Assembly: GCF_900215295.1 (NCBI RefSeq)
Contig: NZ_OCMF01000001.1
Span: 1,550,001 to 1,614,000 of the forward strand
Length of the DNA: 64,000 nt
Direction of reading: 5' to 3'
Source of the DNA: Salinimicrobium sediminis
GTDB taxonomy: Bacteria; Bacteroidota; Bacteroidia; Flavobacteriales; Flavobacteriaceae
Every line of letters starts with the position of its first letter. The first letter of the stretch is position 1. Below the pieces are notes generated by a model, which was not told the origin of the DNA, did no database searches, and saw only the letters and a list, made by a program, of their open reading frames with translations. The translations under genes and the position numbers were made by a program. This document shows, one piece after another, positions 1-64,000 of this stretch.

Positions 1-2
1 CT

Positions 3-140
3 ATTGCGATTCCGGAATGGGAAAAAGATATCCGTATCATGCTCGAGGAAGTTGGTTATTGGGGAGAAGAAGGATTCAGATATATCAATGGGCGACAAAC
101 CGATCTCCTGCTGATATCATCAAAAGAGGAGGAAGAGTAA
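3..140 (+). CDS. C-terminal end of an unidentified protein (cut by window edge)
   Basis: An open frame enters from the left edge and gives 45 residues before a TAA stop. The segment is charged, with a hydrophobic strand GRQTDLLLI near the end followed by an acidic tail. Such an ending is seen in several Rossmann-type enzymes, but too little is left to name the family. I see no function. It is on the same strand as the sulfotransferase-like gene 180 bp downstream, separated by a weak terminator-like hairpin. Confidence 0.6.
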   Translation: MAIPEWEKDIRIMLEEVGYWGEEGFRYINGRQTDLLLISSKEEEE

Positions 141-153
141 AAGAAGTTCTTCA

Positions 154-207
154 ACAGAGTGTCTTTTTTAATGGGATAATCAGGAAATTTTTCGCTCTGT
201 CTTTTTT
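154..207 (+). terminator. Possible Rho-independent terminator
   Basis: ACAGAGTG and CGCTCTGT form a near-perfect 8-bp stem with a long loop of 31 nt, followed directly by a T-rich run. It lies just after the partial gene that ends at 140. The long loop makes this a weak call. Confidence 0.35.
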
Positions 208-317
208 CTTTACAATATTGCTCCTTTTGTTCTGAGGCCTTTGCTGGAAAGGCTTCAGGTGCAGAGTGTTTCTTAAAAATTTGGCGTTTATGAGGTAATT
301 CTTTATAATCCCACCCT

Positions 318-1193
318 ATGAAAGAAAAACTCCATCAAGAACAATTGGACCATCAAAATGAATTCAGGATCACCGGGATCTCGAGAAGCGGAAATCACGC
401 CGTGATCAACTGGATCCTGGGTCATATTCAGGATAAGGAATTCTGTTTCCTCAATTGTACCGAGCCTAAGTTCAATCCATACGAAACCTGCCGTCCCCTG
501 GGGTCCGAAGAGGATTCCTGGTATACCAATATTCCGGATTTCAATATTGAAGAAGAGCGAAAAGGAAATTTTATTTGGAAGGATTATTTGCTTTACAGCC
601 ACGAAGATTCTTTCCTGGGTCCTTTAGAGCATAGAGAATTCAAGAAGAACAGGGAAAGGTGGATAGGAAAAGCGAAAAACAGAAAAGACATCCTTATCAT
701 CAGGGATCCCTTCAATCTTTTCGCCAGCCGGAGAAAGGCGGGATTCCTTTTAGGACACGAACCTGAAGCCGGTCCCAAACCCATGTCTGTACATTCCATA
801 CGTCGCATTTATAAACAGCATGCAAAGGAAGTTTTAGGCAAATCAAATTTTCTTAAAGATAAGGTGGTCATCAATTTTAACAGGTGGGTGAAGAACCCTG
901 TTTATAGAGAAGCAATTGCTTTAGAACTGGGGCTGGAACACACAGATGAAGGCATGCAGGAAGTGAGCCGGGTAGCAGGTGGCAGTTCTTTCGACGGGAC
1001 TTCAATTTCTGCAGCGGAGCTTCACCGAAAACTGGAAGAGCGTTGGAAAATTTACGCCCCCGATCCTGCTTTTCAAGGAATATTTGACGCCGAACTTATA
1101 GCACTCAGCAAAGAGATCTTTGGTGAAACAGAAGCATTAAAAGCCATTTTGGAATACTCCAAAAAAGAAGAAGAATTTAGCTATCCTGTTTAA
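318..1193 (+). CDS. Sulfotransferase-like P-loop protein
   Basis: The 291-residue product has the two signatures of the PAPS-dependent sulfotransferase fold: a P-loop-like GISRSGNHAVINWIL at residues 20-34 (5'-phosphosulfate loop) and ILIIRDPFNLFASRR at 125-139 (3'-phosphate strand-helix with conserved Arg and Ser). It lacks a signal peptide, so it is probably cytoplasmic. Sulfotransferases of this size move sulfate from PAPS to carbohydrates or small molecules; the acceptor cannot be predicted. The P-loop departs from the common PKSGTTW form, with Arg in place of Lys, so catalysis is not certain. A second, clearly different sulfotransferase gene lies on the opposite strand 0.6 kb away. Confidence 0.7.
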   Translation: MKEKLHQEQLDHQNEFRITGISRSGNHAVINWILGHIQDKEFCFLNCTEPKFNPYETCRPLGSEEDSWYTNIPDFNIEEERKGNFIWKDYLLYSHEDSFLGPLEHREFKKNRERWIGKAKNRKDILIIRDPFNLFASRRKAGFLLGHEPEAGPKPMSVHSIRRIYKQHAKEVLGKSNFLKDKVVINFNRWVKNPVYREAIALELGLEHTDEGMQEVSRVAGGSSFDGTSISAAELHRKLEERWKIYAPDPAFQGIFDAELIALSKEIFGETEALKAILEYSKKEEEFSYPV

Positions 1194-1294
1194 CTCTATA
1201 GATCAAACCGCCAAATTTATAAAAGGTTTAACTTGAGAAGGAGCGGCAGCGGCGGGAATTTTTTAATTCTCTTTGTAGATTGTGGTAAAAAGAT

Positions 1295-1759
1295 ATGAAC
1301 CATAATGAAGAGTATGAGCTGCGGGAGCAACTGGCCGGGCTGTTGTGGGGTGGTTTTGCACCAAATATTATTCTTTTAAGAGAATTCGACCACAGAAAAG
1401 CTGGAGTTATTCTTGACGGGCTGCATTTTTCTGCCTGGATCCTGCTGGGGCATATTCGCGCCAGGCACAAAACCTTTCTTCAATTTATGAAACATCCCGA
1501 AAAGGAGATAGATCTGTGGCCCAAGGCTCAGTGGCCGGAAAATCATCAGCCAGGCAAAGAGGAATGGAATAAGGCTATTGATGAATATGAAGCCGAATTA
1601 AACGAGATGATCGCACTTGTAAAGGATCCGGAAATCCCCCTTTTTGAGAGGCAGTCGAATGGACGGAATTTTTCCTGGGCTGCAATGACAGTACTACATC
1701 ATACAGGATACCATATTGGTCAGCTTAAAACCATTGGTCGGCAGCTGGGGGTGTGGTAG
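1295..1759 (+). CDS. DinB-like four-helix protein
   Basis: The 154-residue protein looks like a DinB/YfiT-type metal-binding four-helix bundle. His residues fall in the places expected for the metal site: in LLGHIRARHKTFL near residue 53 and in VLHHTGYHIGQLKTIGRQL near the C-terminus. Many DinB-like proteins are putative thiol-dependent transferases or hydrolases of unknown substrate, and nothing here fixes the role. It ends 16 bp before the convergent sulfotransferase gene. It starts 101 bp after the preceding sulfotransferase-like gene and could be cotranscribed with it. Confidence 0.75.
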   Translation: MNHNEEYELREQLAGLLWGGFAPNIILLREFDHRKAGVILDGLHFSAWILLGHIRARHKTFLQFMKHPEKEIDLWPKAQWPENHQPGKEEWNKAIDEYEAELNEMIALVKDPEIPLFERQSNGRNFSWAAMTVLHHTGYHIGQLKTIGRQLGVW

Positions 1760-1775
1760 AAGGCCTTTGTAAATG

Positions 1776-2672
1776 TTATGAAAAAAGAATTTCCTGGGAA
1801 GCGATGATCTCCTTTTTCAGTTTTTCGGCATCTTCGGATGAAAAGCTGCGCCTAAAATTGAATTTTTCCTCCATATTTTCCCTGCCATATCCAAGGTAGT
1901 CGAGTAAAGGGCCTGTGATTGTTTCAGCTTTTTCCTTCTGCCCGGCGGTTAAACCTTCGGTCCATTGCCCGTGAGACCCTTTTTTTAAATGCTTCGGATT
2001 TTTTTTCTGAAGATGAGAAAAGGAAACCGCTTCTTCTAATTTTGTTCTTTCTTCAAAATTCAGCTCCAGCTGAAGGTAATCCAAAAGCAGGTCAAATTCA
2101 CGCTGAAAATCGTTCAGAAAACCTTCAAAATAGCAGATGTGAATGTTGCTTTTTTTCTGAAGCCGAAGGTGATCCCAAACATGCCACACCCACTGCTGGA
2201 GCAGTTCTTTAAAATTCTTTTCCAGGAATGCCTGCGGCTCGGTTTCTTCCTGCGGAAAATATTTCAGCATATAATCTGAACAAAAATATCTGGATGCAGA
2301 AAGCAGCACGTCACGCGGATCTCTGATGATATAGACTTTCCTGTCAAATAAGGAGAAAATGCCTTCAGTTCTTTTACAAACCGGGGAATGCGTCCACACA
2401 TGATTTGTCTTTTGAAGGTATGTTTCCCAGTTCTCCACTGGCATTTTAAAAATGCTGCTTATGCGGTAGGTGGTTTGAAGATCGGTAATGTCGATGACAT
2501 CGATATCGGCCTGATTGGGAAAATTCAGCTCCCAGGTTTTAGCCAAAGAGTGTACAGGATGTTGCTGAATGAAACTTTTGGTATTATGGCCGATGGTTTC
2601 CAGGAGTTGCTGCAGAATTCGATAAAGCCAGAAATTGCCCGATTTTGGATAACCTATCTGTAGTATCTTCAT
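1776..2672 (-). CDS. Sulfotransferase domain protein
   Basis: The 298-residue protein is a clear member of the cytosolic-type sulfotransferase superfamily. The 5'-PSB loop YPKSGNFWLYRIL is at residues 8-20 and the 3'-PB motif RKVYIIRDPRDVLLSASRY at 111-129. It transfers sulfate from PAPS to an unknown acceptor. A GxxGxxK-like stretch that often ends the family is represented by KKGSHGQWTEGL near residue 233. There is no signal peptide. No PAPS synthesis genes lie in this window. The 195 bp upstream of its start contain no gene. Confidence 0.85.
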   Translation of the reverse strand: MKILQIGYPKSGNFWLYRILQQLLETIGHNTKSFIQQHPVHSLAKTWELNFPNQADIDVIDITDLQTTYRISSIFKMPVENWETYLQKTNHVWTHSPVCKRTEGIFSLFDRKVYIIRDPRDVLLSASRYFCSDYMLKYFPQEETEPQAFLEKNFKELLQQWVWHVWDHLRLQKKSNIHICYFEGFLNDFQREFDLLLDYLQLELNFEERTKLEEAVSFSHLQKKNPKHLKKGSHGQWTEGLTAGQKEKAETITGPLLDYLGYGRENMEEKFNFRRSFSSEDAEKLKKEIIASQEILFS

Positions 2673-2867
2673 AGAATAAAATTAAAGCCTCAAAAGGAAA
2701 AGGAATTGCTGCATTTTTTTCAGGGTTAAATGATCTCCTTCTGCTTTACGAAGCTTCCTTCCCGAGAAATTACGAAAAAATCCCATTTTTGAATACCTGC
2801 TGCTGGGGTTTAGGAAATCTTTAATTTTTTCGCCCTAAACAAGACGTCGGAGTTTGAATCAAGGAAT

Positions 2868-3974
2868 TTATGTTTCAAACGCTACATGTTCATTGTATTG
2901 AATATTTACAATCTTCAGCCTTAACCAGGTCCAGTCTTCTTTTTCAAGTTTCCAGGTGGCAGTCATTTCTGAGGGGACTTTAATGCCTTCAAAAGTTTGG
3001 TAATCCAGCACTTTCAGAATCCATGGATAACGTAAAGCACCTTCAGTATTATCCTTGAAACGCAAGGCAGAGAATTTTATAAAGTCTCCGGCTTCATTGA
3101 AATAGAAGGTCCCTGTGCCTGTTGTCCCTTTATAATTCATTGTTGCCCTTGCAGAAATTTTATCTATAGCTTCCCAACTTATAAATTCGCTAAGGGCAAG
3201 GGAAGGGAACCATACCATTTCACCCAGGTAACGCTGCATGCTGCCTTCATCCAGCTTTTCCCCTTTAGCATTAACCAGCTTAAAGAGAGAGTTCAATTTA
3301 ATCTTCATTTCACCCTTTCCATTCATGAATTTATCTCTTCCGCGGAAGCTTAGAAACCTGTTCATTCTCATATTCACCGTCCAGATAAAGGCCGGCAGGT
3401 CCATGCGGGAATATTGGATGGCCTTTGCATTCAGCCATTTTTTCTGCCTGGGTTTCATTCTCATTGCTGCCTCTTGTGTGATCTTCCCCACCTGCAGAAA
3501 AGGTTTGCCTACCATTCCGGAATGCAGAAGCCATTTTTGAACGGGGAGAGGCAACCCCTGTAGTGCTTCTGCAGAAACTTTTTTATCTGAAAGAGATGGA
3601 ATATGGATTGATAATGCTGATATCTCCTGCTGAATAAGTCGGTCGAAATTATAGGATCCCAAAGAGAGAAAAGAAATTCCAAATATGAAGAGATTGGGAA
3701 TTAATCCAAACTTTGCATCCTCCCAAAAACAGATGATAAGAATGACAGAAACTGATCCTGCCAAAAAGCCAATGAGCCATAAATAGCGGCTTTTTTGATA
3801 ATAAAACACCACGAATGTGAGGATGAGAATCCCGGCCAGCAACCAAACTATGCCTGTAGTTCTGCTTATGGACAGGCTCAATTCTTTAAATTCCATTAAA
3901 GAAAATGCTTCAAGAAAACCTGCAAAGTGGATCAATCCATGGAGAAACAGGAGAGTGCCAATGAAATATTTCAT
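2868..3974 (-). CDS. DUF6544-like membrane-anchored protein
   Basis: The 368-residue protein has four predicted membrane helices in the first ~115 residues (FIGTLLFLHGLIHFAG, GIVWLLAGILILTFVVFYY, FLAGSVSVILIICFW, FIFGISFLSLGS), then a long soluble domain rich in W and R with LPLPVQKWLLHSG at the junction. That LPxPVxxWLxxS junction is typical of the DUF6544 (formerly DUF6920) family, whose function is unknown. The gene stands alone, divergent from the DUF5996 gene. It contains one copy of the CATTTTTGA 9-mer (3532-3540). Confidence 0.7.
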   Translation of the reverse strand: MKYFIGTLLFLHGLIHFAGFLEAFSLMEFKELSLSISRTTGIVWLLAGILILTFVVFYYQKSRYLWLIGFLAGSVSVILIICFWEDAKFGLIPNLFIFGISFLSLGSYNFDRLIQQEISALSIHIPSLSDKKVSAEALQGLPLPVQKWLLHSGMVGKPFLQVGKITQEAAMRMKPRQKKWLNAKAIQYSRMDLPAFIWTVNMRMNRFLSFRGRDKFMNGKGEMKIKLNSLFKLVNAKGEKLDEGSMQRYLGEMVWFPSLALSEFISWEAIDKISARATMNYKGTTGTGTFYFNEAGDFIKFSALRFKDNTEGALRYPWILKVLDYQTFEGIKVPSEMTATWKLEKEDWTWLRLKIVNIQYNEHVAFET

Positions 3975-4112
3975 AAGTGCTCTTTTAGAGAAGTACTATA
4001 AATTTAAGCTTAAGTGTCGAAATGACCGCGCTTAAAAGAGCTTATAAATTGATTTTTTTAATAGGGGGAAGTACCATGTATTTTTAGTAATTTAAAGAGC
4101 AAAATCTCAGGT

Positions 4113-5012
4113 ATGGAACAGCGATGGCCACAACTTTCGTATCCGCAAGGCAAAGCGACTTATGAAACTCTGCACATGTGGACACAGATACTCGGGAAGA
4201 TAAAACTGGAGAGATTGCCGTGGATGAATCACTCCTGGCATGTGGCATTAAAACTAACTCCTACCGGGCTTACAACCTCTACCTTACCTTATAAAAATCA
4301 ATTTTTCCAGATCAACCTGGACTTGACCGTACATAAACTGGAAATACTGACCAGCCATGGAAAAAGCAGGGAATTTGGATTATCGGGCCTATCTGTCGCC
4401 GGATTTTATCACAAGCTTTTTGATTTGCTTAGGGAGCTGGACATTGAACTAAAGATTTATACTAAACCGGTGGAATTGGAAAATCCCATCAGGTTTGAAA
4501 ATGACCATGTCCATCATACATATGATCCCGAGCAGGCGCTTTATTTACAGGAGGCGTTGCTGCTCATACAGGAAGTTTTCTACGATTTCAGGTGCAGATT
4601 CAAAGGTAAAAGCAGTGATATACATTTTTTTTGGGGCAGTTTTGATCTTGCCGTTTCTTTTTTCTCAGGACGTAAAGCACCAAAACATCCGGGAGGAATT
4701 CCTAATCTGCCCAACTGGGTTGCCGAGGAAGCCTATTCTCATGAAGTGATGAGCTTTGGCTTCTGGCCTGGCAACGAAGCTTTTCCCGAGGCCGCTTTTT
4801 ACTCCTATCATTATCCTGAACCTGATGGGTATAAAGAAGCAGTACTGCAACCGGAGGCTGCCTATTACCATCCCGAACTTCACGAATTTCTGCTTCCTTA
4901 CAAGGCACTTCTGGAAGAAAAGGACCCGGGACAAAAGTTGAGGGAATTTCTGGACTCCGCTTTTAACGCAGGAACCACGCTTGGAAACTGGGAGCAAACC
5001 GGATCACTTTAA
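4113..5012 (+). CDS. DUF5996 family protein
   Basis: The 299-residue protein matches what I know of DUF5996: an N-terminal WPQLSYPQGKATYETLHMWT, then WHVALKLTPTGLTTSTLPY, a central IHFFWGSFDLAVSFFSGR at about 169-186, and a Tyr/Pro-rich C-terminal half with FWPGN. It has no signal peptide or membrane segment. The family's function is unknown; it is widespread as a single gene in many phyla. It is a monocistronic gene followed by 144 bp without a gene. Confidence 0.8.
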   Translation: MEQRWPQLSYPQGKATYETLHMWTQILGKIKLERLPWMNHSWHVALKLTPTGLTTSTLPYKNQFFQINLDLTVHKLEILTSHGKSREFGLSGLSVAGFYHKLFDLLRELDIELKIYTKPVELENPIRFENDHVHHTYDPEQALYLQEALLLIQEVFYDFRCRFKGKSSDIHFFWGSFDLAVSFFSGRKAPKHPGGIPNLPNWVAEEAYSHEVMSFGFWPGNEAFPEAAFYSYHYPEPDGYKEAVLQPEAAYYHPELHEFLLPYKALLEEKDPGQKLREFLDSAFNAGTTLGNWEQTGSL

Positions 5013-5156
5013 ATAAAAAAAACCTTTAAAGCCAAAAAATACTCTTCCGCCTGGGTCTCACCCATGAAAAAAAATCCATTAAATTTATGCACGGCATCGG
5101 CATACAAATGATCTGCTGAAAAGCCTCAAGAAAATTCCATTTTTAAAACTGCAGCA

Positions 5157-5735
5157 ATGTTTGAATTTCTACATCAAAAGGTAAATGAGACTATCAACAT
5201 CACCGATGAGGAATTTGAGTATGCAAAAACCCTTTTCATTCCAAAGAAGCTGCGTAAGAAACGTTTTCTATTGGAGGAGGGGGAACCCTGTATCTATACA
5301 ACTTTCGTAGAAAAAGGCCTTTTGCGAAGTTTTACCATAGATGAAAAAGGCAATGAACATATCCTGCAATTTGGGATGGAAGGTTGGTGGGTAGCCGATC
5401 TTTACAGTTTTCTTACCGGCGAACCTTCAGAATATAATATAGAAGCCCTGGAGGATTGCGAGCTTTTGCTTATCACCAAATCTTCCTGGGACCTGCTCCT
5501 TGATGAAGTCCCTGCTTTTGAACGCTATTTCAGAATTCTTATTCAGAATAATCTCATTGCCACCCAAAGGCGGCTCATGGGTACCATAAGTACAACAGCC
5601 GAAGAGCGCTATACCAAATTACTTCATGATTTCCCCCGCATTAGTCAAAGGGTGCCACAGCATATGATCGCTTCATATATTGGGGTCACCCGTGAAACTC
5701 TCAGCCGACTTCGTAGTCAGATGACCTCCGGGTAG
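5157..5735 (+). CDS. Crp/Fnr family transcriptional regulator
   Basis: A 192-residue regulator with a cyclic-nucleotide-binding-like beta-roll (residues ~25-120) and a C-terminal winged helix (about 166-187, VPQHMIASYIGVTRETLSRL). The recognition helix holds RETLSR at 179-184, matching the R-E-x-x-x-R pattern with which E. coli CRP reads GTGA half-sites. A perfect GTGA-N6-TCAC palindrome lies 240 bp downstream in front of the YceI operon (5976-5989), a likely target. The beta-roll lacks the usual cAMP-binding RxS signature, so the ligand is unknown. There are no N-terminal Fe-S cysteines, so it is not FNR itself. Confidence 0.88.
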   Translation: MFEFLHQKVNETINITDEEFEYAKTLFIPKKLRKKRFLLEEGEPCIYTTFVEKGLLRSFTIDEKGNEHILQFGMEGWWVADLYSFLTGEPSEYNIEALEDCELLLITKSSWDLLLDEVPAFERYFRILIQNNLIATQRRLMGTISTTAEERYTKLLHDFPRISQRVPQHMIASYIGVTRETLSRLRSQMTSG

Positions 5736-5740
5736 CCCGG
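5728..5740. repeat. 13-nt palindrome CCGGGTAGCCCGG over a stop codon
   Basis: CCGGG-TAG-CCCGG forms an inverted repeat whose centre is the TAG stop codon of the Crp/Fnr gene. The identical 13-mer covers the stop codon of the D-threonine-aldolase-like gene at 58576-58588. It may be the edge of a REP-like element or a short 3'-end hairpin. Confidence 0.6.
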
Positions 5741-5970
5741 TTAACTTTGACATAATTGATTCAAAACTCCCTGATAATTGCTGCCTGATAATTGCTAATT
5801 GTTGAAATCTCCTTGTGCTCTTCCCTTTAAACTTAGTGAGCTCTGCGTGAAATTTTCATAATGAATTTGATGCTGAGCAATTCGTACTTCTACCTTCTAC
5901 CTTCTGTCATCTTCAAATTAAAAAAAAACCCTGGCTCTTGGTGCTTGTTTCAAGAAGCGCAGCGATCTAA
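5741..5970. other. Non-coding intergenic stretch with CT-rich short repeats
   Basis: No credible reading frame exists here. It holds the near-duplicate phrases CTGATAATTGCTGCC and CTGATAATTGCTAATTG (5770-5800) and a CT-rich run with the 7-mer TACCTTC repeated around 5888-5905. This is the left part of the 347-bp gap before the first YceI gene; the right part contains an operator and a promoter. Confidence 0.5.
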
Positions 5971-5975
5971 AAAAC

Positions 5976-5989
5976 GTGACATAGATCAC
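5976..5989. promoter_or_regulatory. Candidate Crp/Fnr-type operator GTGA-N6-TCAC
   Basis: GTGACATAGATCAC is a perfect palindrome of the CRP/FNR half-site type. It sits between the Crp/Fnr regulator gene and yceI. Its centre is about 65 bp upstream of the transcription start predicted from the -7 box at 6035-6042, close to the spacing of class I activation sites. The regulator's recognition helix has the residues that read GTGA. That this protein binds here is an inference. Confidence 0.65.
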
Positions 5990-6011
5990 ATCCATTTCTT
6001 ATCATAAGTCA

Positions 6012-6042
6012 TTGGCGAGGACGCGGTATGCCTGTAAATTTG
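6012..6042 (+). promoter_or_regulatory. Bacteroidetes-type promoter for the first yceI gene
   Basis: TTG at 6012-6014 and TAAATTTG at 6035-6042, 20 bp apart, match the flavobacterial consensus TTG-N17..23-TAnnTTTG. The expected start of transcription is about 6049, giving a leader of about 35 nt to the ATG at 6083. Confidence 0.7.
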
Positions 6043-6082
6043 CAGAGTAACATTAAGTAATAACTAAATAAAACTTTATACT

Positions 6083-6610
6083 ATGGCAACTACAAAATGG
6101 AATATCGATCCTACTCACAGCGAGGTAACTTTTAAAGTAAAGCATTTGATGATCTCCACTGTAACCGGAAAATTCAAGGTTTTCGAAGGGCAGGCAGAAA
6201 CTGAAGCGGAAGATTTTAAAGATGTAAAAAATGTGGAATTTAAGGCAGACGTAAAGTCGATTGATACCAATAACGAGCAAAGAGATGAGCATCTAAGATC
6301 CGGGGATTTTTTCGCGGCAGAGGAGCATGCAGATCTTGTTTTTAAAGCAGCAAAGTTTGACGTAAACAGCGACAAGCTGGAAGGAGAACTCACTATAAAG
6401 AATACTACCAAACCTGTAACTCTTGATGTAGAATTTGGCGGAGTGGTAGTAGATCCTTACGGACAAACAAAATCGGGAATGACAGTAAGTGGAAAAATAA
6501 GCCGTAAAGAATTCGGGTTGACCTGGGATGCAGTTACAGAAGCAGGTAGTGTGGTTGTTAGTGACCAGGTAAGGCTTAGTGCAGAGGTGCAATTTGTAAA
6601 ACAAGCATAA
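6083..6610 (+). CDS. YceI family protein, cytoplasmic form
   Basis: The 175-residue protein is a YceI-like lipocalin-fold protein: it opens with KWNIDPTHSEVTFKVKHLM, has HLRSGDFFAAEEHADLVFKA in the middle and LTIKNTTKPVTLDVEFGG later, the usual family landmarks. YceI proteins bind polyisoprenoids or other long-chain lipids. This copy has no signal peptide, unlike the second copy at 8551, so the pair probably serves cytoplasm and periplasm separately. It is the first gene of a same-strand series (6083-9695) behind a good promoter and a Crp-type operator. Confidence 0.93.
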   Translation: MATTKWNIDPTHSEVTFKVKHLMISTVTGKFKVFEGQAETEAEDFKDVKNVEFKADVKSIDTNNEQRDEHLRSGDFFAAEEHADLVFKAAKFDVNSDKLEGELTIKNTTKPVTLDVEFGGVVVDPYGQTKSGMTVSGKISRKEFGLTWDAVTEAGSVVVSDQVRLSAEVQFVKQA

Positions 6611-6655
6611 TCTTTTTGCCGGGGAAAAGAAGACTTTCTTTTTCCCGGCAATTGA

Positions 6656-7141
6656 ATGAAAAAGGTGATGAAGAAAACAATAGCAATCTTAGGAGATAAG
6701 AAGGGATCTTTTTCTGAAATGATAAAAGTTCTGACAAAGCAGGACCTTCGGTTGCTCTTTGTTTCTGAAGATGAGGAAACAAAAATCGGGATTAGCAGGC
6801 AACTGAAATTTCAGGATGCTACAGCCGAAATAGAATTTTTGAGCTGTGAAAGGGACGGATGCTGGGAAGCCGATATGATCGTGCTGGTGAATCCCGATAC
6901 CTCTTTGGTTGCACATGTAAAAAAGATTAAAGAAGTGGCCACTCAAAAGATCGTTCTGGTCCCTTCTGAAGGAAAAAAAATTAAGGATGAACCGGATCTT
7001 CGGGAATTACTTCCCTGGTCAAAAGTGGTGGAGATCAATTTCGATAGTATCGAAAAAAAGATCTCCTTCTGCAGTAAAGATGCCCAGGCAAAGGCAGAAG
7101 TAGAACGACTTTTTGAAGGATCGGGTCATGTACTAAAATAA
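6656..7141 (+). CDS. Small Rossmann-like protein of unknown function
   Basis: The 161-residue product begins KKTIAILGDKKGSFSEMI, with alternating beta strands and helices (RLLFVSEDEE, ADMIVLVNPDTSLVAHVKKI, KIVLVPSEGKK). This resembles the NAD(P)-binding domain of reductase or F420H2-oxidoreductase-like proteins, but the GxGxxG loop is degenerate. I cannot assign a function. It lies 45 bp after yceI and 7 bp before the DsbA-like gene, so it is almost surely cotranscribed with them. An alternative ATG is four codons downstream at 6668. A hairpin (6616-6623 with 6644-6651) in the upstream spacer lacks a T-run. Confidence 0.65.
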   Translation: MKKVMKKTIAILGDKKGSFSEMIKVLTKQDLRLLFVSEDEETKIGISRQLKFQDATAEIEFLSCERDGCWEADMIVLVNPDTSLVAHVKKIKEVATQKIVLVPSEGKKIKDEPDLRELLPWSKVVEINFDSIEKKISFCSKDAQAKAEVERLFEGSGHVLK

Positions 7142-7148
7142 AATATTA

Positions 7149-7847
7149 ATGGAAATAAAGATTTGGTCAGACGTAAGATGTCCTTTCTGCTATATAGGGA
7201 AGAAAAAATTTGAAAAAGCACTTGAAAAGTTTCCGCAAAAGGATAAAGTAAATATAACCTGGAAGAGCTTTCAGCTTGACCCAAACCTAAAGACAGATGC
7301 GGCCGGGAGTACTCTTGATTACTTTGTAAAGGCAAAAGGGGTGAGTGCTGACCAGGCCAGGCAAATGTTTAGCGGTGCCACCAAAATGGCCAGAGAAACA
7401 GGCCTGGAATTCAATCTTGAAGAAAGCGTTCCTGCAAATTCATTCATGGCGCACCGGCTTATTCAGCTGGCAAATTCGAAAGGCCTGGGAAATGAGATCG
7501 AAGAAGCACTTTTTAAGGCACATTTTACAGAAGCAAAAAATATTGACGATGTGGAAGTCCTTATAGAAACAGCGGGTTCAATAGGTATGGATGCAGAAGA
7601 AGTGAGAACAACGTTAGAGTCTGATGCTTTTGCCTATGAAGTAAAGCAGGATGAACTGGAGGCCCGAAATATTGGAGTAAGAGGAGTTCCCTTCTTCGTC
7701 TTCAATGATAAATATGCCGTTTCCGGAGCACAATCTTCAGAAGCCTTTTTAGAGGTCCTGGAAAAAGCTTGGCAGGAATTTCAGCCAAAGCCGGACCTGG
7801 AAATTTCTGAAGGCGAATCCTGTACGACTGACGGACAATGTAATTAA
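7149..7847 (+). CDS. DsbA family (FrnE-like) thiol oxidoreductase
   Basis: The 232-residue protein has a thioredoxin fold with inserted helical domain, as in the FrnE/DsbA2 group. The active site CPFC is at residues 11-14 right after the first strand (IKIWSDVR). The cis-Pro loop is in RGVPFFVFNDKYAVSGAQ around residue 179. There is no signal peptide, so it works in the cytoplasm, as FrnE proteins do. The C-terminus carries a second Cys pair, CTTDGQC, as in many Bacteroidetes homologues. It probably handles disulfides or acts as a thiol-dependent isomerase under oxidative stress. Confidence 0.9.
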   Translation: MEIKIWSDVRCPFCYIGKKKFEKALEKFPQKDKVNITWKSFQLDPNLKTDAAGSTLDYFVKAKGVSADQARQMFSGATKMARETGLEFNLEESVPANSFMAHRLIQLANSKGLGNEIEEALFKAHFTEAKNIDDVEVLIETAGSIGMDAEEVRTTLESDAFAYEVKQDELEARNIGVRGVPFFVFNDKYAVSGAQSSEAFLEVLEKAWQEFQPKPDLEISEGESCTTDGQCN

Positions 7848-7858
7848 AAAAAAACGAG

Positions 7859-8512
7859 ATGAAAATAGCCATTATAGGCGCCACAGGGTTCGTGGGTTCC
7901 GAAGTCTTGAAGGAGGCTTTAGACCGCGGCCATGAGGTGACCGCCATCGCGAGAAACACAGAAAAAATCACTGCCAAAAATGAGCTTTTAAAGACCATAG
8001 CGGTAGATGTAAATGAAACTGCGGGGTTAGCCCGGGCTCTTAAAGGAAATGAAGTGGTGATTAGCACTTTTAATCCCGGCTGGACCAATCCTAATATCTA
8101 TGAGGATTATCTGAAAGGAGCACAAGCGATACAGGAGGCTGTAAAGACTGCCGGTGTAAAAAGATTGATCGTTGTTGGTGGCGCAGGAAGTTTATTTCTG
8201 AATGAACGCACCCGCGTAATTGATGATCCGCGGTTTCCGGAAGAAATCAAGCCGGGAGCTACTGCAGCCTGTGAATACCTGGAGATCCTTAAAACTGAAC
8301 AAGACCTGGATTGGACATTTTTTAGTCCGGCGATTGAAATGGCACCCGGGAAACTTCAGGAAAAAAAGAACACCTATAGAAAAGGCTTTGATAAACCCGT
8401 TTTTGACGAGCATGGAAAAAGTGACCTTTCTGTACAGGATACCGCTGTGGTCCTGGTAGATGAAGCCGAAAACGCCGCGCACATAAGGCAGCGCTTTACT
8501 GCGGCCTACTAA
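7859..8512 (+). CDS. NAD(P)-binding oxidoreductase, NmrA/YwnB-like
   Basis: The 217-residue protein is an atypical short-chain dehydrogenase. It has the Rossmann loop GATGFVGSEV at residues 7-16 and the flavin-reductase-like segment RLIVVGGAGSLFLN near 103. It lacks the YxxxK catalytic pair, as NmrA-like sensors and BLVRB-like reductases do. It starts 11 bp after the DsbA-like gene. It probably reduces or senses NAD(P)H with an unknown partner. It ends 38 bp before the second yceI. Confidence 0.85.
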   Translation: MKIAIIGATGFVGSEVLKEALDRGHEVTAIARNTEKITAKNELLKTIAVDVNETAGLARALKGNEVVISTFNPGWTNPNIYEDYLKGAQAIQEAVKTAGVKRLIVVGGAGSLFLNERTRVIDDPRFPEEIKPGATAACEYLEILKTEQDLDWTFFSPAIEMAPGKLQEKKNTYRKGFDKPVFDEHGKSDLSVQDTAVVLVDEAENAAHIRQRFTAAY

Positions 8513-8550
8513 TAAACATATAAATCAAACCTTAATAATTAAATCTAAAA

Positions 8551-9132
8551 ATGAAGTTTATGAAACAAGTATTTTCCCTTTTAATGATCGCTTTTTTAAG
8601 CACCACGACTTTTGCCCAAACCACATGGAAAGTGGATCCTGCCCATACCCAGGTCTCTTTTGGAATTACCCATATGGGAATTTCTGAAGTGGAAGGAAGG
8701 TTCAACAAATTTGATGGGAGCATTGTAGCTTCAAAAGATGACTTTAGCGATGCACAGTATCAATTGACTATTGAAGTGCCTTCTATTGATACCGGAGTTG
8801 AAATGCGCGACAACCACCTTAGAAATGCCGATTTCTTTGATGCTGAAAACCATCCAAAAATGACATTTAAGAGCACCTCTTCCAAAAAGGTTAGTGAGAA
8901 CAAATATAAAGTGACCGGAGATCTTACTTTCCATGGAATTACAAAACCTGTTACTCTTGACGTATGGTACCGCGGAACTGTAGAAAATCCTCAAAACGGT
9001 GATGTGATCTCAGGATTCGCCATTTCCGGGGAGGTAAAAAGATCTGACTATAACCTGGGCCCGGATTTTCCTGAAGCCGTATTGAGCGACAGCGTTGTGG
9101 TAGACGTGGACGGAGAGTTCAAAAAACAATAA
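8551..9132 (+). CDS. YceI family protein, exported form
   Basis: The 193-residue paralogue of the protein at 6083 carries a signal peptide (hydrophobic core FSLLMIAFLSTTTFA, cleaved before QTT). The mature part has the same landmarks: WKVDPAHTQVSFGITHMGIS, MRDNHLRNADFFDAENHP and LTFHGITKPVTLDVWYRG. It is expected in the periplasm, binding isoprenoid-type lipids. A strong terminator follows at 9146-9206, which closes the yceI-to-yceI operon. Confidence 0.95.
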   Translation: MKFMKQVFSLLMIAFLSTTTFAQTTWKVDPAHTQVSFGITHMGISEVEGRFNKFDGSIVASKDDFSDAQYQLTIEVPSIDTGVEMRDNHLRNADFFDAENHPKMTFKSTSSKKVSENKYKVTGDLTFHGITKPVTLDVWYRGTVENPQNGDVISGFAISGEVKRSDYNLGPDFPEAVLSDSVVVDVDGEFKKQ

Positions 9133-9145
9133 TCCCCCTTTTTTC

Positions 9146-9206
9146 AGGAAGCCGATGATCTTTTGATAGTTGATTATTAGATCGCCCTACCGGCTTCCTC
9201 TTTTTA
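9146..9206 (+). terminator. Rho-independent terminator with long loop
   Basis: AGGAAGCCG (9146-9154) pairs perfectly with CGGCTTCCT (9191-9199), followed by CTTTTTAC. It comes directly after the second yceI gene. Confidence 0.65.
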
Positions 9207-9257
9207 CAAACAGTTCTTTAACAATGACTTCAGTAAAAATAGGATAACATAAGAAAA

Positions 9258-9695
9258 ATGAAAACATTCACAAATACAAACTTTACGACATCCCAGGTAG
9301 ACCTGGTACTCATCATTTTAAGAATTGGAGTAGGAGTATTGATGCTTACTCACGGACTGCCTAAATTACAAATGTTGTTTGCGGGCGGAGAAATCCAGTT
9401 TCCCGGCGTATTGGGATTAAGCCCCGCAGTTTCACTGGCTCTGGCTGTTCTAACTGAGGTGGTAGGTTCCATCCTTATCATCATTGGTTTGGGAACCCGC
9501 TGGGTGGCTATACCCCTAATCGCAACCATGCTGGTGGCGGTATTCGTATTCCATATTAATGATCCCTTTGCCAATAAAGAATTAGGGCTGCTTTACCTGG
9601 TCCTTTATTTTCCTTTATTGATCCTTGGAAGCGGAAAATATTCTGTAGACCAGGTAATTAATTCCGTGCAAAGTCCTGTGACTGTGGAAGAATAA
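9258..9695 (+). CDS. DoxX family membrane protein
   Basis: The 145-residue protein has four membrane helices and the DoxX landmarks: RIGVGVLMLTHGLPKL near the N-terminus, LALAVLTEVVGSILIIIGLGTRW in the middle and NKELGLLYLVLYFPLLILGSG at the end. DoxX-like proteins are small integral membrane subunits tied to thiol and oxidative stress complexes in some bacteria. The neighbouring DsbA-like and YceI genes fit such a role, but the partner is unknown. It follows a terminator, so it likely has its own promoter. Confidence 0.92.
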   Translation: MKTFTNTNFTTSQVDLVLIILRIGVGVLMLTHGLPKLQMLFAGGEIQFPGVLGLSPAVSLALAVLTEVVGSILIIIGLGTRWVAIPLIATMLVAVFVFHINDPFANKELGLLYLVLYFPLLILGSGKYSVDQVINSVQSPVTVEE

Positions 9696-9795
9696 TTGAT
9701 GTGAGATGAAATTTAAAAATTCCGGTTTTTCGGGCAGGATTTTTATTTTAATTTACTGCAAATGAGGTAGTAACAGGGAGTTTAAATCGAAGGTC

Positions 9796-10449
9796 ATGGA
9801 AATAGTGAGAAGAAGAAAGCTGAAAAAGGATACTACCCTGGGACCCGGAAATATTCTGATTCCCGACATAAGCGGATTTACAAATTTCGTCAATAACATT
9901 GATCTTATTTCGGGAAAGGAAATTAACCAAAGGCTCATAATATCGCTGTTGAAAGAGGACATCCTGGATTTGGAGCTTTCAGAAATTGAAGGAGATGCTG
10001 CCCTGCTGTATAAGTTCGGGAAAAAGCTGAAACCCAATGCGATTTTAAGACAGTATGAGGCCATGCTTTCCAGTTTTTATAAGGAGCAGGAGAAGATCAA
10101 CAGGGAATTTGGGCTGGATTTACAGCTTTCCCTGAAGCTAATAGCTCATTACGGGGAATTTGGGCAGTACGAGCTTGGAAACTTTAAAAAATTGTTTGGC
10201 GCTCCCGTGATTGAGGCTCACCGGCTACTTAAGAATACGGTAAAGAGTCCCATGTACGTACTTATTACAGATGATTTGCTGGAAGGAAAACCTACTACCT
10301 CTGCAATTATGGATCCCAGGTTCTTACGAGGTAGTAAGAGATGTCAGTCCTATAATGATATCAGGAATATAGGCTACACGGTTTTTGATTACGAATCCAA
10401 ATGTTCCCTGGCTGAAATTCTTGAGAGTAGCCTGGAAGAGGAAAGGTAA
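9796..10449 (+). CDS. DUF2652 protein (nucleotidyl-cyclase-like fold)
   Basis: The 217-residue protein has NILIPDISGFTNFVNN near residue 20, which resembles the metal-binding strand of class III adenylate/guanylate cyclases (FxDIxGFT), then LELSEIEGDAALLYKFG around 60-75. This is typical of DUF2652. Catalytic residues of true cyclases are only partly kept, so cyclase activity is doubtful. It is a single gene between DoxX and the Rrf2 regulator. Confidence 0.8.
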   Translation: MEIVRRRKLKKDTTLGPGNILIPDISGFTNFVNNIDLISGKEINQRLIISLLKEDILDLELSEIEGDAALLYKFGKKLKPNAILRQYEAMLSSFYKEQEKINREFGLDLQLSLKLIAHYGEFGQYELGNFKKLFGAPVIEAHRLLKNTVKSPMYVLITDDLLEGKPTTSAIMDPRFLRGSKRCQSYNDIRNIGYTVFDYESKCSLAEILESSLEEER

Positions 10450-10541
10450 GCGTTATATCAAAGTTTTTCTCAGCTTTTCAAAAATGACCTTTTTCTCCTT
10501 TATTCTATTTTCTCTATTTTTGGAGTAGTTGAAAATAGTTT

Positions 10542-10979
10542 ATGATCTCCAAATCCTGCAAATATGCCATACGCGCAGCCGTCTTTATTGCTTCTAAAGC
10601 AAGTGAGGACGTGAAGCTGGGTGTAAAAGAGATCGCGCGGGAAATTGAAGCTCCTACCGCTTTTACAGCTAAGCTTCTGCAAACCCTTAATAAGCATAAG
10701 ATCGTCACCTCTCTAAAAGGGCCTTATGGAGGCTTCTTCTGTGAGAAATATCAATTGAATTTACCAGTGCTGGATGTGGTAAATGCTATTGACGGCCTCG
10801 CCATTTTTAAGGAATGTGTAATGGGTTTGCATCAATGTTCAGACGTGCATCCCTGTCCCATGCATCATAGGTATGCCAGTACCAGGGATGAATTCCTTAA
10901 GACTTTTAGCGATACTACCCTGTTAGGCCTGGCAAACGACATTTCTGCCGGGGCTACTTTTCTTACCAATCCGGACTAA
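10542..10979 (+). CDS. Rrf2 family regulator with Fe-S cysteines
   Basis: The 145-residue protein has an N-terminal winged helix (KSCKYAIRAAVFIAS, then IAREIEAPTAFTAKLLQTL) typical of Rrf2 regulators, and a wing KGPYGGFF. Three cysteines near residues 87-100 (CVMGLHQCSDVHPC, spacing C-x6-C-x5-C) are placed like the Fe-S ligands of NsrR and IscR. It therefore probably senses NO, oxidants or iron-sulfur status. The genes just downstream (DUF6448 protein and cupredoxin), with a consensus promoter at 11032-11064, are possible targets. Confidence 0.9.
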   Translation: MISKSCKYAIRAAVFIASKASEDVKLGVKEIAREIEAPTAFTAKLLQTLNKHKIVTSLKGPYGGFFCEKYQLNLPVLDVVNAIDGLAIFKECVMGLHQCSDVHPCPMHHRYASTRDEFLKTFSDTTLLGLANDISAGATFLTNPD

Positions 10980-11031
10980 ACTCCTTTAGAATAATTCCTT
11001 TTATAAAGTTTGAAGTAATATAAAAGACAAG

Positions 11032-11064
11032 TTTGTCCTCTATGGATTTTTTTGCTTATCTTTG
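11032..11064 (+). promoter_or_regulatory. Consensus promoter upstream of DUF6448 gene
   Basis: TTTG (11032-11035) and TATCTTTG (11057-11064) are 21 bp apart and fit the Bacteroidetes -33/-7 consensus. Because the -7 box overlaps a possible TTG start at 11062, the ATG at 11089 must be the real start of the next gene. Confidence 0.8.
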
Positions 11065-11088
11065 TTTAATAATTTAAAATTTCAGGCT

Positions 11089-11700
11089 ATGAAAAAAGAC
11101 GTGAGAAATGAAAGATGGAGGAGAATGTTCTTTATGGCTGCTCTTGCATTTGTTTTATGGATGCTCCCGCAGCAGGCTTCGGCACACTGCGACTCCTATG
11201 ACGGTCCTGTTATTAAAGATGCAATGGCAGCACTGGAGGCAAAGGATGTGACCCCGGTTCTAAAATGGATCGAACCTCAACATGAAGAGGAAATTACCAG
11301 CTTATTCAAGAAAACTGTAAAATTTAAAAATGCTGACCCGGAGATCTATGAACTCCTGGAAAAGCACTTTTTTGAAACGCTTGTGCGTCTCCATAGAGAA
11401 GGGGAGGGAGCACCCTACACCGGACTCAAGCCTGCGGGTTCCACCTCAAAGATCATTCAGATGACCGATGCCGCTTTACACGAAGAAGAACCGGAACCTC
11501 TCATTTCCGCTCTCAAATCCCATCTGGAGAAGGTGGTAAGAGAAAAATATGAGAAAGTGGAGCGGCTCAAAAATGATAAAGATGCGTCCCCCGCGGCAGG
11601 CCGCAAATTTGTTACAGCCTATGTGGATTATACCCATACCATAGAAGCATTGCACGAGCTAATGACCCATAGCGACGATCCACATCCAGCCCATAAGTAA
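11089..11700 (+). CDS. DUF6448 family exported protein
   Basis: From the ATG at 11089 the protein has 203 residues with a signal peptide (MFFMAALAFVLWMLPQQASA) and a mature start HCDSYDGPVIKDAM. The HCD N-terminus right after cleavage, together with HSDDPHPAHK at the C-terminus, suggests metal binding, but that is inference. DUF6448 proteins are common in Bacteroidetes and have no known function. It is followed 28 bp later by an azurin-like copper protein, so a link to copper or nitrosative stress is plausible. Confidence 0.8.
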   Translation: MKKDVRNERWRRMFFMAALAFVLWMLPQQASAHCDSYDGPVIKDAMAALEAKDVTPVLKWIEPQHEEEITSLFKKTVKFKNADPEIYELLEKHFFETLVRLHREGEGAPYTGLKPAGSTSKIIQMTDAALHEEEPEPLISALKSHLEKVVREKYEKVERLKNDKDASPAAGRKFVTAYVDYTHTIEALHELMTHSDDPHPAHK

Positions 11701-11728
11701 GAACTATTAAATTTTAATTTTTATAATC

Positions 11729-12205
11729 ATGAATATGCATTTTTTAAGCCTAACAATCGCTTTTTTACTGGCATTGACCGGAATCAATCATAATCCCGGT
11801 ATTGCCGCCATGAATAATACCAACGAAAACTTTCAGCCCGTGAAGACGATCGTTATCAATTCAAATGATCAGATGCGTTTTGATACGAATGAGATTCGCG
11901 TGAAAGCAGGGGAAAAGATCAAGCTGACTCTGAACCATACCGGAAAGCTTCCCAAAAATGCCATGGGGCACAACTTTGTGCTGCTTGAAGCCGGTACCGA
12001 TGTTGCTAAATTCTCCCAGGCAGCTATGAATGCAAAAGCTACCGAATACATTCCTTCAAAAGGAGTTATAGCTCATACCAAACTCATTGGAGGGGGAGAA
12101 TCCACAACTATCGAATTTACTGCCCCCAAAAAAGGGACCTACGAATTCATCTGTAGTTTTCCCGGCCATTACGCTATGATGAAGGGTAAATTTATTGTGG
12201 AATAA
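11729..12205 (+). CDS. Azurin-like cupredoxin
   Basis: The 158-residue exported protein has a signal sequence (FLSLTIAFLLALTGI) and a cupredoxin domain. All four type 1 copper ligands are visible: His in AMGHNFVLL, and Cys, His and Met in CSFPGHYAMMKG near the C-terminus, exactly as in azurin. It should carry single electrons in the periplasm, for example to a cytochrome c peroxidase or nitrite reductase, neither of which is in this window. It is probably cotranscribed with the DUF6448 gene and ends at a strong terminator. Confidence 0.95.
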   Translation: MNMHFLSLTIAFLLALTGINHNPGIAAMNNTNENFQPVKTIVINSNDQMRFDTNEIRVKAGEKIKLTLNHTGKLPKNAMGHNFVLLEAGTDVAKFSQAAMNAKATEYIPSKGVIAHTKLIGGGESTTIEFTAPKKGTYEFICSFPGHYAMMKGKFIVE

Positions 12206-12225
12206 CCTGTTTTTTTCTGAAAGTG

Positions 12226-12263
12226 CACGGGCCGGAAGATATTCTTTTGGCCCGTGTTTTTTT
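12226..12263 (+). terminator. Rho-independent terminator
   Basis: CACGGGCC (12226-12233) pairs perfectly with GGCCCGTG (12249-12256), followed by a run of seven T. It ends the cupredoxin operon. Confidence 0.9.
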
Positions 12264-12299
12264 GAGCCTGTCATTTCCGGTTTCCGCTGAAGGAATTCT

Positions 12300-12307
12300 T
12301 ATTTTTG
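12300..12307 (+). promoter_or_regulatory. -7 box very close to a start codon
   Basis: TATTTTTG matches TAnnTTTG and lies only 7 nt before the ATG at 12315, so the transcript would be almost leaderless. No clear -33 TTG is found at the right distance, so the call is tentative. Confidence 0.4.
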
Positions 12308-12314
12308 CAGGGCT

Positions 12315-12956
12315 ATGAAAAAATCCCTGAGTTACCTGTGGCCTCTTACCAAAAGCTACGAATCCCACTATAATGGCAAACTGGAAGTCACCTGGATCAA
12401 CGGGCGAAAAGTGCTGGATAGTCAACATGCGAATTACTCCTATGGCCCCCTGCAGGAAGTGCTTGATCTCGGCCTTGCTGAAATTCGGGCAGATCGCGCT
12501 GCCCCTATCCTTCTCCTAGGCCTTGGCGGCGGAAGCGCAATTCCCCTGCTGCGGAAGAAATACAATTACTACGGAAAGATCACCGCGGTAGAACTTGATG
12601 CTTCCATTATAGAGATTGCAAAAACCGAATTCTCAATAGAGGAGCATCAACCTCTCGAAATAATTTGTGCAGATGCTGAAGATTTTGTGAACACGACCTC
12701 CGGTAAATTCGGATTAATTATCATCGACTTATTCCTGGACCTGCGGGTGCCCGAAAAATTCTTTTCCCAACTTTTTTGGCAAAACATTTCCCGCCTTTTG
12801 AGGCCGGAAGGCAAGGTTTTATTCAACGCCGGTATAAATTCTGCTCATGAGGTTCAAATCGACAATCTTCTGGAAAATGCCGGTTTTGATCTAAATTTCA
12901 GAAAGAAAGAAGAGGTGTATGGTAGTAACACCTTGTTATTTGCAGAACGTAATTAA
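12315..12956 (+). CDS. Spermidine-synthase-like methyltransferase-fold protein
   Basis: The 213-residue protein has a class I SAM-type Rossmann core: ILLLGLGGGSAIPLLRKK near residue 65 (motif I), ITAVELDASIIEIA near 93 (motif II acidic residue) and FGLIIIDLFLDLRVP near 134. The layout is that of the spermidine synthase/SpeE-like family without its N-terminal beta domain. In Bacteroidetes such proteins are usually annotated only as spermidine synthase or fused-MFS relatives. Polyamine synthesis seems to be covered by other genes at 33.6-37 kb, so its substrate is open. Confidence 0.75.
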   Translation: MKKSLSYLWPLTKSYESHYNGKLEVTWINGRKVLDSQHANYSYGPLQEVLDLGLAEIRADRAAPILLLGLGGGSAIPLLRKKYNYYGKITAVELDASIIEIAKTEFSIEEHQPLEIICADAEDFVNTTSGKFGLIIIDLFLDLRVPEKFFSQLFWQNISRLLRPEGKVLFNAGINSAHEVQIDNLLENAGFDLNFRKKEEVYGSNTLLFAERN

Positions 12957-13045
12957 TCGGGAAATCCAAACTGCGACCTAATTTTTCTTTTCTAATTCAC
13001 ACTCATGCCTTAAATGCACATAGAATGATGTAATCTTTCACTTTT

Positions 13046-13174
13046 CTACTGCATTCTTATCTTTTCCAGCATCTTTTTCCTGTTTTCACTGTCAGGATTC
13101 ATTAGAGTGGATCTGTCGTAATTGCTAATTGCTTTTTCTTTTAGTCCGTCCACCATATAGGCTTCTCCGGAAGA
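13046..13174 (-). pseudogene. Remnant of a TPR-repeat protein C-terminus
   Basis: On the minus strand a 42-codon frame reads GEAYMVDGLKEKAISNYDRS followed by a stretch with MNPDSENRKKMLEKI and a stop. This is the classic final TPR unit of longer proteins, for example C-terminal TPRs of serine hydrolases. There is no start codon or upstream body; it begins right behind the stop of the small membrane protein gene. It is best read as the tail of a deleted gene. Confidence 0.5.
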
Positions 13175-13176
13175 AG

Positions 13177-13521
13177 TCAGAGAATATTGTAAAAGCGCAG
13201 TAATACAAGTAGAACACCAATCAGGAAAATAGTAGTAAAAATGATCTTGTTGTACTTCGCCAGCCAGTTAGGTAAAAAGATATCAAAATTTTCCTTTTTT
13301 GAATCCGAATATTTTCTGGCAATTAAAGTAATTGGACAAAACATTTTGAAAAGAATCAGGATCAAACCTTCTCCCACAACTAATCCTATAGAGATCCAGG
13401 TAAAAGGAGTGATCTTACCGGATATTCCCGAATAGACGACGTAGAAAATAATAAAAACAAAAAATGACCACACCGCAGTGTGCAGCAATTTTATAAAGAG
13501 AAGTGCATTTTCTCTGCCCAT
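13177..13521 (-). CDS. Small membrane protein, DUF2784-like
   Basis: The 114-residue protein has three or four membrane helices (LLHTAVWSFFVFIIFYVVYS, WISIGLVVGEGLILILF, IIFTTIFLIGVLLVLLRF) and the central CPITLIARKYSDSKKENFDI. This loop is conserved in a small family found in Bacteroidetes with no known function and is reminiscent of DUF2784. It is a single gene on the minus strand. Its stop codon directly abuts the TPR remnant, which suggests a deletion junction. Confidence 0.65.
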   Translation of the reverse strand: MGRENALLFIKLLHTAVWSFFVFIIFYVVYSGISGKITPFTWISIGLVVGEGLILILFKMFCPITLIARKYSDSKKENFDIFLPNWLAKYNKIIFTTIFLIGVLLVLLRFYNIL

Positions 13522-13631
13522 CGCCCTGGTTTTTTTTCCGGAGGAAGGAATTATACCTAAAGTTAATCAAAAGCTGTTCAGGCTAAATAAGAAAAGATCG
13601 GGAATTCGAAGTTCAGAAATAGCAGCAAATA

Positions 13632-14027
13632 CTACATGCTACCCATTAATATCAGGAAGAATATCATGGCAATAGCTATAGAAATAAGAGTGGGTTTCAC
13701 CCAACTCTTCTTTTTAAAGGGAAAGTCACTGCCAATATACTTGTTCCAGAAGAACTCATTCAAAATGGCGGCTCCAATGACATTGGCGACAATTGTAAGG
13801 CTGGGAGAAAGGGAGAAAGCCTGCATGGCCACGGCAGTGGCGATCACAAAAAGAAATGCAAACAAACCTACTAAAAGCGTGGGTTTATTCTTTCCCAGGC
13901 TTCGCAGGTTTACCATGAGCAATGCGGCAGCAAAGATCGTTGAGAAAAGAATGGCGAACATGAGGATAAGCGTTTTGGAATAGAGTCCCGCTAATTCTTT
14001 TTCAAAGTTATCTTCCTGTTCGATCAT
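13632..14027 (-). CDS. Four-helix membrane protein of unknown function
   Basis: I use the ATG at 14027 (MIEQEDNFEKEL...), because the longer frame adds a poorly structured, Cys-containing leader. The 131-residue protein has four membrane helices with two pairs separated by WNKYIGSDFPFKKKSWVKP. It resembles small uncharacterised Bacteroidetes membrane proteins. It is divergent from the MFS transporter gene; the 173 bp between them would hold both promoters. Confidence 0.55.
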   Translation of the reverse strand: MIEQEDNFEKELAGLYSKTLILMFAILFSTIFAAALLMVNLRSLGKNKPTLLVGLFAFLFVIATAVAMQAFSLSPSLTIVANVIGAAILNEFFWNKYIGSDFPFKKKSWVKPTLISIAIAMIFFLILMGSM

Positions 14028-14200
14028 AGGTAAAATCTGGTTTTGCGGTGGCAAATTTACGGGTTTTTGCCTGATAAATTTGCAGCAGGAACAAGCGATT
14101 TCCGGGGAAATTATCTGGTTGACTGACACTCATCATAAATCTGTTCGCCTGTATATTTTTATTTTGCCTTTTCAACCAATATGATGAACTTCCCGGCTGT

Positions 14201-15484
14201 ATGAAAAAAACTAAGAACAGGTGGCTTATAGCCGCATCTGCGGTAGGGATCCACCTATCCATTGGTTCTGTCTATGCCTGGAGTGTATATACGACTCCCC
14301 TGACGCAACAGTTGGGGTGGGACCTAAAGGAGACCCAATTCACTTTTAGTCTGGCGATCTTCTTTTTAGGCATATCCGCAGCTTTTTTAGGTCATTTCCT
14401 GGAAAAGAAGGGACCCCAAAGATCGGGTATTTTGACGGCCATCCTTTTTGGAGTGGGTATTGCCGGTTCGGGTATTGCTATTGAATTGGAGTCGGTTTAC
14501 CTCCTCTATCTTTTCTACGGTCTTTTGGGGGGAATAGGTCTTGGGCTCGGTTATATTACCCCTGTCTCGACCCTCATTAAATGGTTTCCCGATAAACCCG
14601 GGTTGGCGACAGGAATGGCGGTAATGGGTTTTGGTTTTGCAGCGCTCATCAGCAGTCCTCTAATAGTTTATCTAATAGGGTTTGTAGGGATTGCAAATAC
14701 TTTTTACCTCATGGGAAGCATATATTTTATAGTTATACTTCTGTCTTCGCTGTATCTTGCTTCACCCCCGGCCGAATGGGCTCCGGTTAATGCCGGAAAG
14801 GTGACAAAGAAAGTGGAGCAGGCATCTGTGCAGCTCACGGCTGGAGAGGCGGTAAAGACCCGACGCTTCTGGCTGCTATGGCTTATGTTCTTTATCAATA
14901 TCTCCTGCGGAATCGCTATAATTTCAGCCGCATCCCCCATGGCACAGGAATTTGCAGGATTGACCGTTGTGGCTGCAGCTACAATGGTGGGAGTGATGGG
15001 CTTGTTTAACGGCCTTGGCCGCCTAGGTTGGGCTTCCCTTTCAGATGCTATTGGCAGACCTAATGTCTTTAGTGCTTTTTTCATCATTCAGATGTTGGCA
15101 TTCCTGGGGCTTCCGCAAGTGGAGGATCCTTTATTGTTCCAGCTATTCATCTTTGTGATCATCTCCTGTTACGGCGGCGGATTTGCCACCATGCCTGCTT
15201 TTCTGAAAGACCTTTTTGGCACCAAACAATTAGGAATTATCCTTGGCTATATGCTCACAGCCTGGGCGACGGCTGGCATGGCCGGTCCTTTATTGGCGGC
15301 TTGGGCGCGCTCCGTGTCCAACAGCTATAATTCGACCCTGTATATATTTTCGGGGTTTTTATTCGTCGCTCTCCTGCTTTCGTTGCTTATCCGGAAGGAT
15401 ATTCAGGGCCTTGAATCAACAACCCGGGAAGAAGAAAAGAAAATTAGATCTGTTGATGCTGCTGTGCACTCTTCGGAAGTATAA
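14201..15484 (+). CDS. OFA-family MFS transporter (oxalate/formate antiporter-like)
   Basis: The 427-residue protein has 12 membrane helices and the hallmarks of the OFA branch of the major facilitator superfamily: HLSIGSVYAWSVYTTPL in helix 1, GGIGLGLGYITPVSTLIKWFP in helix 4 and the large loop with CGIAIISAASPMAQEF in helix 7. Members exchange monocarboxylates such as oxalate, formate, lactate or pyruvate; the substrate cannot be read from the sequence. It is monocistronic, with no decarboxylase gene beside it, so oxalate is not favoured. Confidence 0.88.
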   Translation: MKKTKNRWLIAASAVGIHLSIGSVYAWSVYTTPLTQQLGWDLKETQFTFSLAIFFLGISAAFLGHFLEKKGPQRSGILTAILFGVGIAGSGIAIELESVYLLYLFYGLLGGIGLGLGYITPVSTLIKWFPDKPGLATGMAVMGFGFAALISSPLIVYLIGFVGIANTFYLMGSIYFIVILLSSLYLASPPAEWAPVNAGKVTKKVEQASVQLTAGEAVKTRRFWLLWLMFFINISCGIAIISAASPMAQEFAGLTVVAAATMVGVMGLFNGLGRLGWASLSDAIGRPNVFSAFFIIQMLAFLGLPQVEDPLLFQLFIFVIISCYGGGFATMPAFLKDLFGTKQLGIILGYMLTAWATAGMAGPLLAAWARSVSNSYNSTLYIFSGFLFVALLLSLLIRKDIQGLESTTREEEKKIRSVDAAVHSSEV

Positions 15485-15631
15485 ACATCTTCAGTTTTTT
15501 GATCAACCGTCAAAAGATCTGCCGGAGGTGACCATCTACTGATGCTTAACGTGCAGCTTTTCAAACATTTTGAAAATTATCCTGTTGGGAGGTAAGGAGA
15601 TAACTAATATCTTTATTCTCTAAACCAATTC

Positions 15632-17023
15632 ATGAAAAGATTTTTCACCTTTTTAATTATTTTGTCGCTCCTGGCAGTGGGAATAGTCATTTACATTTAC
15701 TACCCCCGTCTCAATCTCATTACAGGTTTTGCAGCAAAGAACATGTGTTCCTGCGTTTTTGAAGCAGGAAGGGACCCCGAAACTGTAACCGCACAGGACA
15801 ATAATTTTGATCCCGTTAATCTTGCTGAAACCGAGGTGGATCATGAAAATCTTTCGGCTTCTTCCACAGTCTTTGGTTTAAAGAAGCGTACGGCAGTTTA
15901 TAATCAGGGGTTTGGATGTACCCTGTTACCGGAAGATTCCAAAAATAAAGATCTATTCAAATCCCGGCCAAAAAGGACATTTTTAGAAAGTAGTACTCCT
16001 TACCCCTTCGGAAATGAAAAACCCATAGACACCACTTTTGCTGAAGTTGATTATTCACAACTGGGTACAGCTCTTGAAAACGCCTTTTTTGAAGCCAATA
16101 AAACCAGGGCAGTTGTGGTGCTGTATAAAGACCACCTGATAGCTGAAAAATATGCTCCCGGTTTTACCGAAGAGACCAAATTGCTGGGCTGGTCTATGAC
16201 AAAAAGTATAACCAGTGCAGTTTTGGGGGTGCTGGAAAAGAAGGGACAGGTAAATTTAAAAGAAGATGATCTTTTTCCGGAATGGGAAAAGGACGCAAGG
16301 GTAGAGATCACTTTGGATGATCTGCTTCAAATGAATAGCGGCCTGGCCTGGGAGGAGGATTATACCAAAATATCAGATGTCACAAAAATGCTGTTTTTAG
16401 CCGAAGATATGACCCGGGTTCAATTGCATAAGAAACTGGTAGGGGAGCCGGGAAGCGTTTGGAATTATTCTTCGGGGACAACTAATTTAATCTCGGGATT
16501 TATTCGGGATCAATTTGGTAGTCATGAAGCTTATCTCGATTTCTGGTATACCCAATTGATAGATAAGATAGGAATGCATTCCATGACCCTGGAGCCGGAT
16601 CTTGCAGGGAATTATGTTGGCTCTTCCTATTCCTGGGCTACGGCACGCGATTGGGCCAAATTCGGGCTGCTTTACCTGCATAAAGGAAACTGGAATGGAG
16701 AACAGGTATTAAACGAATCCTGGGTAAATTATACCGTGCAACCTGTGGTAGGATCAGACGGACAGTACGGTGCGCATTTTTGGCTTAATGCCGGCGGAAT
16801 TTATCCCGATGTTCCCCGCGATCTTTTTTCTGCCAATGGTTTCCAGGGACAACATGTTTTCATTATTCCTTCTGAAGATCTTGTAGTAGTAAGATTCGGC
16901 TTGGTGGAACATCCCGATTTCGACATCAATCTTTTTCTGAAACAAGTTATTGAGGCAGTAAATTCTAAAATTAATGGAGTTGTCCCTCAGCAAAAGCAAA
17001 CTGTTTCAGAAGTTAAAATCTGA
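15632..17023 (+). CDS. Serine hydrolase, beta-lactamase/NylB-like
   Basis: The 463-residue protein has an N-terminal membrane anchor (FLIILSLLAVGIVIYIYY) and a penicillin-binding-fold hydrolase domain. The SxxK motif is SMTK at 188-191, the YxS/N-type motif is YSS at 279-281 within WNYSSGTTN, and a third-motif region is FQGQHVFI near 406. This pattern fits class C/6-aminohexanoate-dimer-hydrolase-like esterases more than true beta-lactamases. The substrate is unknown. It should face the periplasm. It is monocistronic. Confidence 0.88.
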   Translation: MKRFFTFLIILSLLAVGIVIYIYYPRLNLITGFAAKNMCSCVFEAGRDPETVTAQDNNFDPVNLAETEVDHENLSASSTVFGLKKRTAVYNQGFGCTLLPEDSKNKDLFKSRPKRTFLESSTPYPFGNEKPIDTTFAEVDYSQLGTALENAFFEANKTRAVVVLYKDHLIAEKYAPGFTEETKLLGWSMTKSITSAVLGVLEKKGQVNLKEDDLFPEWEKDARVEITLDDLLQMNSGLAWEEDYTKISDVTKMLFLAEDMTRVQLHKKLVGEPGSVWNYSSGTTNLISGFIRDQFGSHEAYLDFWYTQLIDKIGMHSMTLEPDLAGNYVGSSYSWATARDWAKFGLLYLHKGNWNGEQVLNESWVNYTVQPVVGSDGQYGAHFWLNAGGIYPDVPRDLFSANGFQGQHVFIIPSEDLVVVRFGLVEHPDFDINLFLKQVIEAVNSKINGVVPQQKQTVSEVKI

Positions 17024-17162
17024 TCAGTAAAACCTGAACCTCTTACTTAAATTGTAACCATTTTCTTTCCATTCTTAAAGTTCTGCTAAATCTGTAGCCA
17101 TTTTAAAATTTGCTCTGCCCAAAGCCGTTTTTAAACAGAATAACCATTCAAAATTTTTAACA

Positions 17163-17918
17163 ATGAAAAAGATCAAATTTTTAAGTTTAGCCTTTGTTGC
17201 TTTATTGAGCCTTAATTCCTGTTCAAGTGACGATGATGGAGATACCGGAACAGACGTAGATCTAAATCTCATTGCAGATAGTTCAGATCATCATGTCAAT
17301 TCGGCCGCCCTTCCGCAGCCGGTTCTAACTTATATCAGTACCAACTATCCAGATAACACCATTCACGAAGCGGAAGTTGAAGACAATGGCCAATTTGAGG
17401 TGGAACTCAACAACGGAATCGAACTTGTTTTCGACGCACAGGGAAACTTTCTCGGAATTGACGACGATGGCGAGGACGATTTTGGGGATGAAGATATTGC
17501 CGCTGCAAATTTGCCGGAGAAGATCAGAAATTTTATTAGTACCCATTTTGCCGGAGCAAGCATTGAAGAAGCAGAATTGGAAAATAACGGGAATTATGAA
17601 ATCGAACTTTCAACAGATGTAAAGCTCGTTTTTAATGCCAATGGAGATTTCCTTGGCCGGGTAGATGATGATGACAATGATGACAAAGATGATGAAGACA
17701 TTGCCGTAGCCGATCTGCCCCAGTCAATTCGGGATTATATTGCTGAAAATTATCCCGACAATTCCATTATAGAAGCCGAAAAAGAAGATGATGGCACTTT
17801 TGAGGTTACTTTAAACAACGGGATGGAACTAAAGTTTGATGCAGAGGGAAATTTTGTGAGCGTCGATGATCATAATGGAGATGATGACGACGATGACGAT
17901 GATAACGGGGAGGATTAA
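17163..17918 (+). CDS. Lipoprotein with three PepSY-like repeats and Asp-rich linkers
   Basis: The 251-residue protein has a lipoprotein signal with Cys20 in LNSCSSDDDG. The mature part holds three copies of a ~55-residue PepSY-like (beta-lactamase-inhibitor-like) unit at about 46-100, 115-167 and 182-236. Each reads as LP-x-x-(I/V)-x-x-(F/Y)-I, then a strand ending (L/V)xFDAxGNF. The units are separated by runs of Asp with Gly and Asn (for example DDDDNDDKDDED) and the protein ends in DDDDDDDNGED. Such linkers suggest calcium binding and an outer-membrane surface or periplasmic location. The function is unknown. A bidirectional terminator follows. Confidence 0.85.
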   Translation: MKKIKFLSLAFVALLSLNSCSSDDDGDTGTDVDLNLIADSSDHHVNSAALPQPVLTYISTNYPDNTIHEAEVEDNGQFEVELNNGIELVFDAQGNFLGIDDDGEDDFGDEDIAAANLPEKIRNFISTHFAGASIEEAELENNGNYEIELSTDVKLVFNANGDFLGRVDDDDNDDKDDEDIAVADLPQSIRDYIAENYPDNSIIEAEKEDDGTFEVTLNNGMELKFDAEGNFVSVDDHNGDDDDDDDDNGED

Positions 17919-17942
17919 ATTTTAGTTGTTTAAAATAAAAAG

Positions 17943-17969
17943 GGCTTCAAGTTTTTTGAAGCCTTTTTT
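17943..17969. terminator. Bidirectional Rho-independent terminator
   Basis: GGCTTCAA and TTGAAGCC form a perfect 8-bp stem with a 5-nt loop, T-run on the right and A-run on the left. It serves the PepSY-like gene and the convergent gene ending at 17988. Confidence 0.9.
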
Positions 17970-17987
17970 ATTCCCTTAAGACTGCTT

Positions 17988-18812
17988 TTATTCGCAGCTT
18001 ATTTTTGTGTCTAAATCTAAAAATTGTGCGGCAGCAGTGAATTCTTTTTGCATGATGTGCCCGGTCCATTGATCGAGAAGCGCATCCATTTCCAGGCCGG
18101 TGGCATCTGAAGAAGCAGAGAGGCCCTCTTCCCAAATTAGCCGGAAGGATCTTACTCCATATTTTTCCATTACATATTTTACAAAGCTTCCCGCCTGCAG
18201 GTGAGCAGCAGCGCTTGAGAAATCAAGATCCTGTTCCAAAAGGGAAAAATCCTGAAGCTTATTTTCTGAAGTGAGTTTTGCCGCCCAGGCGTGCAGGTCT
18301 TCACCTCTACAATCGCCGGCTGCATAGACAGCCACACCTTCGCTAAGCCAGTAACCTGCAGGAGGACCCCAACTGCGCCAGGAATAAAGATGTCCCAATT
18401 CATGCCGCAAAGGGGGATTTACCGCGTCGTTCATGGTAAAAAAAGCTCCGTTTTCCTCAACCACGGTTCTTCCGCCGGCAGCAATGCCGGTAAATTCTTG
18501 CATCTCTTCTCTGCTTTCAAGGAAAAGGAGTGAAGGTGCAGCCTCTTGTTTTACTACCTGCAGGCGTTCCATAACCTGTTGTCGCGCCGTTTCTGCCTGA
18601 ATCTTTAATTCTGCCAAATTTTCGGCTGCATAGGAATCTTCAGGAGCATACAAAATCAGATTTTGAGTTTTTTCGGAAATCCAATCAATTTCCGAAGAAG
18701 AAAGAGCAGAAGAGATGAGGCCGTCTCCTGATTTTCCGCAGCTTTGAAGAAGCAAAAGCAAAATAAGGAGCTTCAAAAATGCCTTTTTTGGCACTTTAGT
18801 TTTTATGATCAT
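17988..18812 (-). CDS. Lipoprotein with HExxH metalloprotease motif
   Basis: The 274-residue protein has a lipobox LQSC with Cys25. The zinc motif HELGH is at 137-141, and WLSEGVAVY places a Glu at 158, the gluzincin-type third ligand (peptidase MA-like arrangement). A protease or protease-derived role at the envelope is likely; no substrate is indicated. It is the last gene of a three-gene operon: its start overlaps the end of the NTF2-like gene by 17 bp. Confidence 0.75.
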   Translation of the reverse strand: MIIKTKVPKKAFLKLLILLLLLQSCGKSGDGLISSALSSSEIDWISEKTQNLILYAPEDSYAAENLAELKIQAETARQQVMERLQVVKQEAAPSLLFLESREEMQEFTGIAAGGRTVVEENGAFFTMNDAVNPPLRHELGHLYSWRSWGPPAGYWLSEGVAVYAAGDCRGEDLHAWAAKLTSENKLQDFSLLEQDLDFSSAAAHLQAGSFVKYVMEKYGVRSFRLIWEEGLSASSDATGLEMDALLDQWTGHIMQKEFTAAAQFLDLDTKISCE

Positions 18813-19290
18813 AGCTGAGCACCCTTTTTAATTTCCATTCCCCTTCAACAAGCAGCCACAGGTGAGTGAAAAGTGCAGTACTGGTTTGATACAGCTCTTT
18901 ATCCGGTTCCTTAATGAAGAATTCATGCTGCCCTTTTTGAATGGCACCGTAAAGTTCCCCATTCCGGTACAGCGGAAAAACCTGAAGGCTCCCCGGGACC
19001 AGCTTTCGGATAGGCTTTTTATCCGGCGAAGAACAAATATTGTTGCGAACGTTGTTCAGGAAATCCTCTTTATTGGTGGTCAAACCACCCTTATCATGAT
19101 AGAATTCCAGATCTTCACTTATAAGGTGTTCAAATGCTTCAATCCTGCAATGGTTAAAGCCTTCCGCGAAAAGCAGACTGTCGTTCTTTTTTAAGGTGAG
19201 GTAAAGTTCAGAATCTATGGTTTCCTGAGAAAAACCCGGGAAGGAGATCAGTGCCATTAGAAATATTAGAAAAAGTGCTTTAAGATTCAT
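18796..19290 (-). CDS. Exported NTF2-like (DUF4440-type) protein
   Basis: I start at the ATG at 19290, which gives 164 residues with a clean signal peptide (LKALFLIFLMALISFPGFS before QE); the longer frame would bury it. The mature part reads as an NTF2/SnoaL-like cone: FNHCRIEAFEHLISEDLEFYHD, then TALFTHLWLLVEGEWKLKRV at the end. Such domains bind small ligands or act as accessory domains; no catalytic site is evident. The start overlaps the end of the upstream membrane protein gene by 11 bp, showing translational coupling. Confidence 0.75.
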   Translation of the reverse strand: MNLKALFLIFLMALISFPGFSQETIDSELYLTLKKNDSLLFAEGFNHCRIEAFEHLISEDLEFYHDKGGLTTNKEDFLNNVRNNICSSPDKKPIRKLVPGSLQVFPLYRNGELYGAIQKGQHEFFIKEPDKELYQTSTALFTHLWLLVEGEWKLKRVLSYDHKN

Positions 19291-19717
19291 TTTTTGAAGG
19301 TTTAAAAGAAAGAATATTTTGAAGTTCTTCAGGTCTTTGTGTTCCAAGGCAGAACTTTTTGCCATCCTTAAGTTCAATAGCTAAACCTTTGCTCCCCTTT
19401 ACATTATAGACAGTGCCATAGGAGGTGTAGAGCCTAATGCCCCAGCCGCCTACAAAGCCATAATCAACTACTCTGGCAGAGGAGATCTCACTCCACATAA
19501 ATTCCTTTTTTACAAAAGGGAAGAATTTAAAACTAATTCCCCGGGCGTCGACTCTGGTGTCCAGCCTCATAAATAAAAAGAGCAGGCTCACCGTAATAAG
19601 GATGATAGGGCCCAGATTGCTCTGCACATAAAAAAGAAACATGCCAATCCCCAGAAGAAAGATCCATATCCACCACTGGGTAAATTTTTGAGACTCTACA
19701 AAAGTATATTCGCTCAT
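19280..19717 (-). CDS. Two-helix membrane protein with PH-like domain
   Basis: The 145-residue protein has two close membrane helices (WWIWIFLLGIGMFLFYV, LGPIILITVSLLFLFM) followed by a small beta-rich domain with ISFKFFPFVKKEFMWSEISS and WGIRLYTSYGTVYNVKGSKG. This layout is common in bacterial PH-like membrane proteins of unknown function. It is the first gene of the operon that continues with the NTF2-like protein and the HExxH lipoprotein. Confidence 0.7.
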   Translation of the reverse strand: MSEYTFVESQKFTQWWIWIFLLGIGMFLFYVQSNLGPIILITVSLLFLFMRLDTRVDARGISFKFFPFVKKEFMWSEISSARVVDYGFVGGWGIRLYTSYGTVYNVKGSKGLAIELKDGKKFCLGTQRPEELQNILSFKPSKNES

Positions 19718-19787
19718 CTTTTAAAGCTAAGAAAACTTTTCTTCTTACTTCAAATGAAAAGTTTTAGCTTGAAAAACTTTGGCCCTG

Positions 19788-20816
19788 TTAATATCGTTTT
19801 CTATTAGCGTAGTTGACCAGGGACAACATTACCGGCACTTCTACTAAAACGCCCACCACACAGACCAAAGCCGCCGGACTTTGTAACCCGAAAAGCCCAA
19901 TCGCTACAGCTACTGAAAGTTCGAAAAAATTACTTGCTCCAATCATTGCTGCAGGCGCACAAACCTGGTGCTGCAGTTTTAACCTCTTACCGGAAAACCA
20001 GGTGATAAAAAAGATAAAGTAAGTCTGAATGATCAGTGGGACAGCAATGAGCAGAATAATAAAAGGATTGTTCAATATGTTTTCTCCCTGGAATGCGAAC
20101 AGCAGAATTAAAGTAAGCAGGAGAGCAATAATACTTACCGGCTTGAACTTTGGAAGGAATTTGCCTGTGAACCACTCCCTGCCTTTTGAACCGATGAGTA
20201 ATTTACTTGTCACTATTCCCGCGACCAGAGGGATCACTACATAAATTAGGATACTTAAAATAAGAGTTTCATAAGGCACCACAACATCTGTTATGCCAAC
20301 AAGGAATCCAACAATAGGAACAAAGGCAAAGAGAATAATAAGGTCGTTGACAGAAACCTGCATGAGCGTATAGTTCGGATCTCCGTCGGTAAGATAAGAC
20401 CATACGAACACCATGGCGGTACAGGGTGCGGCTCCCAAAATTATGGCTCCTGCGATATATTCCCCGGCCATTGAAGGATCGATAAAGGCTGCAAATATTT
20501 TGGTGAAAAAGATCCAGGCAAAAAAGGCCATAGTAAAAGGCTTCACCAGCCAATTCATCACCACGGTGAGCACAATTCCCTTAGGTTTACGACCTATTTT
20601 CTTTATGCTGGTAAAATCGATTTGGAGCATCATTGGGTAGATCATCATCCAGATAAGGATGGCAATGGGAATATTTACCCTGTAGATCTCCCAGCCGCTC
20701 ACCACCTGCATCACATCGCCGGCAACATTTCCAATAAGGATTCCCGCACCTATACACAGGGCAACCCAGAGACTTAAATATTTTTCGAAAAAGGCGATTT
20801 GTTTTTCCTGGGGCAT
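19788..20816 (-). CDS. acr3: ACR3-type arsenite efflux transporter
   Basis: The 342-residue protein has ten membrane helices and clear ACR3 features: an N-terminal SLWVALCIGAGILIGNVAGD, the hallmark APCTAMVFVWSYLTDGDPNY in helix 4 with the essential Cys, and PAAMIGASNFFELSVAVAIG near the end. It exports As(III) (and perhaps Sb(III)) as an antiporter. It is the last gene of an operon with arsR (21.6 kb) and a metallophosphoesterase, spaced by 21 and 17 bp. There is no arsC in the operon. Confidence 0.95.
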   Translation of the reverse strand: MPQEKQIAFFEKYLSLWVALCIGAGILIGNVAGDVMQVVSGWEIYRVNIPIAILIWMMIYPMMLQIDFTSIKKIGRKPKGIVLTVVMNWLVKPFTMAFFAWIFFTKIFAAFIDPSMAGEYIAGAIILGAAPCTAMVFVWSYLTDGDPNYTLMQVSVNDLIILFAFVPIVGFLVGITDVVVPYETLILSILIYVVIPLVAGIVTSKLLIGSKGREWFTGKFLPKFKPVSIIALLLTLILLFAFQGENILNNPFIILLIAVPLIIQTYFIFFITWFSGKRLKLQHQVCAPAAMIGASNFFELSVAVAIGLFGLQSPAALVCVVGVLVEVPVMLSLVNYANRKRY

Positions 20817-20837
20817 GAGATTGGGTTTTGCTGAAAA

Positions 20838-21611
20838 TTATTTTCCTGTTCTTAAATTCTCTGCATAAGTATTGGGAAGTTTGCTGTTTTCCACAGCCTT
20901 TGCTGCTTTTTCCACCGGGTAATCAAATCTTATGAACTGTGGTTTAATACTTTCTTTTTTTGAAACTGAAGCACTTTCATTTATTTCCAGCAATACGTAG
21001 CAGCCACGGGGATCTCCATCTTTAGGCTTGCCTATGGATCCAAGATTGATCGCGTGCCGGTAGTATGGGTTTTGATCGTCACCGGAATTCAATATGCGGT
21101 GATAGGGCTTGTGGGTATGACCAAAGCACATGATATCTGCTTCAGCGTCTTCCATGATACGCAGCAGGCTTTTCTCTGCCCGGTCTTCAAAGAGGTATTC
21201 ATTGATCTTTCGGGGGCTTCCGTGTACCAGCAGCAAGTTGAGCTTTTCCTCCTTCAGCTGATATTCCACCCGTATATGCGCCGGAAGATTCTTTAAATAA
21301 TTCCTGTTCCTGTCTGAAATTAATTCGTTGGTAAGAGAAATGGAAACAGCACCATTGGCTTTTTCCTCTTCAGTTTTATAGGCACAACCACATTCGTTGC
21401 TGTTCCTGCCAATTCCGAAGTCATAATTTCCGGCAATAGTGGGTATTCTCCTGTTCCGGATCTCTTCAACCACTTCATTTGGCCATACATTATAACCAAC
21501 GAGGTCTCCAAGACAGTAAACCGCATCTATATCTCTTTTGCCCAGATCCTGAAAAAAAGCCTCAAGGGCAGGAAGGTTGGCATGGATGTCACTAAAAAAT
21601 GCAATTTTCAT
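20838..21611 (-). CDS. Calcineurin-like metallophosphoesterase in ars operon
   Basis: The 257-residue protein has the complete two-metal phosphoesterase signature: FFSDIHANLPALEAF (D-x-H), YCLGDLVGYNVWPNE (GD), IAGNYDFGIGR (GN), LVHGSPRKINEY and CFGHTHKPYHR (GHTH). It belongs to the YfcE/diadenosine tetraphosphatase-like group. Its place between arsR and acr3 suggests a role linked to arsenic or phosphate-ester stress, for example hydrolysis of unstable arsenate or phosphate metabolites, but that is speculation. Confidence 0.9.
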   Translation of the reverse strand: MKIAFFSDIHANLPALEAFFQDLGKRDIDAVYCLGDLVGYNVWPNEVVEEIRNRRIPTIAGNYDFGIGRNSNECGCAYKTEEEKANGAVSISLTNELISDRNRNYLKNLPAHIRVEYQLKEEKLNLLLVHGSPRKINEYLFEDRAEKSLLRIMEDAEADIMCFGHTHKPYHRILNSGDDQNPYYRHAINLGSIGKPKDGDPRGCYVLLEINESASVSKKESIKPQFIRFDYPVEKAAKAVENSKLPNTYAENLRTGK

Positions 21612-21628
21612 CGTAATTTATTTTACTC

Positions 21629-21961
21629 CTAACAACATTCTGAAGTGGTGGAAATATCACTGTCTAAAAATGAATTCAGCAATTTCTTCATCTCCATCCA
21701 GTTCTCTTTATGAATGCAATAACAAACGCTGGTGCCTTCTACATTTCCTTTTATAAGTCCTGCATTTTTTAGCTCCTTAAGATGTTGGGAAATTGTAGGT
21801 TGAGCAAGTCCGATCTTGTCTACCAGATCTCCACAGATACAGGAATCGCTTTGAAAAAGGTGCTGCAGGATAGAGATCCTTGCAGGATGCCCCAAGGCCT
21901 TTGCCATGTTGGCAATCCTGTTCTGTTCCTCAGTAAAAATTTCTGATTTTGTAATTCCCAT
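21629..21961 (-). CDS. ArsR family metalloregulator
   Basis: The ATG at 21961 (MGITKSEIF) is preferred over an upstream TTG, giving 110 residues. The winged helix contains ALGHPARISILQHLF and the recognition helix AQPTISQHLKELKNAG. SDSCICGDLVDK holds the CxC pair on the metal-sensing alpha3 helix (ELCVCDL-like), and the protein ends in ECC, giving further thiols. It should repress this operon and release on As(III)/Sb(III). It is the first gene, with acr3 last. Confidence 0.95.
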   Translation of the reverse strand: MGITKSEIFTEEQNRIANMAKALGHPARISILQHLFQSDSCICGDLVDKIGLAQPTISQHLKELKNAGLIKGNVEGTSVCYCIHKENWMEMKKLLNSFLDSDISTTSECC

Positions 21962-22093
21962 AGATAGATTTATTAAATGCAATATTACAATAAAGAAGCA
22001 AAAAGCTCTGCTATATTGCTAATTTTTTCTAAGAGTAATTTGGATAAAAGTTAAGATGCTGTAACTTCAGCAGCTTAACTTAACCTTCAGAGT

Positions 22094-22813
22094 ATGGAAA
22101 TGTTTCTTGAAGTGGACACCTGGGTTGCACTTCTTACGCTTACGTTTATGGAAATCGTTTTGGGGATAGACAATATTATCTTCATTTCTATTGTAGCAGG
22201 TAAACTCCCAAAAGAACAACAAAACAAAGCCAGGATTGGAGGGCTCACTCTGGCTCTGCTCATGAGGATAGCGCTTCTTTTTAGTATAACCTGGCTTATT
22301 GGTCTTACAGAACCTGTTTTTTCAATGTTCGATTATGACTTTAGTTGGCGCGACATTATTCTGGCTGCAGGAGGGATTTTCTTACTTATAAAATCCATTT
22401 TAGAGATACATTCAAAAGTAGAAGGTGATGAACATGAACATGAATTAAAACAAATCACCTCCTTTGGCTATGCGATTTTCCAGATCGTGATGCTGGACAT
22501 CATCTTTTCCTTTGACTCGATTTTAACCGCCGTGGGACTTACGGATGAGTTGTTGCTAATGATTATTGCCGTTATTGTTTCAATAGTGGTCATGATGATC
22601 TTTGCAAAGGCCATTGGAGAATTTGTAAACAAGTATCCCACTATTCAAATCCTGGCCTTATCATTTTTAATATTAATCGGTTTTATGTTGATAATGGAGG
22701 CGCTTCAATACCATGTTCCCAAGGGTTACATCTATTTCGCAGTCTTCTTCTCTCTAAGTATTGAGATGCTGAACATCAGGTTTAGAAAGAAGCAGGAGAA
22801 GGTAAAGACCTAA
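22094..22813 (+). CDS. TerC family membrane protein
   Basis: The 239-residue protein has seven membrane helices and the TerC signatures FMEIVLGIDNIIFISIVAGKLP at the start and MLDIIFSFDSILTAVGLT in the middle, each with the conserved Asp in a helix. TerC relatives export metal ions, notably Mn(II), and help membrane-protein metalation. It is divergent from the arsR operon, sharing a 132-bp intergenic region, and is not cotranscribed with other genes. Confidence 0.93.
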   Translation: MEMFLEVDTWVALLTLTFMEIVLGIDNIIFISIVAGKLPKEQQNKARIGGLTLALLMRIALLFSITWLIGLTEPVFSMFDYDFSWRDIILAAGGIFLLIKSILEIHSKVEGDEHEHELKQITSFGYAIFQIVMLDIIFSFDSILTAVGLTDELLLMIIAVIVSIVVMMIFAKAIGEFVNKYPTIQILALSFLILIGFMLIMEALQYHVPKGYIYFAVFFSLSIEMLNIRFRKKQEKVKT

Positions 22814-22933
22814 CAACTCATCGATAAATTTTGGCATTTAATCGAAAGTAGCTTTAAATAGTTTATAAACCTTTGTTAATTGCTCTTTACGGAAAACCGT
22901 AATTCATACATTTAAAAAAGAATTACAATTTGC

Positions 22934-23029
22934 ATGAAATTTAAATTAAATAAAACTGTTCTGCTGGCAGTCCTGGTTTTTTTATTGGCTGCCGTAGCTT
23001 ACCTGAATTATTTAGTTTCAATGGTTTAA
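22934..23029 (+). CDS. 31-residue single-helix membrane peptide
   Basis: An ATG-started frame gives a short basic N-terminus (MKFKLNK) followed by one membrane helix VLLAVLVFLLAAVAYLNYLV. It ends 30 bp before a perfect terminator, so this stretch is a transcribed unit. The peptide is too short for family assignment. It could be a genuine small membrane protein or a chance frame; the pattern of charge plus helix supports the first. Confidence 0.45.
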   Translation: MKFKLNKTVLLAVLVFLLAAVAYLNYLVSMV

Positions 23030-23058
23030 TTCGATTTTAAGATCTGGTTCAAACATAG

Positions 23059-23089
23059 AATCCGGAGTTGCCTCCGGATTTTCTATTTT
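23059..23089 (+). terminator. Rho-independent terminator
   Basis: AATCCGGA (23059-23066) and TCCGGATT (23073-23080) form a perfect 8-bp stem with a 6-nt loop, followed by TTCTATTTT. It closes the unit holding the small membrane peptide. Confidence 0.85.
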
Positions 23090-23095
23090 AAGTTC

Positions 23096-23677
23096 TTAAT
23101 CGAGGATCTCGTAATGTATAGGTTTAAAGCTGCCGTTATTACTGTCTTCGGCAGAACAGGCGGTAAGTGCAACAATAAGATCCATTTCAGCTTCAAACAG
23201 CACATAATCTCCCGCCTTACTTAGAGGAGGATCTACGCTCAACTTCCCTTTTTCGTCAAACTGTACGTTCATAAAAATATTAAAGGCCGTTGGCACATCA
23301 TCGGGTTCAATTCCAAAAGAAGCCAGGTTGGTATAGAGATTTTCAAAGCAACTGGGATGGTAATCGGGGTTGTTGTACATGATCTTAAATGTCTCCGGGC
23401 TGCAAGGGGCAAGGAGAAAATCATTACGCCCGTTGGTGTCTTCCAGGATCTTCATCATTTTATTGCTTCGGTTACTCCACAACCAATCCCCTTTTGTTAT
23501 AAGGATACTTTCTTCAAAATCCAGGGTCTTTCCCGAAGAGATCTTCTCCCGGGGATCTTCTGCATTGAAAAGTACCATATCGCTCACCTGCTCCCCCTGT
23601 GGATCTATCACTTTTAATTTTTGACCTTTTTGGAGCTTAAACGCAGCTCCGGTTTGTTTTTCAATGATCTGTACCAT
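23096..23677 (-). CDS. DUF1989 (urea-carboxylase-associated) family protein
   Basis: The 193-residue protein has the DUF1989 pattern: GAAFKLQKGQKLKVIDPQGEQ near the N-terminus (cupin-like strand with QVSDMVLFN), a Cys in LLAPCSPETFK and a second in ALTACSAEDSN near the C-terminus. Family members sit next to urea carboxylase or YqcI/YcgG genes; some are thought to process guanidine-type or urea-derived compounds. Its start overlaps the PaiB-like gene by 17 bp. It is the last gene of the operon beginning at 24967. Confidence 0.88.
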   Translation of the reverse strand: MVQIIEKQTGAAFKLQKGQKLKVIDPQGEQVSDMVLFNAEDPREKISSGKTLDFEESILITKGDWLWSNRSNKMMKILEDTNGRNDFLLAPCSPETFKIMYNNPDYHPSCFENLYTNLASFGIEPDDVPTAFNIFMNVQFDEKGKLSVDPPLSKAGDYVLFEAEMDLIVALTACSAEDSNNGSFKPIHYEILD

Positions 23678-24281
23678 GTTCTTTTTTAATGTTTTTACTT
23701 AACTCTGAAGACAGAGCATCCCGGCTATCTTCAAGATGCCTGGAAACGGAATGTATATCCTCTTTTTCAAATCCCTGGTGTAGTTTAGCTATAGCCTGAA
23801 CTTTAATTGGTTCACACCAGAAGCCGGTGATCAAAGGCAGGTGATCTTCTACCATTTTCCTGGGCAGGTCCTCATAATATATTGGGCACTTTTGCCCTTT
23901 TTCAAATCTTTTTATAAGATTTTGCAGGCTTTCTTCCAGCTCAGATCGGGATTGCAGTTTTAGCTTAACATTTACGTGAACTGCAGAATAATCCCATGTG
24001 CTTATATCGATGTCCTTATACCAGGAAGAAGATATATAGGCTTGTGGTCCATGAAAAATGACAAGAGCTTCACATCCATCCCTGATGAAATCATATTGTT
24101 CATTAGCTTCCGCGATATGCCCGTATAAAGTGAATTTTTCAGGAGTGCCTTTTGTTAAAACGGGAATATGGGTCGCAAGCATGTGATCTCCATTAAGCAC
24201 GAAGGTGGCAAAGGGATGGGTTTGAATAAAATCGAAAATATATTGAGGATCCTCTTTAAGGTATTTCTTCTGGCGGAACAT
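23661..24281 (-). CDS. PaiB-like FMN-binding protein
   Basis: The 206-residue protein is a PaiB/FMN-binding split-barrel protein: it opens with MFRQKKYLKEDPQYIFDFIQ, has HMLATHIPVL, LYGHIAEANEQ and VIFHGPQAYISSSWY, the flavin-site landmarks. B. subtilis PaiB was named as a negative regulator of sporulation and protease genes, but the fold is that of flavin oxidoreductases. Here it lies between the YqcI/YcgG gene (2 bp gap) and DUF1989 (17 bp overlap), so it more likely supplies a redox step in the same pathway. Confidence 0.9.
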   Translation of the reverse strand: MFRQKKYLKEDPQYIFDFIQTHPFATFVLNGDHMLATHIPVLTKGTPEKFTLYGHIAEANEQYDFIRDGCEALVIFHGPQAYISSSWYKDIDISTWDYSAVHVNVKLKLQSRSELEESLQNLIKRFEKGQKCPIYYEDLPRKMVEDHLPLITGFWCEPIKVQAIAKLHQGFEKEDIHSVSRHLEDSRDALSSELSKNIKKEHGTDH

Positions 24282-24283
24282 GT

Positions 24284-24967
24284 TTATTTTTGATGGTTAA
24301 GAAAAGGACATTTCCATTCTTCTCCAACTTTTCTTCCACTATATTGCCTGGCTTCGCTGCGTTCTCCAAAATCTTCCAGCATGGGATTGATACTTCCCTG
24401 CAGGGCAATGTCCCTCTCCCTTATCTTATCTCTTACCGTGTGATAAGTATTCATCTCTCTTAATTTTTCAAATTGCCAGTGAAGATTAAATGCGATAACA
24501 GGATAAGGTGCCTGCCTCGCTTTGCGGGAACTGTTGGGATGCAGGCCTACAATATAAAAAGCTTTCCCGCCAAGACTAAAGCTGAAATTTTTATTGTCCG
24601 GATCCGGACTTACCGCTTCGTCCCAGGCTACGTCATCTACTTCATGCAGGTGTTGCAATTGCTCCCAAAGAGTCCTTTCGAATTCTTCTTCGGAATAATT
24701 CTGCTTTCCTTTAAAAGCTGCCAAAAAGGTTAAAAATTCATTCGATTCAAAATCATAGGCAGCTATATATTTCTTAAGGTCCGATAATATAGCTTTTGCG
24801 GTTTCCCTGCTTCCGAAGTTATCATACTCATGGAAATCCACTTTATCCATGCTAAAAACCGTTTGGGCCATAAGGCATGGATGATCTTTATCAATAATAA
24901 ATTCTTCAAATTTTGATTTGGAGGAAGGAGATGAAGAAGCTACTTCCTTTTGATGTTCCTGCGACAT
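24284..24967 (-). CDS. YqcI/YcgG family heme-dependent N-hydroxylase-like protein
   Basis: The 227-residue protein matches YqcI/YcgG: FIIDKDHPCLMAQTVF near residue 24, LWEQLQHLHEVDDVAWD in the middle, and FYIVGLHPNSSRKAR followed by FNLHWQFEKLRE. Studied members (GntA, DcsA, AglA) are heme enzymes that N-hydroxylate a guanidine group, usually of L-arginine or a derivative. His in GLHPNSSR is a likely heme ligand. With PaiB and DUF1989 it forms a tight operon. No guanitoxin or cycloserine genes are nearby, so the product is not known. Confidence 0.85.
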   Translation of the reverse strand: MSQEHQKEVASSSPSSKSKFEEFIIDKDHPCLMAQTVFSMDKVDFHEYDNFGSRETAKAILSDLKKYIAAYDFESNEFLTFLAAFKGKQNYSEEEFERTLWEQLQHLHEVDDVAWDEAVSPDPDNKNFSFSLGGKAFYIVGLHPNSSRKARQAPYPVIAFNLHWQFEKLREMNTYHTVRDKIRERDIALQGSINPMLEDFGERSEARQYSGRKVGEEWKCPFLNHQK

Positions 24968-25073
24968 ATAAAGGTATTTTCGTAAAAATAAAACCAGACA
25001 CTATTATTTTCAGCAGGTTTAAGATTCCCTTAATTGTGTTTTTAAGTAAGATTAACAGCTTATGGGAAATGAA

Positions 25074-25340
25074 CTAATCTTTCTCCCTATAGCGGTAAAT
25101 CAAAAAGATCATAAAGCTGTTCAGCATAAAGGCAAGTCCGTTTGTGGCAATGATAGGAATGTCTTTTTGGATCACTCCATAGATCACCCAAAGACAGAGA
25201 CCGGTGATGAGCACAAAAAACATTCCCGGGGAGACATCATCCACTTCCTTGGTTTTCCATGCTTTCCATATCTGCGGGACCACAGCTGCAGTTGTAAAGA
25301 CTCCGGCGATAAGTCCCAATATCTGAGTTCCGTCCAACAT
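25074..25340 (-). CDS. SemiSWEET sugar transporter
   Basis: Using the ATG at 25340, the protein has 88 residues and three membrane helices, the size of bacterial SemiSWEETs. It shows the PQ-loop motif TTAAVVPQIWKAWKTKEV in helix 1 and TGLCLWVIYGVIQKD in helix 2. SemiSWEETs work as dimers and carry sucrose or glucose. Its ATG overlaps the TAA of the DUF421 gene by one base (TAATG), so they are translationally coupled. Confidence 0.92.
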   Translation of the reverse strand: MLDGTQILGLIAGVFTTAAVVPQIWKAWKTKEVDDVSPGMFFVLITGLCLWVIYGVIQKDIPIIATNGLAFMLNSFMIFLIYRYREKD

Positions 25341-25861
25341 TAGCGCTTCACATCTTTTAGCAGCCATTCTTCAAGCACCTCATTTTCGTTGTTGCTGTGA
25401 AGAACAGAGATGTCGCCGGTAGCTTCAAAGATTACTACTCTCACCTGTGAAAGATTCAAAACATTTGCTTCCCGCAGCTTTGACCGCAGATCTCCTTCGG
25501 TGACCCTTGCTTTGTGCAGGTTTTCCTTTAGGATGTTTTTTCCATCCATGAGCATCAAGGGGGAATTGTCTACTACCTTACTTACACCTTCATCCCTACG
25601 CAACAAAGCCACGCTGATTTGTAACAGATAAATAAGTGCCAGGCCATATATACCTGTGGCAAGACTAACGTTTTCTGAAAGTACAGTGGACGCGATTATG
25701 GACCCAATGGCCACAGTCATTGCAAAGTCGAAGCTGGACATTTTTGAAAAACTCCGTTTACCGGCGAGCCTGGTGAACAAAATGATGGCGGCGTAAATTC
25801 CTATTGCATTTATAGCAACTGCAATTAAAGCTTCCCCGCTTATGGTGAACCACTCTTCCAT
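25340..25861 (-). CDS. DUF421/YetF family membrane protein
   Basis: With the ATG at 25861 (MEEWFTISGEAL) the protein has 173 residues: three N-terminal membrane helices (IGIYAAIILFTRLAGKRSF, FDFAMTVAIGSIIAST) followed by a soluble domain with LMLMDGKNILKENLHKARVT and LRSKLREANVLNLSQVRVV. This is the YetF/DUF421 architecture; the role is unknown, with links to envelope stress. It is coupled to the SemiSWEET gene downstream. Confidence 0.9.
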   Translation of the reverse strand: MEEWFTISGEALIAVAINAIGIYAAIILFTRLAGKRSFSKMSSFDFAMTVAIGSIIASTVLSENVSLATGIYGLALIYLLQISVALLRRDEGVSKVVDNSPLMLMDGKNILKENLHKARVTEGDLRSKLREANVLNLSQVRVVIFEATGDISVLHSNNENEVLEEWLLKDVKR

Positions 25862-25908
25862 AATAAATTTTAGTTGGTTAAGAGAACAAGTTAAGGATAT
25901 CAAATAGA

Positions 25909-26766
25909 TCAGGCACCTACCACTTCGCCACCATTCACATGGATCACCTGCCCGGTTATATAACTTGCGTCTTTACATGCCAGGAAAACATACGCGGGTC
26001 CCACTTCGCTGGGCTGTCCCGGCCGGCCCATGGGAACTTTTTTCCCAAATTCACTCACATGCTCATCGTCAAAAGATGCAGGAATCAGCGGAGTCCAAAT
26101 GGGACCGGGCGCCACAGCATTCACCCGAATATTCTTTTCTGCAAGCATTTTTGAAAGGGAACGGGTATATGCAGTTATCGCCCCTTTTGTGCTAGAGTAA
26201 TCAAGTAAGTGTTCGCTGCCTCTGTATGCTGTAACCGATGTGGTGTTAATGATGCTATCGCCTTCAGAAAGGTGTTTTAGCGCTTCTTTTACTGTGAAGA
26301 AATAGGGATAAATATTAGTTTCAAAGGTTTTCCTCACCTGTGCAGAGGTAATATCTTCCGGATTTTCCTTTGGAAATTGCATGGCAGCATTGTTCACCAG
26401 GATATTAAGGCTTCCGAATTTTTTTACCGTTTTTTGCACGGTCTCCTTACAGAATTTTTCATCTTTTAGATCCCCTTTTAAAGTAAGGCATTCTGAACCG
26501 GCCTTTTCCACCATCTTTTTTGTTTCCCCGGCATCTTCATCTTCAGAAAGGTAGACGATTGCCACTTTTGCACCTTCTTTGGCAAAATGAACAGCAACAC
26601 TTTGCCCAATTCCGCTATCTCCGCCGGTTATAAGAGCTACTTTACCTTTCAGTTTACCGCTGCCTTTGTAATCTTTTCTAATTATCTCGGGCTCGGGGTG
26701 CATTTTTTGCTGCTTTCCGGGTTGTCTTTTCTGCTCCTGCTTCGGAAGGTCTTTGGGCTTGTTCAT
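25909..26766 (-). CDS. SDR oxidoreductase, YhdF/YhxC-like with long basic N-terminus
   Basis: From the ATG at 26766 the protein has 285 residues. The first ~40 residues are hydrophilic and rich in K, Q and P, as in the YhxC/YhdF general-stress group. Then come the NAD(P) loop GGDSGIGQSV, NNAAMQFP, and the catalytic Ser/Tyr/Lys in NTTSVTAYRGSEHLLDYSSTKG. It ends with ASYITGQVIHVNGG. It probably reduces a small carbonyl compound under stress. The upstream start candidate would add an unrelated segment, so it was not used. It carries a CATTTTTGA copy at 26146-26154. Confidence 0.9.
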   Translation of the reverse strand: MNKPKDLPKQEQKRQPGKQQKMHPEPEIIRKDYKGSGKLKGKVALITGGDSGIGQSVAVHFAKEGAKVAIVYLSEDEDAGETKKMVEKAGSECLTLKGDLKDEKFCKETVQKTVKKFGSLNILVNNAAMQFPKENPEDITSAQVRKTFETNIYPYFFTVKEALKHLSEGDSIINTTSVTAYRGSEHLLDYSSTKGAITAYTRSLSKMLAEKNIRVNAVAPGPIWTPLIPASFDDEHVSEFGKKVPMGRPGQPSEVGPAYVFLACKDASYITGQVIHVNGGEVVGA

Positions 26767-26894
26767 AAATTCAACTTTTTGAATTTTAAAGTTATAGAAC
26801 CCCATGGATGGCTGCAGAAGGTTTAAGAAAGATTTAGCGCAGCCTTTAACAAACAATAACGTCTTCTAAAAATGGATACCTTTGGGGCTGAAAA

Positions 26895-28127
26895 ATGACA
26901 TTTTTGGAACCTCTTTCTTTTGATATTATAATTATTGGTGGCGGGGCTGCCGGATTCTTCACTGCAATCAATGCTGCGGAAATGGCTCCCGAAGCCAGGA
27001 TCTGTATCCTGGAACGTGGAAAGGATGTCCTGAACAAGGTTCGCATTTCGGGCGGCGGAAGGTGCAATGTGACCCATGCCGAATTCCTTCCGAAGGAACT
27101 CACCAAAAATTATCCCCGGGGTGAAAAAGAACTCCGCGGACCGTTTCATAACTTCATGACCGGCGATACCATTGAGTGGTTTGAAAAGAGAGGAGTTCCG
27201 CTGAAGATCGAAGAGGACGGAAGAATGTTTCCGGTATCCAATTCTTCAGAAACCATAATAGATCTCTTTCTTGAGGAGTCAAAAAGGCTGAAAATTGAAG
27301 TTCTTTTAAAACGAGCCGTACAGGGCCTGCAGCAGAAAAATGAGCTTTGGGAAATAGCTACTTCCCAGGAAACTTTCACTGCCAAAAAATTGCTGGTAGC
27401 CACAGGGAGTAATCCAAAAGTTTGGAGTTTGCTTCAGGAGCTGGGGCATACAATTGTACCGGGAGTTCCATCCCTGTTCACATTTAATATTACAGATAGC
27501 CGCATCAAGGAATTACCCGGAGTAGCCACAAATGCCCTGGTCAAACTGAAGCGGACCAAACTTGAAACCTTCGGACCTTTACTTATTACTCATTGGGGCA
27601 TGAGCGGTCCTTCAATCCTAAAGCTTTCTGCCTGGGGTGCAAGAGAATTGAGCGACAAAAAGAATTTTGAGATCGAAGTGAACTGGCTTCCCGAAACCTC
27701 TTCAGAAGAGGTGGAAGAAGAACTGATGCGCCTAAAAAAGGAAAATGCAAAACAATCTCCTCACAAGTACGCCCAATTCAATCTTCCAAAAAGGTTATGG
27801 CAAAGTTTGGTTTCAGCTTCAGGAATTGAGGTCGAAAGCCGCTGGGCAGATCTTAACAAGCAGCAGCTGGAGGAACTGGAGCAGCAGTTGACGCATGGAA
27901 TTTTTCAGGTGCATGGGAAAAGCACTTTTAAGGAAGAATTTGTGACCGCCGGGGGCGTGGAACTAAAGGAGGTGAATTTTAAAACCTTTGAAAGTAAAAT
28001 ATGTCCTAACCTTTTCCTTGCAGGAGAGGTGCTGAATATTGACGCCATTACAGGAGGCTTCAACTTCCAGAACGCCTGGACCGGTGGATTCCTTGCAGCC
28101 AAAGCAATGACTAACTCTGCTGTTTAA
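26895..28127 (+). CDS. BaiN/RdsA family FAD-dependent oxidoreductase
   Basis: The 410-residue protein is of the HI0933/BaiN type. It has the FAD loop IIIGGGAAGFFTAINAAEMA near residue 12, RISGGGRCNVTHAE near 52, LLVATGSNPKVW in the middle, ITHWGMSGPSILKLSAWG and the C-terminal NLFLAGEVLNIDAITGGFNF. BaiN removes double bonds from bile acids in gut clostridia, but the wider family is found in almost all bacteria with unknown substrates. It overlaps the convergent SDR gene by 17 bp. Confidence 0.92.
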   Translation: MTFLEPLSFDIIIIGGGAAGFFTAINAAEMAPEARICILERGKDVLNKVRISGGGRCNVTHAEFLPKELTKNYPRGEKELRGPFHNFMTGDTIEWFEKRGVPLKIEEDGRMFPVSNSSETIIDLFLEESKRLKIEVLLKRAVQGLQQKNELWEIATSQETFTAKKLLVATGSNPKVWSLLQELGHTIVPGVPSLFTFNITDSRIKELPGVATNALVKLKRTKLETFGPLLITHWGMSGPSILKLSAWGARELSDKKNFEIEVNWLPETSSEEVEEELMRLKKENAKQSPHKYAQFNLPKRLWQSLVSASGIEVESRWADLNKQQLEELEQQLTHGIFQVHGKSTFKEEFVTAGGVELKEVNFKTFESKICPNLFLAGEVLNIDAITGGFNFQNAWTGGFLAAKAMTNSAV

Positions 28128-28923
28128 GGAGGATCTTATTGAACCAGGATGTTGGCAGGATCTTTCTCGCGAATAATACGGCGCTCGCACCTTTACCGGT
28201 GGGATAGCGTAGTTTGTATTTTCCGTCTGTCGCGGCTTTAAAGACCGTTTCGGCCACTACTTCGGGACCCGGAGCTTTTTCATTCCGCTTTTTCATTCCG
28301 CTGAGGATATTTTTCTCCATTTTTTCATAACCTTTGACGGAATCATTTTCAAAGACCTTGAGCGACCTTCCATGAAAATCAGTTTTTATGGCTGCGGGTT
28401 CGATCATTTTTACCTTGATGTTGAACTGGCGGAGCTCAAATTCCAGGGCCTCAGTAAACCCTTCAAGCGCCCATTTGCTGGAGCAGTAGAGGCTGTATAA
28501 TGGAATGGTAAATCGACCCACTACAGAGGAGGTATTGATGATCATACCTTCTCCTTTATTTCTGAAATAAGGAATAAATTCCCTGGTAAGATCCATCACC
28601 CCAAAAAGATTCACCCGGAATTGTTGCAGCACCTCCTCTTCCGAAGATTTCTCAAAAGCCCCCACGGCACCATAGCCGGCATTGTTAAAGAGGACATCAA
28701 TAGAAGAAAAGTCTTTTTCCACTTTAGAGATGATAGATTGCAGATCCTCTTTTTTGGTGACATCCAGCTTGTAGAGCTTGAGGTTATTCAACTCTTTTAG
28801 TTCTTTTTCCTCTTCGGGAGAACGCATGGTGGCAGCTACGTTCCATCCATTTTCTGCAAAAAGTTTGGCTGTAGCCCTGCCAATTCCGCTGGAGGCGCCG
28901 GTGATGAGAATGGTCTTTGACAT
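28111..28923 (-). CDS. Short-chain dehydrogenase/reductase
   Basis: The 270-residue protein is a classical SDR: GASSGIGRATAKLFAENGW at residues 8-26, LFNNAGYGAVGAFE near 84, and the catalytic Ser and YxxxK in INTSSVVGRFTIPLYSLYCS with SSKWALEGF right after. It lacks clues to the substrate; retinol/steroid-like SDRs have similar C-terminal segments. It is divergent from mvaD, which has its promoter within the 78-bp spacer. Confidence 0.9.
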   Translation of the reverse strand: MSKTILITGASSGIGRATAKLFAENGWNVAATMRSPEEEKELKELNNLKLYKLDVTKKEDLQSIISKVEKDFSSIDVLFNNAGYGAVGAFEKSSEEEVLQQFRVNLFGVMDLTREFIPYFRNKGEGMIINTSSVVGRFTIPLYSLYCSSKWALEGFTEALEFELRQFNIKVKMIEPAAIKTDFHGRSLKVFENDSVKGYEKMEKNILSGMKKRNEKAPGPEVVAETVFKAATDGKYKLRYPTGKGASAVLFARKILPTSWFNKILLKQQS

Positions 28924-28968
28924 AAATCTGGATTTATTTCCTCTCTAAAAATAGCATTTTTGAATGGC

Positions 28969-28997
28969 TTTGGCTTTAACAGGAAAATCTATATTTG
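28969..28997 (+). promoter_or_regulatory. Promoter of mvaD giving a nearly leaderless transcript
   Basis: TTTG (28969-28972) and TATATTTG (28990-28997) are 17 bp apart, a good match to the consensus. The ATG of mvaD is only 4 nt further on, so transcription would start at or within a few bases of the start codon. It also rules out an earlier start of the gene at 28960. Confidence 0.7.
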
Positions 28998-29001
28998 CGT
29001 T

Positions 29002-30087
29002 ATGACCGAAAAAGATTTTCTTCCGAAGCCATACCCCGCAGCAGTAGCGCAGGGGGAAGTGACCTGGCAAAGCCCCAGCAACATTGCCCTGGTGAAGTAC
29101 TGGGGGAAGCTGGATCATCAAATTCCGGCGAATCCTTCCATTAGTTTTACGCTGGATTCCTGCCGTACGACCACTACATTAAAGTACAGCAAGAAGGAAA
29201 AGCATTCCGACAATTTTGAATTTGAACTTTATTTTGAAGGGGAGAAAAAAGATTCTTTTCGTCCCAAGATCCAGAAGTTCCTGGAAAGGGTGGAGCCATA
29301 TTTGCCATTTTTGAAGGATTATAAATTTATCATTGATACTTCCAACTCTTTTCCACACAGCAGCGGGATCGCTTCTTCGGCCAGCGGGATGAGTGCTTTG
29401 GCACTTTGTCTTATGAGTATCGAGAAGCAACTGGATCCTGAAATGGATGATAAATATTTCACGCGAAAAAGCTCATTTTTGGCAAGGCTGGGATCGGGAA
29501 GCGCCTGCCGCAGTATTGAAGGCGAACTCGTGGTTTGGGGATTTCAAAGGAACATCTACGGCAGCAGCGATCTATATGGAGTGCAATTCAGGGATGAGGT
29601 GCATGAGAATTTCCGGAATTACCGCGATACGATCTTGTTGGTAGACAAGGGAGAGAAGCAGGTGAGCAGTACTGTTGGGCATGAGCTCATGAACGGGCAT
29701 CCTTTTGCGGAACGACGTTTTCAACAGGCACACGAAAATTTAGACCGGCTGAAAAAGATCTTCCGCAGCGGTGATCTTTCAGAATTTATAAAGGTGGTGG
29801 AGAGCGAGGCGCTAACGCTTCACGCGATGATGATGACCAGCCAGCCCTACTTCCTGTTGATGAAACCTAATACCCTTGAGATCATAAACAGGATCTTTAA
29901 ATTTAGGGAAGAGAGCGGACTGCATTTGTGCTTTACCCTGGATGCAGGTGCCAATGTGCACTTATTGTATCCTGAAAAGGAAGAAAAGGAGACCAGCGAA
30001 TTCATAGAAGCCTCGCTGAAACAGTATTGTCAGAATGGCCAGTTTATTCATGACGGCGTGGGTAGCGGTGCCAGCAAATTGGCTTAA
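29002..30087 (+). CDS. mvaD: Diphosphomevalonate decarboxylase
   Basis: The 361-residue GHMP-superfamily enzyme turns mevalonate 5-diphosphate into isopentenyl diphosphate using ATP. The family marks are SNIALVKYWGKLDHQIPANP (substrate site), SGIASSASGMSALALCL (ATP loop) and RLGSGSACRSIEGELVVWG; MMMTSQPYFLLMKP follows. A neighbouring kinase gene at 30312 provides the previous type of step, so this organism uses the mevalonate pathway, as many Flavobacteriaceae do. The start follows from the promoter position. Confidence 0.96.
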   Translation: MTEKDFLPKPYPAAVAQGEVTWQSPSNIALVKYWGKLDHQIPANPSISFTLDSCRTTTTLKYSKKEKHSDNFEFELYFEGEKKDSFRPKIQKFLERVEPYLPFLKDYKFIIDTSNSFPHSSGIASSASGMSALALCLMSIEKQLDPEMDDKYFTRKSSFLARLGSGSACRSIEGELVVWGFQRNIYGSSDLYGVQFRDEVHENFRNYRDTILLVDKGEKQVSSTVGHELMNGHPFAERRFQQAHENLDRLKKIFRSGDLSEFIKVVESEALTLHAMMMTSQPYFLLMKPNTLEIINRIFKFREESGLHLCFTLDAGANVHLLYPEKEEKETSEFIEASLKQYCQNGQFIHDGVGSGASKLA

Positions 30088-30121
30088 TAATTGAGATGTT
30101 ACTTTCTGAAAATCAGTAGCA

Positions 30122-30152
30122 TTGCACATTTTTGGAAGTAGTGTTATATTTG
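30122..30152 (+). promoter_or_regulatory. Candidate promoter of the mevalonate kinase-like gene
   Basis: TTG (30122-30124) and TATATTTG (30145-30152) are 20 bp apart. Two more -7-like boxes (TAAATTTG at 30232-30239 and TAACTTTG at 30246-30253) lie nearer the gene but lack a well-spaced TTG. The leader from the first would be about 150 nt. Confidence 0.5.
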
Positions 30153-30311
30153 CAGCTTCCGGGTGTTTAACAGGATTTTATCATAAACTGATCATAATCA
30201 TGTTGCCGGAAGAGCTTAAAAAGGAGAATGTTAAATTTGTTTTGCTAACTTTGATTTCATTTTAATAGGAAATTCGAAAGATTGGATATCCGGCCCCGAA
30301 AAAGAATTGGT

Positions 30312-31250
30312 ATGAAAGGACCTTTATTTTACTCAAAGATCCTCCTTTTTGGAGAGTATGGAATTATAAAAGATTCCAAAGGTTTATCTATTCCCTATAA
30401 TTTTTACAATGGGGCGTTGAAGGTGGATGAGGATCCTTCTGAAGCTGCTCAAAAATCCAATAGAAGCTTAAAGCGTTTTGCCGATTACCTGGAGAACCTT
30501 CAAAAAGAAAAGCCCGAACTGGTGCAATTCGATCTGGAAGATCTTAAAGCAGATATTGAAAAAGGTATGTATTTCGATTCCAGTATTCCGCAGGGATACG
30601 GAGTAGGAAGTAGTGGCGCTTTGGTGGCTGCTATCTATGATGAATATGCGATCGACAAGATCACGGTTCTGGAAAATCTTACCCGTGAAAAATTATTAAA
30701 GCTAAAGAAGATCTTTGGAGAAATGGAATCTTTCTTCCACGGGAAATCTTCGGGACTTGATCCTCTTAACTCTTATTTGAGCATTCCAATCCTGATAAAT
30801 TCTCAGGATAATATTGAACCTGCCGGCATTCCATCTCAAACCCAGAACGGGAAAGGTGCTGTGTTCCTTCTAGACAGTGGTTCTGTGGGGGAAACTGCTC
30901 CCATGGTGAATATCTTTATGGAGAACATGAAGCAGGAGCCTTTCAGAAAAATGCTGAAAGATCAGTTCGTAAAACATACCGATGCCTGTGTGGATGATTT
31001 CCTGAAGGGTGATGTAAAATCCCTTTTTGGGAACATCAAGAAATTATCACATGTTGTGCTGGATAATTTCAAACCAATGATCCCGGCACAATTCCATAAA
31101 CTATGGAAGAACGGGATCGAAACCAATGATTACTACCTGAAGCTTTGCGGCTCCGGTGGTGGTGGTTATATTCTTGGATTTACAGAAGATATTGAAAAGG
31201 CAAGAAAAGCATTGAAGGATTATCGCCTGGAAGTGGTTTACAACTTCTAA
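30312..31250 (+). CDS. GHMP kinase, mevalonate kinase-like
   Basis: I take the ATG at 30312 (MKGPLFYSKILLFGEYGII), giving 312 residues. The protein has the substrate loop at the start, the ATP-binding loop PQGYGVGSSGALVAAIYDEY near residue 87, and a third motif LKLCGSGGGGYILGF near the C-terminus. It carries out phosphorylation of mevalonate (or phosphomevalonate) in the same pathway as mvaD. The phosphorylated intermediate cannot be told from motifs alone. It ends 6 bp before the UbiA gene, so they are cotranscribed. Confidence 0.9.
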   Translation: MKGPLFYSKILLFGEYGIIKDSKGLSIPYNFYNGALKVDEDPSEAAQKSNRSLKRFADYLENLQKEKPELVQFDLEDLKADIEKGMYFDSSIPQGYGVGSSGALVAAIYDEYAIDKITVLENLTREKLLKLKKIFGEMESFFHGKSSGLDPLNSYLSIPILINSQDNIEPAGIPSQTQNGKGAVFLLDSGSVGETAPMVNIFMENMKQEPFRKMLKDQFVKHTDACVDDFLKGDVKSLFGNIKKLSHVVLDNFKPMIPAQFHKLWKNGIETNDYYLKLCGSGGGGYILGFTEDIEKARKALKDYRLEVVYNF

Positions 31251-31256
31251 GGAGAA

Positions 31257-32162
31257 ATGGCCACTCTCTCTAAAAAGCGGCTTCTGTTAAAGATTCTCAG
31301 CTTTATTTCGGTAGTTAGAGGCTACAATATTCTGGTGCTCGTCATCGCGCAGTACCTTACTTCCATCTTTATTCTTGCACCCGATCTGCCAATGAGGAAG
31401 GTGCTTTTCGATCTTAATTTATTCTTTATGATCCTTGCTACAGCTTCTATTGTGGCTGCAGGGTACATCATCAATAATTTCTACGACAGTGAAAAGGATC
31501 TTATAAACCGGCCTCAAAAAACGATGTTAGACAGGTTTGTGAGTCAGCGAACAAAATTATCGGTGTATTTTCTGCTCAATATGTTCGGGATCTTTTTTGC
31601 CAGCTATATCTCCTTTAGGGCGGTTGTTTTTTTCTCACTTTATATTTTCGGGATCTGGTTTTACTCCCACCGGCTTAAGAAGATACTTTTTGTCAATAAC
31701 CTAATAGCTTCGGTGATTACCATCACCCCATTTTTTGCAGTATTCCTGTACTACAAAAATTTTGATACGGTTATCCTGGTACATGCATCCTTTCTTTACC
31801 TTATTATTCTCATGCGGGAAATGGTGAAGGACCTGGAGAATATGAAAGGAGATATTGCACAGGGATACAGGACCATTCCTATTGTTTACGGAGAGAACTT
31901 CAGCAAATCTCTCTTAACCATACTTACCTTTGCATCAATGGTTCCTATTCATTTCCTGATTTTTGATTTTGAAATAGGGAAGATGTATTACTTTTTCTAT
32001 GGTGCCGTATTTGTGTTGCTGATTTTCCTGTTGGTTCTCTATTTTAGTAAGGCCAAATGGCAGTATCTTCTTCTGCACAATTTGCTTAAGTTCATTATCG
32101 TCGCGGGAGTTTTCAGTATTCTTTTGATTGACGTTGATGCCTTGTTGAGCAGAGTGTTCTAA
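31257..32162 (+). CDS. UbiA family prenyltransferase (GGGP synthase-like)
   Basis: The 301-residue integral membrane protein has eight or nine helices and the two Asp-rich motifs of the UbiA family, NNFYDSEKDLINRP near residue 73 and DLENMKGD near 193. UbiA enzymes attach a prenyl chain to an aromatic or other acceptor at the membrane. Bacteroidetes homologues are often annotated as geranylgeranylglycerol-phosphate geranylgeranyltransferase. Its place right behind a mevalonate-pathway kinase fits use of the isoprenoid made there. The acceptor is uncertain. Confidence 0.9.
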   Translation: MATLSKKRLLLKILSFISVVRGYNILVLVIAQYLTSIFILAPDLPMRKVLFDLNLFFMILATASIVAAGYIINNFYDSEKDLINRPQKTMLDRFVSQRTKLSVYFLLNMFGIFFASYISFRAVVFFSLYIFGIWFYSHRLKKILFVNNLIASVITITPFFAVFLYYKNFDTVILVHASFLYLIILMREMVKDLENMKGDIAQGYRTIPIVYGENFSKSLLTILTFASMVPIHFLIFDFEIGKMYYFFYGAVFVLLIFLLVLYFSKAKWQYLLLHNLLKFIIVAGVFSILLIDVDALLSRVF

Positions 32163-32467
32163 ATGTATATTGTACAAAGTATGTAATTATTGAAACAGGT
32201 TGCGCCGCTATCCCGAAAATAGCATCAACCGGTGCTGATTTGTTTCCCGCGGATCACGCCGATTGCAGAAATAGCCAATTAAAGGGCCGGGTTGTAGGAA
32301 CTTTATCTTCATCTTCAAACTCTCAAATCCCCAAATTCTCACATCTTCAATTCTTTTCTGAAATTTGGTGCCTTGTGATCGTTGATTTGTTCGAAGGATG
32401 TTGCCTCTTCTTTATAGGATTATTTATTGTTAAACAATCTAGTATCTTTGTACCAAATTAAATAGTT
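32163..32467. other. Non-coding gap with CT-rich repeat-like sequence
   Basis: No gene fits. Around 32310-32360 the sequence is a loose repeat of AAATTCTCACATCTTC-like phrases (CTTCATCTTCAAACTCTCAAATCCCC and on). A related CT-rich run occurs in the gap before the first yceI gene. The right end holds a -7 box for the next gene. Confidence 0.45.
32443..32450 (+). promoter_or_regulatory. -7 box before the pseudouridine synthase gene
   Basis: TATCTTTG matches TAnnTTTG exactly and lies 17 nt before the ATG. The -33 TTG is not at a good distance (nearest is 13 bp away), so the promoter is only partly supported. Confidence 0.45.
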
Positions 32468-33367
32468 ATGAGTAGAAATGACAGGTCATCCGGAAGCAGG
32501 GGAGACCGCTCTTCCGGTAAATCTTCAGGAAGACAGGGTGGGGGAGAACGATCAAAATCACACGCACGTGGAAATACTCCGGTGAATCGAAATGAAAAGG
32601 ATCCCAAAACCATGTCCCGGGGCAATGCTCCGGTAAAAAAGAAAACCGGAGAAAAATCTGAGGGCATAAGATTGAACAAATTTGTAGCCAACTCCGGCGT
32701 ATGTTCAAGGCGGGATGCCGACATATACATTGCGGCCGGAAATGTCACCGTAAACGGCAAGGTAATTACTGAAATGGGCTATAAGGTACTGCTTAAAGAT
32801 GAAGTTAAATTTGATGGCCGTCGCATCCTTCCCGAGAAACCGGAATACGTACTTTTGAACAAGCCCAAAGGCTTTTTCGTAACCGGGAGTCTTGAAAAAA
32901 AGAACCGTACAGTTATGGATTTGATCGCAAACGCTTCCAAGTCAAAGCTGGATCCGGTTGGAAAATTAGATACTCAGGCTACAGGATTAATCTTGTTTAC
33001 TAACGATGGTGTCCTGGCCAAAAGTCTTGCTAATCCCAAGAATGGGATACGGCAGATCTATCACCTTGAACTGGATAAGGATCTTGCTTATGAGGATCTT
33101 CAGAAGATTAAGGAAGGTGTCAATCTGGAAGATGGCACTGCCAGAGTTACAGAGGTAAGTTACGTGGAAAATAAACCGAAACGGGAAGTCGGCTTAGAAC
33201 TTAGAAGTACGAAACCTCATATCGTACAGCGAATTTTTAAGAGTTTAGGCTATGAGATCCAGAAATTGGACCGTGTTGTATATGGCGGTTTGACCAAAAA
33301 AGATTTGGGTCGCGGGCACTGGAGAGTCTTAAATAAGCAGGAGATCATAAATCTTTCGAATCTTTAA
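32468..33367 (+). CDS. RluB/RsuA-type rRNA pseudouridine synthase
   Basis: The 299-residue protein has a low-complexity N-terminus rich in R, S and G (residues 1-65), an S4 RNA-binding domain (IRLNKFVANSGVCSRRDADI) and the catalytic domain with DPVGKLDTQATGLILFTNDG, whose Asp in GKLDxxxxGL is the nucleophile. It isomerises uridine in 23S or 16S rRNA. The basic tail is typical of Bacteroidetes members and probably helps RNA binding. It ends at a hairpin terminator. Confidence 0.93.
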   Translation: MSRNDRSSGSRGDRSSGKSSGRQGGGERSKSHARGNTPVNRNEKDPKTMSRGNAPVKKKTGEKSEGIRLNKFVANSGVCSRRDADIYIAAGNVTVNGKVITEMGYKVLLKDEVKFDGRRILPEKPEYVLLNKPKGFFVTGSLEKKNRTVMDLIANASKSKLDPVGKLDTQATGLILFTNDGVLAKSLANPKNGIRQIYHLELDKDLAYEDLQKIKEGVNLEDGTARVTEVSYVENKPKREVGLELRSTKPHIVQRIFKSLGYEIQKLDRVVYGGLTKKDLGRGHWRVLNKQEIINLSNL

Positions 33368-33391
33368 ACTTTCATTTTCAAGATCAATATT

Positions 33392-33446
33392 CAGGAAAGT
33401 TGTGAATTAGAGAAATCTAAAAAAATCCTGCAACTTTCCTGCTTTT
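33392..33446 (+). terminator. Terminator-like hairpin
   Basis: CAGGAAAGTTG (33392-33402) pairs perfectly over 11 bp with CAACTTTCCTG (33431-33441), followed by CTTTTTAA. The loop is 28 nt long. It lies behind the pseudouridine synthase gene. Confidence 0.65.
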
Positions 33447-33624
33447 TAATACATTTGCTTTAGCTAAGCTAAAATGATGAAAAAAACACCACGGGTCCTA
33501 TCCGATTGGTTTTTAGAATATTCCCGCCCCGGCAATTGTAGCCTTAACAAACTTTTATTACCTTATTTTTTCAGCATTGGCTTATAATTTCTACTTTTTA
33601 ACCTTTAACCCTATTACGTAAAAA

Positions 33625-35022
33625 TTGAATACGAAGTACAGCGATTTAATCGACCAGACTTATTATTTCCCTCAGGAAGAATTTACGGTAGAAGGTAGTG
33701 AACTGCATTTCCATGGAATTGATCTAATGGAACTGGTGAAAGAGTATGGAGCTCCTTTAAAGTTTACTTATCTCCCAAAGATCTCAGAAAACATTAATAA
33801 AGCTAAAAAATGGTTTGCCGATGCGTTAGAAAAGCATAATTATCCCGGCACCTATAACTATTGCTATTGCACAAAAAGTTCCCATTTTGAACATGTGCTT
33901 AATGAAGCTTTGAAGAATGACATTCACATTGAAACTTCTGCTTCCGTAGATATTAATATAGTCGAGAATCTTAAGAAAAAAGGTAAGATTACCAATGACA
34001 CCTATGTGATCTGTAATGGTTTTAAAAGGAATGGGTACATTACCAATATTGCCAATTTGATCAACGGAGGACAGAAAAACTGTATTCCAATCATAGATAA
34101 TTATGAGGAGATTGACCTGCTTACTGAAGCAATAGATGATAAATTTAAAATTGGGATAAGGATTGCCTCGGAAGAAGAGCCGAAATTCGAATTTTATACC
34201 TCCCGGCTGGGAATTGGTTATAAGAATATAGTTCCTTTCTTCAATAAGCAGATCAAGGATAATGAGCAGGTGGAGCTCAAGATGCTTCACTTCTTCATCA
34301 ATACAGGGATTCGTGATACTGCCTATTACTGGAACGAATTGCTAAAGTGTTTAAGGGTCTATATCAACCTGAAACGAATTTGTCCGTCTCTTGACAGCCT
34401 TAATATTGGCGGCGGGTTTCCTGTAAAAAACTCCCTTCACTTCGAATATGACTATAAGTACATGGTAGAAGAGATTGTCAACCAGATCAAGATCGCTTGT
34501 GACGAAGCCGAAGTAGAGCCACCTCATATCTTTACTGAATTTGGTTCTTTTACTGTAGGTGAAAGCGGCGGTGCGATCTACGAGATCCTTTACCAAAAGC
34601 AGCAAAATGACAGGGAGAAGTGGAATATGATCAACTCTTCCTTTATTACCACACTGCCCGATACCTGGGCCATCAGTAAGAAATTTGTGATGCTTGCGGT
34701 GAACAGGTGGAACGATGAATATGAAAGAGTTTTGCTAGGTGGGCTTACGTGTGACAGTGATGACTATTATAATTCGGAACAGAACACCAACGCCATCTAT
34801 CTACCTAAATACAAAAGAGACAAACCTCTTTATATTGGGTTTTTTAATACAGGAGCTTATCAGGATACCATTGGAGGATTCGGCGGACTGCAGCACTGCC
34901 TCATTCCGCAGCCTAAACAGATTCTCATTAACAGAGACAAGGAAGGAAATCTGGAGACCAGGTTATTTAGCGAGCAGCAGGAACCTCAGGATTTTCTAAA
35001 AATTCTCGGGTATGAGAAATAG
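33625..35022 (+). CDS. speA: Biosynthetic arginine decarboxylase, TTG start
   Basis: The 465-residue PLP-dependent (alanine-racemase-fold) enzyme decarboxylates L-arginine to agmatine. TYNYCYCTKSSHF near residue 78 has the PLP lysine, LNIGGGFPVKNSLHF near 258 the phosphate-binding loop, and EFGSFTVGESGGAIY near 305 a conserved strand. It begins MNTKYSDLIDQTY, the usual start of flavobacterial homologues, but the codon is TTG; no in-frame ATG is near. It heads the operon speA-speB-DHS-like. Confidence 0.93.
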   Translation: MNTKYSDLIDQTYYFPQEEFTVEGSELHFHGIDLMELVKEYGAPLKFTYLPKISENINKAKKWFADALEKHNYPGTYNYCYCTKSSHFEHVLNEALKNDIHIETSASVDINIVENLKKKGKITNDTYVICNGFKRNGYITNIANLINGGQKNCIPIIDNYEEIDLLTEAIDDKFKIGIRIASEEEPKFEFYTSRLGIGYKNIVPFFNKQIKDNEQVELKMLHFFINTGIRDTAYYWNELLKCLRVYINLKRICPSLDSLNIGGGFPVKNSLHFEYDYKYMVEEIVNQIKIACDEAEVEPPHIFTEFGSFTVGESGGAIYEILYQKQQNDREKWNMINSSFITTLPDTWAISKKFVMLAVNRWNDEYERVLLGGLTCDSDDYYNSEQNTNAIYLPKYKRDKPLYIGFFNTGAYQDTIGGFGGLQHCLIPQPKQILINRDKEGNLETRLFSEQQEPQDFLKILGYEK

Positions 35023-35088
35023 TCTGGAATTTTTATATTTTTAATTATATATAATTGAAGCAATTAGAACACAACAATCGCTAATAAA

Positions 35089-35964
35089 ATGAGTAAAAAG
35101 AATTACGCCGGCATTCCGGACAAGTATGCACGTTTAGATGACGCAAAAGTAGTTTTGATCCCGGTTCCTTACGATGGAACAAGTACCTGGGGGAAGGGAG
35201 CCGATAAGGGTCCAGATGCTTTTTTGGAAGCTTCAGAAAACATGGAGCTTTTCGATATCGAAACCCGTACAGAAGTCTATAAAAAGGGAGTTTATTTGGC
35301 TCCGCCGGTGACCGAAAATTCCTCTCCGGAGAAAATGGTGGAAGCGGTGCATAAAACCGTAAAAAATTACATCAAGCAGGAAAAATTCGTTACCATTTTT
35401 GGAGGCGAGCATTCTATTTCTATTGGGACCATTCGTGCTTTCAATGAAAGTTTTGAGGATCTAACCGTGGTACAGATCGATGCACATGCCGATTTGCGAC
35501 CTGAGTACGATGGCACCACATGCAACCATGCCTGCGCAGTACATGAGGCCAGCAAGAAGACCAACCTGATCCAGGTTGGGATCCGTTCTATGGACGTTTC
35601 TGAACTTGATCACATGGATGAGAACCAGGTATACTGGGCCCATGACCTTTATGAAGACTGGATGGATGATGCCATTGGACAAATGACGCCAAACGTTTTC
35701 ATTACGATAGATCTTGATGCTTTTGATCCTTCGATTCTTCCATCTACTGGTACTCCAGAGCCGGGAGGAATGTTCTGGTATGAGACTTTGGAATTCTTAA
35801 AGTTGATGTTCAAGAAGAAAAACGTAGTGGGATTTGATATCGTGGAGCTTAATCCAAATGAGAATGAGAGGTCTTCAGACTTCCTGGCGGCTAAGCTTTA
35901 TTACAAGATGTTGAGCTACAAATTCAAATATTTAAATAATAACGAAGACGAAGACGATGAGTAA
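35089..35964 (+). CDS. speB: Agmatinase
   Basis: The 291-residue ureohydrolase turns agmatine into putrescine and urea with two Mn(II). All metal ligands are visible: TIFGGEHSISIGTIRAF (His), VVQIDAHADLRPEYDG (D-A-H-A-D) and FITIDLDAFDPSILP (D-x-D). It lies 66 bp after speA, and its end overlaps the DHS-like gene by 8 bp. Arginase and agmatinase share motifs; the upstream arginine decarboxylase makes agmatinase the better call. Confidence 0.95.
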   Translation: MSKKNYAGIPDKYARLDDAKVVLIPVPYDGTSTWGKGADKGPDAFLEASENMELFDIETRTEVYKKGVYLAPPVTENSSPEKMVEAVHKTVKNYIKQEKFVTIFGGEHSISIGTIRAFNESFEDLTVVQIDAHADLRPEYDGTTCNHACAVHEASKKTNLIQVGIRSMDVSELDHMDENQVYWAHDLYEDWMDDAIGQMTPNVFITIDLDAFDPSILPSTGTPEPGGMFWYETLEFLKLMFKKKNVVGFDIVELNPNENERSSDFLAAKLYYKMLSYKFKYLNNNEDEDDE

Positions 35965-36928
35965 AGGCCCGGTTACGGAATTTATAGAAAAACATTTTAA
36001 ACACTTTAATTCGGCGGCTCTTGTAGATGCCGCCAAAGGATATCAGGAGCAACTTGATAAGGGGAACAAAATGCTTGTTACCCTCGCGGGGGCGATGAGT
36101 ACTGCCGAGATTGGAAAAAGTTTTGCTGAAATGATCCGTCAGGATAAGGTGCAGTTCATTTCCTGTACAGGTGCGAACCTGGAAGAAGATGTGATGAACC
36201 TTGTTGCGCATTCTCATTATGAGCGTGTTCCTCATTATAGGGATCTCACCGCACAGGACGAATGGGACCTGTTGGAAAGAGGCCTTAACCGTGTTACTGA
36301 TACCTGTATTCCTGAAGAAGAAGCTTTCCGAAGGATTCAGAAACATATTGTGAAGATCTGGAAAGATGCTGAAGCAGCCGGAGAAAGATATTTTCCTCAC
36401 GAATATATGTATAAGCTGTTGCTGAGCGGAGTGATGGAAGAATACTACGAGATCGACCTGAAAGATTCCTGGATGTATGCCGCAGCCGAAAAAAATCTGC
36501 CAATGGTGGTTCCGGGCTGGGAAGACAGTACGATGGGGAATATTTTTGCTTCATACGTAATGAAAGGCGAATTGAAGGCCAGTACAATGAAATCCGGAAT
36601 TGAATACATGGGCTTCATCGCAGACTGGTACATGAAGAACACCGATAAAGGTGTTGGATTCTTCCAGATTGGAGGAGGAATTGCAGGAGATTTTCCAATT
36701 TGCGTGGTGCCAATGCTTTACCAGGATATGGAAATGCATGACATCCCATTCTGGAGCTATTTCTGCCAGATATCAGATTCTACGACCAGCTACGGAAGTT
36801 ATTCCGGTGCTGTACCTAATGAGAAAATTACCTGGGGGAAACTGGATAAGGATACTCCGAAATTCGTAATAGAAAGTGATGCTACCATTGTGGCACCGCT
36901 GGTGTTTGCCTACCTCTTAGGTTGGTAA
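35957..36928 (+). CDS. Deoxyhypusine synthase-like polyamine synthase
   Basis: The 323-residue protein is a homologue of eukaryotic/archaeal deoxyhypusine synthase. The catalytic lysine of human DHS (in a WGK context) is kept at residue 295 (KITWGKLDKD), and NAD-site motifs such as TLAGAMSTAEIGKS and SCTGANLEEDVMN are present. Bacteria have no eIF5A, so the aminobutyl acceptor must be something else; homospermidine formation from putrescine is the simplest idea, as in plant homospermidine synthase. It directly follows agmatinase (8-bp overlap), supporting a polyamine role. Confidence 0.88.
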   Translation: MSKGPVTEFIEKHFKHFNSAALVDAAKGYQEQLDKGNKMLVTLAGAMSTAEIGKSFAEMIRQDKVQFISCTGANLEEDVMNLVAHSHYERVPHYRDLTAQDEWDLLERGLNRVTDTCIPEEEAFRRIQKHIVKIWKDAEAAGERYFPHEYMYKLLLSGVMEEYYEIDLKDSWMYAAAEKNLPMVVPGWEDSTMGNIFASYVMKGELKASTMKSGIEYMGFIADWYMKNTDKGVGFFQIGGGIAGDFPICVVPMLYQDMEMHDIPFWSYFCQISDSTTSYGSYSGAVPNEKITWGKLDKDTPKFVIESDATIVAPLVFAYLLGW

Positions 36929-36956
36929 TCTAAAGCTCAGGTATTATTATATTTTA

Positions 36957-36991
36957 ACTCCGGAAGCAGCGATGACTCCGGAGTTTTTTTA
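36957..36991 (+). terminator. Rho-independent terminator
   Basis: ACTCCGGA (36957-36964) and TCCGGAGT (36977-36984) form a perfect 8-bp stem, followed by seven T. It ends the polyamine operon. Confidence 0.9.
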
Positions 36992-37016
36992 TTCCCAATG
37001 CCGATCTTTATGAATT

Positions 37017-38354
37017 TTAAGCCCCGGATGCTTTTTGCGGCTTTTGCGAGAAAATTTCCCATCCCATTACTCCTAAGACCACCGCATATTCCAGTGCCAC
37101 CAGCCATAAATTCTCCCGAACACCGGCTTGAGAATAGGCAAAGTAACTGAGCACTACCATAAGGCTCCACACCTGAACAAATTTGTGCCTGGTGAACACC
37201 GAAAGTAACAGTGCTGTTGACAGGTACCACGGGTGAACGGTGGTAGCCAGAAAAAAGTAGATCACAGATGCAAACATCATGCTGGTCAAGAGACCTTTTA
37301 TTTCTGAATTTCTTCTGAAGGCTGATAAGAGCAGTATTGAAACAAAAACTACAGCCGCCAGGGCAGGACCTGCATAGGAGATGATGTTATAACCTTCTAA
37401 TTGATAGCCTATCCACCTGATGAGGTAGTAAAAACCCGCATTGAATTCAAATTTTTGAAACCACAGGTTAACGCTGCTGAAGAAGTTTTGGGCAAAGGCG
37501 TCTGAAAGAAACGGGAGAAAGAATAGTAACAGCAATACACCCGTAATTGTATAATATAGAACTGCTTTTTTCCATCCCAGCCTTTTTAAAAGCAATGGAA
37601 GGAACATCAAAGGAATAAGCTTTACCGCAATGGAACAGGAAAATAAGAGAGCGCTAAAAAGCCATTTTTGACGCTGCAGTAAATACAATGCTGCGACAAG
37701 AAAGAACAACATTACCCCTTCAAAATGCAGATTTCCGGTGAGTTCAATGATGATCAGCGGATTCAGCAGATAGAGGAAAATATTACTCTCCGGCAGGTTT
37801 AGCCGCCTGAGTAATTTTTTTCCGAAGTAGAAGATTCCAATATCTGCAGCGATTATGAAGATCCGCAGCCAGACTATTGTGGCTATTATGCTTTTACCGC
37901 CGAGAAAAGCAGCCAGGGCAAAGAAAATCTGATTGAGCGGGGTATAACTGGTGGGATTTCCCGCGCTTAAAGCACCCATGCCCTCATACAATTGCTGAGC
38001 GCCAGGAATGGGAAGAGTCCCGGCTGCAAAATATCCATCCGGGGTCATTAGATATGGATTTATCCCATGCAACAGCAATCTCCCATCCCAGATAAATCTG
38101 TAGAAATCCTGCGACAGGTTAGGGATGGCAAATAGAAACAGTAGTCGGAAAATAACGGCAGCAGCTAACAGAATTTTCAGGTTGTAACGCTGCATTTGGA
38201 AGAACTTCCAGCTTAGAAAGAAGAGTCCGCCGTAGAGGGTGAAAAGTTTAAAAAAGTCAGTTCTTTCCAGGTCGTACGCGAAAGTATAATAAAAAGCGCA
38301 GCAGCTAAGGAAGAAAAGAAGTGGGATCTTGTGAAGGAGCAGGAACTTTTTCAT
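37017..38354 (-). CDS. Polytopic mannosyltransferase-like protein (GT87/DUF2029 type)
   Basis: I start at the ATG at 38354 rather than a GTG 15 bp upstream, giving 445 residues. The protein has about ten membrane helices and a first periplasmic loop with FAIPNLSQDFYRFIWDGRLL, in which the D-x-x-R/W-D pattern is typical of polyprenyl-phosphate-dependent GT-C enzymes. It probably moves a sugar from a lipid-phosphate donor on the periplasmic side. The dolichol-phosphate-mannose-synthase-like gene at 40618 could make that donor. The two are separated by the toxin-antitoxin genes. Confidence 0.75.
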   Translation of the reverse strand: MKKFLLLHKIPLLFFLSCCAFYYTFAYDLERTDFFKLFTLYGGLFFLSWKFFQMQRYNLKILLAAAVIFRLLFLFAIPNLSQDFYRFIWDGRLLLHGINPYLMTPDGYFAAGTLPIPGAQQLYEGMGALSAGNPTSYTPLNQIFFALAAFLGGKSIIATIVWLRIFIIAADIGIFYFGKKLLRRLNLPESNIFLYLLNPLIIIELTGNLHFEGVMLFFLVAALYLLQRQKWLFSALLFSCSIAVKLIPLMFLPLLLKRLGWKKAVLYYTITGVLLLLFFLPFLSDAFAQNFFSSVNLWFQKFEFNAGFYYLIRWIGYQLEGYNIISYAGPALAAVVFVSILLLSAFRRNSEIKGLLTSMMFASVIYFFLATTVHPWYLSTALLLSVFTRHKFVQVWSLMVVLSYFAYSQAGVRENLWLVALEYAVVLGVMGWEIFSQKPQKASGA

Positions 38355-38370
38355 AATTACTTTCTTCACT

Positions 38371-38403
38371 AGACCTCACAGGTCTTCGAAACCTGTGAGG
38401 TCT
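38371..38403. repeat. Perfect palindromic REP-like element
   Basis: AGACCTCACAGGT (38371-38383) and ACCTGTGAGGTCT (38391-38403) form a perfect 13-bp inverted repeat with a 7-nt spacer. A degenerate copy is at 39112-39143. The two copies flank the MazEF-like genes. Confidence 0.85.
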
Positions 38404-38434
38404 AATTTAAAATCTTTCTGGCTCTTTGTTACCC

Positions 38435-38758
38435 TCAGTCTACAAAGGTTTCTTTTATTACCTCCTTGCATTTCTGTATTTCCCGCTTTCCAAGAGAATC
38501 AAGAACTTTAATTATCCTTTTTCGATCAATGGTTCTAATCTGATCAATGGCTATCATTCCCTTTTGACCATTCATTTTTACCGGAATCCTGGTAGGATAT
38601 TTTTTTGGAGTGGTTGTCATTGGTGCTATGACAATTGTTCTCAAAAATTTATTCATTTCGTTAGGTGAAATTATAACGCAAGGCCGCGTCTTTTTAATTT
38701 CACTTCCAACTGTCGGATCAAGATTCACCAGTATAACAGAATATTGTTCTAAATCCAT
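38435..38758 (-). CDS. PemK/MazF family toxin
   Basis: The 107-residue protein has the MazF fold landmarks: SVILVNLDPTVGSEIKKTRP (substrate loop), CVIISPNEMNKF and IVIAPMTTTPKKYPTRIPV. MazF toxins cut mRNA or tRNA at short sequence motifs and stop growth. Its start overlaps the end of the antitoxin gene by 10 bp, the usual arrangement. The full set of conserved residues is present, so it is probably active. Confidence 0.93.
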   Translation of the reverse strand: MDLEQYSVILVNLDPTVGSEIKKTRPCVIISPNEMNKFLRTIVIAPMTTTPKKYPTRIPVKMNGQKGMIAIDQIRTIDRKRIIKVLDSLGKREIQKCKEVIKETFVD

Positions 38759-38994
38759 TCATCAAAATTTTCATCTTCAAAGACATCGTCAAGAAGAAGT
38801 TCATCATCAGCATTTTTGGCCATTTCCTCAAACTTCTTTTCCCAGTCTTTTCTTGGCGAATTGATAGGTCGAATAACAATCTGTCCTTCTTCTAAAACCA
38901 AATCTACTTTTTCTTTGATCTGGTATTTGTCTAAAATAGTCTTGCTTAGCCTTAGGCCTTTCGAATTCCCGATCTTGATAATTGGAGTTTCCAT
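38749..38994 (-). CDS. MazE/AbrB-type antitoxin
   Basis: The 81-residue protein starts METPIIKIGNSKGLRLSKTI, the swapped-hairpin AbrB DNA-binding motif of MazE antitoxins, followed by LVLEEGQIVIRP. The acidic C-terminal half (AKNADDELLLDDVFEDENFD) is the expected toxin-binding tail. It neutralises the downstream MazF-like toxin and should repress the pair. This module is flanked by two palindromes, which suggests horizontal insertion into a glycosyltransferase cluster. Confidence 0.93.
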   Translation of the reverse strand: METPIIKIGNSKGLRLSKTILDKYQIKEKVDLVLEEGQIVIRPINSPRKDWEKKFEEMAKNADDELLLDDVFEDENFDEWI

Positions 38995-39111
38995 AGTTTA
39001 AATTTGTATATACAAAGTTATTACTTTTTATTGATAGTGGGATTTTGTTTTTGACAGTTCACAAACTAAGATCGCTATTTTTTTCGTGAAGAAGAACTTC
39101 TGCAGTCCTGC

Positions 39112-39143
39112 GACCTCACAGGTTTTCAAAGCCTTTGAGATCT
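39112..39143. repeat. Degenerate copy of the palindromic element, inside a gene's 3' end
   Basis: GACCTCACAGGTTTT with AAAGCCTTTGAGATCT is a decayed copy of the palindrome at 38371-38403 (right arm matches at 10 of 13 positions). It encodes the last eight residues (DLKGFENL) and the stop of the glycosyltransferase gene 39116-40618, so the element has replaced or extended that gene's end. Confidence 0.7.
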
Positions 39144-40618
39144 GTTTTTCTACCTGCTAATATTTCGATATTTAAAGAAGCCAGAACAACATACGAAAAT
39201 CCGAAGAACATCATGAGGTGAAAGGGCAGAAGGCTATAGGTGCCAATTTTAAATGCAGAAAAAATTCCGAAGGCAAAAAGCAACATCAACAGGATTTCCA
39301 CGATCAGCTGAAAATTTACTTTCACCGGACTATTTAATTTTAGGTGGGGCCGGCTTTTAAGATTGAACTTGGGGGTACGAATAAATTCACTCTTTTTTCC
39401 GAAGTGTCCTTCCAGGATCGCAATGCTAATATGCAGGGAAAGCCCCATGGCAATTGAAAAGAAGGTGAAGAATAGCCCCACGAACCTGAAGAGTGACAGC
39501 CGGTCATTTTGATGTAGTTCTTTATAAGCTGCATAGTAGGTGACAAAAAATATCACCGGACTCAGTATAAAAATTGTCATTCCAGTAAAGATTCCGCTGT
39601 AAGCGGGATCGCCCAGTAGAAAAAGTACGGGAATGCTGATGATGCCCATCTGGAGCACCACGAAAAAGAAGCTGCTATTGAGGAGATGGAAGAAGCTGTG
39701 GACCCGGGTGCCAAAAGTGAGTTTTTTATCCATTAATAACTTCCGGTAATTCTTCCGAAAATTCTCTGCTGCCCCCTTGTTCCACCTGAACTGTTGTGAA
39801 CGGGCAGCGGCTATGGTGATGGGCAGTTCTGCAGGGGTTTCAACTTCTCTAAGATATTTGAATTCCCAGCCTTTAAGTTGTGCGCGGTAGCTGAGGTCAA
39901 GATCTTCTGTAAGGGTGTCGCCCTCCCAATTTCCAGCGTCTAAAATGCACTTTTTGCGCCAGATTCCCGCGGTGCCGTTGAAGTTGATGAAGTGTTTTCC
40001 GAAGTTTCGGCCGGTCTGTTCCAGGATAAAGTGATAGTCCAGCAGAAAAGCCTGCAGCTTTGTGAGCAGGGAATAATTCGCATTAAGATGTCCCCAGCGG
40101 GTTTGAACTACGCCGAGTTTTTCATTCCTGAAGTATGGAACTGTTTTCTTTAGCCAATCTGAGTTAGGTACAAAATCGGAATCAAAGATGGCAATGAATT
40201 CGCCTTTTGCAGTTTCGAGTCCGGCCTTTAAAGCTCCGGCTTTAAAACCTTCGCGGTGCATTCGGGTGATATGCTGAATGGGAAAACCTGTCGCCTGTAA
40301 TTCCGAAACAATCCGGGCTGTAAGTGCCGCAGAATCATCTGTAGAATCATCGAGTACCTGTACTTCCAGTTTTTCGGGAGGATAATCCATTTCAGCAATA
40401 TTCCGAAGCAATCGTTCCACAACAGGTTTGTCATTGTAGAGCGGTAGCTGAATGGTCACAAAGGGGATTTGGGAAGGATCTGAAAAATCCCATTTTTGAG
40501 AGGTGTCTTTTTGACTCCGGCTTTTTAGGAAGTTGATGAGCAGGTGCAGCAGGGATAGGCTGTAGAGAAAAACTACAAACATCAAAAATCCAAAAGTGAA
40601 GAGGATTGCCGTTTCCAT
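39116..40618 (-). CDS. Processive GT2 glycosyltransferase (cellulose-synthase-like)
   Basis: The 500-residue protein has an N-terminal helix, a cytosolic GT2 domain and four or five C-terminal helices. The D,D,D,QxxRW set is visible: EVQVLDDSTDDS, IFDSDFVPNSDW, TLTEDLDLSYRAQLKGW and QQFRWNKGA. Such enzymes build beta-linked polysaccharide or glycosylate lipids. Its ATG overlaps the stop of the upstream GT2 gene (one base shared). The last residues come from a palindromic repeat, an odd feature. Confidence 0.92.
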   Translation of the reverse strand: METAILFTFGFLMFVVFLYSLSLLHLLINFLKSRSQKDTSQKWDFSDPSQIPFVTIQLPLYNDKPVVERLLRNIAEMDYPPEKLEVQVLDDSTDDSAALTARIVSELQATGFPIQHITRMHREGFKAGALKAGLETAKGEFIAIFDSDFVPNSDWLKKTVPYFRNEKLGVVQTRWGHLNANYSLLTKLQAFLLDYHFILEQTGRNFGKHFINFNGTAGIWRKKCILDAGNWEGDTLTEDLDLSYRAQLKGWEFKYLREVETPAELPITIAAARSQQFRWNKGAAENFRKNYRKLLMDKKLTFGTRVHSFFHLLNSSFFFVVLQMGIISIPVLFLLGDPAYSGIFTGMTIFILSPVIFFVTYYAAYKELHQNDRLSLFRFVGLFFTFFSIAMGLSLHISIAILEGHFGKKSEFIRTPKFNLKSRPHLKLNSPVKVNFQLIVEILLMLLFAFGIFSAFKIGTYSLLPFHLMMFFGFSYVVLASLNIEILAGRKTDLKGFENL

Positions 40619-41313
40619 TATTTAAAGCTGTATTTGAAGATCCAACCCAGGATCTTAACCCCGGCCATAAAAGCGCCTTTTATCGTGCCTGAGACCTTAG
40701 AGACTCCAATGCGGTTACGATAGTGCACCGGCACTTCTTCATAGCTGTAATCCTTTTTTAAAGCCTTTAGCTGCATCTCCACCGTCCAGCCGTAGGTTTT
40801 GTCATCCATATGAAGTGCCAGCAGCTTTTCATATTTTATCGCCCTAAAAGGCCCAAGATCTGTAAACCGGGCATTAAAGAACAACTTCATGAGGCTGGTG
40901 GCCAACCAGTTCCCAAAGATCTGCGGAAAGGTCATTGCTCCTTTTTCCCGCCAGCGCTTGACCCTGGCCCCAATTACCAAATCCACATTCCGCTTTAGAA
41001 TTGGCTCCACGATCTTTTCCAGTTCCTGCGGATAATCGCTGTAGTCTCCATCTAAAAATACGATTATTTGAGGCTTTTCCGGAAGCTTTGCAATGTATTC
41101 CATTCCTTTTAGACAGGCGAAACCATAACCTTTGCGCGTTTCCCGCAGTACCGTAGCTCCTGCCTGGGCCGCATTTTCTTCAGTGGCATCGGTTGAATTG
41201 TTGCTCACCACGATCACCTCATCTACAAGTTCAGGAATATCCCGGACTACCAAACCAATGGATTCGGCTTCATTGTATGCCGGGATGATCACTTTAATTA
41301 GAGGAAAATGCAT
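40618..41313 (-). CDS. GT2 glycosyltransferase, dolichol-phosphate mannose synthase-like
   Basis: The 231-residue protein is a soluble GT2 enzyme: IKVIIPAYNEAESIGLVVRD at the N-terminus, VVSNNSTDATEENA, the metal-binding VFLDGDYSDYPQEL and KTYGWTVEMQLKALKK near the end. It resembles DPM1-type synthases that load a sugar on polyprenyl phosphate. The stop and start codons overlap with neighbours on both sides, making an operon with the Fe-S protein upstream and the processive GT2 downstream. Confidence 0.9.
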   Translation of the reverse strand: MHFPLIKVIIPAYNEAESIGLVVRDIPELVDEVIVVSNNSTDATEENAAQAGATVLRETRKGYGFACLKGMEYIAKLPEKPQIIVFLDGDYSDYPQELEKIVEPILKRNVDLVIGARVKRWREKGAMTFPQIFGNWLATSLMKLFFNARFTDLGPFRAIKYEKLLALHMDDKTYGWTVEMQLKALKKDYSYEEVPVHYRNRIGVSKVSGTIKGAFMAGVKILGWIFKYSFK

Positions 41314-42917
41314 TATTCCTTTTTTCTGAAAGGTGAGGAATGTGAATCACGGGTAGCTACTTTTTGCTGACGGATAAGATCCAAAAGATCCACGTCATTA
41401 CCCAATAGAACTGCATCACTGTTGATCCTACCGTCGAGGGGTCCGTTTTCAAGCTTTAATACCCCACGCGGACAAACCGCACTGCAAATTCCGCAGCCAA
41501 CGCAGCTGGAGCGAACAATATTTTCCCCTTTTTGGGCATAAGCTCGTACGTCTATTCCCATTTCACAGTAGGTTGAGCAGTTTCCGCAGGAGATGCATTG
41601 TCCACCATTGGTGGTGATCCTGAATTTTGAGAATAACCTCTGTTGCATTCCCAGTACCGCAGCCATGGGGCAGCCAAAGCGGCACCAAACCCGGTTTCCG
41701 AAAATGGGATAAAAACCAACGCCTATCACGCCTGAAAATGCGGCTCCAATAAGGAAGCCATACCATTGTCTTAGCAGGTAACCGTAGGTCATACCACTAA
41801 AGTAGAAGGCAGCAATGATCGCAAGCACAATTCCTAATGAGATCACAGCGCCCTTTTTAGCATCCCGTGCAAGCCTGTGTCTCTTGAAAATAAAAATAAG
41901 TCCGAATAACAGCACAAGAAATGCAGCCGATCCCAAAAGAAAAACATTCTTGTCCAACCAAAACTGATCCGGATTTTCATTGAGAAATGAATAAACAACT
42001 GCAATGGTCATGACCACGACAAGAACCAGGACCGTATGAATGATATACCTTTCAAATTTCCATGCTGCACGGCTTTTATCCGAAAGGTGCCTATAGGGAT
42101 CCCCGGCAGTTTCCGCGAGTCCGCCACAACCGCAGACCCAGGAACAATACCATCTTTTTCCGTAGAAATAGGTGAGGATAGGAGTGATCACGAAAATGGA
42201 AGCAATCCCAAAGAAGAGCATGAGGAGTCCGATATTTCCGGCAGAAAAGAACTCTGATAATTTGTACCCCGCAAAAAGGTCATAATTGAGCGGCCAGAGA
42301 TTAACCGGATTAAAATAGGGCTGATTAAGTCTCATGAGGATCTCCGGGATCAAAAAAGCAAATCCCAGCTGGAAGAACATGACTGAATAAGTTCTTAGGA
42401 CTTCATATTTGTTATGACGGTATTTCAGAAGGAATTTATACCCAAATGCTAAGATGGCGAGGGTGTAAAGAGTTCCATAAACGAACCACTGACTCGCCGG
42501 CTGCCCACTGATGAACCTGCTTAGTGGATCAAAGAGAGCCACCAGGCCGTTGTTTGGACCGTCGGGATTATATCCGAGATATTGAGGAAACCAATAAAGT
42601 ACGATATAGAAAAGAGTAAGAATAATTCCCGTTCCCCAGGCCAGTATTCCGCGAGCGGTCATGGACCTGAACCAAATGCCGTCGTTTTTGATGCCTTGAG
42701 ATCTTCCAAGGTAGAGGTCATTTGCAAACAAGATCACGCCAACGGTAATAAGTATAATGGCCGACCAAAGGAAAATGGAGGGGAGTTGCAGGTTGAATAA
42801 AGCCAGAACGAGAATAAAAAGACCGGTCCAGCCAATCCCTGTCGCGACCTTTTGAGTGGTGGAGAGCTTTGCGGGTGGTTCTCCCGTAAGGGACATGTTG
42901 TTGTGGGCTGTGGACAT
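41313..42917 (-). CDS. Membrane polyferredoxin (4Fe-4S protein, NosR/YccM-like)
   Basis: The ATG at 42917 is preferred (4 bp after the upstream gene), giving 534 residues. It has about ten helices, a CxxxC-type WVCGCGGLAE motif, WCRFGCPMAAVLG, and two ferredoxin motifs, CISCGNCSTYCEMG and CVGCGICSAVCPRG, near the C-terminus. This is a membrane electron-transfer protein of the NosR/CcoG/YccM kind. It lies between an FAD/NAD(P) oxidoreductase and two glycosyltransferases, so the redox partner is probably the flavoprotein next door. Confidence 0.88.
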   Translation of the reverse strand: MSTAHNNMSLTGEPPAKLSTTQKVATGIGWTGLFILVLALFNLQLPSIFLWSAIILITVGVILFANDLYLGRSQGIKNDGIWFRSMTARGILAWGTGIILTLFYIVLYWFPQYLGYNPDGPNNGLVALFDPLSRFISGQPASQWFVYGTLYTLAILAFGYKFLLKYRHNKYEVLRTYSVMFFQLGFAFLIPEILMRLNQPYFNPVNLWPLNYDLFAGYKLSEFFSAGNIGLLMLFFGIASIFVITPILTYFYGKRWYCSWVCGCGGLAETAGDPYRHLSDKSRAAWKFERYIIHTVLVLVVVMTIAVVYSFLNENPDQFWLDKNVFLLGSAAFLVLLFGLIFIFKRHRLARDAKKGAVISLGIVLAIIAAFYFSGMTYGYLLRQWYGFLIGAAFSGVIGVGFYPIFGNRVWCRFGCPMAAVLGMQQRLFSKFRITTNGGQCISCGNCSTYCEMGIDVRAYAQKGENIVRSSCVGCGICSAVCPRGVLKLENGPLDGRINSDAVLLGNDVDLLDLIRQQKVATRDSHSSPFRKKE

Positions 42918-42921
42918 ACTG

Positions 42922-44214
42922 TTAGGTCTGGAAAACGTTCTTTTTAAAACTACTAAATATCTCTTTCTCGTGACGGTCGGAAAATTCCGGATCAAAATTG
43001 GCTTTTCCCAGGTGCTTCAGGACAAATTCCAGATCCCTTTCTTCTGTTAGCCACTTATCAAATACCTCATGACACATTCTTATTCCAAAGGAATTAATAC
43101 CCAGGAACTTGAAAGATTCCCGGTCAAAAGCAATAGTCAAAGCTTTATCACCTTTTTTATTTTCCCAGTGAAAATGATCTTCGCTCTTTCCGGGATTGGC
43201 ACTTACCAATCCGTAGGTCTGGTATTCTATGTCAAAGAATTTCGCGCTGTTGAACCAGTGCCCCGGCTTATACTTAAAAGGATTTCCGCAGATGGTCTGC
43301 GCCACAGTTTCTCCCATCATTCTGGCGGTATACCATACGGCTTCAATAGCTTTACGGCCGGTCACCGGCTCGCGGTGTTGTGCGCAATCGCCAATTGCAT
43401 AGACATCGGGTATATTTGTCTTTAAATATGGATCTACAAGGATTCCCCGGTCGGTTTCTATCCCGGAACCTTCTAAGAAACGGATATTTGGTTTGACTCC
43501 CACTGAAATCCCCAGCACATCACATTCGATCTTTTCTCCGGATGAAGTTTCAACAGAATTCACACGTCCATTGCTGCCATTGATCTTTTTCAGCTCGGTC
43601 TCATGTTTTAGAACAATTCCGTGGCTTTGGATATGCCGGGAAACAAATTCTGCATCTTTTAAGGGCAAAGCATTCTGCCAAAAAGCTTTTTCCCTGATGA
43701 GCATGCTTACCGGGATCTTACGGGTATGCAGCATTTCTGCCAGTTCCACTCCGATGAGTCCGCCGCCGACGATTACTGCCCCTCTGCAGTTGCGGGTGTT
43801 CTCCTCCAGCAATTCCAGGTCCTGTTTTGAAACCAGTCCCTGCACTCCCTTTAGATCCTCTCCTTCCAAACCGAGGAATTGGGGGACAGAGCCTGTGGCA
43901 AGAATAAGCTGGTCGTAATTCAGCGTTTCCTCACCTTTCAAAAAGAGCATTTTTGAAGAGGTCTCTATTTTTTCTACATAAACCTTTTTCAGCTCAATGC
44001 TGTTCTCCTCCCAAAACCAATCCTCGTAAGGCTTGAGGTGTTCCCATTTCATGTGGCCCATGTAAACGTACATCAAAGCGGTTCGGGAAAAGAAGTAGTC
44101 ACTTTCCGCAGAAATGACCGTGATCTTCTTATCCGAAATTCTTCGGATGTGACGCGCAGCTGTGATCCCGGCTACGCCGTTTCCTATGATCACCACATGT
44201 TGAGAGGAGGACAT
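42922..44214 (-). CDS. FAD/NAD(P)-dependent oxidoreductase (nitrite-reductase/rubredoxin-reductase-like)
   Basis: The 430-residue protein has the two dinucleotide loops of the pyridine nucleotide-disulfide class: HVVIIGNGVAGITAARHI at the start and AVIVGGGLIGVELAEML near residue 145, with VYAIGDCAQHREPVTGR near 280 (FAD). The C-terminal part carries DHFHWENKKGDKAL. It has no redox-active CxxxxC, so it resembles NirB-N/rubredoxin reductase. It probably feeds electrons to the membrane polyferredoxin whose start is 4 bp downstream. Its own start overlaps the PNP stop. Confidence 0.9.
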   Translation of the reverse strand: MSSSQHVVIIGNGVAGITAARHIRRISDKKITVISAESDYFFSRTALMYVYMGHMKWEHLKPYEDWFWEENSIELKKVYVEKIETSSKMLFLKGEETLNYDQLILATGSVPQFLGLEGEDLKGVQGLVSKQDLELLEENTRNCRGAVIVGGGLIGVELAEMLHTRKIPVSMLIREKAFWQNALPLKDAEFVSRHIQSHGIVLKHETELKKINGSNGRVNSVETSSGEKIECDVLGISVGVKPNIRFLEGSGIETDRGILVDPYLKTNIPDVYAIGDCAQHREPVTGRKAIEAVWYTARMMGETVAQTICGNPFKYKPGHWFNSAKFFDIEYQTYGLVSANPGKSEDHFHWENKKGDKALTIAFDRESFKFLGINSFGIRMCHEVFDKWLTEERDLEFVLKHLGKANFDPEFSDRHEKEIFSSFKKNVFQT

Positions 44215-45053
44215 TATTCTGCAGGCTTAAGTTCTATTCGCTTTATTAATTCTCTGAACAGCGTGATCATTTGCGGTTCAGCTTTGCCGGCGGTTTCTAT
44301 GATATCCTGAATATCCACCGGTTTTAGATCATCGGGGTTTCCTTCATCGGTCAAAACAGAAACTGCCGCAATAGGGATCTTTAAGTGATTGGCTACGATA
44401 ACTTCGGGCACGGTACTCATTCCCACGGCATCGGCACCTATGGTTCGTAAAAAGCGATATTCTGCCCGCGTTTCCAGTTGAGGTCCTACTACAGCTACAT
44501 ACACTCCTTTATGTAAGGGAAACCCATTTTCTTTGGCGATCTCCTGCATGATGCGACCACTCTGTTGATCGTATGGTGCGCTCATATCTGTAAATCTTGT
44601 TCCTAACTGCTCCACGCCTCTAAAGGCCAGTGGGGAACCACCCTGGAGGTTAATATGATCATCAATAAGCATGATCTCTCCTTTTTTGAATTTAGGGTTA
44701 AGTGAGCCTGCAGCATTGGAGATAAGGAGTTTTTTGATACCAAGACGCTTCATTACCCGTACAGGAAAAGTAACATCCCACAGGGAATAGCCTTCATAAA
44801 TGTGAAAACGTCCCTGCATCACCACTACCTTTTTGTCATCCAGTTTTCCAAAAATAAGCTTTCCTCTATGAAACTCCACTGTAGCTGTCGGAAAACCAGG
44901 GATGTGGTTGTAGCTTACTTCAGAAATCACTTCTATTTCATCTATCAATTTCCCCAGCCCCGTGCCAAGGATAATTCCTATTTCGGGATTTTCAAATCCC
45001 CGTGCCTGCAGGAATTCAGTAGTATCTTGTAATTCTTTGATCATCATTTGCAT
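44214..45053 (-). CDS. Purine nucleoside phosphorylase (class I)
   Basis: The 279-residue protein is a trimer-type PNP: IGIILGTGLGKLIDEI near residue 28, FPTATVEFHRGKLIFG, VVMQGRFHIYEGYSLWDVTF, LISNAAGSLNPKFKKGEI and GADAVGMSTVPEVIVANH. It splits purine nucleosides with phosphate into base and ribose-1-phosphate. It heads a five-gene operon with redox and glycosyltransferase genes rather than purine genes. That is unusual and may point to cleavage of a modified adenosine, such as the one made by ArsS. It is divergent from susC across 291 bp without a gene. Confidence 0.93.
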   Translation of the reverse strand: MQMMIKELQDTTEFLQARGFENPEIGIILGTGLGKLIDEIEVISEVSYNHIPGFPTATVEFHRGKLIFGKLDDKKVVVMQGRFHIYEGYSLWDVTFPVRVMKRLGIKKLLISNAAGSLNPKFKKGEIMLIDDHINLQGGSPLAFRGVEQLGTRFTDMSAPYDQQSGRIMQEIAKENGFPLHKGVYVAVVGPQLETRAEYRFLRTIGADAVGMSTVPEVIVANHLKIPIAAVSVLTDEGNPDDLKPVDIQDIIETAGKAEPQMITLFRELIKRIELKPAE

Positions 45054-45344
45054 TAAATTATCTAATGAAAAAGCTCATCCCTACCTTAACAAGGGCGGCC
45101 GGTTACAAACTTACGATTATTGAGGGGGAAAGCCGAAATAACCTTTAACTGCATTTTTAATTGTAATCAAAAACGCAACCTATTGGATTTGAATTGCTAA
45201 TTGCTTCTGGTTTGAAAGGCTTAAGTGCTGAAAATGTGCTTCACAGAGAATCAATCTTCTTTAGCAGCAAAAAATTCCTTTTTTTAAAGAAAATTAACTT
45301 TTTATCCCTATTTTACGCATTGGCTAATTCAAACAAACTAACTT

Positions 45345-48300
45345 ATGAATATTAAAAATTACCTGTTTTTGGGATTATTTTTAATCTCAACAATTGTCCT
45401 TGCTCAGGAAAAAGAAATTTCCGGAGCTGTGGTAGGAGAAAATGGCTTGCCACTCATTGGGGTGAACATCATTATTGAGGGCACCACACGCGGAACCCAA
45501 ACAGATTTTGACGGAAACTACAGTATCAATGCAAACCCGGGAGATATTCTGGTTTATTCCTTTGTAGGGTTTGGAACTGAAAAAAGAACGGTGGGCGCAG
45601 AGGAGGTTATCAATGTTCAAATGACTGCCGATAACAGCCTTGAAGAAGTGGTTGTAGTAGGTTACGGTACTCAGTCTAAAAGAAAGGTTACCGATAATAT
45701 TGCCTCCATATCTGAAGATGAGATCAATAATATTCCCATCCCAAGCTTACAGGGAGCTCTTACCGGAAAAGCGGCAGGGGTACAGATCACGCAGATCAAC
45801 GGAAAGGTTGAAGGAGGCGTAAAAATGAGGATTAGAGGGATCTCGAGTATTTCATCTTCACAGGAACCTCTCTATGTAATAGATGGAATGCCTTTGATCA
45901 ATGATGATGAATCTGTTTCCCAGGCTCCTATTAACCCGCTTATCTCTTTGAACCCAAACGATATCGCTTCTATTGAGATCCTAAAGGATGCATCATCTGC
46001 AGCGATTTATGGAGCAAGAGGTACAAACGGGGTGGTATTGATTACCACAAAATCTGGTAAATCGGGAAAAACAAAGATATCTATGAACACCTCCATGGGC
46101 TGGAGTGAACCTACCAACACCTTAGATTGGTTAAATGCAGAGCAGTACGTGGAATTATTTACAGAAGCTTCTGCAAATAGCTACGGAGCTGAAGATACCT
46201 GGCTTACTGAAGAAGGAGGTTATTTTGACTGGATGGCCAACGGACTTGACTGGAGAAACGGAGAAGTGGATACAGATTGGCAATCACTTGCTCTTGTTGA
46301 TGGTTCTGTTCAGGATCACACCATTTCTATTTCAGGAGGTAGTGAAAAAACGACCTTTTTCCTTTCCGGCGGATACAACAGAACTGAAGCCATTGTAAGA
46401 GGAAACGACCTTGAGCGCTACTCGGTAAGAACCAACGTAGATCACAAGGCAAGCGACCGCCTTAACGTGGGCGTAAATGTAGGTATTAGTAAAACCCATA
46501 TTTCCAGAATTGGGACAGATAACTCATTTTCCACGCCTCTACAGGCTATAGCACAATCTCCTCTTTCTCCTGCTTTTCTTGAGAATGGAATTCCTAATAA
46601 TGAAAGTACCATTTACTACAACTTTTTGATGCAGGAGTATAATGGAGACTGGGATTCAGATATTTTCAGAGTGTTATTCAACACCTATGCTGAATATTAT
46701 CTTATGGAAGAATTGAGCTTCCGTTCTGAATTTGGTTATGATAATAATAACCAGACAGAAGAATATTTCGCAGGTAGCCTTACAGAATCTGCTTCAACTA
46801 ATGGATATGCTGATGCAAACGCGGTACAGTCGGATCGATATAGCTTAAGCAACTATTTCACGTATAACACCACCTTTGTTGAGGATTATGACCTTGAAGT
46901 AGTTCTGGGGATGAGCTTTGAAGAAAGCGCCCGCAAAAGACAATTCGTAGCCGGTACCGGATTCGCATCAGACGATCTTCAAACAGTTGACAGTGCATCT
47001 GAAATTATCGACGGTTTCTCTACAAGAACAAAATACAATTTCCTTTCTTACTTCAGTAGGGCCACTTTTTCTTTGTTCGACAAGTACCTATTAAAAGCCA
47101 GTTTACGCTATGACGGGTCTTCACGTTTTGGTGCCGAGAACAGGTATGGTTGGTTCCCTGCAGCATCTGCCGGATGGATCATTTCAGAAGAGGATTTCTT
47201 CGATAATTCCGAAACTATTTCTCTTCTTAAACTTAGAGGAAGCTGGGGTGTAACCGGAAACGCGGGAATTGGAAATTTTGCCAGCCTGGGCTTGTTTACC
47301 GGAGGTGCATATAATAAAATTGCTACCCTGTACCCAAGTCAGCTTGGAAATCCTGACCTTAAATGGGAAAGAACAGACCAGGTAGATATAGGGCTTGACT
47401 TCGGATTTTTTAATAACAGACTTTCTGGGGAAGTAGATTATTATGTGAAAAAAACCAATGATCTTTTACTCAATCAACCCGTTCCAGGAACTTCAGGATT
47501 CCCGAGTATTACAAGAAACGTAGGTTCTATGGCGAACAGAGGGTTTGAATTTGTTTTAAACACCAAGAACTTTACTTCCGAAGATTTCAAATGGGATACA
47601 TCCTTTAATTTATCGACACTTGATAATGAAGTGACAGATCTTCCGGGAGGAGATATAGTTTCAGGAGTAAATATTGTGAGAGAAGGTGAAACGATTTCTT
47701 CTTTTTACCTGGTGGAATACGCAGGTGTTGATCCTGCAAACGGGGATGCCTTGTTCTATAAAAATACTTTGTTAGCAGATGGATCACGCGACAGGACAAC
47801 AACGGCAAGTTATAATGAAGCTTCAAGGGTAGTTCTTGGTAGCCCTTATCCGGATCTTATGATGGGGTTAACCAACACCATGTACTTCCATAATTTTGAC
47901 CTTTCGTTTACCTTCCAGGGAGAATGGGGATCATCTTTGTATAATTCAGGAGGTAAATTCCAGTCCGGTAACGCACGTTATGAGGATAACCAGACTGTTG
48001 ATCAGCTTGACAGGTGGCAGCAGCCCGGGGACATTACAGATGTACCACAAGCCAGGATGTACAGTACCAATGGACAGCAGGATTCCTCCAGATATCTTGA
48101 AGAGTCTGATTTCATAAGATTACGTAATCTTGCCTTTGGATATACTTTCCCATTTGAATGGACTCAACGATTCTCTGTTGATCGTTTGAGAGTTTATTTT
48201 ACAGGAGTGAATCTGCTTACATTTACAGATTACAGCGGTTATGATCCTGAATCTACCTATGATAACAATGGGAACTTCAATATAAATGTGGGAGAAACTT

Positions 48301-48356
48301 TTTATTCTGCACCTCCCGCAAAAACTTACACAATTGGATTAAACATCGATATTTAA
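45345..48356 (+). CDS. SusC/RagA TonB-linked outer-membrane transporter
   Basis: The 1003-residue protein has a signal peptide (YLFLGLFLISTIVLA), an N-terminal carboxypeptidase-regulatory-like domain (ISGAVVGENGLPLIGVNIII), the TonB-box-like EEVVVVGYGTQ around residue 100, a plug (PLYVIDGMPL) and a long barrel ending in an aromatic-rich strand. It imports a polymer fragment with the SusD lipoprotein encoded 11 bp downstream. No glycoside hydrolase is nearby; a convergent cyanophycinase lies next to susD, so a peptide ligand is conceivable. Confidence 0.97.
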   Translation: MNIKNYLFLGLFLISTIVLAQEKEISGAVVGENGLPLIGVNIIIEGTTRGTQTDFDGNYSINANPGDILVYSFVGFGTEKRTVGAEEVINVQMTADNSLEEVVVVGYGTQSKRKVTDNIASISEDEINNIPIPSLQGALTGKAAGVQITQINGKVEGGVKMRIRGISSISSSQEPLYVIDGMPLINDDESVSQAPINPLISLNPNDIASIEILKDASSAAIYGARGTNGVVLITTKSGKSGKTKISMNTSMGWSEPTNTLDWLNAEQYVELFTEASANSYGAEDTWLTEEGGYFDWMANGLDWRNGEVDTDWQSLALVDGSVQDHTISISGGSEKTTFFLSGGYNRTEAIVRGNDLERYSVRTNVDHKASDRLNVGVNVGISKTHISRIGTDNSFSTPLQAIAQSPLSPAFLENGIPNNESTIYYNFLMQEYNGDWDSDIFRVLFNTYAEYYLMEELSFRSEFGYDNNNQTEEYFAGSLTESASTNGYADANAVQSDRYSLSNYFTYNTTFVEDYDLEVVLGMSFEESARKRQFVAGTGFASDDLQTVDSASEIIDGFSTRTKYNFLSYFSRATFSLFDKYLLKASLRYDGSSRFGAENRYGWFPAASAGWIISEEDFFDNSETISLLKLRGSWGVTGNAGIGNFASLGLFTGGAYNKIATLYPSQLGNPDLKWERTDQVDIGLDFGFFNNRLSGEVDYYVKKTNDLLLNQPVPGTSGFPSITRNVGSMANRGFEFVLNTKNFTSEDFKWDTSFNLSTLDNEVTDLPGGDIVSGVNIVREGETISSFYLVEYAGVDPANGDALFYKNTLLADGSRDRTTTASYNEASRVVLGSPYPDLMMGLTNTMYFHNFDLSFTFQGEWGSSLYNSGGKFQSGNARYEDNQTVDQLDRWQQPGDITDVPQARMYSTNGQQDSSRYLEESDFIRLRNLAFGYTFPFEWTQRFSVDRLRVYFTGVNLLTFTDYSGYDPESTYDNNGNFNINVGETFYSAPPAKTYTIGLNIDI

Positions 48357-48367
48357 AAATTATCACT

Positions 48368-49726
48368 ATGAAAAAATCTAAAGTCTATACAATTTTATTG
48401 TCATTATTCGTACTGGGGTTTACCGCATGCGATGACAATCTGGATGTCGAGCCCGAACAAGATCTCTCTCCGGAAGTTGCAACCGCAACTCCGGCCAACA
48501 TTCAGAATATTCTTGTGGGGATGTATACCGAAGCAAGGGAAAATGATAGCTATGGCGGGCATATTGCCTTGGCATCAGAATTACTTGCCGATGATGACCA
48601 TCTTTCCTGGAACGGAACCTATGTACAACCGGCCGAATTTGATGAAAAGGCCATTCTTGCCGATAACAGTTACGTTAGAGATATCTGGATGAATGGTTAT
48701 GAAATAATTAATCAGGCCAACATCGTGCTTGCAAATCTGGATGTTTTTGAAGATGAGGATGCACGGGCTCAGGTAGAAGGAGAAGCTAAGTTCCTTCGCG
48801 GGCTTGCTTATTTTGACCTGGTAAGGTTGTTCTCAATGCCTTATGAAATGGGAGCAAATGGTGGGGAGTTAGGAGTTCCCATTGTTTTGGAACCTGTCCT
48901 TGATGCCTCTGCCATTGTTTATCCTGCCAGAAATACTATTGAAGAAGGATATTCCCAGGTGCTCAATGATCTTACAGATGCCTATGCTTTATTACCTGAA
49001 GACAATGGATATTATGCCAGCAAATATAGCGCACAAGGTCTTCTTGCGAGGGTTTATCTTCAGAGAGGGGACTATGAGCAGGCAAGAGATGCTGCAGATG
49101 ATGTTATTGAGAACAGCGGCTTTGAGTTGGTTTCCGATTTTAGTGAAGCATTCAATAATGATGAAAATTCTAATGAAGACATTTTAGCCTTTCAAGTGAC
49201 AAGTCAGGATGCCAGCTGGAATGCTTTTAATGAATTTTGGGGAGGTTATGATTATGGAGGCCGCTCGGGTGATCCCGATCTTTCTATTACGGAAGAGCAT
49301 TTTGATATTTATGACGATCCAAATGACGATAGGGCGATGTTCTTTTATGAAACAGATAGGGGAATTGCAACTTTAAAGTGGCAAAGCCAATATGCAAACA
49401 TTCCTTTTATTCGTCTTGCAGAAATGTACCTGATTCGTGCCGAAGCCAATGAGCGCTTGGGAACAGAAGTTGGAGCTACGCCACTTGAAGACATTAATAC
49501 CCTGAGAGCACGTGCTAATGCAAGCTTGCTTGATTCTGTAGATTTGGAGGAGATCTTAATGGAAAGAAGACGTGAATTAGCCTTCGAAGGTTTTGCCCTT
49601 TTTGATGCCAAAAGGTTGAAGCGTGATATAGGAGATATTCCTTATAATGCCAATAACCTTGTTCTTCCCATTCCTTTAAGAGAAATGGATGCCAACGAGG
49701 AGTTAGTACAAAATCCCGGGTACTAA
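48368..49726 (+). CDS. SusD/RagB surface glycan/peptide-binding lipoprotein
   Basis: The 452-residue protein has a lipobox (LGFTAC, Cys at about 20) and TPR-type helices typical of SusD: VEGEAKFLRGLAYFDLVRLF near residue 138 and IPFIRLAEMYLIRAEANERL near 330, ending with RLKRDIGDIP. It forms the lid of the SusC channel and binds the ligand outside the cell. The PF07980-type C-terminal half is short, as in many flavobacterial pairs. It is followed by a perfect terminator. Confidence 0.96.
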   Translation: MKKSKVYTILLSLFVLGFTACDDNLDVEPEQDLSPEVATATPANIQNILVGMYTEARENDSYGGHIALASELLADDDHLSWNGTYVQPAEFDEKAILADNSYVRDIWMNGYEIINQANIVLANLDVFEDEDARAQVEGEAKFLRGLAYFDLVRLFSMPYEMGANGGELGVPIVLEPVLDASAIVYPARNTIEEGYSQVLNDLTDAYALLPEDNGYYASKYSAQGLLARVYLQRGDYEQARDAADDVIENSGFELVSDFSEAFNNDENSNEDILAFQVTSQDASWNAFNEFWGGYDYGGRSGDPDLSITEEHFDIYDDPNDDRAMFFYETDRGIATLKWQSQYANIPFIRLAEMYLIRAEANERLGTEVGATPLEDINTLRARANASLLDSVDLEEILMERRRELAFEGFALFDAKRLKRDIGDIPYNANNLVLPIPLREMDANEELVQNPGY

Positions 49727-49743
49727 AAAATCTGATTTAATTA

Positions 49744-49773
49744 AGGAGCTGTAGAAATACAGCTCCTTTTTTT
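49744..49773 (+). terminator. Rho-independent terminator
   Basis: AGGAGCTGTA (49744-49753) and TACAGCTCCT (49758-49767) pair perfectly over 10 bp with a GAAA loop, followed by a T-run. It ends susCD. Confidence 0.95.
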
Positions 49774-49783
49774 ATGCTCAATT

Positions 49784-50665
49784 TTATAGATCGAATTTAT
49801 CGCCGTCCAGGTAAATATCCAACACCACGCCCCTGGCTGCGAGCTTGCCTTTAGAAGTGCTTTTTGAGGCCTTAGGATTAGAAAAAACAATGACCTGAGA
49901 TTCACCAACTACTTCAGCTTTTCCATTCTTCACAAGAATAGCTGTAGACTCATCAATTCCAATACCCTTAATTTCCGGATTTTCTATGATGGCAGTTAAC
50001 AGCCTGTTGTACCGGCTTCTTTTTACAAAATGCTGATCAATAATTACATTATTCAGCATTCCCAGACCTTGCTTTAATTCCAGGTTCTGCTCCTCCAGAT
50101 TTCTGAAGGTAGAATGATATTCAGGATGTTTAAGTTCTGTTCCTGTGATCATTTCCCGGCTCATCACCGCTGCCCCGGCACTGGTACCCGCAATCATTCC
50201 GCCGTTCTTATAATTTTCCTTAAGTGCGTCTGCAGCAGGAGTGCCGGCTATAGCCTTCATAAACCTATCCTGGTCTCCACCGGGAATATAGATCAGCCGG
50301 GCATTCCTTAGAGAGTCTAGTTTCTGGCTGTTTGTAATTACTGTGCTATCATAAACCTGCTTAAAAATATTTTTTAATCCCAGCTCCGCAAATTGCTTAT
50401 TGGCGTAATAGAATGAAGAATCGGGTTCGGCACTAGCCATAGGGAGAATGATAGCATAACCTCCCTCATGGATTTGGGATTCCTTTATAATTCGCTCCAC
50501 CATTGAGGCAGGGCGGGTACCTCCGCCAATTATAAAAAGGGAACCGGTATTTTTAAATTCCTGTGCTGTCGCAGGGAAGGAGAAGAGGCAAAGAAATATG
50601 AGAACCAGTAAATTTTTAGTAATTGAGAAGCCTCCTCTTTTGCGATTAAAGTTATTGTTCTTCAT
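49784..50665 (-). CDS. Cyanophycinase (peptidase S51), exported
   Basis: The 293-residue protein has a signal peptide (LLVLIFLCLFSFPATA) and the S51 fold: SLFIIGGGTRPASMVER, RLIYIPGGDQDRFM and the nucleophile Ser162 in MIAGTSAGAAVMSREM. Cyanophycinases cut beta-Asp-Arg dipeptides from cyanophycin; exported relatives may cut other isopeptides. The ATG overlaps the 3' end of the arsenosugar glycosyltransferase gene by 14 bp, so it is expressed from the ArsS operon, although it is also convergent with susD. Confidence 0.92.
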   Translation of the reverse strand: MKNNNFNRKRGGFSITKNLLVLIFLCLFSFPATAQEFKNTGSLFIIGGGTRPASMVERIIKESQIHEGGYAIILPMASAEPDSSFYYANKQFAELGLKNIFKQVYDSTVITNSQKLDSLRNARLIYIPGGDQDRFMKAIAGTPAADALKENYKNGGMIAGTSAGAAVMSREMITGTELKHPEYHSTFRNLEEQNLELKQGLGMLNNVIIDQHFVKRSRYNRLLTAIIENPEIKGIGIDESTAILVKNGKAEVVGESQVIVFSNPKASKSTSKGKLAARGVVLDIYLDGDKFDL

Positions 50666-51287
50666 TTTTTGTGGATATTAAACCTAGGAGTCCGGGATAT
50701 TTTTCCAGGTCTTCAAACCTGTCAATATCATTCCGCGGCTCCAGGTGAATTAGTTGATGATTTTTAAGGTCCTGTAGTGTTGCCTGTAAAACGGTGTTGC
50801 TACCCCAGGTCTTATTTTTAAAGACTTGTGAAGGTATGGATTTAAGTCCTAATAAATAATATCCGCCATCTGTTGCGGGACCAATAACAGCTTCGGAATG
50901 CTGCAGTGTCAAAAATGCCTTTTTCAGGTCCTCTTCTCCAAGATCGTAAAGATCACTGCCGATGATTATGATATTGCTGAAACCTGCTTCAAATCCGCTG
51001 CGGAAGGCATTTTCCATCCGCTCCCCCAGATCTTTTCCCTGCTGAAGTTTTTTGCTGAAAATATTTATATCCCAGATATCTTTTTCCGGAATTTCTTCGG
51101 AATAAAAGATCCATTTATCCACCTGAAGATTCCTGGTGATCTTCATTGTATGCTGAAGCAGATGATTATAAATTTTTAATGCTGCTTCCTCACCTATTGA
51201 GGCTGCAAGTCGTTTTTTTACTTTTCCGGGTACGGGATTCCGGGCAAAAATGAGCAGTAAATTCCTTTTGAAAAAGTCCTTTTTCAT
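50652..51287 (-). CDS. TIGR04282 family arsenosugar-linked glycosyltransferase
   Basis: The 211-residue protein is a DUF2064/TIGR04282 GT-A-like transferase: LLIFARNPVPGKVKKRLAAS at the start, IIIIGSDLYDLGEEDLKKAF near 106 and AVIGPATDGGYYLLGLKS near 131. The family is named for its genomic link with arsenosugar synthesis genes; its exact substrate is unproven. It starts 6 bp after ArsS and overlaps cyanophycinase, so all three are one transcript. Confidence 0.93.
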   Translation of the reverse strand: MKKDFFKRNLLLIFARNPVPGKVKKRLAASIGEEAALKIYNHLLQHTMKITRNLQVDKWIFYSEEIPEKDIWDINIFSKKLQQGKDLGERMENAFRSGFEAGFSNIIIIGSDLYDLGEEDLKKAFLTLQHSEAVIGPATDGGYYLLGLKSIPSQVFKNKTWGSNTVLQATLQDLKNHQLIHLEPRNDIDRFEDLEKYPGLLGLISTKNEEQ

Positions 51288-51293
51288 CTTTAA

Positions 51294-52349
51294 TTAGGTT
51301 ACGCTGCCCTGGCAACTACTTCCGGCCCCGGCAGTACAGCCGTAGCAATGTTGGGAAATGCAGACATTTCTGTCCTTAAGTAATTCCGGTTCAAAATCCC
51401 TTAAATGCTGCACTTTTGAGGCTACTTTTAAACCCAGCATCTGGTTAAAATCACAATCGTATAACCAACCATCCCAGCTCACCGAAAGTGTATTCGTGCA
51501 CATGACACTCTGCACAGCCGCCGGATTAAAGGCATCCACTAAAGCCGTCATGTAGTCTTCATAGTTTTCAGAAGCTATCAGATATTCCAGAAAACGGCTT
51601 ATTGGCAAATTAGTAATGCAAAAAAGTTCATCAAAGTCAATGTCAAAATCTGCTTTTAAAGCTTTTTTAAAATCGCGCTCCAGCGCCTGTTGATTGGCGG
51701 GTAAGAAAGCTCCGGCGGGATTATAGACCAGGTCGAGTTTGAGGCCGCTGCCTTCCCGGCCATATCCTGCAGCATTTAGCAATTTTAAAGCCTGTATGGA
51801 TTTATCAAAGACTCCGCTGCCGCGCTGCCTGTCTGTCTTTTCCTTCTTGTAAAAGGGTAGGGAAGAAACAACATGTACATGGTGCTTTTTAAAGAACTCA
51901 GGAAGGTCGTAATATTTTTTGTTTGCTACTATGATCGTCAGATTGGACCGTACTATAAAATCCTGAATTCCGGCTTTTGAAGCTTCTTCCACGAACCACC
52001 GGAAGTTCGGATTCATCTCGGGCGCACCTCCTGTAAGATCTAAAGTATGAGCGCCGGATTTCCTGATGACCTCCAGGCAGAGCTGCATGGTTTCCCGGGT
52101 CATGATCTCTTTTCGGTCTGGCCCTGCATCCACATGGCAATGTGAACAAACCTGATTGCACATATACCCCAGGTTAAGCTGAAGGATTTCCAGCTTTTTC
52201 GGCTTCAAAGGGTAAGAACCTCCTGTTGCAATCTTTTCTTTAAAAAGCGGCAACTTCCCATTGCCAAAGATCCCGTTGCTAAGATATTTTAGCTGTTCCT
52301 GGGGATCGGAGAGGAGGTTTTTACGGGCTTGTAGGGATTTTGTTGGCAT
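51294..52349 (-). CDS. arsS: Arsenosugar biosynthesis radical SAM protein ArsS
   Basis: The 351-residue enzyme has the variant radical SAM motif CNQVCSHC (C-x3-C-x2-C, residues 64-71), LDLTGGAPEMNPNFRWFVEE and a Cys-rich C-terminal part with CDFNQMLG and CYGCTAGAGSSC for a second cluster. ArsS is known to join a 5'-deoxyadenosyl group to dimethylarsinous acid, a first step to arsenosugars. ArsM, the methyltransferase that makes its substrate, is not in this window. The peroxidase-like gene lies just upstream on the same strand. Confidence 0.95.
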   Translation of the reverse strand: MPTKSLQARKNLLSDPQEQLKYLSNGIFGNGKLPLFKEKIATGGSYPLKPKKLEILQLNLGYMCNQVCSHCHVDAGPDRKEIMTRETMQLCLEVIRKSGAHTLDLTGGAPEMNPNFRWFVEEASKAGIQDFIVRSNLTIIVANKKYYDLPEFFKKHHVHVVSSLPFYKKEKTDRQRGSGVFDKSIQALKLLNAAGYGREGSGLKLDLVYNPAGAFLPANQQALERDFKKALKADFDIDFDELFCITNLPISRFLEYLIASENYEDYMTALVDAFNPAAVQSVMCTNTLSVSWDGWLYDCDFNQMLGLKVASKVQHLRDFEPELLKDRNVCISQHCYGCTAGAGSSCQGSVT

Positions 52350-52378
52350 GTGTTATTGTCTTTATTATCGACCTTCTG

Positions 52379-52468
52379 AGCCGTTGCATGCAACGGCTTT
52401 ACCTATAGATCCCGCTTAGCAGCGGGATGAGCGACTCCTACGTCAGCACTTCGTGCTTCCTGGGATCT
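52379..52468. repeat. Cluster of nested palindromes within the ars operon
   Basis: Three inverted repeats occur in 80 bp: the perfect 20-mer AGCCGTTGCATGCAACGGCT (52379-52398), ATCCCGCT-TAGC-AGCGGGAT (52409-52428) and AGCAC-TTC-GTGCT (52445-52457). Outer arms AGATCCC (52407-52413) and GGGATCT (52462-52468) enclose the last two. This looks like a composite REP-type element inserted between the peroxidase-like gene and arsS; it could also act as a terminator or processing site. Confidence 0.8.
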
Positions 52469-52470
52469 GC

Positions 52471-52806
52471 TCACATCGATAGCTTGTTGTACTTGTTCAT
52501 CATCTGGACACCGTGGACCAGGGTTGCACCACCTTTTATTGCAGCTCCCACATGTACGGCCTCCATCATTTCTTCCTTTTCTATTCCCCGCTCAAGGCCA
52601 TCCTTGGTATAGGCATCAATACAGTAGGGGCATTGCACAACATGGGAAACTGCAAGGGCGATTAAAGATTTTTCCCGGGCTGTTAAGGCGCCTTCTTCAA
52701 AGACACTATTGTAGTACTCAAAGAACTTGCTTCCCAGTTCTTCATCCCATTCAGAAATGCTTCCGAATTTCTTAAGGTCGGCGGGGTCATAATATGTTTT
52801 GGACAT
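52471..52806 (-). CDS. Arsenosugar-associated peroxidase-like protein (AhpD/CMD fold)
   Basis: The 111-residue protein is an alkylhydroperoxidase-D-like/carboxymuconolactone decarboxylase family member with the redox pair CPYC in VSHVVQCPYCIDAYTKDGLE. Its size and end (KEEMMEAVHVGAAIKGGATL) match the small peroxidase-like proteins regularly found with ArsS. It may reduce arsenic intermediates or peroxides. It is the first gene of the operon, separated from arsS by a palindrome cluster. Confidence 0.92.
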   Translation of the reverse strand: MSKTYYDPADLKKFGSISEWDEELGSKFFEYYNSVFEEGALTAREKSLIALAVSHVVQCPYCIDAYTKDGLERGIEKEEMMEAVHVGAAIKGGATLVHGVQMMNKYNKLSM

Positions 52807-53083
52807 AGGTCAAAAATTTGAGCCTCTAAGATAAGAAGTGCAAAAGGAAGAAAAAGGCTTCTGAAGTAAAAGCTTTAAAAAGGGTATTTTAAAGCTCCTC
52901 TTCCATGCCTGAATTTTCCTGCTGTTTTGTTAGCAGCATCCTAAAGTTGACATGCTGCGCATAAAGTATAGTTAAATACTTTTATCCGGAACCTGCTTTC
53001 TTTAAATTTAAACATCAGGTAATCAACAGGATGCCTTTCCTTTTGTTCCTGAAAATGCTTTGTAAAAGAAAAATTTAAAAGAT

Positions 53084-54235
53084 ATGCTAGCAATGAATTT
53101 CCGCGGCCCATTCCGGGTACGCGCTGACAGAGACCGGCCCTTTCCAGAAATCGAACATCCCGAAGATGCTATTGTAAAAGTGATAAGATCCTGTATTTGC
53201 GGGTCTGATCTACATTTATATCACGGCCTTGTGCCCGATACCCGCGTTGGATCAACATTTGGACATGAATTTATTGGAGAAATTGTGGAAGTTGGGTCTT
53301 CTGTAGAAAAAGTCAAGGTGGGAGACCGGGTGATGGTTCCTTTTAATATTGCCTGCGGAAAATGTGCTTTTTGTAAGCAGGAACTCTATGGCCAATGTCA
53401 TGAGGCAAATCCACAATCCACGGCGGCCGGCGGAATATTTGGTTATTCCCATACTGCCGGGGGCTATAATGGAGGACAGGCCGAATATGTACGTGTGCCT
53501 TATGCCGATGTTGGACCAACTGTAATCCCCGATTGGATGGACCCGGACGATGCTGTACTGCTCACAGATGTGGTGCCAACAGGTTACCAGGCTGCCGAAA
53601 TGGGTGGTATCCAGGAAGGAGATACCGTAGTAGTTTTTGGAGCCGGTCCAATTGGGATCATGGCTGCAAAATCTGCCTGGCTGTTTGGAGCGGGAAGAGT
53701 CATTGTAATTGATCAGCTGGACTACAGGCTGGAATTTGTCAAGGAATTTGCCCAATGTGAGGTCTATAACTTTAAACATCTTGAAGATCCTGTTGTTTTT
53801 ATTAAAAAGATCACCGATTCCCTTGGTGCCGATGTGTGTATAGACGCAGTAGGTTGTGAAGCAGCCGGAGATACCATGAATACCATGCTGGGAAGGAAAT
53901 TACTCATGCAGGGAGGTTCCACAACCGCTCTCCATTGGGCAATTAATTCAGTCAAGAAAGGAGGGATCGTTTCTATAGTTGGCGTTTACGGACCTATTGA
54001 TGCCCTGGTGCCAATAGGAAATGTGGTGAATAAAGGAATTACCATTCGGGCAAGTCAGGCTTCAGTAAAGAGATTGCTGCCAAAGATGATAGAGCACGTC
54101 AAAAATGGTATTATCGATCCTAAGGCCATGATCACGCATCGCATTCCGCTGGAAGAGGTTGGAGAAGGTTATCACATATTCAGCAAAAAATTGGATAACT
54201 GTATTAAAACAGTACTCATTCCGCCTTCAGCCTAA
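53084..54235 (+). CDS. Zinc-dependent alcohol dehydrogenase
   Basis: The 383-residue medium-chain dehydrogenase has the catalytic zinc ligands in SCICGSDLHLYHG and FGHEFIGEIVEVGS, the structural zinc cysteines in CGKCAFCKQELYGQC and the Rossmann loop VVVFGAGPIGIMAAKSAW. It belongs to the formaldehyde-dehydrogenase-like (FDH_like) group, so formaldehyde or a thiol-adduct alcohol is a likely substrate. An insert at AVGCEAAGDTMNTMLGRKLL is typical of that group. The next gene lies 43 bp downstream. Confidence 0.93.
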   Translation: MLAMNFRGPFRVRADRDRPFPEIEHPEDAIVKVIRSCICGSDLHLYHGLVPDTRVGSTFGHEFIGEIVEVGSSVEKVKVGDRVMVPFNIACGKCAFCKQELYGQCHEANPQSTAAGGIFGYSHTAGGYNGGQAEYVRVPYADVGPTVIPDWMDPDDAVLLTDVVPTGYQAAEMGGIQEGDTVVVFGAGPIGIMAAKSAWLFGAGRVIVIDQLDYRLEFVKEFAQCEVYNFKHLEDPVVFIKKITDSLGADVCIDAVGCEAAGDTMNTMLGRKLLMQGGSTTALHWAINSVKKGGIVSIVGVYGPIDALVPIGNVVNKGITIRASQASVKRLLPKMIEHVKNGIIDPKAMITHRIPLEEVGEGYHIFSKKLDNCIKTVLIPPSA

Positions 54236-54278
54236 GGAAAGAGCCAGAATAAAAATTTTAAAACTTAAAAAGAAAAAT

Positions 54279-54800
54279 ATGATCGGAGATGAAACTAAAC
54301 CCAAAGATTTCAGAAATGAAAGGGGCGGCGATCACAGCCATATAAAGGGATGGGGCATAGACAGAGATCCAAAGAATGATCCTACCTACCCTATGAAACA
54401 TAGAACAGATGAGGAAATTGAAGGCTACACCTGGGAGCGTCCCGAACAACAGCCTGTAACGGTCGAGGTTCTAAAATCTGTAGAACGACCTAATATTCCC
54501 GCAGTGTTTGGAAATACCGTTCCTCCGTCGGGTCTAAGTGGGGCATTGCGCAGGCTGGCCTTTAAATACAGTGAATCCAGCTATGGAAGATGGTTGCCGT
54601 TGGTAATGGCAGACAGAATTGGAGAGGTTGAAGGCATTTTTGAAGATCTTGGCAACGGCCACATTCCCAATCTTTTTGCGGAACATGGTTTAAAATCTGA
54701 ATGGAAATATAACCGAAAGAATTTTGTACTTAAATCTGCAGTTACTGCAGCTGCAATAGCCGGAGCCATTCTATTGTTCACCAGGAAAAAAAGGGATTAA
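54279..54800 (+). CDS. Small membrane-tethered protein of unknown function
   Basis: The ATG at 54279 gives 173 residues. The N-terminal half is polar (HSHIKGWGIDRDPKNDPTYP with MKHRTDEEIEGYTWERP), then LSGALRRLAFKYSESSYGRW, and the C-terminus has one helix SAVTAAAIAGAILLFTRKKR with a basic end. Similar proteins occur behind this type of alcohol dehydrogenase in Bacteroidetes. The function is unknown. The gene is probably cotranscribed with the dehydrogenase and overlaps the convergent DUF5916 gene by 4 bp. Confidence 0.75.
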   Translation: MIGDETKPKDFRNERGGDHSHIKGWGIDRDPKNDPTYPMKHRTDEEIEGYTWERPEQQPVTVEVLKSVERPNIPAVFGNTVPPSGLSGALRRLAFKYSESSYGRWLPLVMADRIGEVEGIFEDLGNGHIPNLFAEHGLKSEWKYNRKNFVLKSAVTAAAIAGAILLFTRKKRD

Positions 54801-57289
54801 AAACTCAATTTTAAAAGCGGATTATTTTTACGTTCCCTATAAGAAGCTCCCAAAGCATCTGCATTAGCAGGTGCTTTTTGTTTTGGGGCAAGCCAGCTTT
54901 TTACTCTGTTATAGTCCAGATAGTAACTAAGGCGTAAAGAAAGACTGTTAAGCTGTTGCTGCTCGAACAGGTATTGAAAATTATCTCCAAAATTCACATG
55001 AGACTGATCCTGAAAACCGGTAATAGCGTTTCGGTAAAGAAGTGTAAGCTGGCTACCTGGTGCAAACCACCAGGAAAATCTTAGATCAAGATTCCAACTG
55101 TTATAGGTAGTATCGTAATCTTCATTTCCGTTAGCATAAAAATCCAATTCCCCATTTGGCTGCAGCGTATAGTATTCTGTATAAAAAACTTCGGAATAGT
55201 AGTGGCGAAAGGCCAGGTTTAATGACGTTCTATTATTGAAAATATAGGTTGAGCCAAGGGAATTTGTAAGGGTATTGCGATCTCTCTGTCCAAATAAAAT
55301 ATCATCCTGGAGCAAGTCGACAAAACCTTCTTCCTGGTCATTAAGCCTTATGTTGGTGAACCAGTTTACTGTAAATTTATCTGAAAAACGATATCTGGGG
55401 CCAAAATCAATAATAAGGTCACCCCTTCCTTTTTCGTCGTATTTGTACCAGTCTATTACGCCTTCTATAGCAAATTTCTTCCGGAAATCTGTGTTCAACC
55501 AAACCCAAACATCATAATAAGAAGGAATGTCAAAGTGTCTTCCCTCCACGCGGGGTTCATAGATATCCTGGGTTCCAAAGGGAGTGGTTTCAAATCCTCC
55601 GCCAAAATTCAGGAAATCTTTAGTAGTAAAACTGGAGTTAAAATTAAGAACAAACCTGCTGAATAAATCCGTTTCCAGTCTTCTCATGTGCTGCAGGTTT
55701 AAATTGAGGAACATGTTGTTTAAAATCCCTTTTGGCTGTAAAAGCCGGCGATTGTAGCCTGCAAAATAGGAGACATAATTGGTAGAACTGGAATAGCCAA
55801 GGTCATTGATGTTATAATCTTTTGTTCTTAGTTCTACCCCGGTTTGAAACCTGTTTTTCCCATTATTTTTAGTTATTCTCGCAGTTAGTTCTGCACCAAA
55901 TTCTGTGTCCTCCCGGACTACCCAACTTCCTTCGGCACCAGCTGAATAGTTAAAGGTATTGGCTTTATTGGTAAGGTCCATATAGACTCCTGCTGCATTT
56001 GCATCTCTAAAATGGCCTTCTCTTGTGGTGTTAGTATTAATGAATGAAATGGAGGAGTTATCCCCAAAACGTTGATCAAGCACCACTATGTTATAATTGG
56101 TAAGAGGTTCTACCAATTGGTTCCGTTGGTCATCGGTTTCAGTATTCCGGATTTTTGCATATGTTCTTTCAGTAATCGCATTGAAAAAGCCTATTCCCAA
56201 ACCGTCGGCAGTTCTTCCCGAGATCTTTACGGCATTGATAAGATCTACTGTAGAAGGATATTCCTCTAATATCTCATCTTCTGAAAGTGTTACGCGCCCT
56301 GATGGTGCCCCGCCTACCCTTCGGGAATAGAAGAGATTACCTTTCGTGAACAACTCTGTGCCTTCAGTAAAAAAAGCCCGGTTCTCTTCATACTGTACTT
56401 CGAATGCCGACAAATTGAGCACTTCTTCATCAAATTTTGTTTGTCCAAAGTCCGGGATCAGGATCATATCAAGGGTAAACGCATCGTTGATCCCGTATTT
56501 AAGATCAAGCCCACCGTTGAAATTCATTTCCGTATCTCCCGCATAATTGGTAAGGTAAGAGGAAATATAAGGCTGGAAGGAAAGCCGTACCTGGGTCTCA
56601 ATATTTTTGATCCCATGGATCTCCCCATCATAGAGAGAAAAGGATCCTTTTTTGTTGTTCACATGGCTCCAGCTATAACGGGTGCCGGTCCTTCTAAATT
56701 CCCGTTCCATCTGCAGGCCCCACTCCTGAAGGTTTTTCTCAGGAAAGCGCAACTCTGAATAAGGAATAAAAATTTCTGCTATCCAACCTTCTTCGGTTAT
56801 GCCGGCTTCGCTGTACCAGACAGCATTCCAGGAAGAATCTTCATTGCCATTGGTCATTTTTGCGTCATACTGCACTCCGGCAGAAGTAACGATAAACTGC
56901 ATGCTCTGCTGGCGGTCATTATAGCCGTTGAGTAGAATAAAAAAGAAGTCTGAAGCCCCAATATTATCACGCTCCGAAAGTTCTGTCATAATCTTTGAAG
57001 GCTCAGGATCCTTTAAAGTGGCACCAAAATAGATCCCCAGATCGTCATAGATGATCTTTACCTCTGTACTCAAACTATCTGGGATTTGTCGTCCATTTAC
57101 CGGCATGCGTTCCACAAAATTTGTAGCTATTGCGGCATTTTTCCATGCAGCATCATCCAGAATTCCGTCGATTTTTGGTGCTTCCTCTACTCTGGAAATG
57201 GTAATCTTTTTCCGCGGAATCGTATCCTGCTCCTGAGCAAATAGAAAACACGAGTTTAAAAGCAATAAAAAGGCAATAGGTAATCTCAT
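54797..57289 (-). CDS. DUF5916 outer-membrane beta-barrel protein with CBM9-like domain
   Basis: With the ATG at 57289 the protein has 830 residues and a signal peptide (LPIAFLLLLNSCFLFA). After it comes a carbohydrate-binding-family-9-like domain (APKIDGILDDAAWKNAAIAT, then IYDDLGIYFGATLKDPEPSK) to about residue 220. The rest, with FALDM/FTLDMILIPDFGQTKFD and aromatic-rich strands, is a DUF5916 barrel ending KNNPLLKLSF. Family members are of unknown function; a role in outer-membrane binding or transport is inferred. It is single and divergent from the D-threonine-aldolase-like gene. Confidence 0.9.
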   Translation of the reverse strand: MRLPIAFLLLLNSCFLFAQEQDTIPRKKITISRVEEAPKIDGILDDAAWKNAAIATNFVERMPVNGRQIPDSLSTEVKIIYDDLGIYFGATLKDPEPSKIMTELSERDNIGASDFFFILLNGYNDRQQSMQFIVTSAGVQYDAKMTNGNEDSSWNAVWYSEAGITEEGWIAEIFIPYSELRFPEKNLQEWGLQMEREFRRTGTRYSWSHVNNKKGSFSLYDGEIHGIKNIETQVRLSFQPYISSYLTNYAGDTEMNFNGGLDLKYGINDAFTLDMILIPDFGQTKFDEEVLNLSAFEVQYEENRAFFTEGTELFTKGNLFYSRRVGGAPSGRVTLSEDEILEEYPSTVDLINAVKISGRTADGLGIGFFNAITERTYAKIRNTETDDQRNQLVEPLTNYNIVVLDQRFGDNSSISFINTNTTREGHFRDANAAGVYMDLTNKANTFNYSAGAEGSWVVREDTEFGAELTARITKNNGKNRFQTGVELRTKDYNINDLGYSSSTNYVSYFAGYNRRLLQPKGILNNMFLNLNLQHMRRLETDLFSRFVLNFNSSFTTKDFLNFGGGFETTPFGTQDIYEPRVEGRHFDIPSYYDVWVWLNTDFRKKFAIEGVIDWYKYDEKGRGDLIIDFGPRYRFSDKFTVNWFTNIRLNDQEEGFVDLLQDDILFGQRDRNTLTNSLGSTYIFNNRTSLNLAFRHYYSEVFYTEYYTLQPNGELDFYANGNEDYDTTYNSWNLDLRFSWWFAPGSQLTLLYRNAITGFQDQSHVNFGDNFQYLFEQQQLNSLSLRLSYYLDYNRVKSWLAPKQKAPANADALGASYRERKNNPLLKLSF

Positions 57290-57485
57290 CGACGGTTGGT
57301 TTTCTTTAAAGACCGCAAGAAAACCACTTTGTTGCAGCTGCAGCACAAAAAATCTTAAAATTTTTTTTCAATTAGAAAAAGTGGCGCTTTCGGGATCACA
57401 AAAGGCCAAAAATCTAAAAATATATCTTTTAACTTCTGAAATAATGATCAAATGATTCTTCGTATTTTCAACTTAAAAGAAAACC

Positions 57486-58583
57486 ATGTTAGATATAATT
57501 CGCCCCACCTTATTGCTGAGCCAAAGTATTTGTAAAGATAACATCAGAAAAATGGTCCGAAAAGCAGAAAGACATGGCCTGCAACTTATCCCGCATTTTA
57601 AAACTCATCAGTCTGCGAGGGTTGGAGACTGGTTTAAGGAAGCGGGAGTGACTGCTGTTACAGTGACTTCTGTGAAAATGGCAGAATATTTTGCCGAGCA
57701 TGGGTGGAATGATATTACCATTGCATTTCCATTTAATATTCTTGAAATAGATGGACTCAATACCCTTGCTTCCCGGGTGAATCTTAGAATTTTTGTAAAC
57801 AGTATAGAAACGACTGTTATTCTTAAGCAAAAGTTGAAGACGCCGGTAAGATTTTACATAGAAATTGATGTGGGAGATGGACGCTCCGGTGTGGAAGCCA
57901 CAAATTTTGGTCAGATTAAGAGGATTCTTGAATCAGTTGGCAATAATCCTCATTTAAATTTTGACGGATTCTACTCTCATCCCGGGCATACCTATAATGC
58001 TAAATCGCCAGGTGAGGTGGAGGAGATATCTGAAAAGGTTGTGGAAAAGCTTCGGATCCTAAAACAGCATTTTAAAGAGGAATTTTCTGATTTAAAGATT
58101 GGTATGGGAGATACTCCCTCCTGTAGCCTTTCAGAAAATTTTGATGGGGTGGACAATATTCATCCTGGAAATTTTGTGTTTTACGACCTGGTGCAACACA
58201 GTCTCGGGGCGAATCGTCTGGAAGAAATAGCCATTTGTCTTGCCGTTCCCATAGTCGCAGTACATCCTGAAAGAAGTGAGGCAATTATCCACAGTGGTTG
58301 GGTACATCAGGGAAAAGACTCCTTAAGGGATTCTGAGGGGAATATTCATTATGGATTTGTTGTGCAGTTAAATCAAAACGGTTGGTCAGAACCTATTCCC
58401 GGAGCAAAGGTGATCAAACTTTCCCAGGAACACGGGGTGCTGAGTCTGCCGGGGGAAGTGATACAAAGTATAAAAGTAGGAGATATCTTGGGGATTATGC
58501 CTGTGCACGCCTGTGCCACAGCAGTAATGATGGGTGAGATCTGGACATTGGAGGGGGAGAGGCTGGAAATGATGCCCGGGTAG
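57486..58583 (+). CDS. DSD1-type PLP enzyme (D-threonine aldolase-like)
   Basis: The 365-residue protein has an alanine-racemase-fold N-terminus with the PLP lysine in LIPHFKTHQSARVGDWF near residue 39, and a C-terminal zinc site with HACATAVMMGEIW near 341. This is the pattern of metal-dependent D-threonine aldolase/D-serine dehydratase (DSD1). It should cleave or dehydrate a D-3-hydroxy amino acid. The preceding gap has no clear promoter box. The stop codon is inside the palindrome CCGGGTAGCCCGG. Confidence 0.9.
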   Translation: MLDIIRPTLLLSQSICKDNIRKMVRKAERHGLQLIPHFKTHQSARVGDWFKEAGVTAVTVTSVKMAEYFAEHGWNDITIAFPFNILEIDGLNTLASRVNLRIFVNSIETTVILKQKLKTPVRFYIEIDVGDGRSGVEATNFGQIKRILESVGNNPHLNFDGFYSHPGHTYNAKSPGEVEEISEKVVEKLRILKQHFKEEFSDLKIGMGDTPSCSLSENFDGVDNIHPGNFVFYDLVQHSLGANRLEEIAICLAVPIVAVHPERSEAIIHSGWVHQGKDSLRDSEGNIHYGFVVQLNQNGWSEPIPGAKVIKLSQEHGVLSLPGEVIQSIKVGDILGIMPVHACATAVMMGEIWTLEGERLEMMPG

Positions 58584-58588
58584 CCCGG
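58576..58588. repeat. Second copy of the palindrome CCGGGTAGCCCGG over a stop codon
   Basis: The same 13-mer as at 5728-5740, again centred on the TAG stop codon of a gene. The two genes are unrelated, so the shared end must come from an inserted or selected DNA element. Confidence 0.6.
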
Positions 58589-58862
58589 ATAGTTGGATTG
58601 TTGTCAATTAAGTTTAGTAAGGGTAGCTCTTTGCATAGTTCATAGGTGTCAGCTCTTACAAGGTTGTTCAAAATTGGAAAGGAGTGAGTTTGGAATAAGC
58701 TGTACTACAAAGGTAATTTTCCTACATATTTACTTTTTTGAAATTAACTCAAAATTGTTGTACATCCAGCATTTAATTCTTCTCATCGAAAAAATAGATC
58801 ATTCTTTTTTTTCAGCTTCATCCTTAGGTAAATTTCTGATTCTTAACTAAATAATTTAAGAT

Positions 58863-59657
58863 ATGAAGAAATTTTTATTTTGGTTTGTCATTCCGCTTTT
58901 AGCGACAGGCTGTAGTGTTAATGATGAGGATCTATTAAATTCAGATGCCTCTATTATGGAATTAAATGCCACTTTTGAAAGTAACGGCTGTATTGTTACA
59001 ACTTATGACTTTTCCACTTTTGGGCAAATGGAAGTGCGGAATGATCGGGATAGCTTGTATATCACTATTAATGCTGTTGAAGGAAATTCCATTTCTTCCA
59101 CCTCTCTGCAAATTGCTGATAGTTTCCTTAATTTCCCTACCGTGGGGAAAGGGACTCTTCAGCCAAACAAAATGGAGCATCAGCTAGTTTTTGATCCTTA
59201 TGTGAAGGAATATAAATTTAGCTTTCCACTTATTGAAATAAATCAAAATATTGTTATCGCCAGTTATACAACATTTAATGGTCTTGAGTCTTCCTGGGCA
59301 GGCGATATATCTGTGAAACAGGGAAATTGGTCTTATTTTTCCTATCAAATAAAAGAACATCCATATAATGCAGGTCCGGATAATTCCGGAACTATCACCT
59401 TGAGCGAAGCCATTGCTTTACCTAGTTGGGATGAAGTGAGAAAAGTTTATGCGGGCATGTTAGCGCCGGGTGTCGATAGAAGATCTGGTACATACAATCC
59501 CTCCATTTGGGATATTATTAATGATTTTAATGATCCTGCGAGAGAGAGCAAGCTTGGAGAGTATACAACAACTTATACCCTTGGGACAGGTGATTGTGCA
59601 GACTCTACAGTTCTTACTTTAGTTGTGGTGCCAGATCCTGAACAAAGTTTTTATTAA
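58863..59657 (+). CDS. Hypothetical lipoprotein
   Basis: The 264-residue protein has a lipoprotein signal (FWFVIPLLATGC, Cys17). The mature part is mostly beta-type with no family I recognise: NATFESNGCIVTTYDFSTFG, then TLSEAIALPSWDEVRKVY and an ending with TGDCADSTVLTLVVVPD. It holds two Cys in the mature part. A terminator follows at 59682, so it is a single unit. It is a lineage-specific surface or periplasmic protein at best guess. Confidence 0.65.
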   Translation: MKKFLFWFVIPLLATGCSVNDEDLLNSDASIMELNATFESNGCIVTTYDFSTFGQMEVRNDRDSLYITINAVEGNSISSTSLQIADSFLNFPTVGKGTLQPNKMEHQLVFDPYVKEYKFSFPLIEINQNIVIASYTTFNGLESSWAGDISVKQGNWSYFSYQIKEHPYNAGPDNSGTITLSEAIALPSWDEVRKVYAGMLAPGVDRRSGTYNPSIWDIINDFNDPARESKLGEYTTTYTLGTGDCADSTVLTLVVVPDPEQSFY

Positions 59658-59681
59658 AAAAAACCTTTGATAGTTTAATAG

Positions 59682-59709
59682 AGCCGGCTAAAGTTTAGCT
59701 GGCTTTTTA
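59682..59709 (+). terminator. Rho-independent terminator
   Basis: AGCCGGCTAAA and TTTAGCTGGCT form an 11-bp stem with one G-T pair and a very short loop, followed by TTTTTAC. Confidence 0.75.
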
Positions 59710-59887
59710 CTTTTTCAGAAAAAATATTTTTTAAAATATGATGATTTTTTTAAGAGGTGATGGGGCAGAAAAATGAATAATATTAAATAAAACACAAAAA
59801 AAGAGAGTAAAAATTACATTTAATAAAGCATTAACGATATTTTGATGTTAAGTTTCTACTTTCGGGAGTGAACAAAAAAATCAGAAT

Positions 59888-61087
59888 ATGAAAATGAATA
59901 AAATTTATCTTTTATTATTAGCAATGGTTGTAAGCATCGGATTTACATCCTGTAGTGACGACGACGATAGCATAGATGTTATTGCTCCTACCGGAAACCT
60001 GGTTGTAGAAAATCAAATGCTTGAAAACAACATGTTGACAATAAGTAATGTTTCCATGAGCCAAGATGGTTGGGTAGTAATTCACCGCGATAACGGAGAT
60101 GGTGGGCCAATGGTTCCTGAAATTATTTCTGTTCCAAAAATGGTTGAAGCCGGTGATGCAACTGATGTAATGGTAGAACTTAAAGAAGGAGAAGAAGTCG
60201 AAGATGGAGAAGTGCTTTGGGCAATGCTTCACACCGATGATGGAGTTATGGGAACCTATGAATTTAATGGTACAAACGGTCTTGATGCTCCAATAAAGGA
60301 TGCTAGTAATAATATAATGACCAAATCATTTGTAGTTTCTGTAGAGGCTGCTCCAACCGGGACAGTGAGTGCAGATAGCCAGGTGCTTTTAAATGGCGTG
60401 GTAAGTGTTGGAAACATCACTCTAGACCGTGACGGATATGTAGTTATTCATGCTTCCAATGAGGCTGGAGATGGTCCAATGGTACCGGAAATTATTTCTC
60501 AACCTGTATATTTAGAAGCAGGTACTTATGAAAATGTAATGGTACCTCTTAAAGAAACAGCAACTGTAAATGCAGGGGCTACTATCTGGATCATGTTACA
60601 CACAGATACCGGGGAAGAAGGAGTATATGAATTTGATGGAGAAAATGGTCTGGATCTGCCAATTATGGACGAATCAGGAGATATAGTAATGACCTCTATC
60701 GAAATAACATCTATTTCTACTCAGGCGATTACAGGAACACTTACTGTAAATGATCAGGCACTTGCTGACAATATGATAAGTGTAGGTAATATAGTGCTTA
60801 GTCAAAGCGGATGGGTTGTTGTCCATGCCTCTAATGAAGCTGGCGACGGACCAGTGGTTCCGGAAATAATTTCTGAACCGGTTTACCTTGAAACGGGTGC
60901 ACATGATGACGTGGAAATTACTTTTGAAGAATCTGCAGAAGTAGCGTCCGGAGATAAAGTTTGGGTAATGCTTCACAATGATACTGGAGTAGAAGCATAC
61001 TATGAATTTGATGGACAGAATGGATTAGATCTTCCAATTACTGATGCATCAGGAGATATTGTGATGACTTCAATTACACTTGAGTAG
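59888..61087 (+). CDS. Lipoprotein with three DUF7282-like repeats
   Basis: The 399-residue protein has a lipobox (FTSCSDDDD, Cys22) and three tandem units of about 115-120 residues at roughly 35-150, 155-272 and 277-399. Each unit holds a (Y/W)VVIH or VVH strand, then GPMVPEIIS or GPVVPEIIS, V(M/E)(V/I)xxxE, an (A/I/V)MLHxD(D/T)G strand and YEF(N/D)G..GLDxPI. This is the DUF7282 pattern. Repeats 2 and 3 are closest to each other, suggesting a recent duplication. A surface adhesive or structural role is inferred. A terminator follows. Confidence 0.85.
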   Translation: MKMNKIYLLLLAMVVSIGFTSCSDDDDSIDVIAPTGNLVVENQMLENNMLTISNVSMSQDGWVVIHRDNGDGGPMVPEIISVPKMVEAGDATDVMVELKEGEEVEDGEVLWAMLHTDDGVMGTYEFNGTNGLDAPIKDASNNIMTKSFVVSVEAAPTGTVSADSQVLLNGVVSVGNITLDRDGYVVIHASNEAGDGPMVPEIISQPVYLEAGTYENVMVPLKETATVNAGATIWIMLHTDTGEEGVYEFDGENGLDLPIMDESGDIVMTSIEITSISTQAITGTLTVNDQALADNMISVGNIVLSQSGWVVVHASNEAGDGPVVPEIISEPVYLETGAHDDVEITFEESAEVASGDKVWVMLHNDTGVEAYYEFDGQNGLDLPITDASGDIVMTSITLE

Positions 61088-61115
61088 TAATTAAGTTTTT
61101 CTAAGACAATAAATG

Positions 61116-61140
61116 AAGCCACCCATTAGGGTGGCTTTTC
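61116..61140 (+). terminator. Rho-independent terminator
   Basis: AAGCCACCC (61116-61124) and GGGTGGCTT (61129-61137) pair perfectly with an ATTA loop, followed by a short T-run. Confidence 0.9.
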
Positions 61141-61242
61141 CTTTTAAATGTACTTTAAAAAAGAAGATTATTTACTTCTCTTTTTTTCTTTTTTAGGTGA
61201 AAAAACCCCCTCTCTTTCAAGAAGGGGCTTCTGCTTTGCTTG

Positions 61243-61283
61243 TGGTGCCTCCAGCCCCGAAGCGTCGGGGGGACCAGGGATAC
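61243..61283 (-). pseudogene. tRNA-Phe 3' fragment, distal copy (diverged)
   Basis: On the plus strand TGGTGCCTCCAG (61243-61254, acceptor and T-stem side), a hairpin CCCCGA-AGCG-TCGGGG (61255-61270), then GGACCAGGGATAC. Compared with the intact tRNA and the other two fragments it has extra changes (GGACC for GAACC, GATAC for GACAC). It abuts the stop codon of the distal GIY-YIG gene. Confidence 0.75.
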
Positions 61284-61564
61284 TATCTGGTAGAAAGAAT
61301 CTCCTCCAAAATTTCAGGACGTTCAATAATTTTTTGAATGAATTTACTGCTTTTCATTCTTTTAATATAGCATTTCAGAAAAACTGCGTCTGTTTTATTC
61401 TCACACTTAAAGATGACCTTGATTTCCCAATCTGAAGCAGCTTTAGTAAAGGCTTTTAAAAATCTATGACTATTATGCAATTTGATTCTTGCCGGAACGT
61501 CATTTGATTCTCCGGTATAATATTTATCAGCTTTTGCACTATAGATTATGTACAGAAAATGCAT
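61283..61564 (-). CDS. GIY-YIG nuclease family protein, distal copy (active site changed)
   Basis: The 93-residue protein has the GIY-YIG layout: FLYIIYSAKADKYYTGES at the start and ARIKLHNSHRF with the conserved Arg. In the later helix this copy reads VFLKCYIKRMKSSKF where the other copies read VFLERYIKRMKSRKF. The metal-binding Glu is therefore Lys and two Arg are lost, so it is probably inactive. It is farthest from the tRNA and the most diverged of the three, and its tRNA fragment has also drifted. Confidence 0.88.
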   Translation of the reverse strand: MHFLYIIYSAKADKYYTGESNDVPARIKLHNSHRFLKAFTKAASDWEIKVIFKCENKTDAVFLKCYIKRMKSSKFIQKIIERPEILEEILSTR

Positions 61565-61629
61565 TGTTTCACAAATAATTAGAATAAAAAAGCCCCCTCT
61601 TTTTCAAGAAGGGGCTTCTGTTTTGCTTG

Positions 61630-61670
61630 TGGTGCCTCCAGCCCCGAAGCGTCGGGGGAACCAGGGACAC
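61630..61670 (-). pseudogene. tRNA-Phe 3' fragment, middle copy
   Basis: TGGTGCCTCCAG (61630-61641), hairpin CCCCGAAGCGTCGGGG (61642-61657), then GAACCAGGGACAC up to the stop codon of the middle GIY-YIG gene. Compared with the intact tRNA, the hairpin replaces the T-loop bases near GAATC. Positions match about tRNA nucleotides 44-73. Confidence 0.8.
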
Positions 61671-61942
61671 TATCTAGTAGAAAGAATCTCCTCCAAAATT
61701 TCAGTACGTTCAATAATTTTGTGAATGAATTTTCTGCTTTTCATTCTTTTAATATAGCGTTCCAGAAAAACTGCGTCTGTTTTATTCTCACATTTAAAGA
61801 TGAGCTTGATTTCCCAATCTGAAGCAGCTTTAGTAAAGGCTTTCAAAAATCTATGACTATTATGCATTTTGATTCTTGCCGGAACGTCATTTGATTCTCC
61901 GGTATAATATTTATCAGCTTTTGCACTATAGAGAAAATGCAT
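61670..61942 (-). CDS. GIY-YIG nuclease family protein, middle copy
   Basis: The 90-residue protein is nearly identical to the proximal copy but lacks three residues (IIY) in the first strand through a 9-bp deletion: FLYSAKADKYYTGES instead of FLYIIYSAKADKYYTGES. The deletion removes the first half of the GIY motif. The catalytic Arg (ARIKMHNS) and Glu (VFLERYIKRM) are kept. Activity is doubtful. It has no clear promoter of its own; a terminator copy precedes it. Confidence 0.9.
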   Translation of the reverse strand: MHFLYSAKADKYYTGESNDVPARIKMHNSHRFLKAFTKAASDWEIKLIFKCENKTDAVFLERYIKRMKSRKFIHKIIERTEILEEILSTR

Positions 61943-62007
61943 TGTTTCACAAATAATTAGAATAAAAAAGCCCCCTCTTTTTCAAGAAGGGGCTTCTGCT
62001 TTGCTTG

Positions 62008-62048
62008 TGGTGCCTCCAGCCCCGAAGCGTCGGGGGAACCAGGGACAC
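62008..62048 (-). pseudogene. tRNA-Phe 3' fragment, proximal copy
   Basis: Same structure as the middle copy: TGGTGCCTCCAG (62008-62019), hairpin (62020-62035), GAACCAGGGACAC, abutting the stop codon of the GIY-YIG gene next to the tRNA. The 12-nt acceptor side and 12 nt of the T/variable region are identical to the intact tRNA-Phe. Confidence 0.8.
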
Positions 62049-62329
62049 TATCTAGTAGAAAGAATCTCCTCCAAAATATCAGGGCGTTCAATAATTTTTT
62101 GAATGAATTTTCTGCTTTTCATTCTTTTAATATAGCGTTCCAGGAAAACTGCGTCTGTTTTATTCTCACACTTAAAGATGAGTTTGATTTTCCAATCTGA
62201 AGCAGCTTTAGTAAAGGCTTTTAAAAATCTATGACTATTATGCAATTTGATTCTTGCCGGAACGTCATTTGATTCTCCGGTATAATATTTATCAGCTTTT
62301 GCACTATAGATTATGTACAGAAAATGCAT
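62048..62329 (-). CDS. GIY-YIG nuclease family protein, copy next to tRNA-Phe
   Basis: The 93-residue protein is the least changed copy: FLYIIYSAKADKYYTGES, ARIKLHNSHRFLKAF with the catalytic Arg, and VFLERYIKRMKSRKF with the metal-binding Glu. Stand-alone GIY-YIG proteins of this size relate to UvrC/homing-nuclease domains and are common in Bacteroidetes; cellular roles are unknown. Only about 70 bp, mainly a terminator, separate it from the tRNA-Phe gene, transcribed in the same direction. Confidence 0.92.
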   Translation of the reverse strand: MHFLYIIYSAKADKYYTGESNDVPARIKLHNSHRFLKAFTKAASDWKIKLIFKCENKTDAVFLERYIKRMKSRKFIQKIIERPDILEEILSTR

Positions 62330-62351
62330 TGTTTCACTAAATAATTAAAAT

Positions 62352-62386
62352 AAAAAAAGCCCCCTCTTTTTCAAGAAGGGGCTTCT
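62352..62386 (-). terminator. Terminator of tRNA-Phe, copied in each cassette
   Basis: On the minus strand AGAAGCCCCTTCTTG with AAGAGGGGGCTTTTTTT makes a G/C-rich hairpin and T-run just after the tRNA. Copies lie at 61963-61998 and 61584-61620, and a diverged one at 61200-61233. Confidence 0.9.
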
Positions 62387-62396
62387 GCTTTGCTTG

Positions 62397-62469
62397 TGGT
62401 GCCTCCAGGAATCGAACCAGGGACACAAGGATTTTCAGTCCTTTGCTCTACCAACTGAGCTAAGGCACC
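62397..62469 (-). tRNA. tRNA-Phe (anticodon GAA)
   Basis: The 73-nt gene folds as a full cloverleaf: acceptor GGTGCCT/AGGCACC, D arm GCTC-AGTTGGTA-GAGC, anticodon stem AAGGA/TCCTT with loop CTGAAAA (GAA at 62434-62436) and T arm CCTGG-TTCGATT-CCTGG. The T stem has one T-T mismatch in the middle. CCA is not encoded (the bases after discriminator A are CAA). It has its own promoter and terminator. Confidence 0.97.
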
Positions 62470-62505
62470 AGTGCTTAAAGCGGCTTACCTTGTAGTAAGC
62501 GGGTG

Positions 62506-62537
62506 CAAATATAGATTCAAATTTAATATCTCCCAAA
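62506..62537 (-). promoter_or_regulatory. Promoter of tRNA-Phe
   Basis: On the minus strand TTTG (plus-strand 62534-62537) and TATATTTG (62506-62513) are 20 bp apart, an exact match to the consensus. Transcription should start near 62499, about 30 nt before the tRNA. Confidence 0.8.
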
Positions 62538-62588
62538 GGAAAATGAAAAAAAATGCTTTTGTATTTTAGCTTTTTCAAGCACCCGCTT

Positions 62589-63320
62589 ATGAACCTCATT
62601 ATAGATATTGGGAATACTGTTGCTAAACTGGCTGTTTTTCAGAAGAATGAACTGTTGAGAAAAGAAGTTGTCGAACAAGAGTTAGTGTCAGAAATTATAT
62701 ATAATCTTTTTAAAGAATACTTCCCAATCAATAAAGTCGTGGTTTCGAACGTTTCTTCAGTAAGCTTCAGACTTCCGGAAAAACTTCAGCAGCGGGTAAA
62801 ACTGGTGGAGCTTTCCGCAGCAACACCTCTTCCTTTCAAAAACCTGTATGCAACACCGGCTACCCTTGGAAATGATAGAAAAGCTTTGGTAGCTGCAGCA
62901 GTAAAAAATTATCCTGCGCAAAACGTGCTGGTGATAGATGCAGGAACCTGTATTACCTATGATTTTAAAAATGCTGCCGACGAATATCTTGGCGGCGGAA
63001 TTTCCCCGGGCTTAAAAATGCGGTTTCGGGCATTGAATTCTTTTACCGCAAATTTGCCCTTGGTGGAAGCAGAAGGAACATGTGACCTGATTGGAGATTC
63101 CACAATTTCTTCTATAAGATCGGGAGTTCAGCAAGGCACAGTGATGGAAATTGAGGGAATAATCCACACCTATTCCAACCGATATAGAAATTTAATTACA
63201 ATTATTACAGGTGGAGACGCAAGTTTTTTGTCTATAAACTTAAAAAATGGCATATTTGCGAACTCTAATTTCTTGTTGGAGGGCTTAAATTATATTCTCG
63301 AATTTAATATCGATCAATGA
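62589..63320 (+). CDS. coaX: Type III pantothenate kinase
   Basis: From the ATG at 62589 the protein has 243 residues. It shows the CoaX pattern: LIIDIGNTVAKLAVFQK (ATP-binding strand) at residue 3, TPATLGNDRKALVAAA (the GxDR motif, here GNDR), and VLVIDAGTCITYDF with the Asp-Gly-Thr loop. It phosphorylates pantothenate in CoA synthesis and, unlike type I, is not inhibited by CoA. It overlaps the next gene by 4 bp (ATGA). Confidence 0.95.
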   Translation: MNLIIDIGNTVAKLAVFQKNELLRKEVVEQELVSEIIYNLFKEYFPINKVVVSNVSSVSFRLPEKLQQRVKLVELSAATPLPFKNLYATPATLGNDRKALVAAAVKNYPAQNVLVIDAGTCITYDFKNAADEYLGGGISPGLKMRFRALNSFTANLPLVEAEGTCDLIGDSTISSIRSGVQQGTVMEIEGIIHTYSNRYRNLITIITGGDASFLSINLKNGIFANSNFLLEGLNYILEFNIDQ

Positions 63321-64000
63321 CAAAACGATTTTTAATAATCGTATTCATTTTATTTTCAGTGATTACGACCGCTCAGGAGCGAACCTCTTCTCCCTATTCT
63401 TTCTATGGTTTAGGGTTGAATACTTTTAGGGGGACAGTGGAAAATAAATCAATGGGGGGTCTTAGTGTATTTTCAGATAGTATTCACGTAAATCTGCAAA
63501 ACCCAGCTGCTTACGGAAATTTAAGACTTACCACGTATACCCTTGGTGCGAGCAATGTGTCTGTTAATATGAAATCGGATACAGAAAGTGCCACCGCGAA
63601 TACAACTTCCCTGGACTATTTGGCTATTGGCATACCCGCCGGGAAATTCGGTTTTGGTTTTGGATTAATTCCTTATACATCTGTTGGGTATAATATTCTC
63701 GATATTAATGAAGAAGAAGGCCGGGCAGGTAGATTCTCCGGAAAAGGCGGATTAAACAAGGTTTTTCTTTCTGCGGGATATTCTGTTAATACCAATATTA
63801 GAATAGGAGTAGATTTGAATTATAACTTCGGAAATATTCAAAATAAAAATATTCTAATTCGTGAGGGTCTTCAATACGGAAGTAGGGAATTGAACAGAAG
63901 TGACCTTGGAGGTTTTAGCTATAAAGTGGGATTGGATTATGAGCGGATGTTAAGTGAAAACCTGCAGTTCAAATTCGGAGCTTATTATAGCCCGGAGATC
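63317..64000 (+). CDS. Outer-membrane beta-barrel protein (cut by window edge)
   Basis: The frame starts with ATGA overlapping the coaX stop and stays open to the right edge (228 residues). It has a signal peptide (FLIIVFILFSVITTA before QERTSSPYSFYGLG), then alternating strands with aromatic residues such as FGFGFGLIPYTSVGYNILDI. This resembles the outer-membrane protein that follows coaX in many Flavobacteriaceae, often with lptC next. The missing C-terminal part limits the call; the function is unknown. Confidence 0.85.
   Translation, partial: MTKRFLIIVFILFSVITTAQERTSSPYSFYGLGLNTFRGTVENKSMGGLSVFSDSIHVNLQNPAAYGNLRLTTYTLGASNVSVNMKSDTESATANTTSLDYLAIGIPAGKFGFGFGLIPYTSVGYNILDINEEEGRAGRFSGKGGLNKVFLSAGYSVNTNIRIGVDLNYNFGNIQNKNILIREGLQYGSRELNRSDLGGFSYKVGLDYERMLSENLQFKFGAYYSPEI

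Follow-up and report, generated by a model that had tools for sequence, protein, structure and literature searches.

How a small nuclease gene comes to be repeated beside a tRNA gene, each time joined to an altered piece of that same tRNA, is the question raised by one locus in the genome of the marine bacterium Salinimicrobium sediminis. The window analyzed here is a 64,000-nucleotide stretch of contig NZ_OCMF01000001.1 (positions 1,550,001 to 1,614,000), and the locus lies towards its end. The initial annotation, made from the sequence alone, proposed either a minimal mobile unit whose nuclease targets the 3' end of tRNA-Phe or a tandem amplification that followed one such insertion. That interpretation as a whole is partly supported by the structure of the locus, by its state in related genomes and by the distribution of related nucleases, each of which is considered below.

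Organization of the array at tRNA-Phe

An array of three direct units lies on the minus strand downstream of an intact tRNA-Phe gene and its terminator, the latter with a 14-bp stem (Table 1). The order within each unit is the GIY-YIG gene, a tRNA-Phe 3' fragment containing a hairpin, and a copy of the terminator. The units measure 389, 378 and 387 bp with pairwise identities of 96.8, 95.9 and 95.8%, and TRF reports a period of 378 over 3.1 copies with 94% matches (score 2190). Sequence, TRF and Pfam thus agree with the three head-to-tail units first described, and their tandem amplification is likewise borne out.

Table 1. Features of the tRNA-Phe locus, in window positions
Feature	Position	Strand	Evidence
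Intact tRNA-Phe(gaa), no encoded CCA	62396..62469	-	ARAGORN; Rfam RF00005 70.3 bits
tRNA 3' flank and intrinsic terminator, copy 0	62353..62395	-	sequence; fold -22.3 kcal/mol
GIY-YIG gene, unit 1, 93 aa, conserved residues kept	62048..62329	-	PF01541 E 2.4e-12; AlphaFold pLDDT 95.9
tRNA-Phe 3' fragment, unit 1, including stop codon; hairpin 62020-62035	62007..62050	-	sequence
Terminator copy, unit 1	61964..62006	-	sequence
GIY-YIG gene, unit 2, 90 aa, GIY strand lacking three residues	61670..61942	-	PF01541 E 4.7e-9
tRNA-Phe 3' fragment, unit 2, including stop codon; hairpin 61642-61657	61629..61672	-	sequence
Terminator copy, unit 2	61586..61628	-	sequence
GIY-YIG gene, unit 3, 93 aa, conserved Glu changed to Lys	61283..61564	-	PF01541 E 4.4e-10
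tRNA-Phe 3' fragment, unit 3, including stop codon; hairpin 61255-61270	61242..61285	-	sequence
Terminator copy, unit 3, end of array	61199..61241	-	sequence

The tRNA-Phe fragment, about 42 nt long, consists of GTGTCCCTGGTTC, a 16-nt hairpin and CTGGAGGCACCAC. The hairpin, CCCCGACGCTTCGGGG, takes the place of GATTC in tRNA-Phe, so that the substitution of part of the T loop was correctly recognized at the outset. In each unit the TAG stop codon of the nuclease gene overlaps the fragment by a single base, its last base being the first of the fragment. The ends of the fragment had also been called identical to the intact tRNA; this holds for units 1 and 2 but not for unit 3, the farthest from the tRNA, whose fragment (61243-61285) differs at two bases in its 5' part. 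An encoded CCA is absent from the intact tRNA-Phe and from its fragments alike. The 16-nt hairpin pattern occurs at these three sites only in the 3.48-Mb genome, and RNA folding predicts one extended stem-loop (-19.0 kcal/mol) for two of the three window fragments, those of units 1 and 2. Among Rfam families, tRNA alone reaches its gathering score on the array; a match to BTnc231 of 18.9 bits, against the 80.4 needed, is taken as noise.

An error of assembly is unlikely because arrays of five to seven copies lie inside single contigs in genomes of other genera (G133, G378 and G446), and an assembly artefact was rejected as the origin of the array. Chance was rejected as well.

Properties of the nuclease

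GIY-YIG (PF01541) is the sole Pfam family above its cut-off in the array units, and no NCBIfam family comes close to its own cut-off for the array nuclease. In an alignment of 27 rows, Y5, Y16, H30 and E64 are invariant and Y8 and R26 nearly so; these six residues are presumably catalytic. Only unit 1, nearest the tRNA, possesses the full set and encodes a homing-superfamily nuclease with its conserved residues, some of which have been lost in units 2 and 3. The best profile match among solved structures is 1zg2 (UPF0213, E 4.1e-8), which is also the best Foldseek match for the AlphaFold model (E 1.8e-3, probability 1.00, TM 0.54), and the nearest solved folds are those of UPF0213, Slx1 and I-TevI. 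Profile and fold similarity together predict a Slx1/UPF0213-like GIY-YIG nuclease, which at 93 residues is too small for an additional DNA-binding domain.

Between species the nuclease exhibits dN/dS ratios of 0.07-0.11, with several dS values above 1, a pattern indicative of purifying selection; between the copies of the window the ratios are 0.18-0.39 and rest on few changes. No match for the array nuclease was found by tblastn in 50,697 phage records at E 1e-5 or in a plasmid collection, so that these collections do not identify the vehicle of the units.

Loaded, decayed and empty sites within the genus

The site at tRNA-Phe was compared among 12 genomes of the genus. Units are present in three (G000, G003, G005) and a nuclease whose fragment is not clear in G009; G011 and G001 each have a nuclease, which is cut off where the contig stops in the former and by N in the latter. 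Contigs end at the site in G006 and G007, with nothing in the 150 bp visible in the latter. The site is empty in G002, G004, G008 and G010, the last having a short stretch that by eye resembles the start of the gene. At the tRNA-Asn site, compared among ten genomes, the gene is intact in G000, G005 and G009, missing from G001, G003 and G004, and truncated in G002 and G011, as well as in G010 by eye at a level under the profile threshold. In G007 the contig ends at this site, and an intact gene lies at tRNA-Asn on another contig of that genome (L040). The Phe and Asn sites, together with the isotype tree described below, thus display what is expected of a homing gene, which is tied to a single target site that is occupied in some relatives and vacant in others.

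The body of the intact tRNA-Phe is identical across all 12 genomes, whether loaded or empty. Its gene lacks the CCA in G000, G003, G005, G007 and G009, while the sequence of G006 breaks off. The CCA is kept in the four genomes that are nuclease-free at this site, but also in G001 and G011, where the nuclease is present. Because only three of the 42 tRNA genes of the S. sediminis genome end in CCA, its loss is not taken as a footprint of insertion.

Copies within an array are closer to one another within a genome than between genomes. Between G003 and G005, dS is 0.62 for the nuclease and 1.21 for the neighboring coaX, and the groupings of the genomes obtained from the two genes disagree; with about 92 codons and dS near or above 1 in several pairs, this discordance is suggestive only.

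Other units in the Salinimicrobium genome

Profile searches of the genome reveal the same layout, with different hairpins, at tRNA-Asn, at tRNA-Arg(tct), which has two units, and at tRNA-Leu(caa), which has two units of which one is broken. Within 1.5 kb downstream, 13 of the 42 tRNA genes have their 3' end repeated at least once, as judged by 12 nt with no more than one mismatch. The nuclease is found at five of these 13, which make up four loci: Phe, Asn (two genes), Arg(tct) and Leu(caa). Units without the gene are present at eight tRNAs, those for Ala(ggc), Arg(acg), Cys, Gly(gcc), His, Pro(tgg), Thr(tgt) and Val(gac), and the whole-genome list contains no GIY-YIG match near any of them. 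A CCCGA..TCGGG hairpin occurs at seven of these eight gene-less loci, and tandem copies of the tRNA tail without GIY-YIG number six at Ala(ggc) and six at Pro(tgg). Genome-wide, CCCGA..TCGGG is found at 49 sites versus three for the reversed control. Since 20 of the 35 loci examined around such sites (some of which overlap) contain no tRNA, the hairpin also occurs away from tRNA units.

Linkage of related nucleases to tRNA genes

A profile scan of one genome per species, covering 84,980 species, yielded 261 relatives, the best 80 of which represent 79 loci and belong to Bacteroidota, apart from a few labelled Ignavibacteria and Balneolaceae. A tRNA lies within 600 bp of the gene in 64 of the 79 loci from these best 80 of 261 relatives, on the same strand in 63, as compared with 26 of 1884 random points in the same loci; because the query was made from tRNA-linked proteins, this proportion applies to the present branch and not to all GIY-YIG proteins. 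Within the genus, 25 of 61 distinct GIY-YIG open reading frames have a tRNA in their locus. Of the remainder a few contain pieces of a tRNA or are located where a contig stops, and many are situated among dispersed repeats.

With the own genome counted in both samples, matches at E 1e-17 occur in 82 of 395 genomes of the phylum and in 27 of 149 genomes of the family; the class of units is present in about a fifth of the sampled Bacteroidota genomes. From the phylum matches 68 loci were collected, 28 from the search output and 40 chosen blind to their surroundings, with L284 and L349 being one and the same array. Linkage to a tRNA is found in 61 of the 68, always on the same strand, versus none of 141 random points, although at L320, L323 and L348, three of the 61, the predicted tRNA abuts the gene and could be a spoiled copy in its own right. 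Fragments of tRNAs are still present in the seven unlinked loci (L284 being covered by L349); at L329 and L343 the 3' part of tRNA-Asp stands alone, apparently displaced by another insertion. The idea of a mobile unit would have been in difficulty had related genes never adjoined tRNAs, and in both samples of loci they do.

Nuclease lineage and tRNA isotype

The relationship between nuclease lineage and tRNA isotype was assessed on a quick tree of 156 nucleases with 19 isotype states, in which the two rows called Stop and SeC by ARAGORN were counted as Val by neighborhood. Isotype changes 37 times on this tree, compared with a mean of 110.5 changes (minimum 102) after shuffling and 95.8 (minimum 87) after shuffling within host family. 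For the 72 rows from Flavobacteriaceae, 12 changes account for ten isotypes (shuffled 45, minimum 38). The 48 rows with a named host family need 14 changes of isotype (shuffled 30.6) and 21 of family (22.8), and the 95 rows with a coded host family need 24 (68.0) and 29 (46.2), respectively. As judged from this tree, isotype groups the nucleases better than host family does in both sets of rows, and nuclease lineages keep to one tRNA isotype. Some isotype clades fall inside a single host family (Ala in Flavobacteriaceae, Gly in f24), and part of the inheritance may thus be vertical.

tRNA fragments and hairpins across units

Gapped alignment of the neighboring tRNA with the flank of the gene places 42 of 64 flanks above the 99th percentile of 280 null windows; 22 are under this threshold, and 6 of the 64 are below the 95th percentile of the null. 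The short Phe forms and the 5' forms score low because the hairpin interrupts the fragment. Since short fragments are split in this way, gapped alignment was preferred to a fixed 16-mer test, in which 38 of 64 flanks give at least 13 matches (null 3 of 350). The view that the fragments match tRNA rather than a generic REP element therefore stands as regards the 42 flanks, but the hairpin inside them is itself REP-like. Ordinary REP elements were rejected as an identity for the units.

In the 3' form of the unit the tRNA is followed by the gene and then by the 3' fragment, which starts at most 15 nt from the stop codon in 37 of the 53 alignments of this form. A mirror form, comprising 11 of the 64, has a 5' fragment with hairpin, then the gene and then the intact tRNA; such 5' forms are found at Asn, Leu, Met, Arg(cct) and Thr and also at Pro. 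Lineages differ in whether the hairpin replaces part of the D, the anticodon or the T arm. Given this variety of arms and the units that hold 5' parts, the 3' end of the tRNA gene, as first suggested, is too narrow a description of the target.

The GC-rich hairpin often has the form TCCCGA..TCGGGA. Flanks of the gene contain the core pattern CCCGA..TCGGG in 100 of 155 units, versus 105 of 3000 random windows of the same loci. At the anticodon position, 31 of 33 distinct inserts pair at five or six of the six positions (22% with shuffled letters), two of these 31 being ordinary tRNA anticodon arms. Hairpins with swapped halves pair at five or six positions in 86% of cases and at all six in 50%, versus 88% observed; covariation is thus modest, since swapped halves still mostly pair. 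One 5' fragment carries two hairpins in clean register. Among genomes of the family, the median excess of CCCGA..TCGGG is 5.2 per Mb in the 27 with the nuclease and 1.3 per Mb in the 122 without it (p 4e-7). The difference has p 9e-7 with the own genome left out, and nuclease-bearing genomes are richer in the control pattern too (p 0.013). Several genomes (G098, G126, G138) have many hairpins and lack this nuclease.

Proposed origin of the array and alternative explanations

On the comparative sequence evidence, the array probably represents a homing-like unit whose insertion at a single tRNA gene leaves that tRNA restored, although this is held with some reserve. The nuclease would cut or nick the tRNA gene of its own isotype, or else branched or cruciform DNA formed by the arms of that gene. 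Recombinational repair by way of the shared tRNA part and terminator would then copy the unit in, with the joint re-forming a whole tRNA, while the displaced or spoiled tRNA part, its arm replaced by the hairpin, would stay behind as the distal end of the unit. Unequal recombination between the direct repeats produced in this manner could then amplify the units, delete the gene or remove whole units. Such a life cycle would be homing-like and yet spare the host gene. In classical homing the insertion destroys the cut site and the loaded allele is resistant. This defining feature is missing here: the loaded Phe allele shows no resistance, given that its tRNA body is the same as in empty genomes, and the hairpin alters the fragment copy only. 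Cutting may need a particular structure, may be rare or may fall outside the tRNA body. The hairpin, for its part, may hide the unit's own copy, or it may be the real substrate.

The latter possibility leads to a RAYT-like system, which we regard as rather unlikely. The nuclease would recognize the REP-like TCCCGA..TCGGGA hairpin and not the tRNA, units with the gene would be autonomous and gene-less units non-autonomous, and hairpin-forming tRNA arms would serve as landing sites. Conservation of the hairpin stem across isotypes, with nearly all distinct inserts pairing, is consistent with this, as are the surplus of hairpin sites over the control in the genome, the hairpin excess in genomes with the nuclease, the hairpin units without the gene at other tRNAs, the 5' fragment with two hairpins, and a fold closest to UPF0213 and the structure-specific Slx1. 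However, nuclease lineage follows isotype although much the same hairpin is common to the isotypes, which favors the homing-like unit. Moreover, the control pattern is itself enriched alongside the nuclease, hairpin-rich genomes exist without it, the Phe hairpin is found nowhere else in the genome, and the covariation is modest. A role at the RNA level is improbable. The gene and the pseudo-tRNA would be expressed with the tRNA, the protein or the hairpin RNA would act on the tRNA (in processing, as a decoy, or as an RNA-guarded tRNA nuclease), and a benefit to the host would maintain the units. This fits poorly with a patchy occurrence in which units are truncated or absent at the same site within the genus, with the loss of conserved residues in two of the three window copies, and with the terminator that separates tRNA from gene in the window; in addition, we know of no GIY-YIG RNase. 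Points in favor of it are placement on the same strand before or after the tRNA, the extended stem-loop predicted for two of the window fragments, purifying selection between species and the reported fusion in prokaryotes of a Slx1-like GIY-YIG domain to a TrmH-type tRNA methyltransferase (PMC1564403).

Much less probable again is that the 3' end of the tRNA was duplicated passively in tandem, after the manner of the tRNA-tail repeats at tyrT of Escherichia coli, and picked up an unrelated nuclease gene, with neither mobility nor function. The GIY-YIG-free arrays of tRNA tails at Ala(ggc) and Pro(tgg) in the same genome lend it some plausibility, but isotype-bound lineages over many families, purifying selection, the occurrence of both 5' and 3' forms and the tRNA-arm hairpin in the units examined argue against it. 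Integrative elements at tRNA 3' ends bring a copy that re-forms the host tRNA, and the units had at first been likened to them. The likeness is formal, in that the tRNA is restored and its 3' end replaced and displaced. In contrast to such elements, no integrase is present among the open reading frames of the window units, the units are only about 380 bp long, the terminator is included in the repeats and units with 5' parts exist; a remnant of an integrase-type island at tRNA-Phe was rejected on these grounds and has almost no likelihood.

A wider form of the homing-like reading may be offered tentatively, and with distinctly less confidence than the reading of the array itself. The units may constitute an isotype-specific mobile class in which the tRNA part would act as both homing address and repair patch, the hairpin would hide the unit's own part from the nuclease, and gene-less units would be moved or amplified in trans, thereby shaping the tRNA loci of Bacteroidota.

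Relationship to known systems

REP/REPIN sequences with their RAYT proteins combine a small HUH tyrosine nuclease with short GC-rich palindromes in gene-bearing and gene-less copies. The present units are similar in having a small nuclease, GC-rich palindromes and copies with and without the gene, but their nuclease is GIY-YIG and not HUH Y1, their palindrome lies within a tRNA fragment and their lineages are isotype-bound. The tyrT operon of Escherichia coli contains tandem repeats (rtT) that each carry a tRNA-Tyr 3' tail, an arrangement that the units share; in contrast to the units, rtT has to our knowledge neither a nuclease gene nor a hairpin substitution. The nearest precedent is SegB, a free-standing GIY-YIG homing nuclease linked to tRNAs in T-even phages, and in T6 mutants tRNA-Tyr is amplified in tandem together with segB (PMC13096335). 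SegB resembles the units in its position beside tRNA genes and in the tandem amplification. It differs in being phage-borne, and the available part of that paper reports no favored isotype and does not mention a hairpin-bearing pseudo-tRNA (PMC13096335), whereas the units have one isotype per lineage and such a pseudo-tRNA. UPF0213 and Slx1-like proteins (PDB 1zg2 and 1ywl; Slx1 7cq2 and 6seh) share with the array nuclease a stand-alone GIY-YIG domain, but the accessible portion of the superfamily survey (PMC1564403) describes no link to tRNA genes and no such units for them.

A search of titles and the beginnings of abstracts in the open-access literature yielded no description of units of this kind, which does not prove the absence of one, and that literature gave no paper on the palindrome sequence and none of relevance to the E. 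coli tyrT repeats. The units appear to represent a hitherto undescribed strategy by which a selfish gene persists at tRNA genes and leaves them unbroken. Should the homing-like reading be confirmed, the units would show how a tRNA gene can be occupied by a selfish gene that has no intron to reside in, would account for the tRNA-tail repeats beside tRNA genes, and would provide a collection of small nucleases, every one of them bound to a single tRNA isotype.

A minor observation concerns genome annotation, for which it serves as a warning: the spoiled tRNA copies are called as stop-anticodon or selenocysteine tRNAs, as at loci L100 and L102.

Apparently displaced tRNA parts and possibly rearranged sites

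A single genome carries both a Phe-type and an Asn-type array (loci L349 and L350), separated by 3.9 Mb. In both arrays the tRNA upstream of the first gene is replaced by a stretch of approximately 260 bp that is much alike at the two sites, which suggests a shared insertion or rearrangement. At two other loci (L329 and L343) a lone tRNA-Asp 3' part lies ahead of the nuclease gene, apparently displaced through another insertion into the tRNA gene.

Altered tRNA copies and gene-less tails

The spoiled Val tRNA copies in L100 and L102 are called tRNA-Stop(tta) and tRNA-SeC(tca) by ARAGORN; such copies may appear as false suppressor tRNAs in the output of annotation pipelines. A tRNA-Leu 5' fragment in L062 contains CCTGCCTGCCGGCAGGCAGG twice, at two insertion places and in clean register. 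Gene-less tRNA tails, in which the T arm carries a longer composite palindrome (GAGAAG..CCCGA..TCGGG..), occur at L354, L356, L028, L217, L227 and L234, those of L354, L356 and L028 lying between the two tRNA-Asn genes. This palindrome is alike across Asn, Thr, Gly and His loci.

Surroundings of other GIY-YIG genes and of the array

Within this genome and the genus, dispersed palindromic repeats surround GIY-YIG genes of other branches (L008, L009, L011, L031 and L055). In L008 the gene lies between two palindromes, and the same palindromes nearby flank a spacer of about 20 bp, an arrangement resembling a gene-bearing form of the short repeat. The repeat-containing protein gene neighbouring the array in the window includes a direct repeat (D4) with 375 nt spacing.

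Coordinates of individual features
Feature	Position	Strand	Remark
tRNA-Leu 5' fragment with two CCTGCCTGCCGGCAGGCAGG copies	L062, about 1136-1201 (locus numbering)	minus	
399-aa protein with internal repeats	window 59888-61087		just past array end
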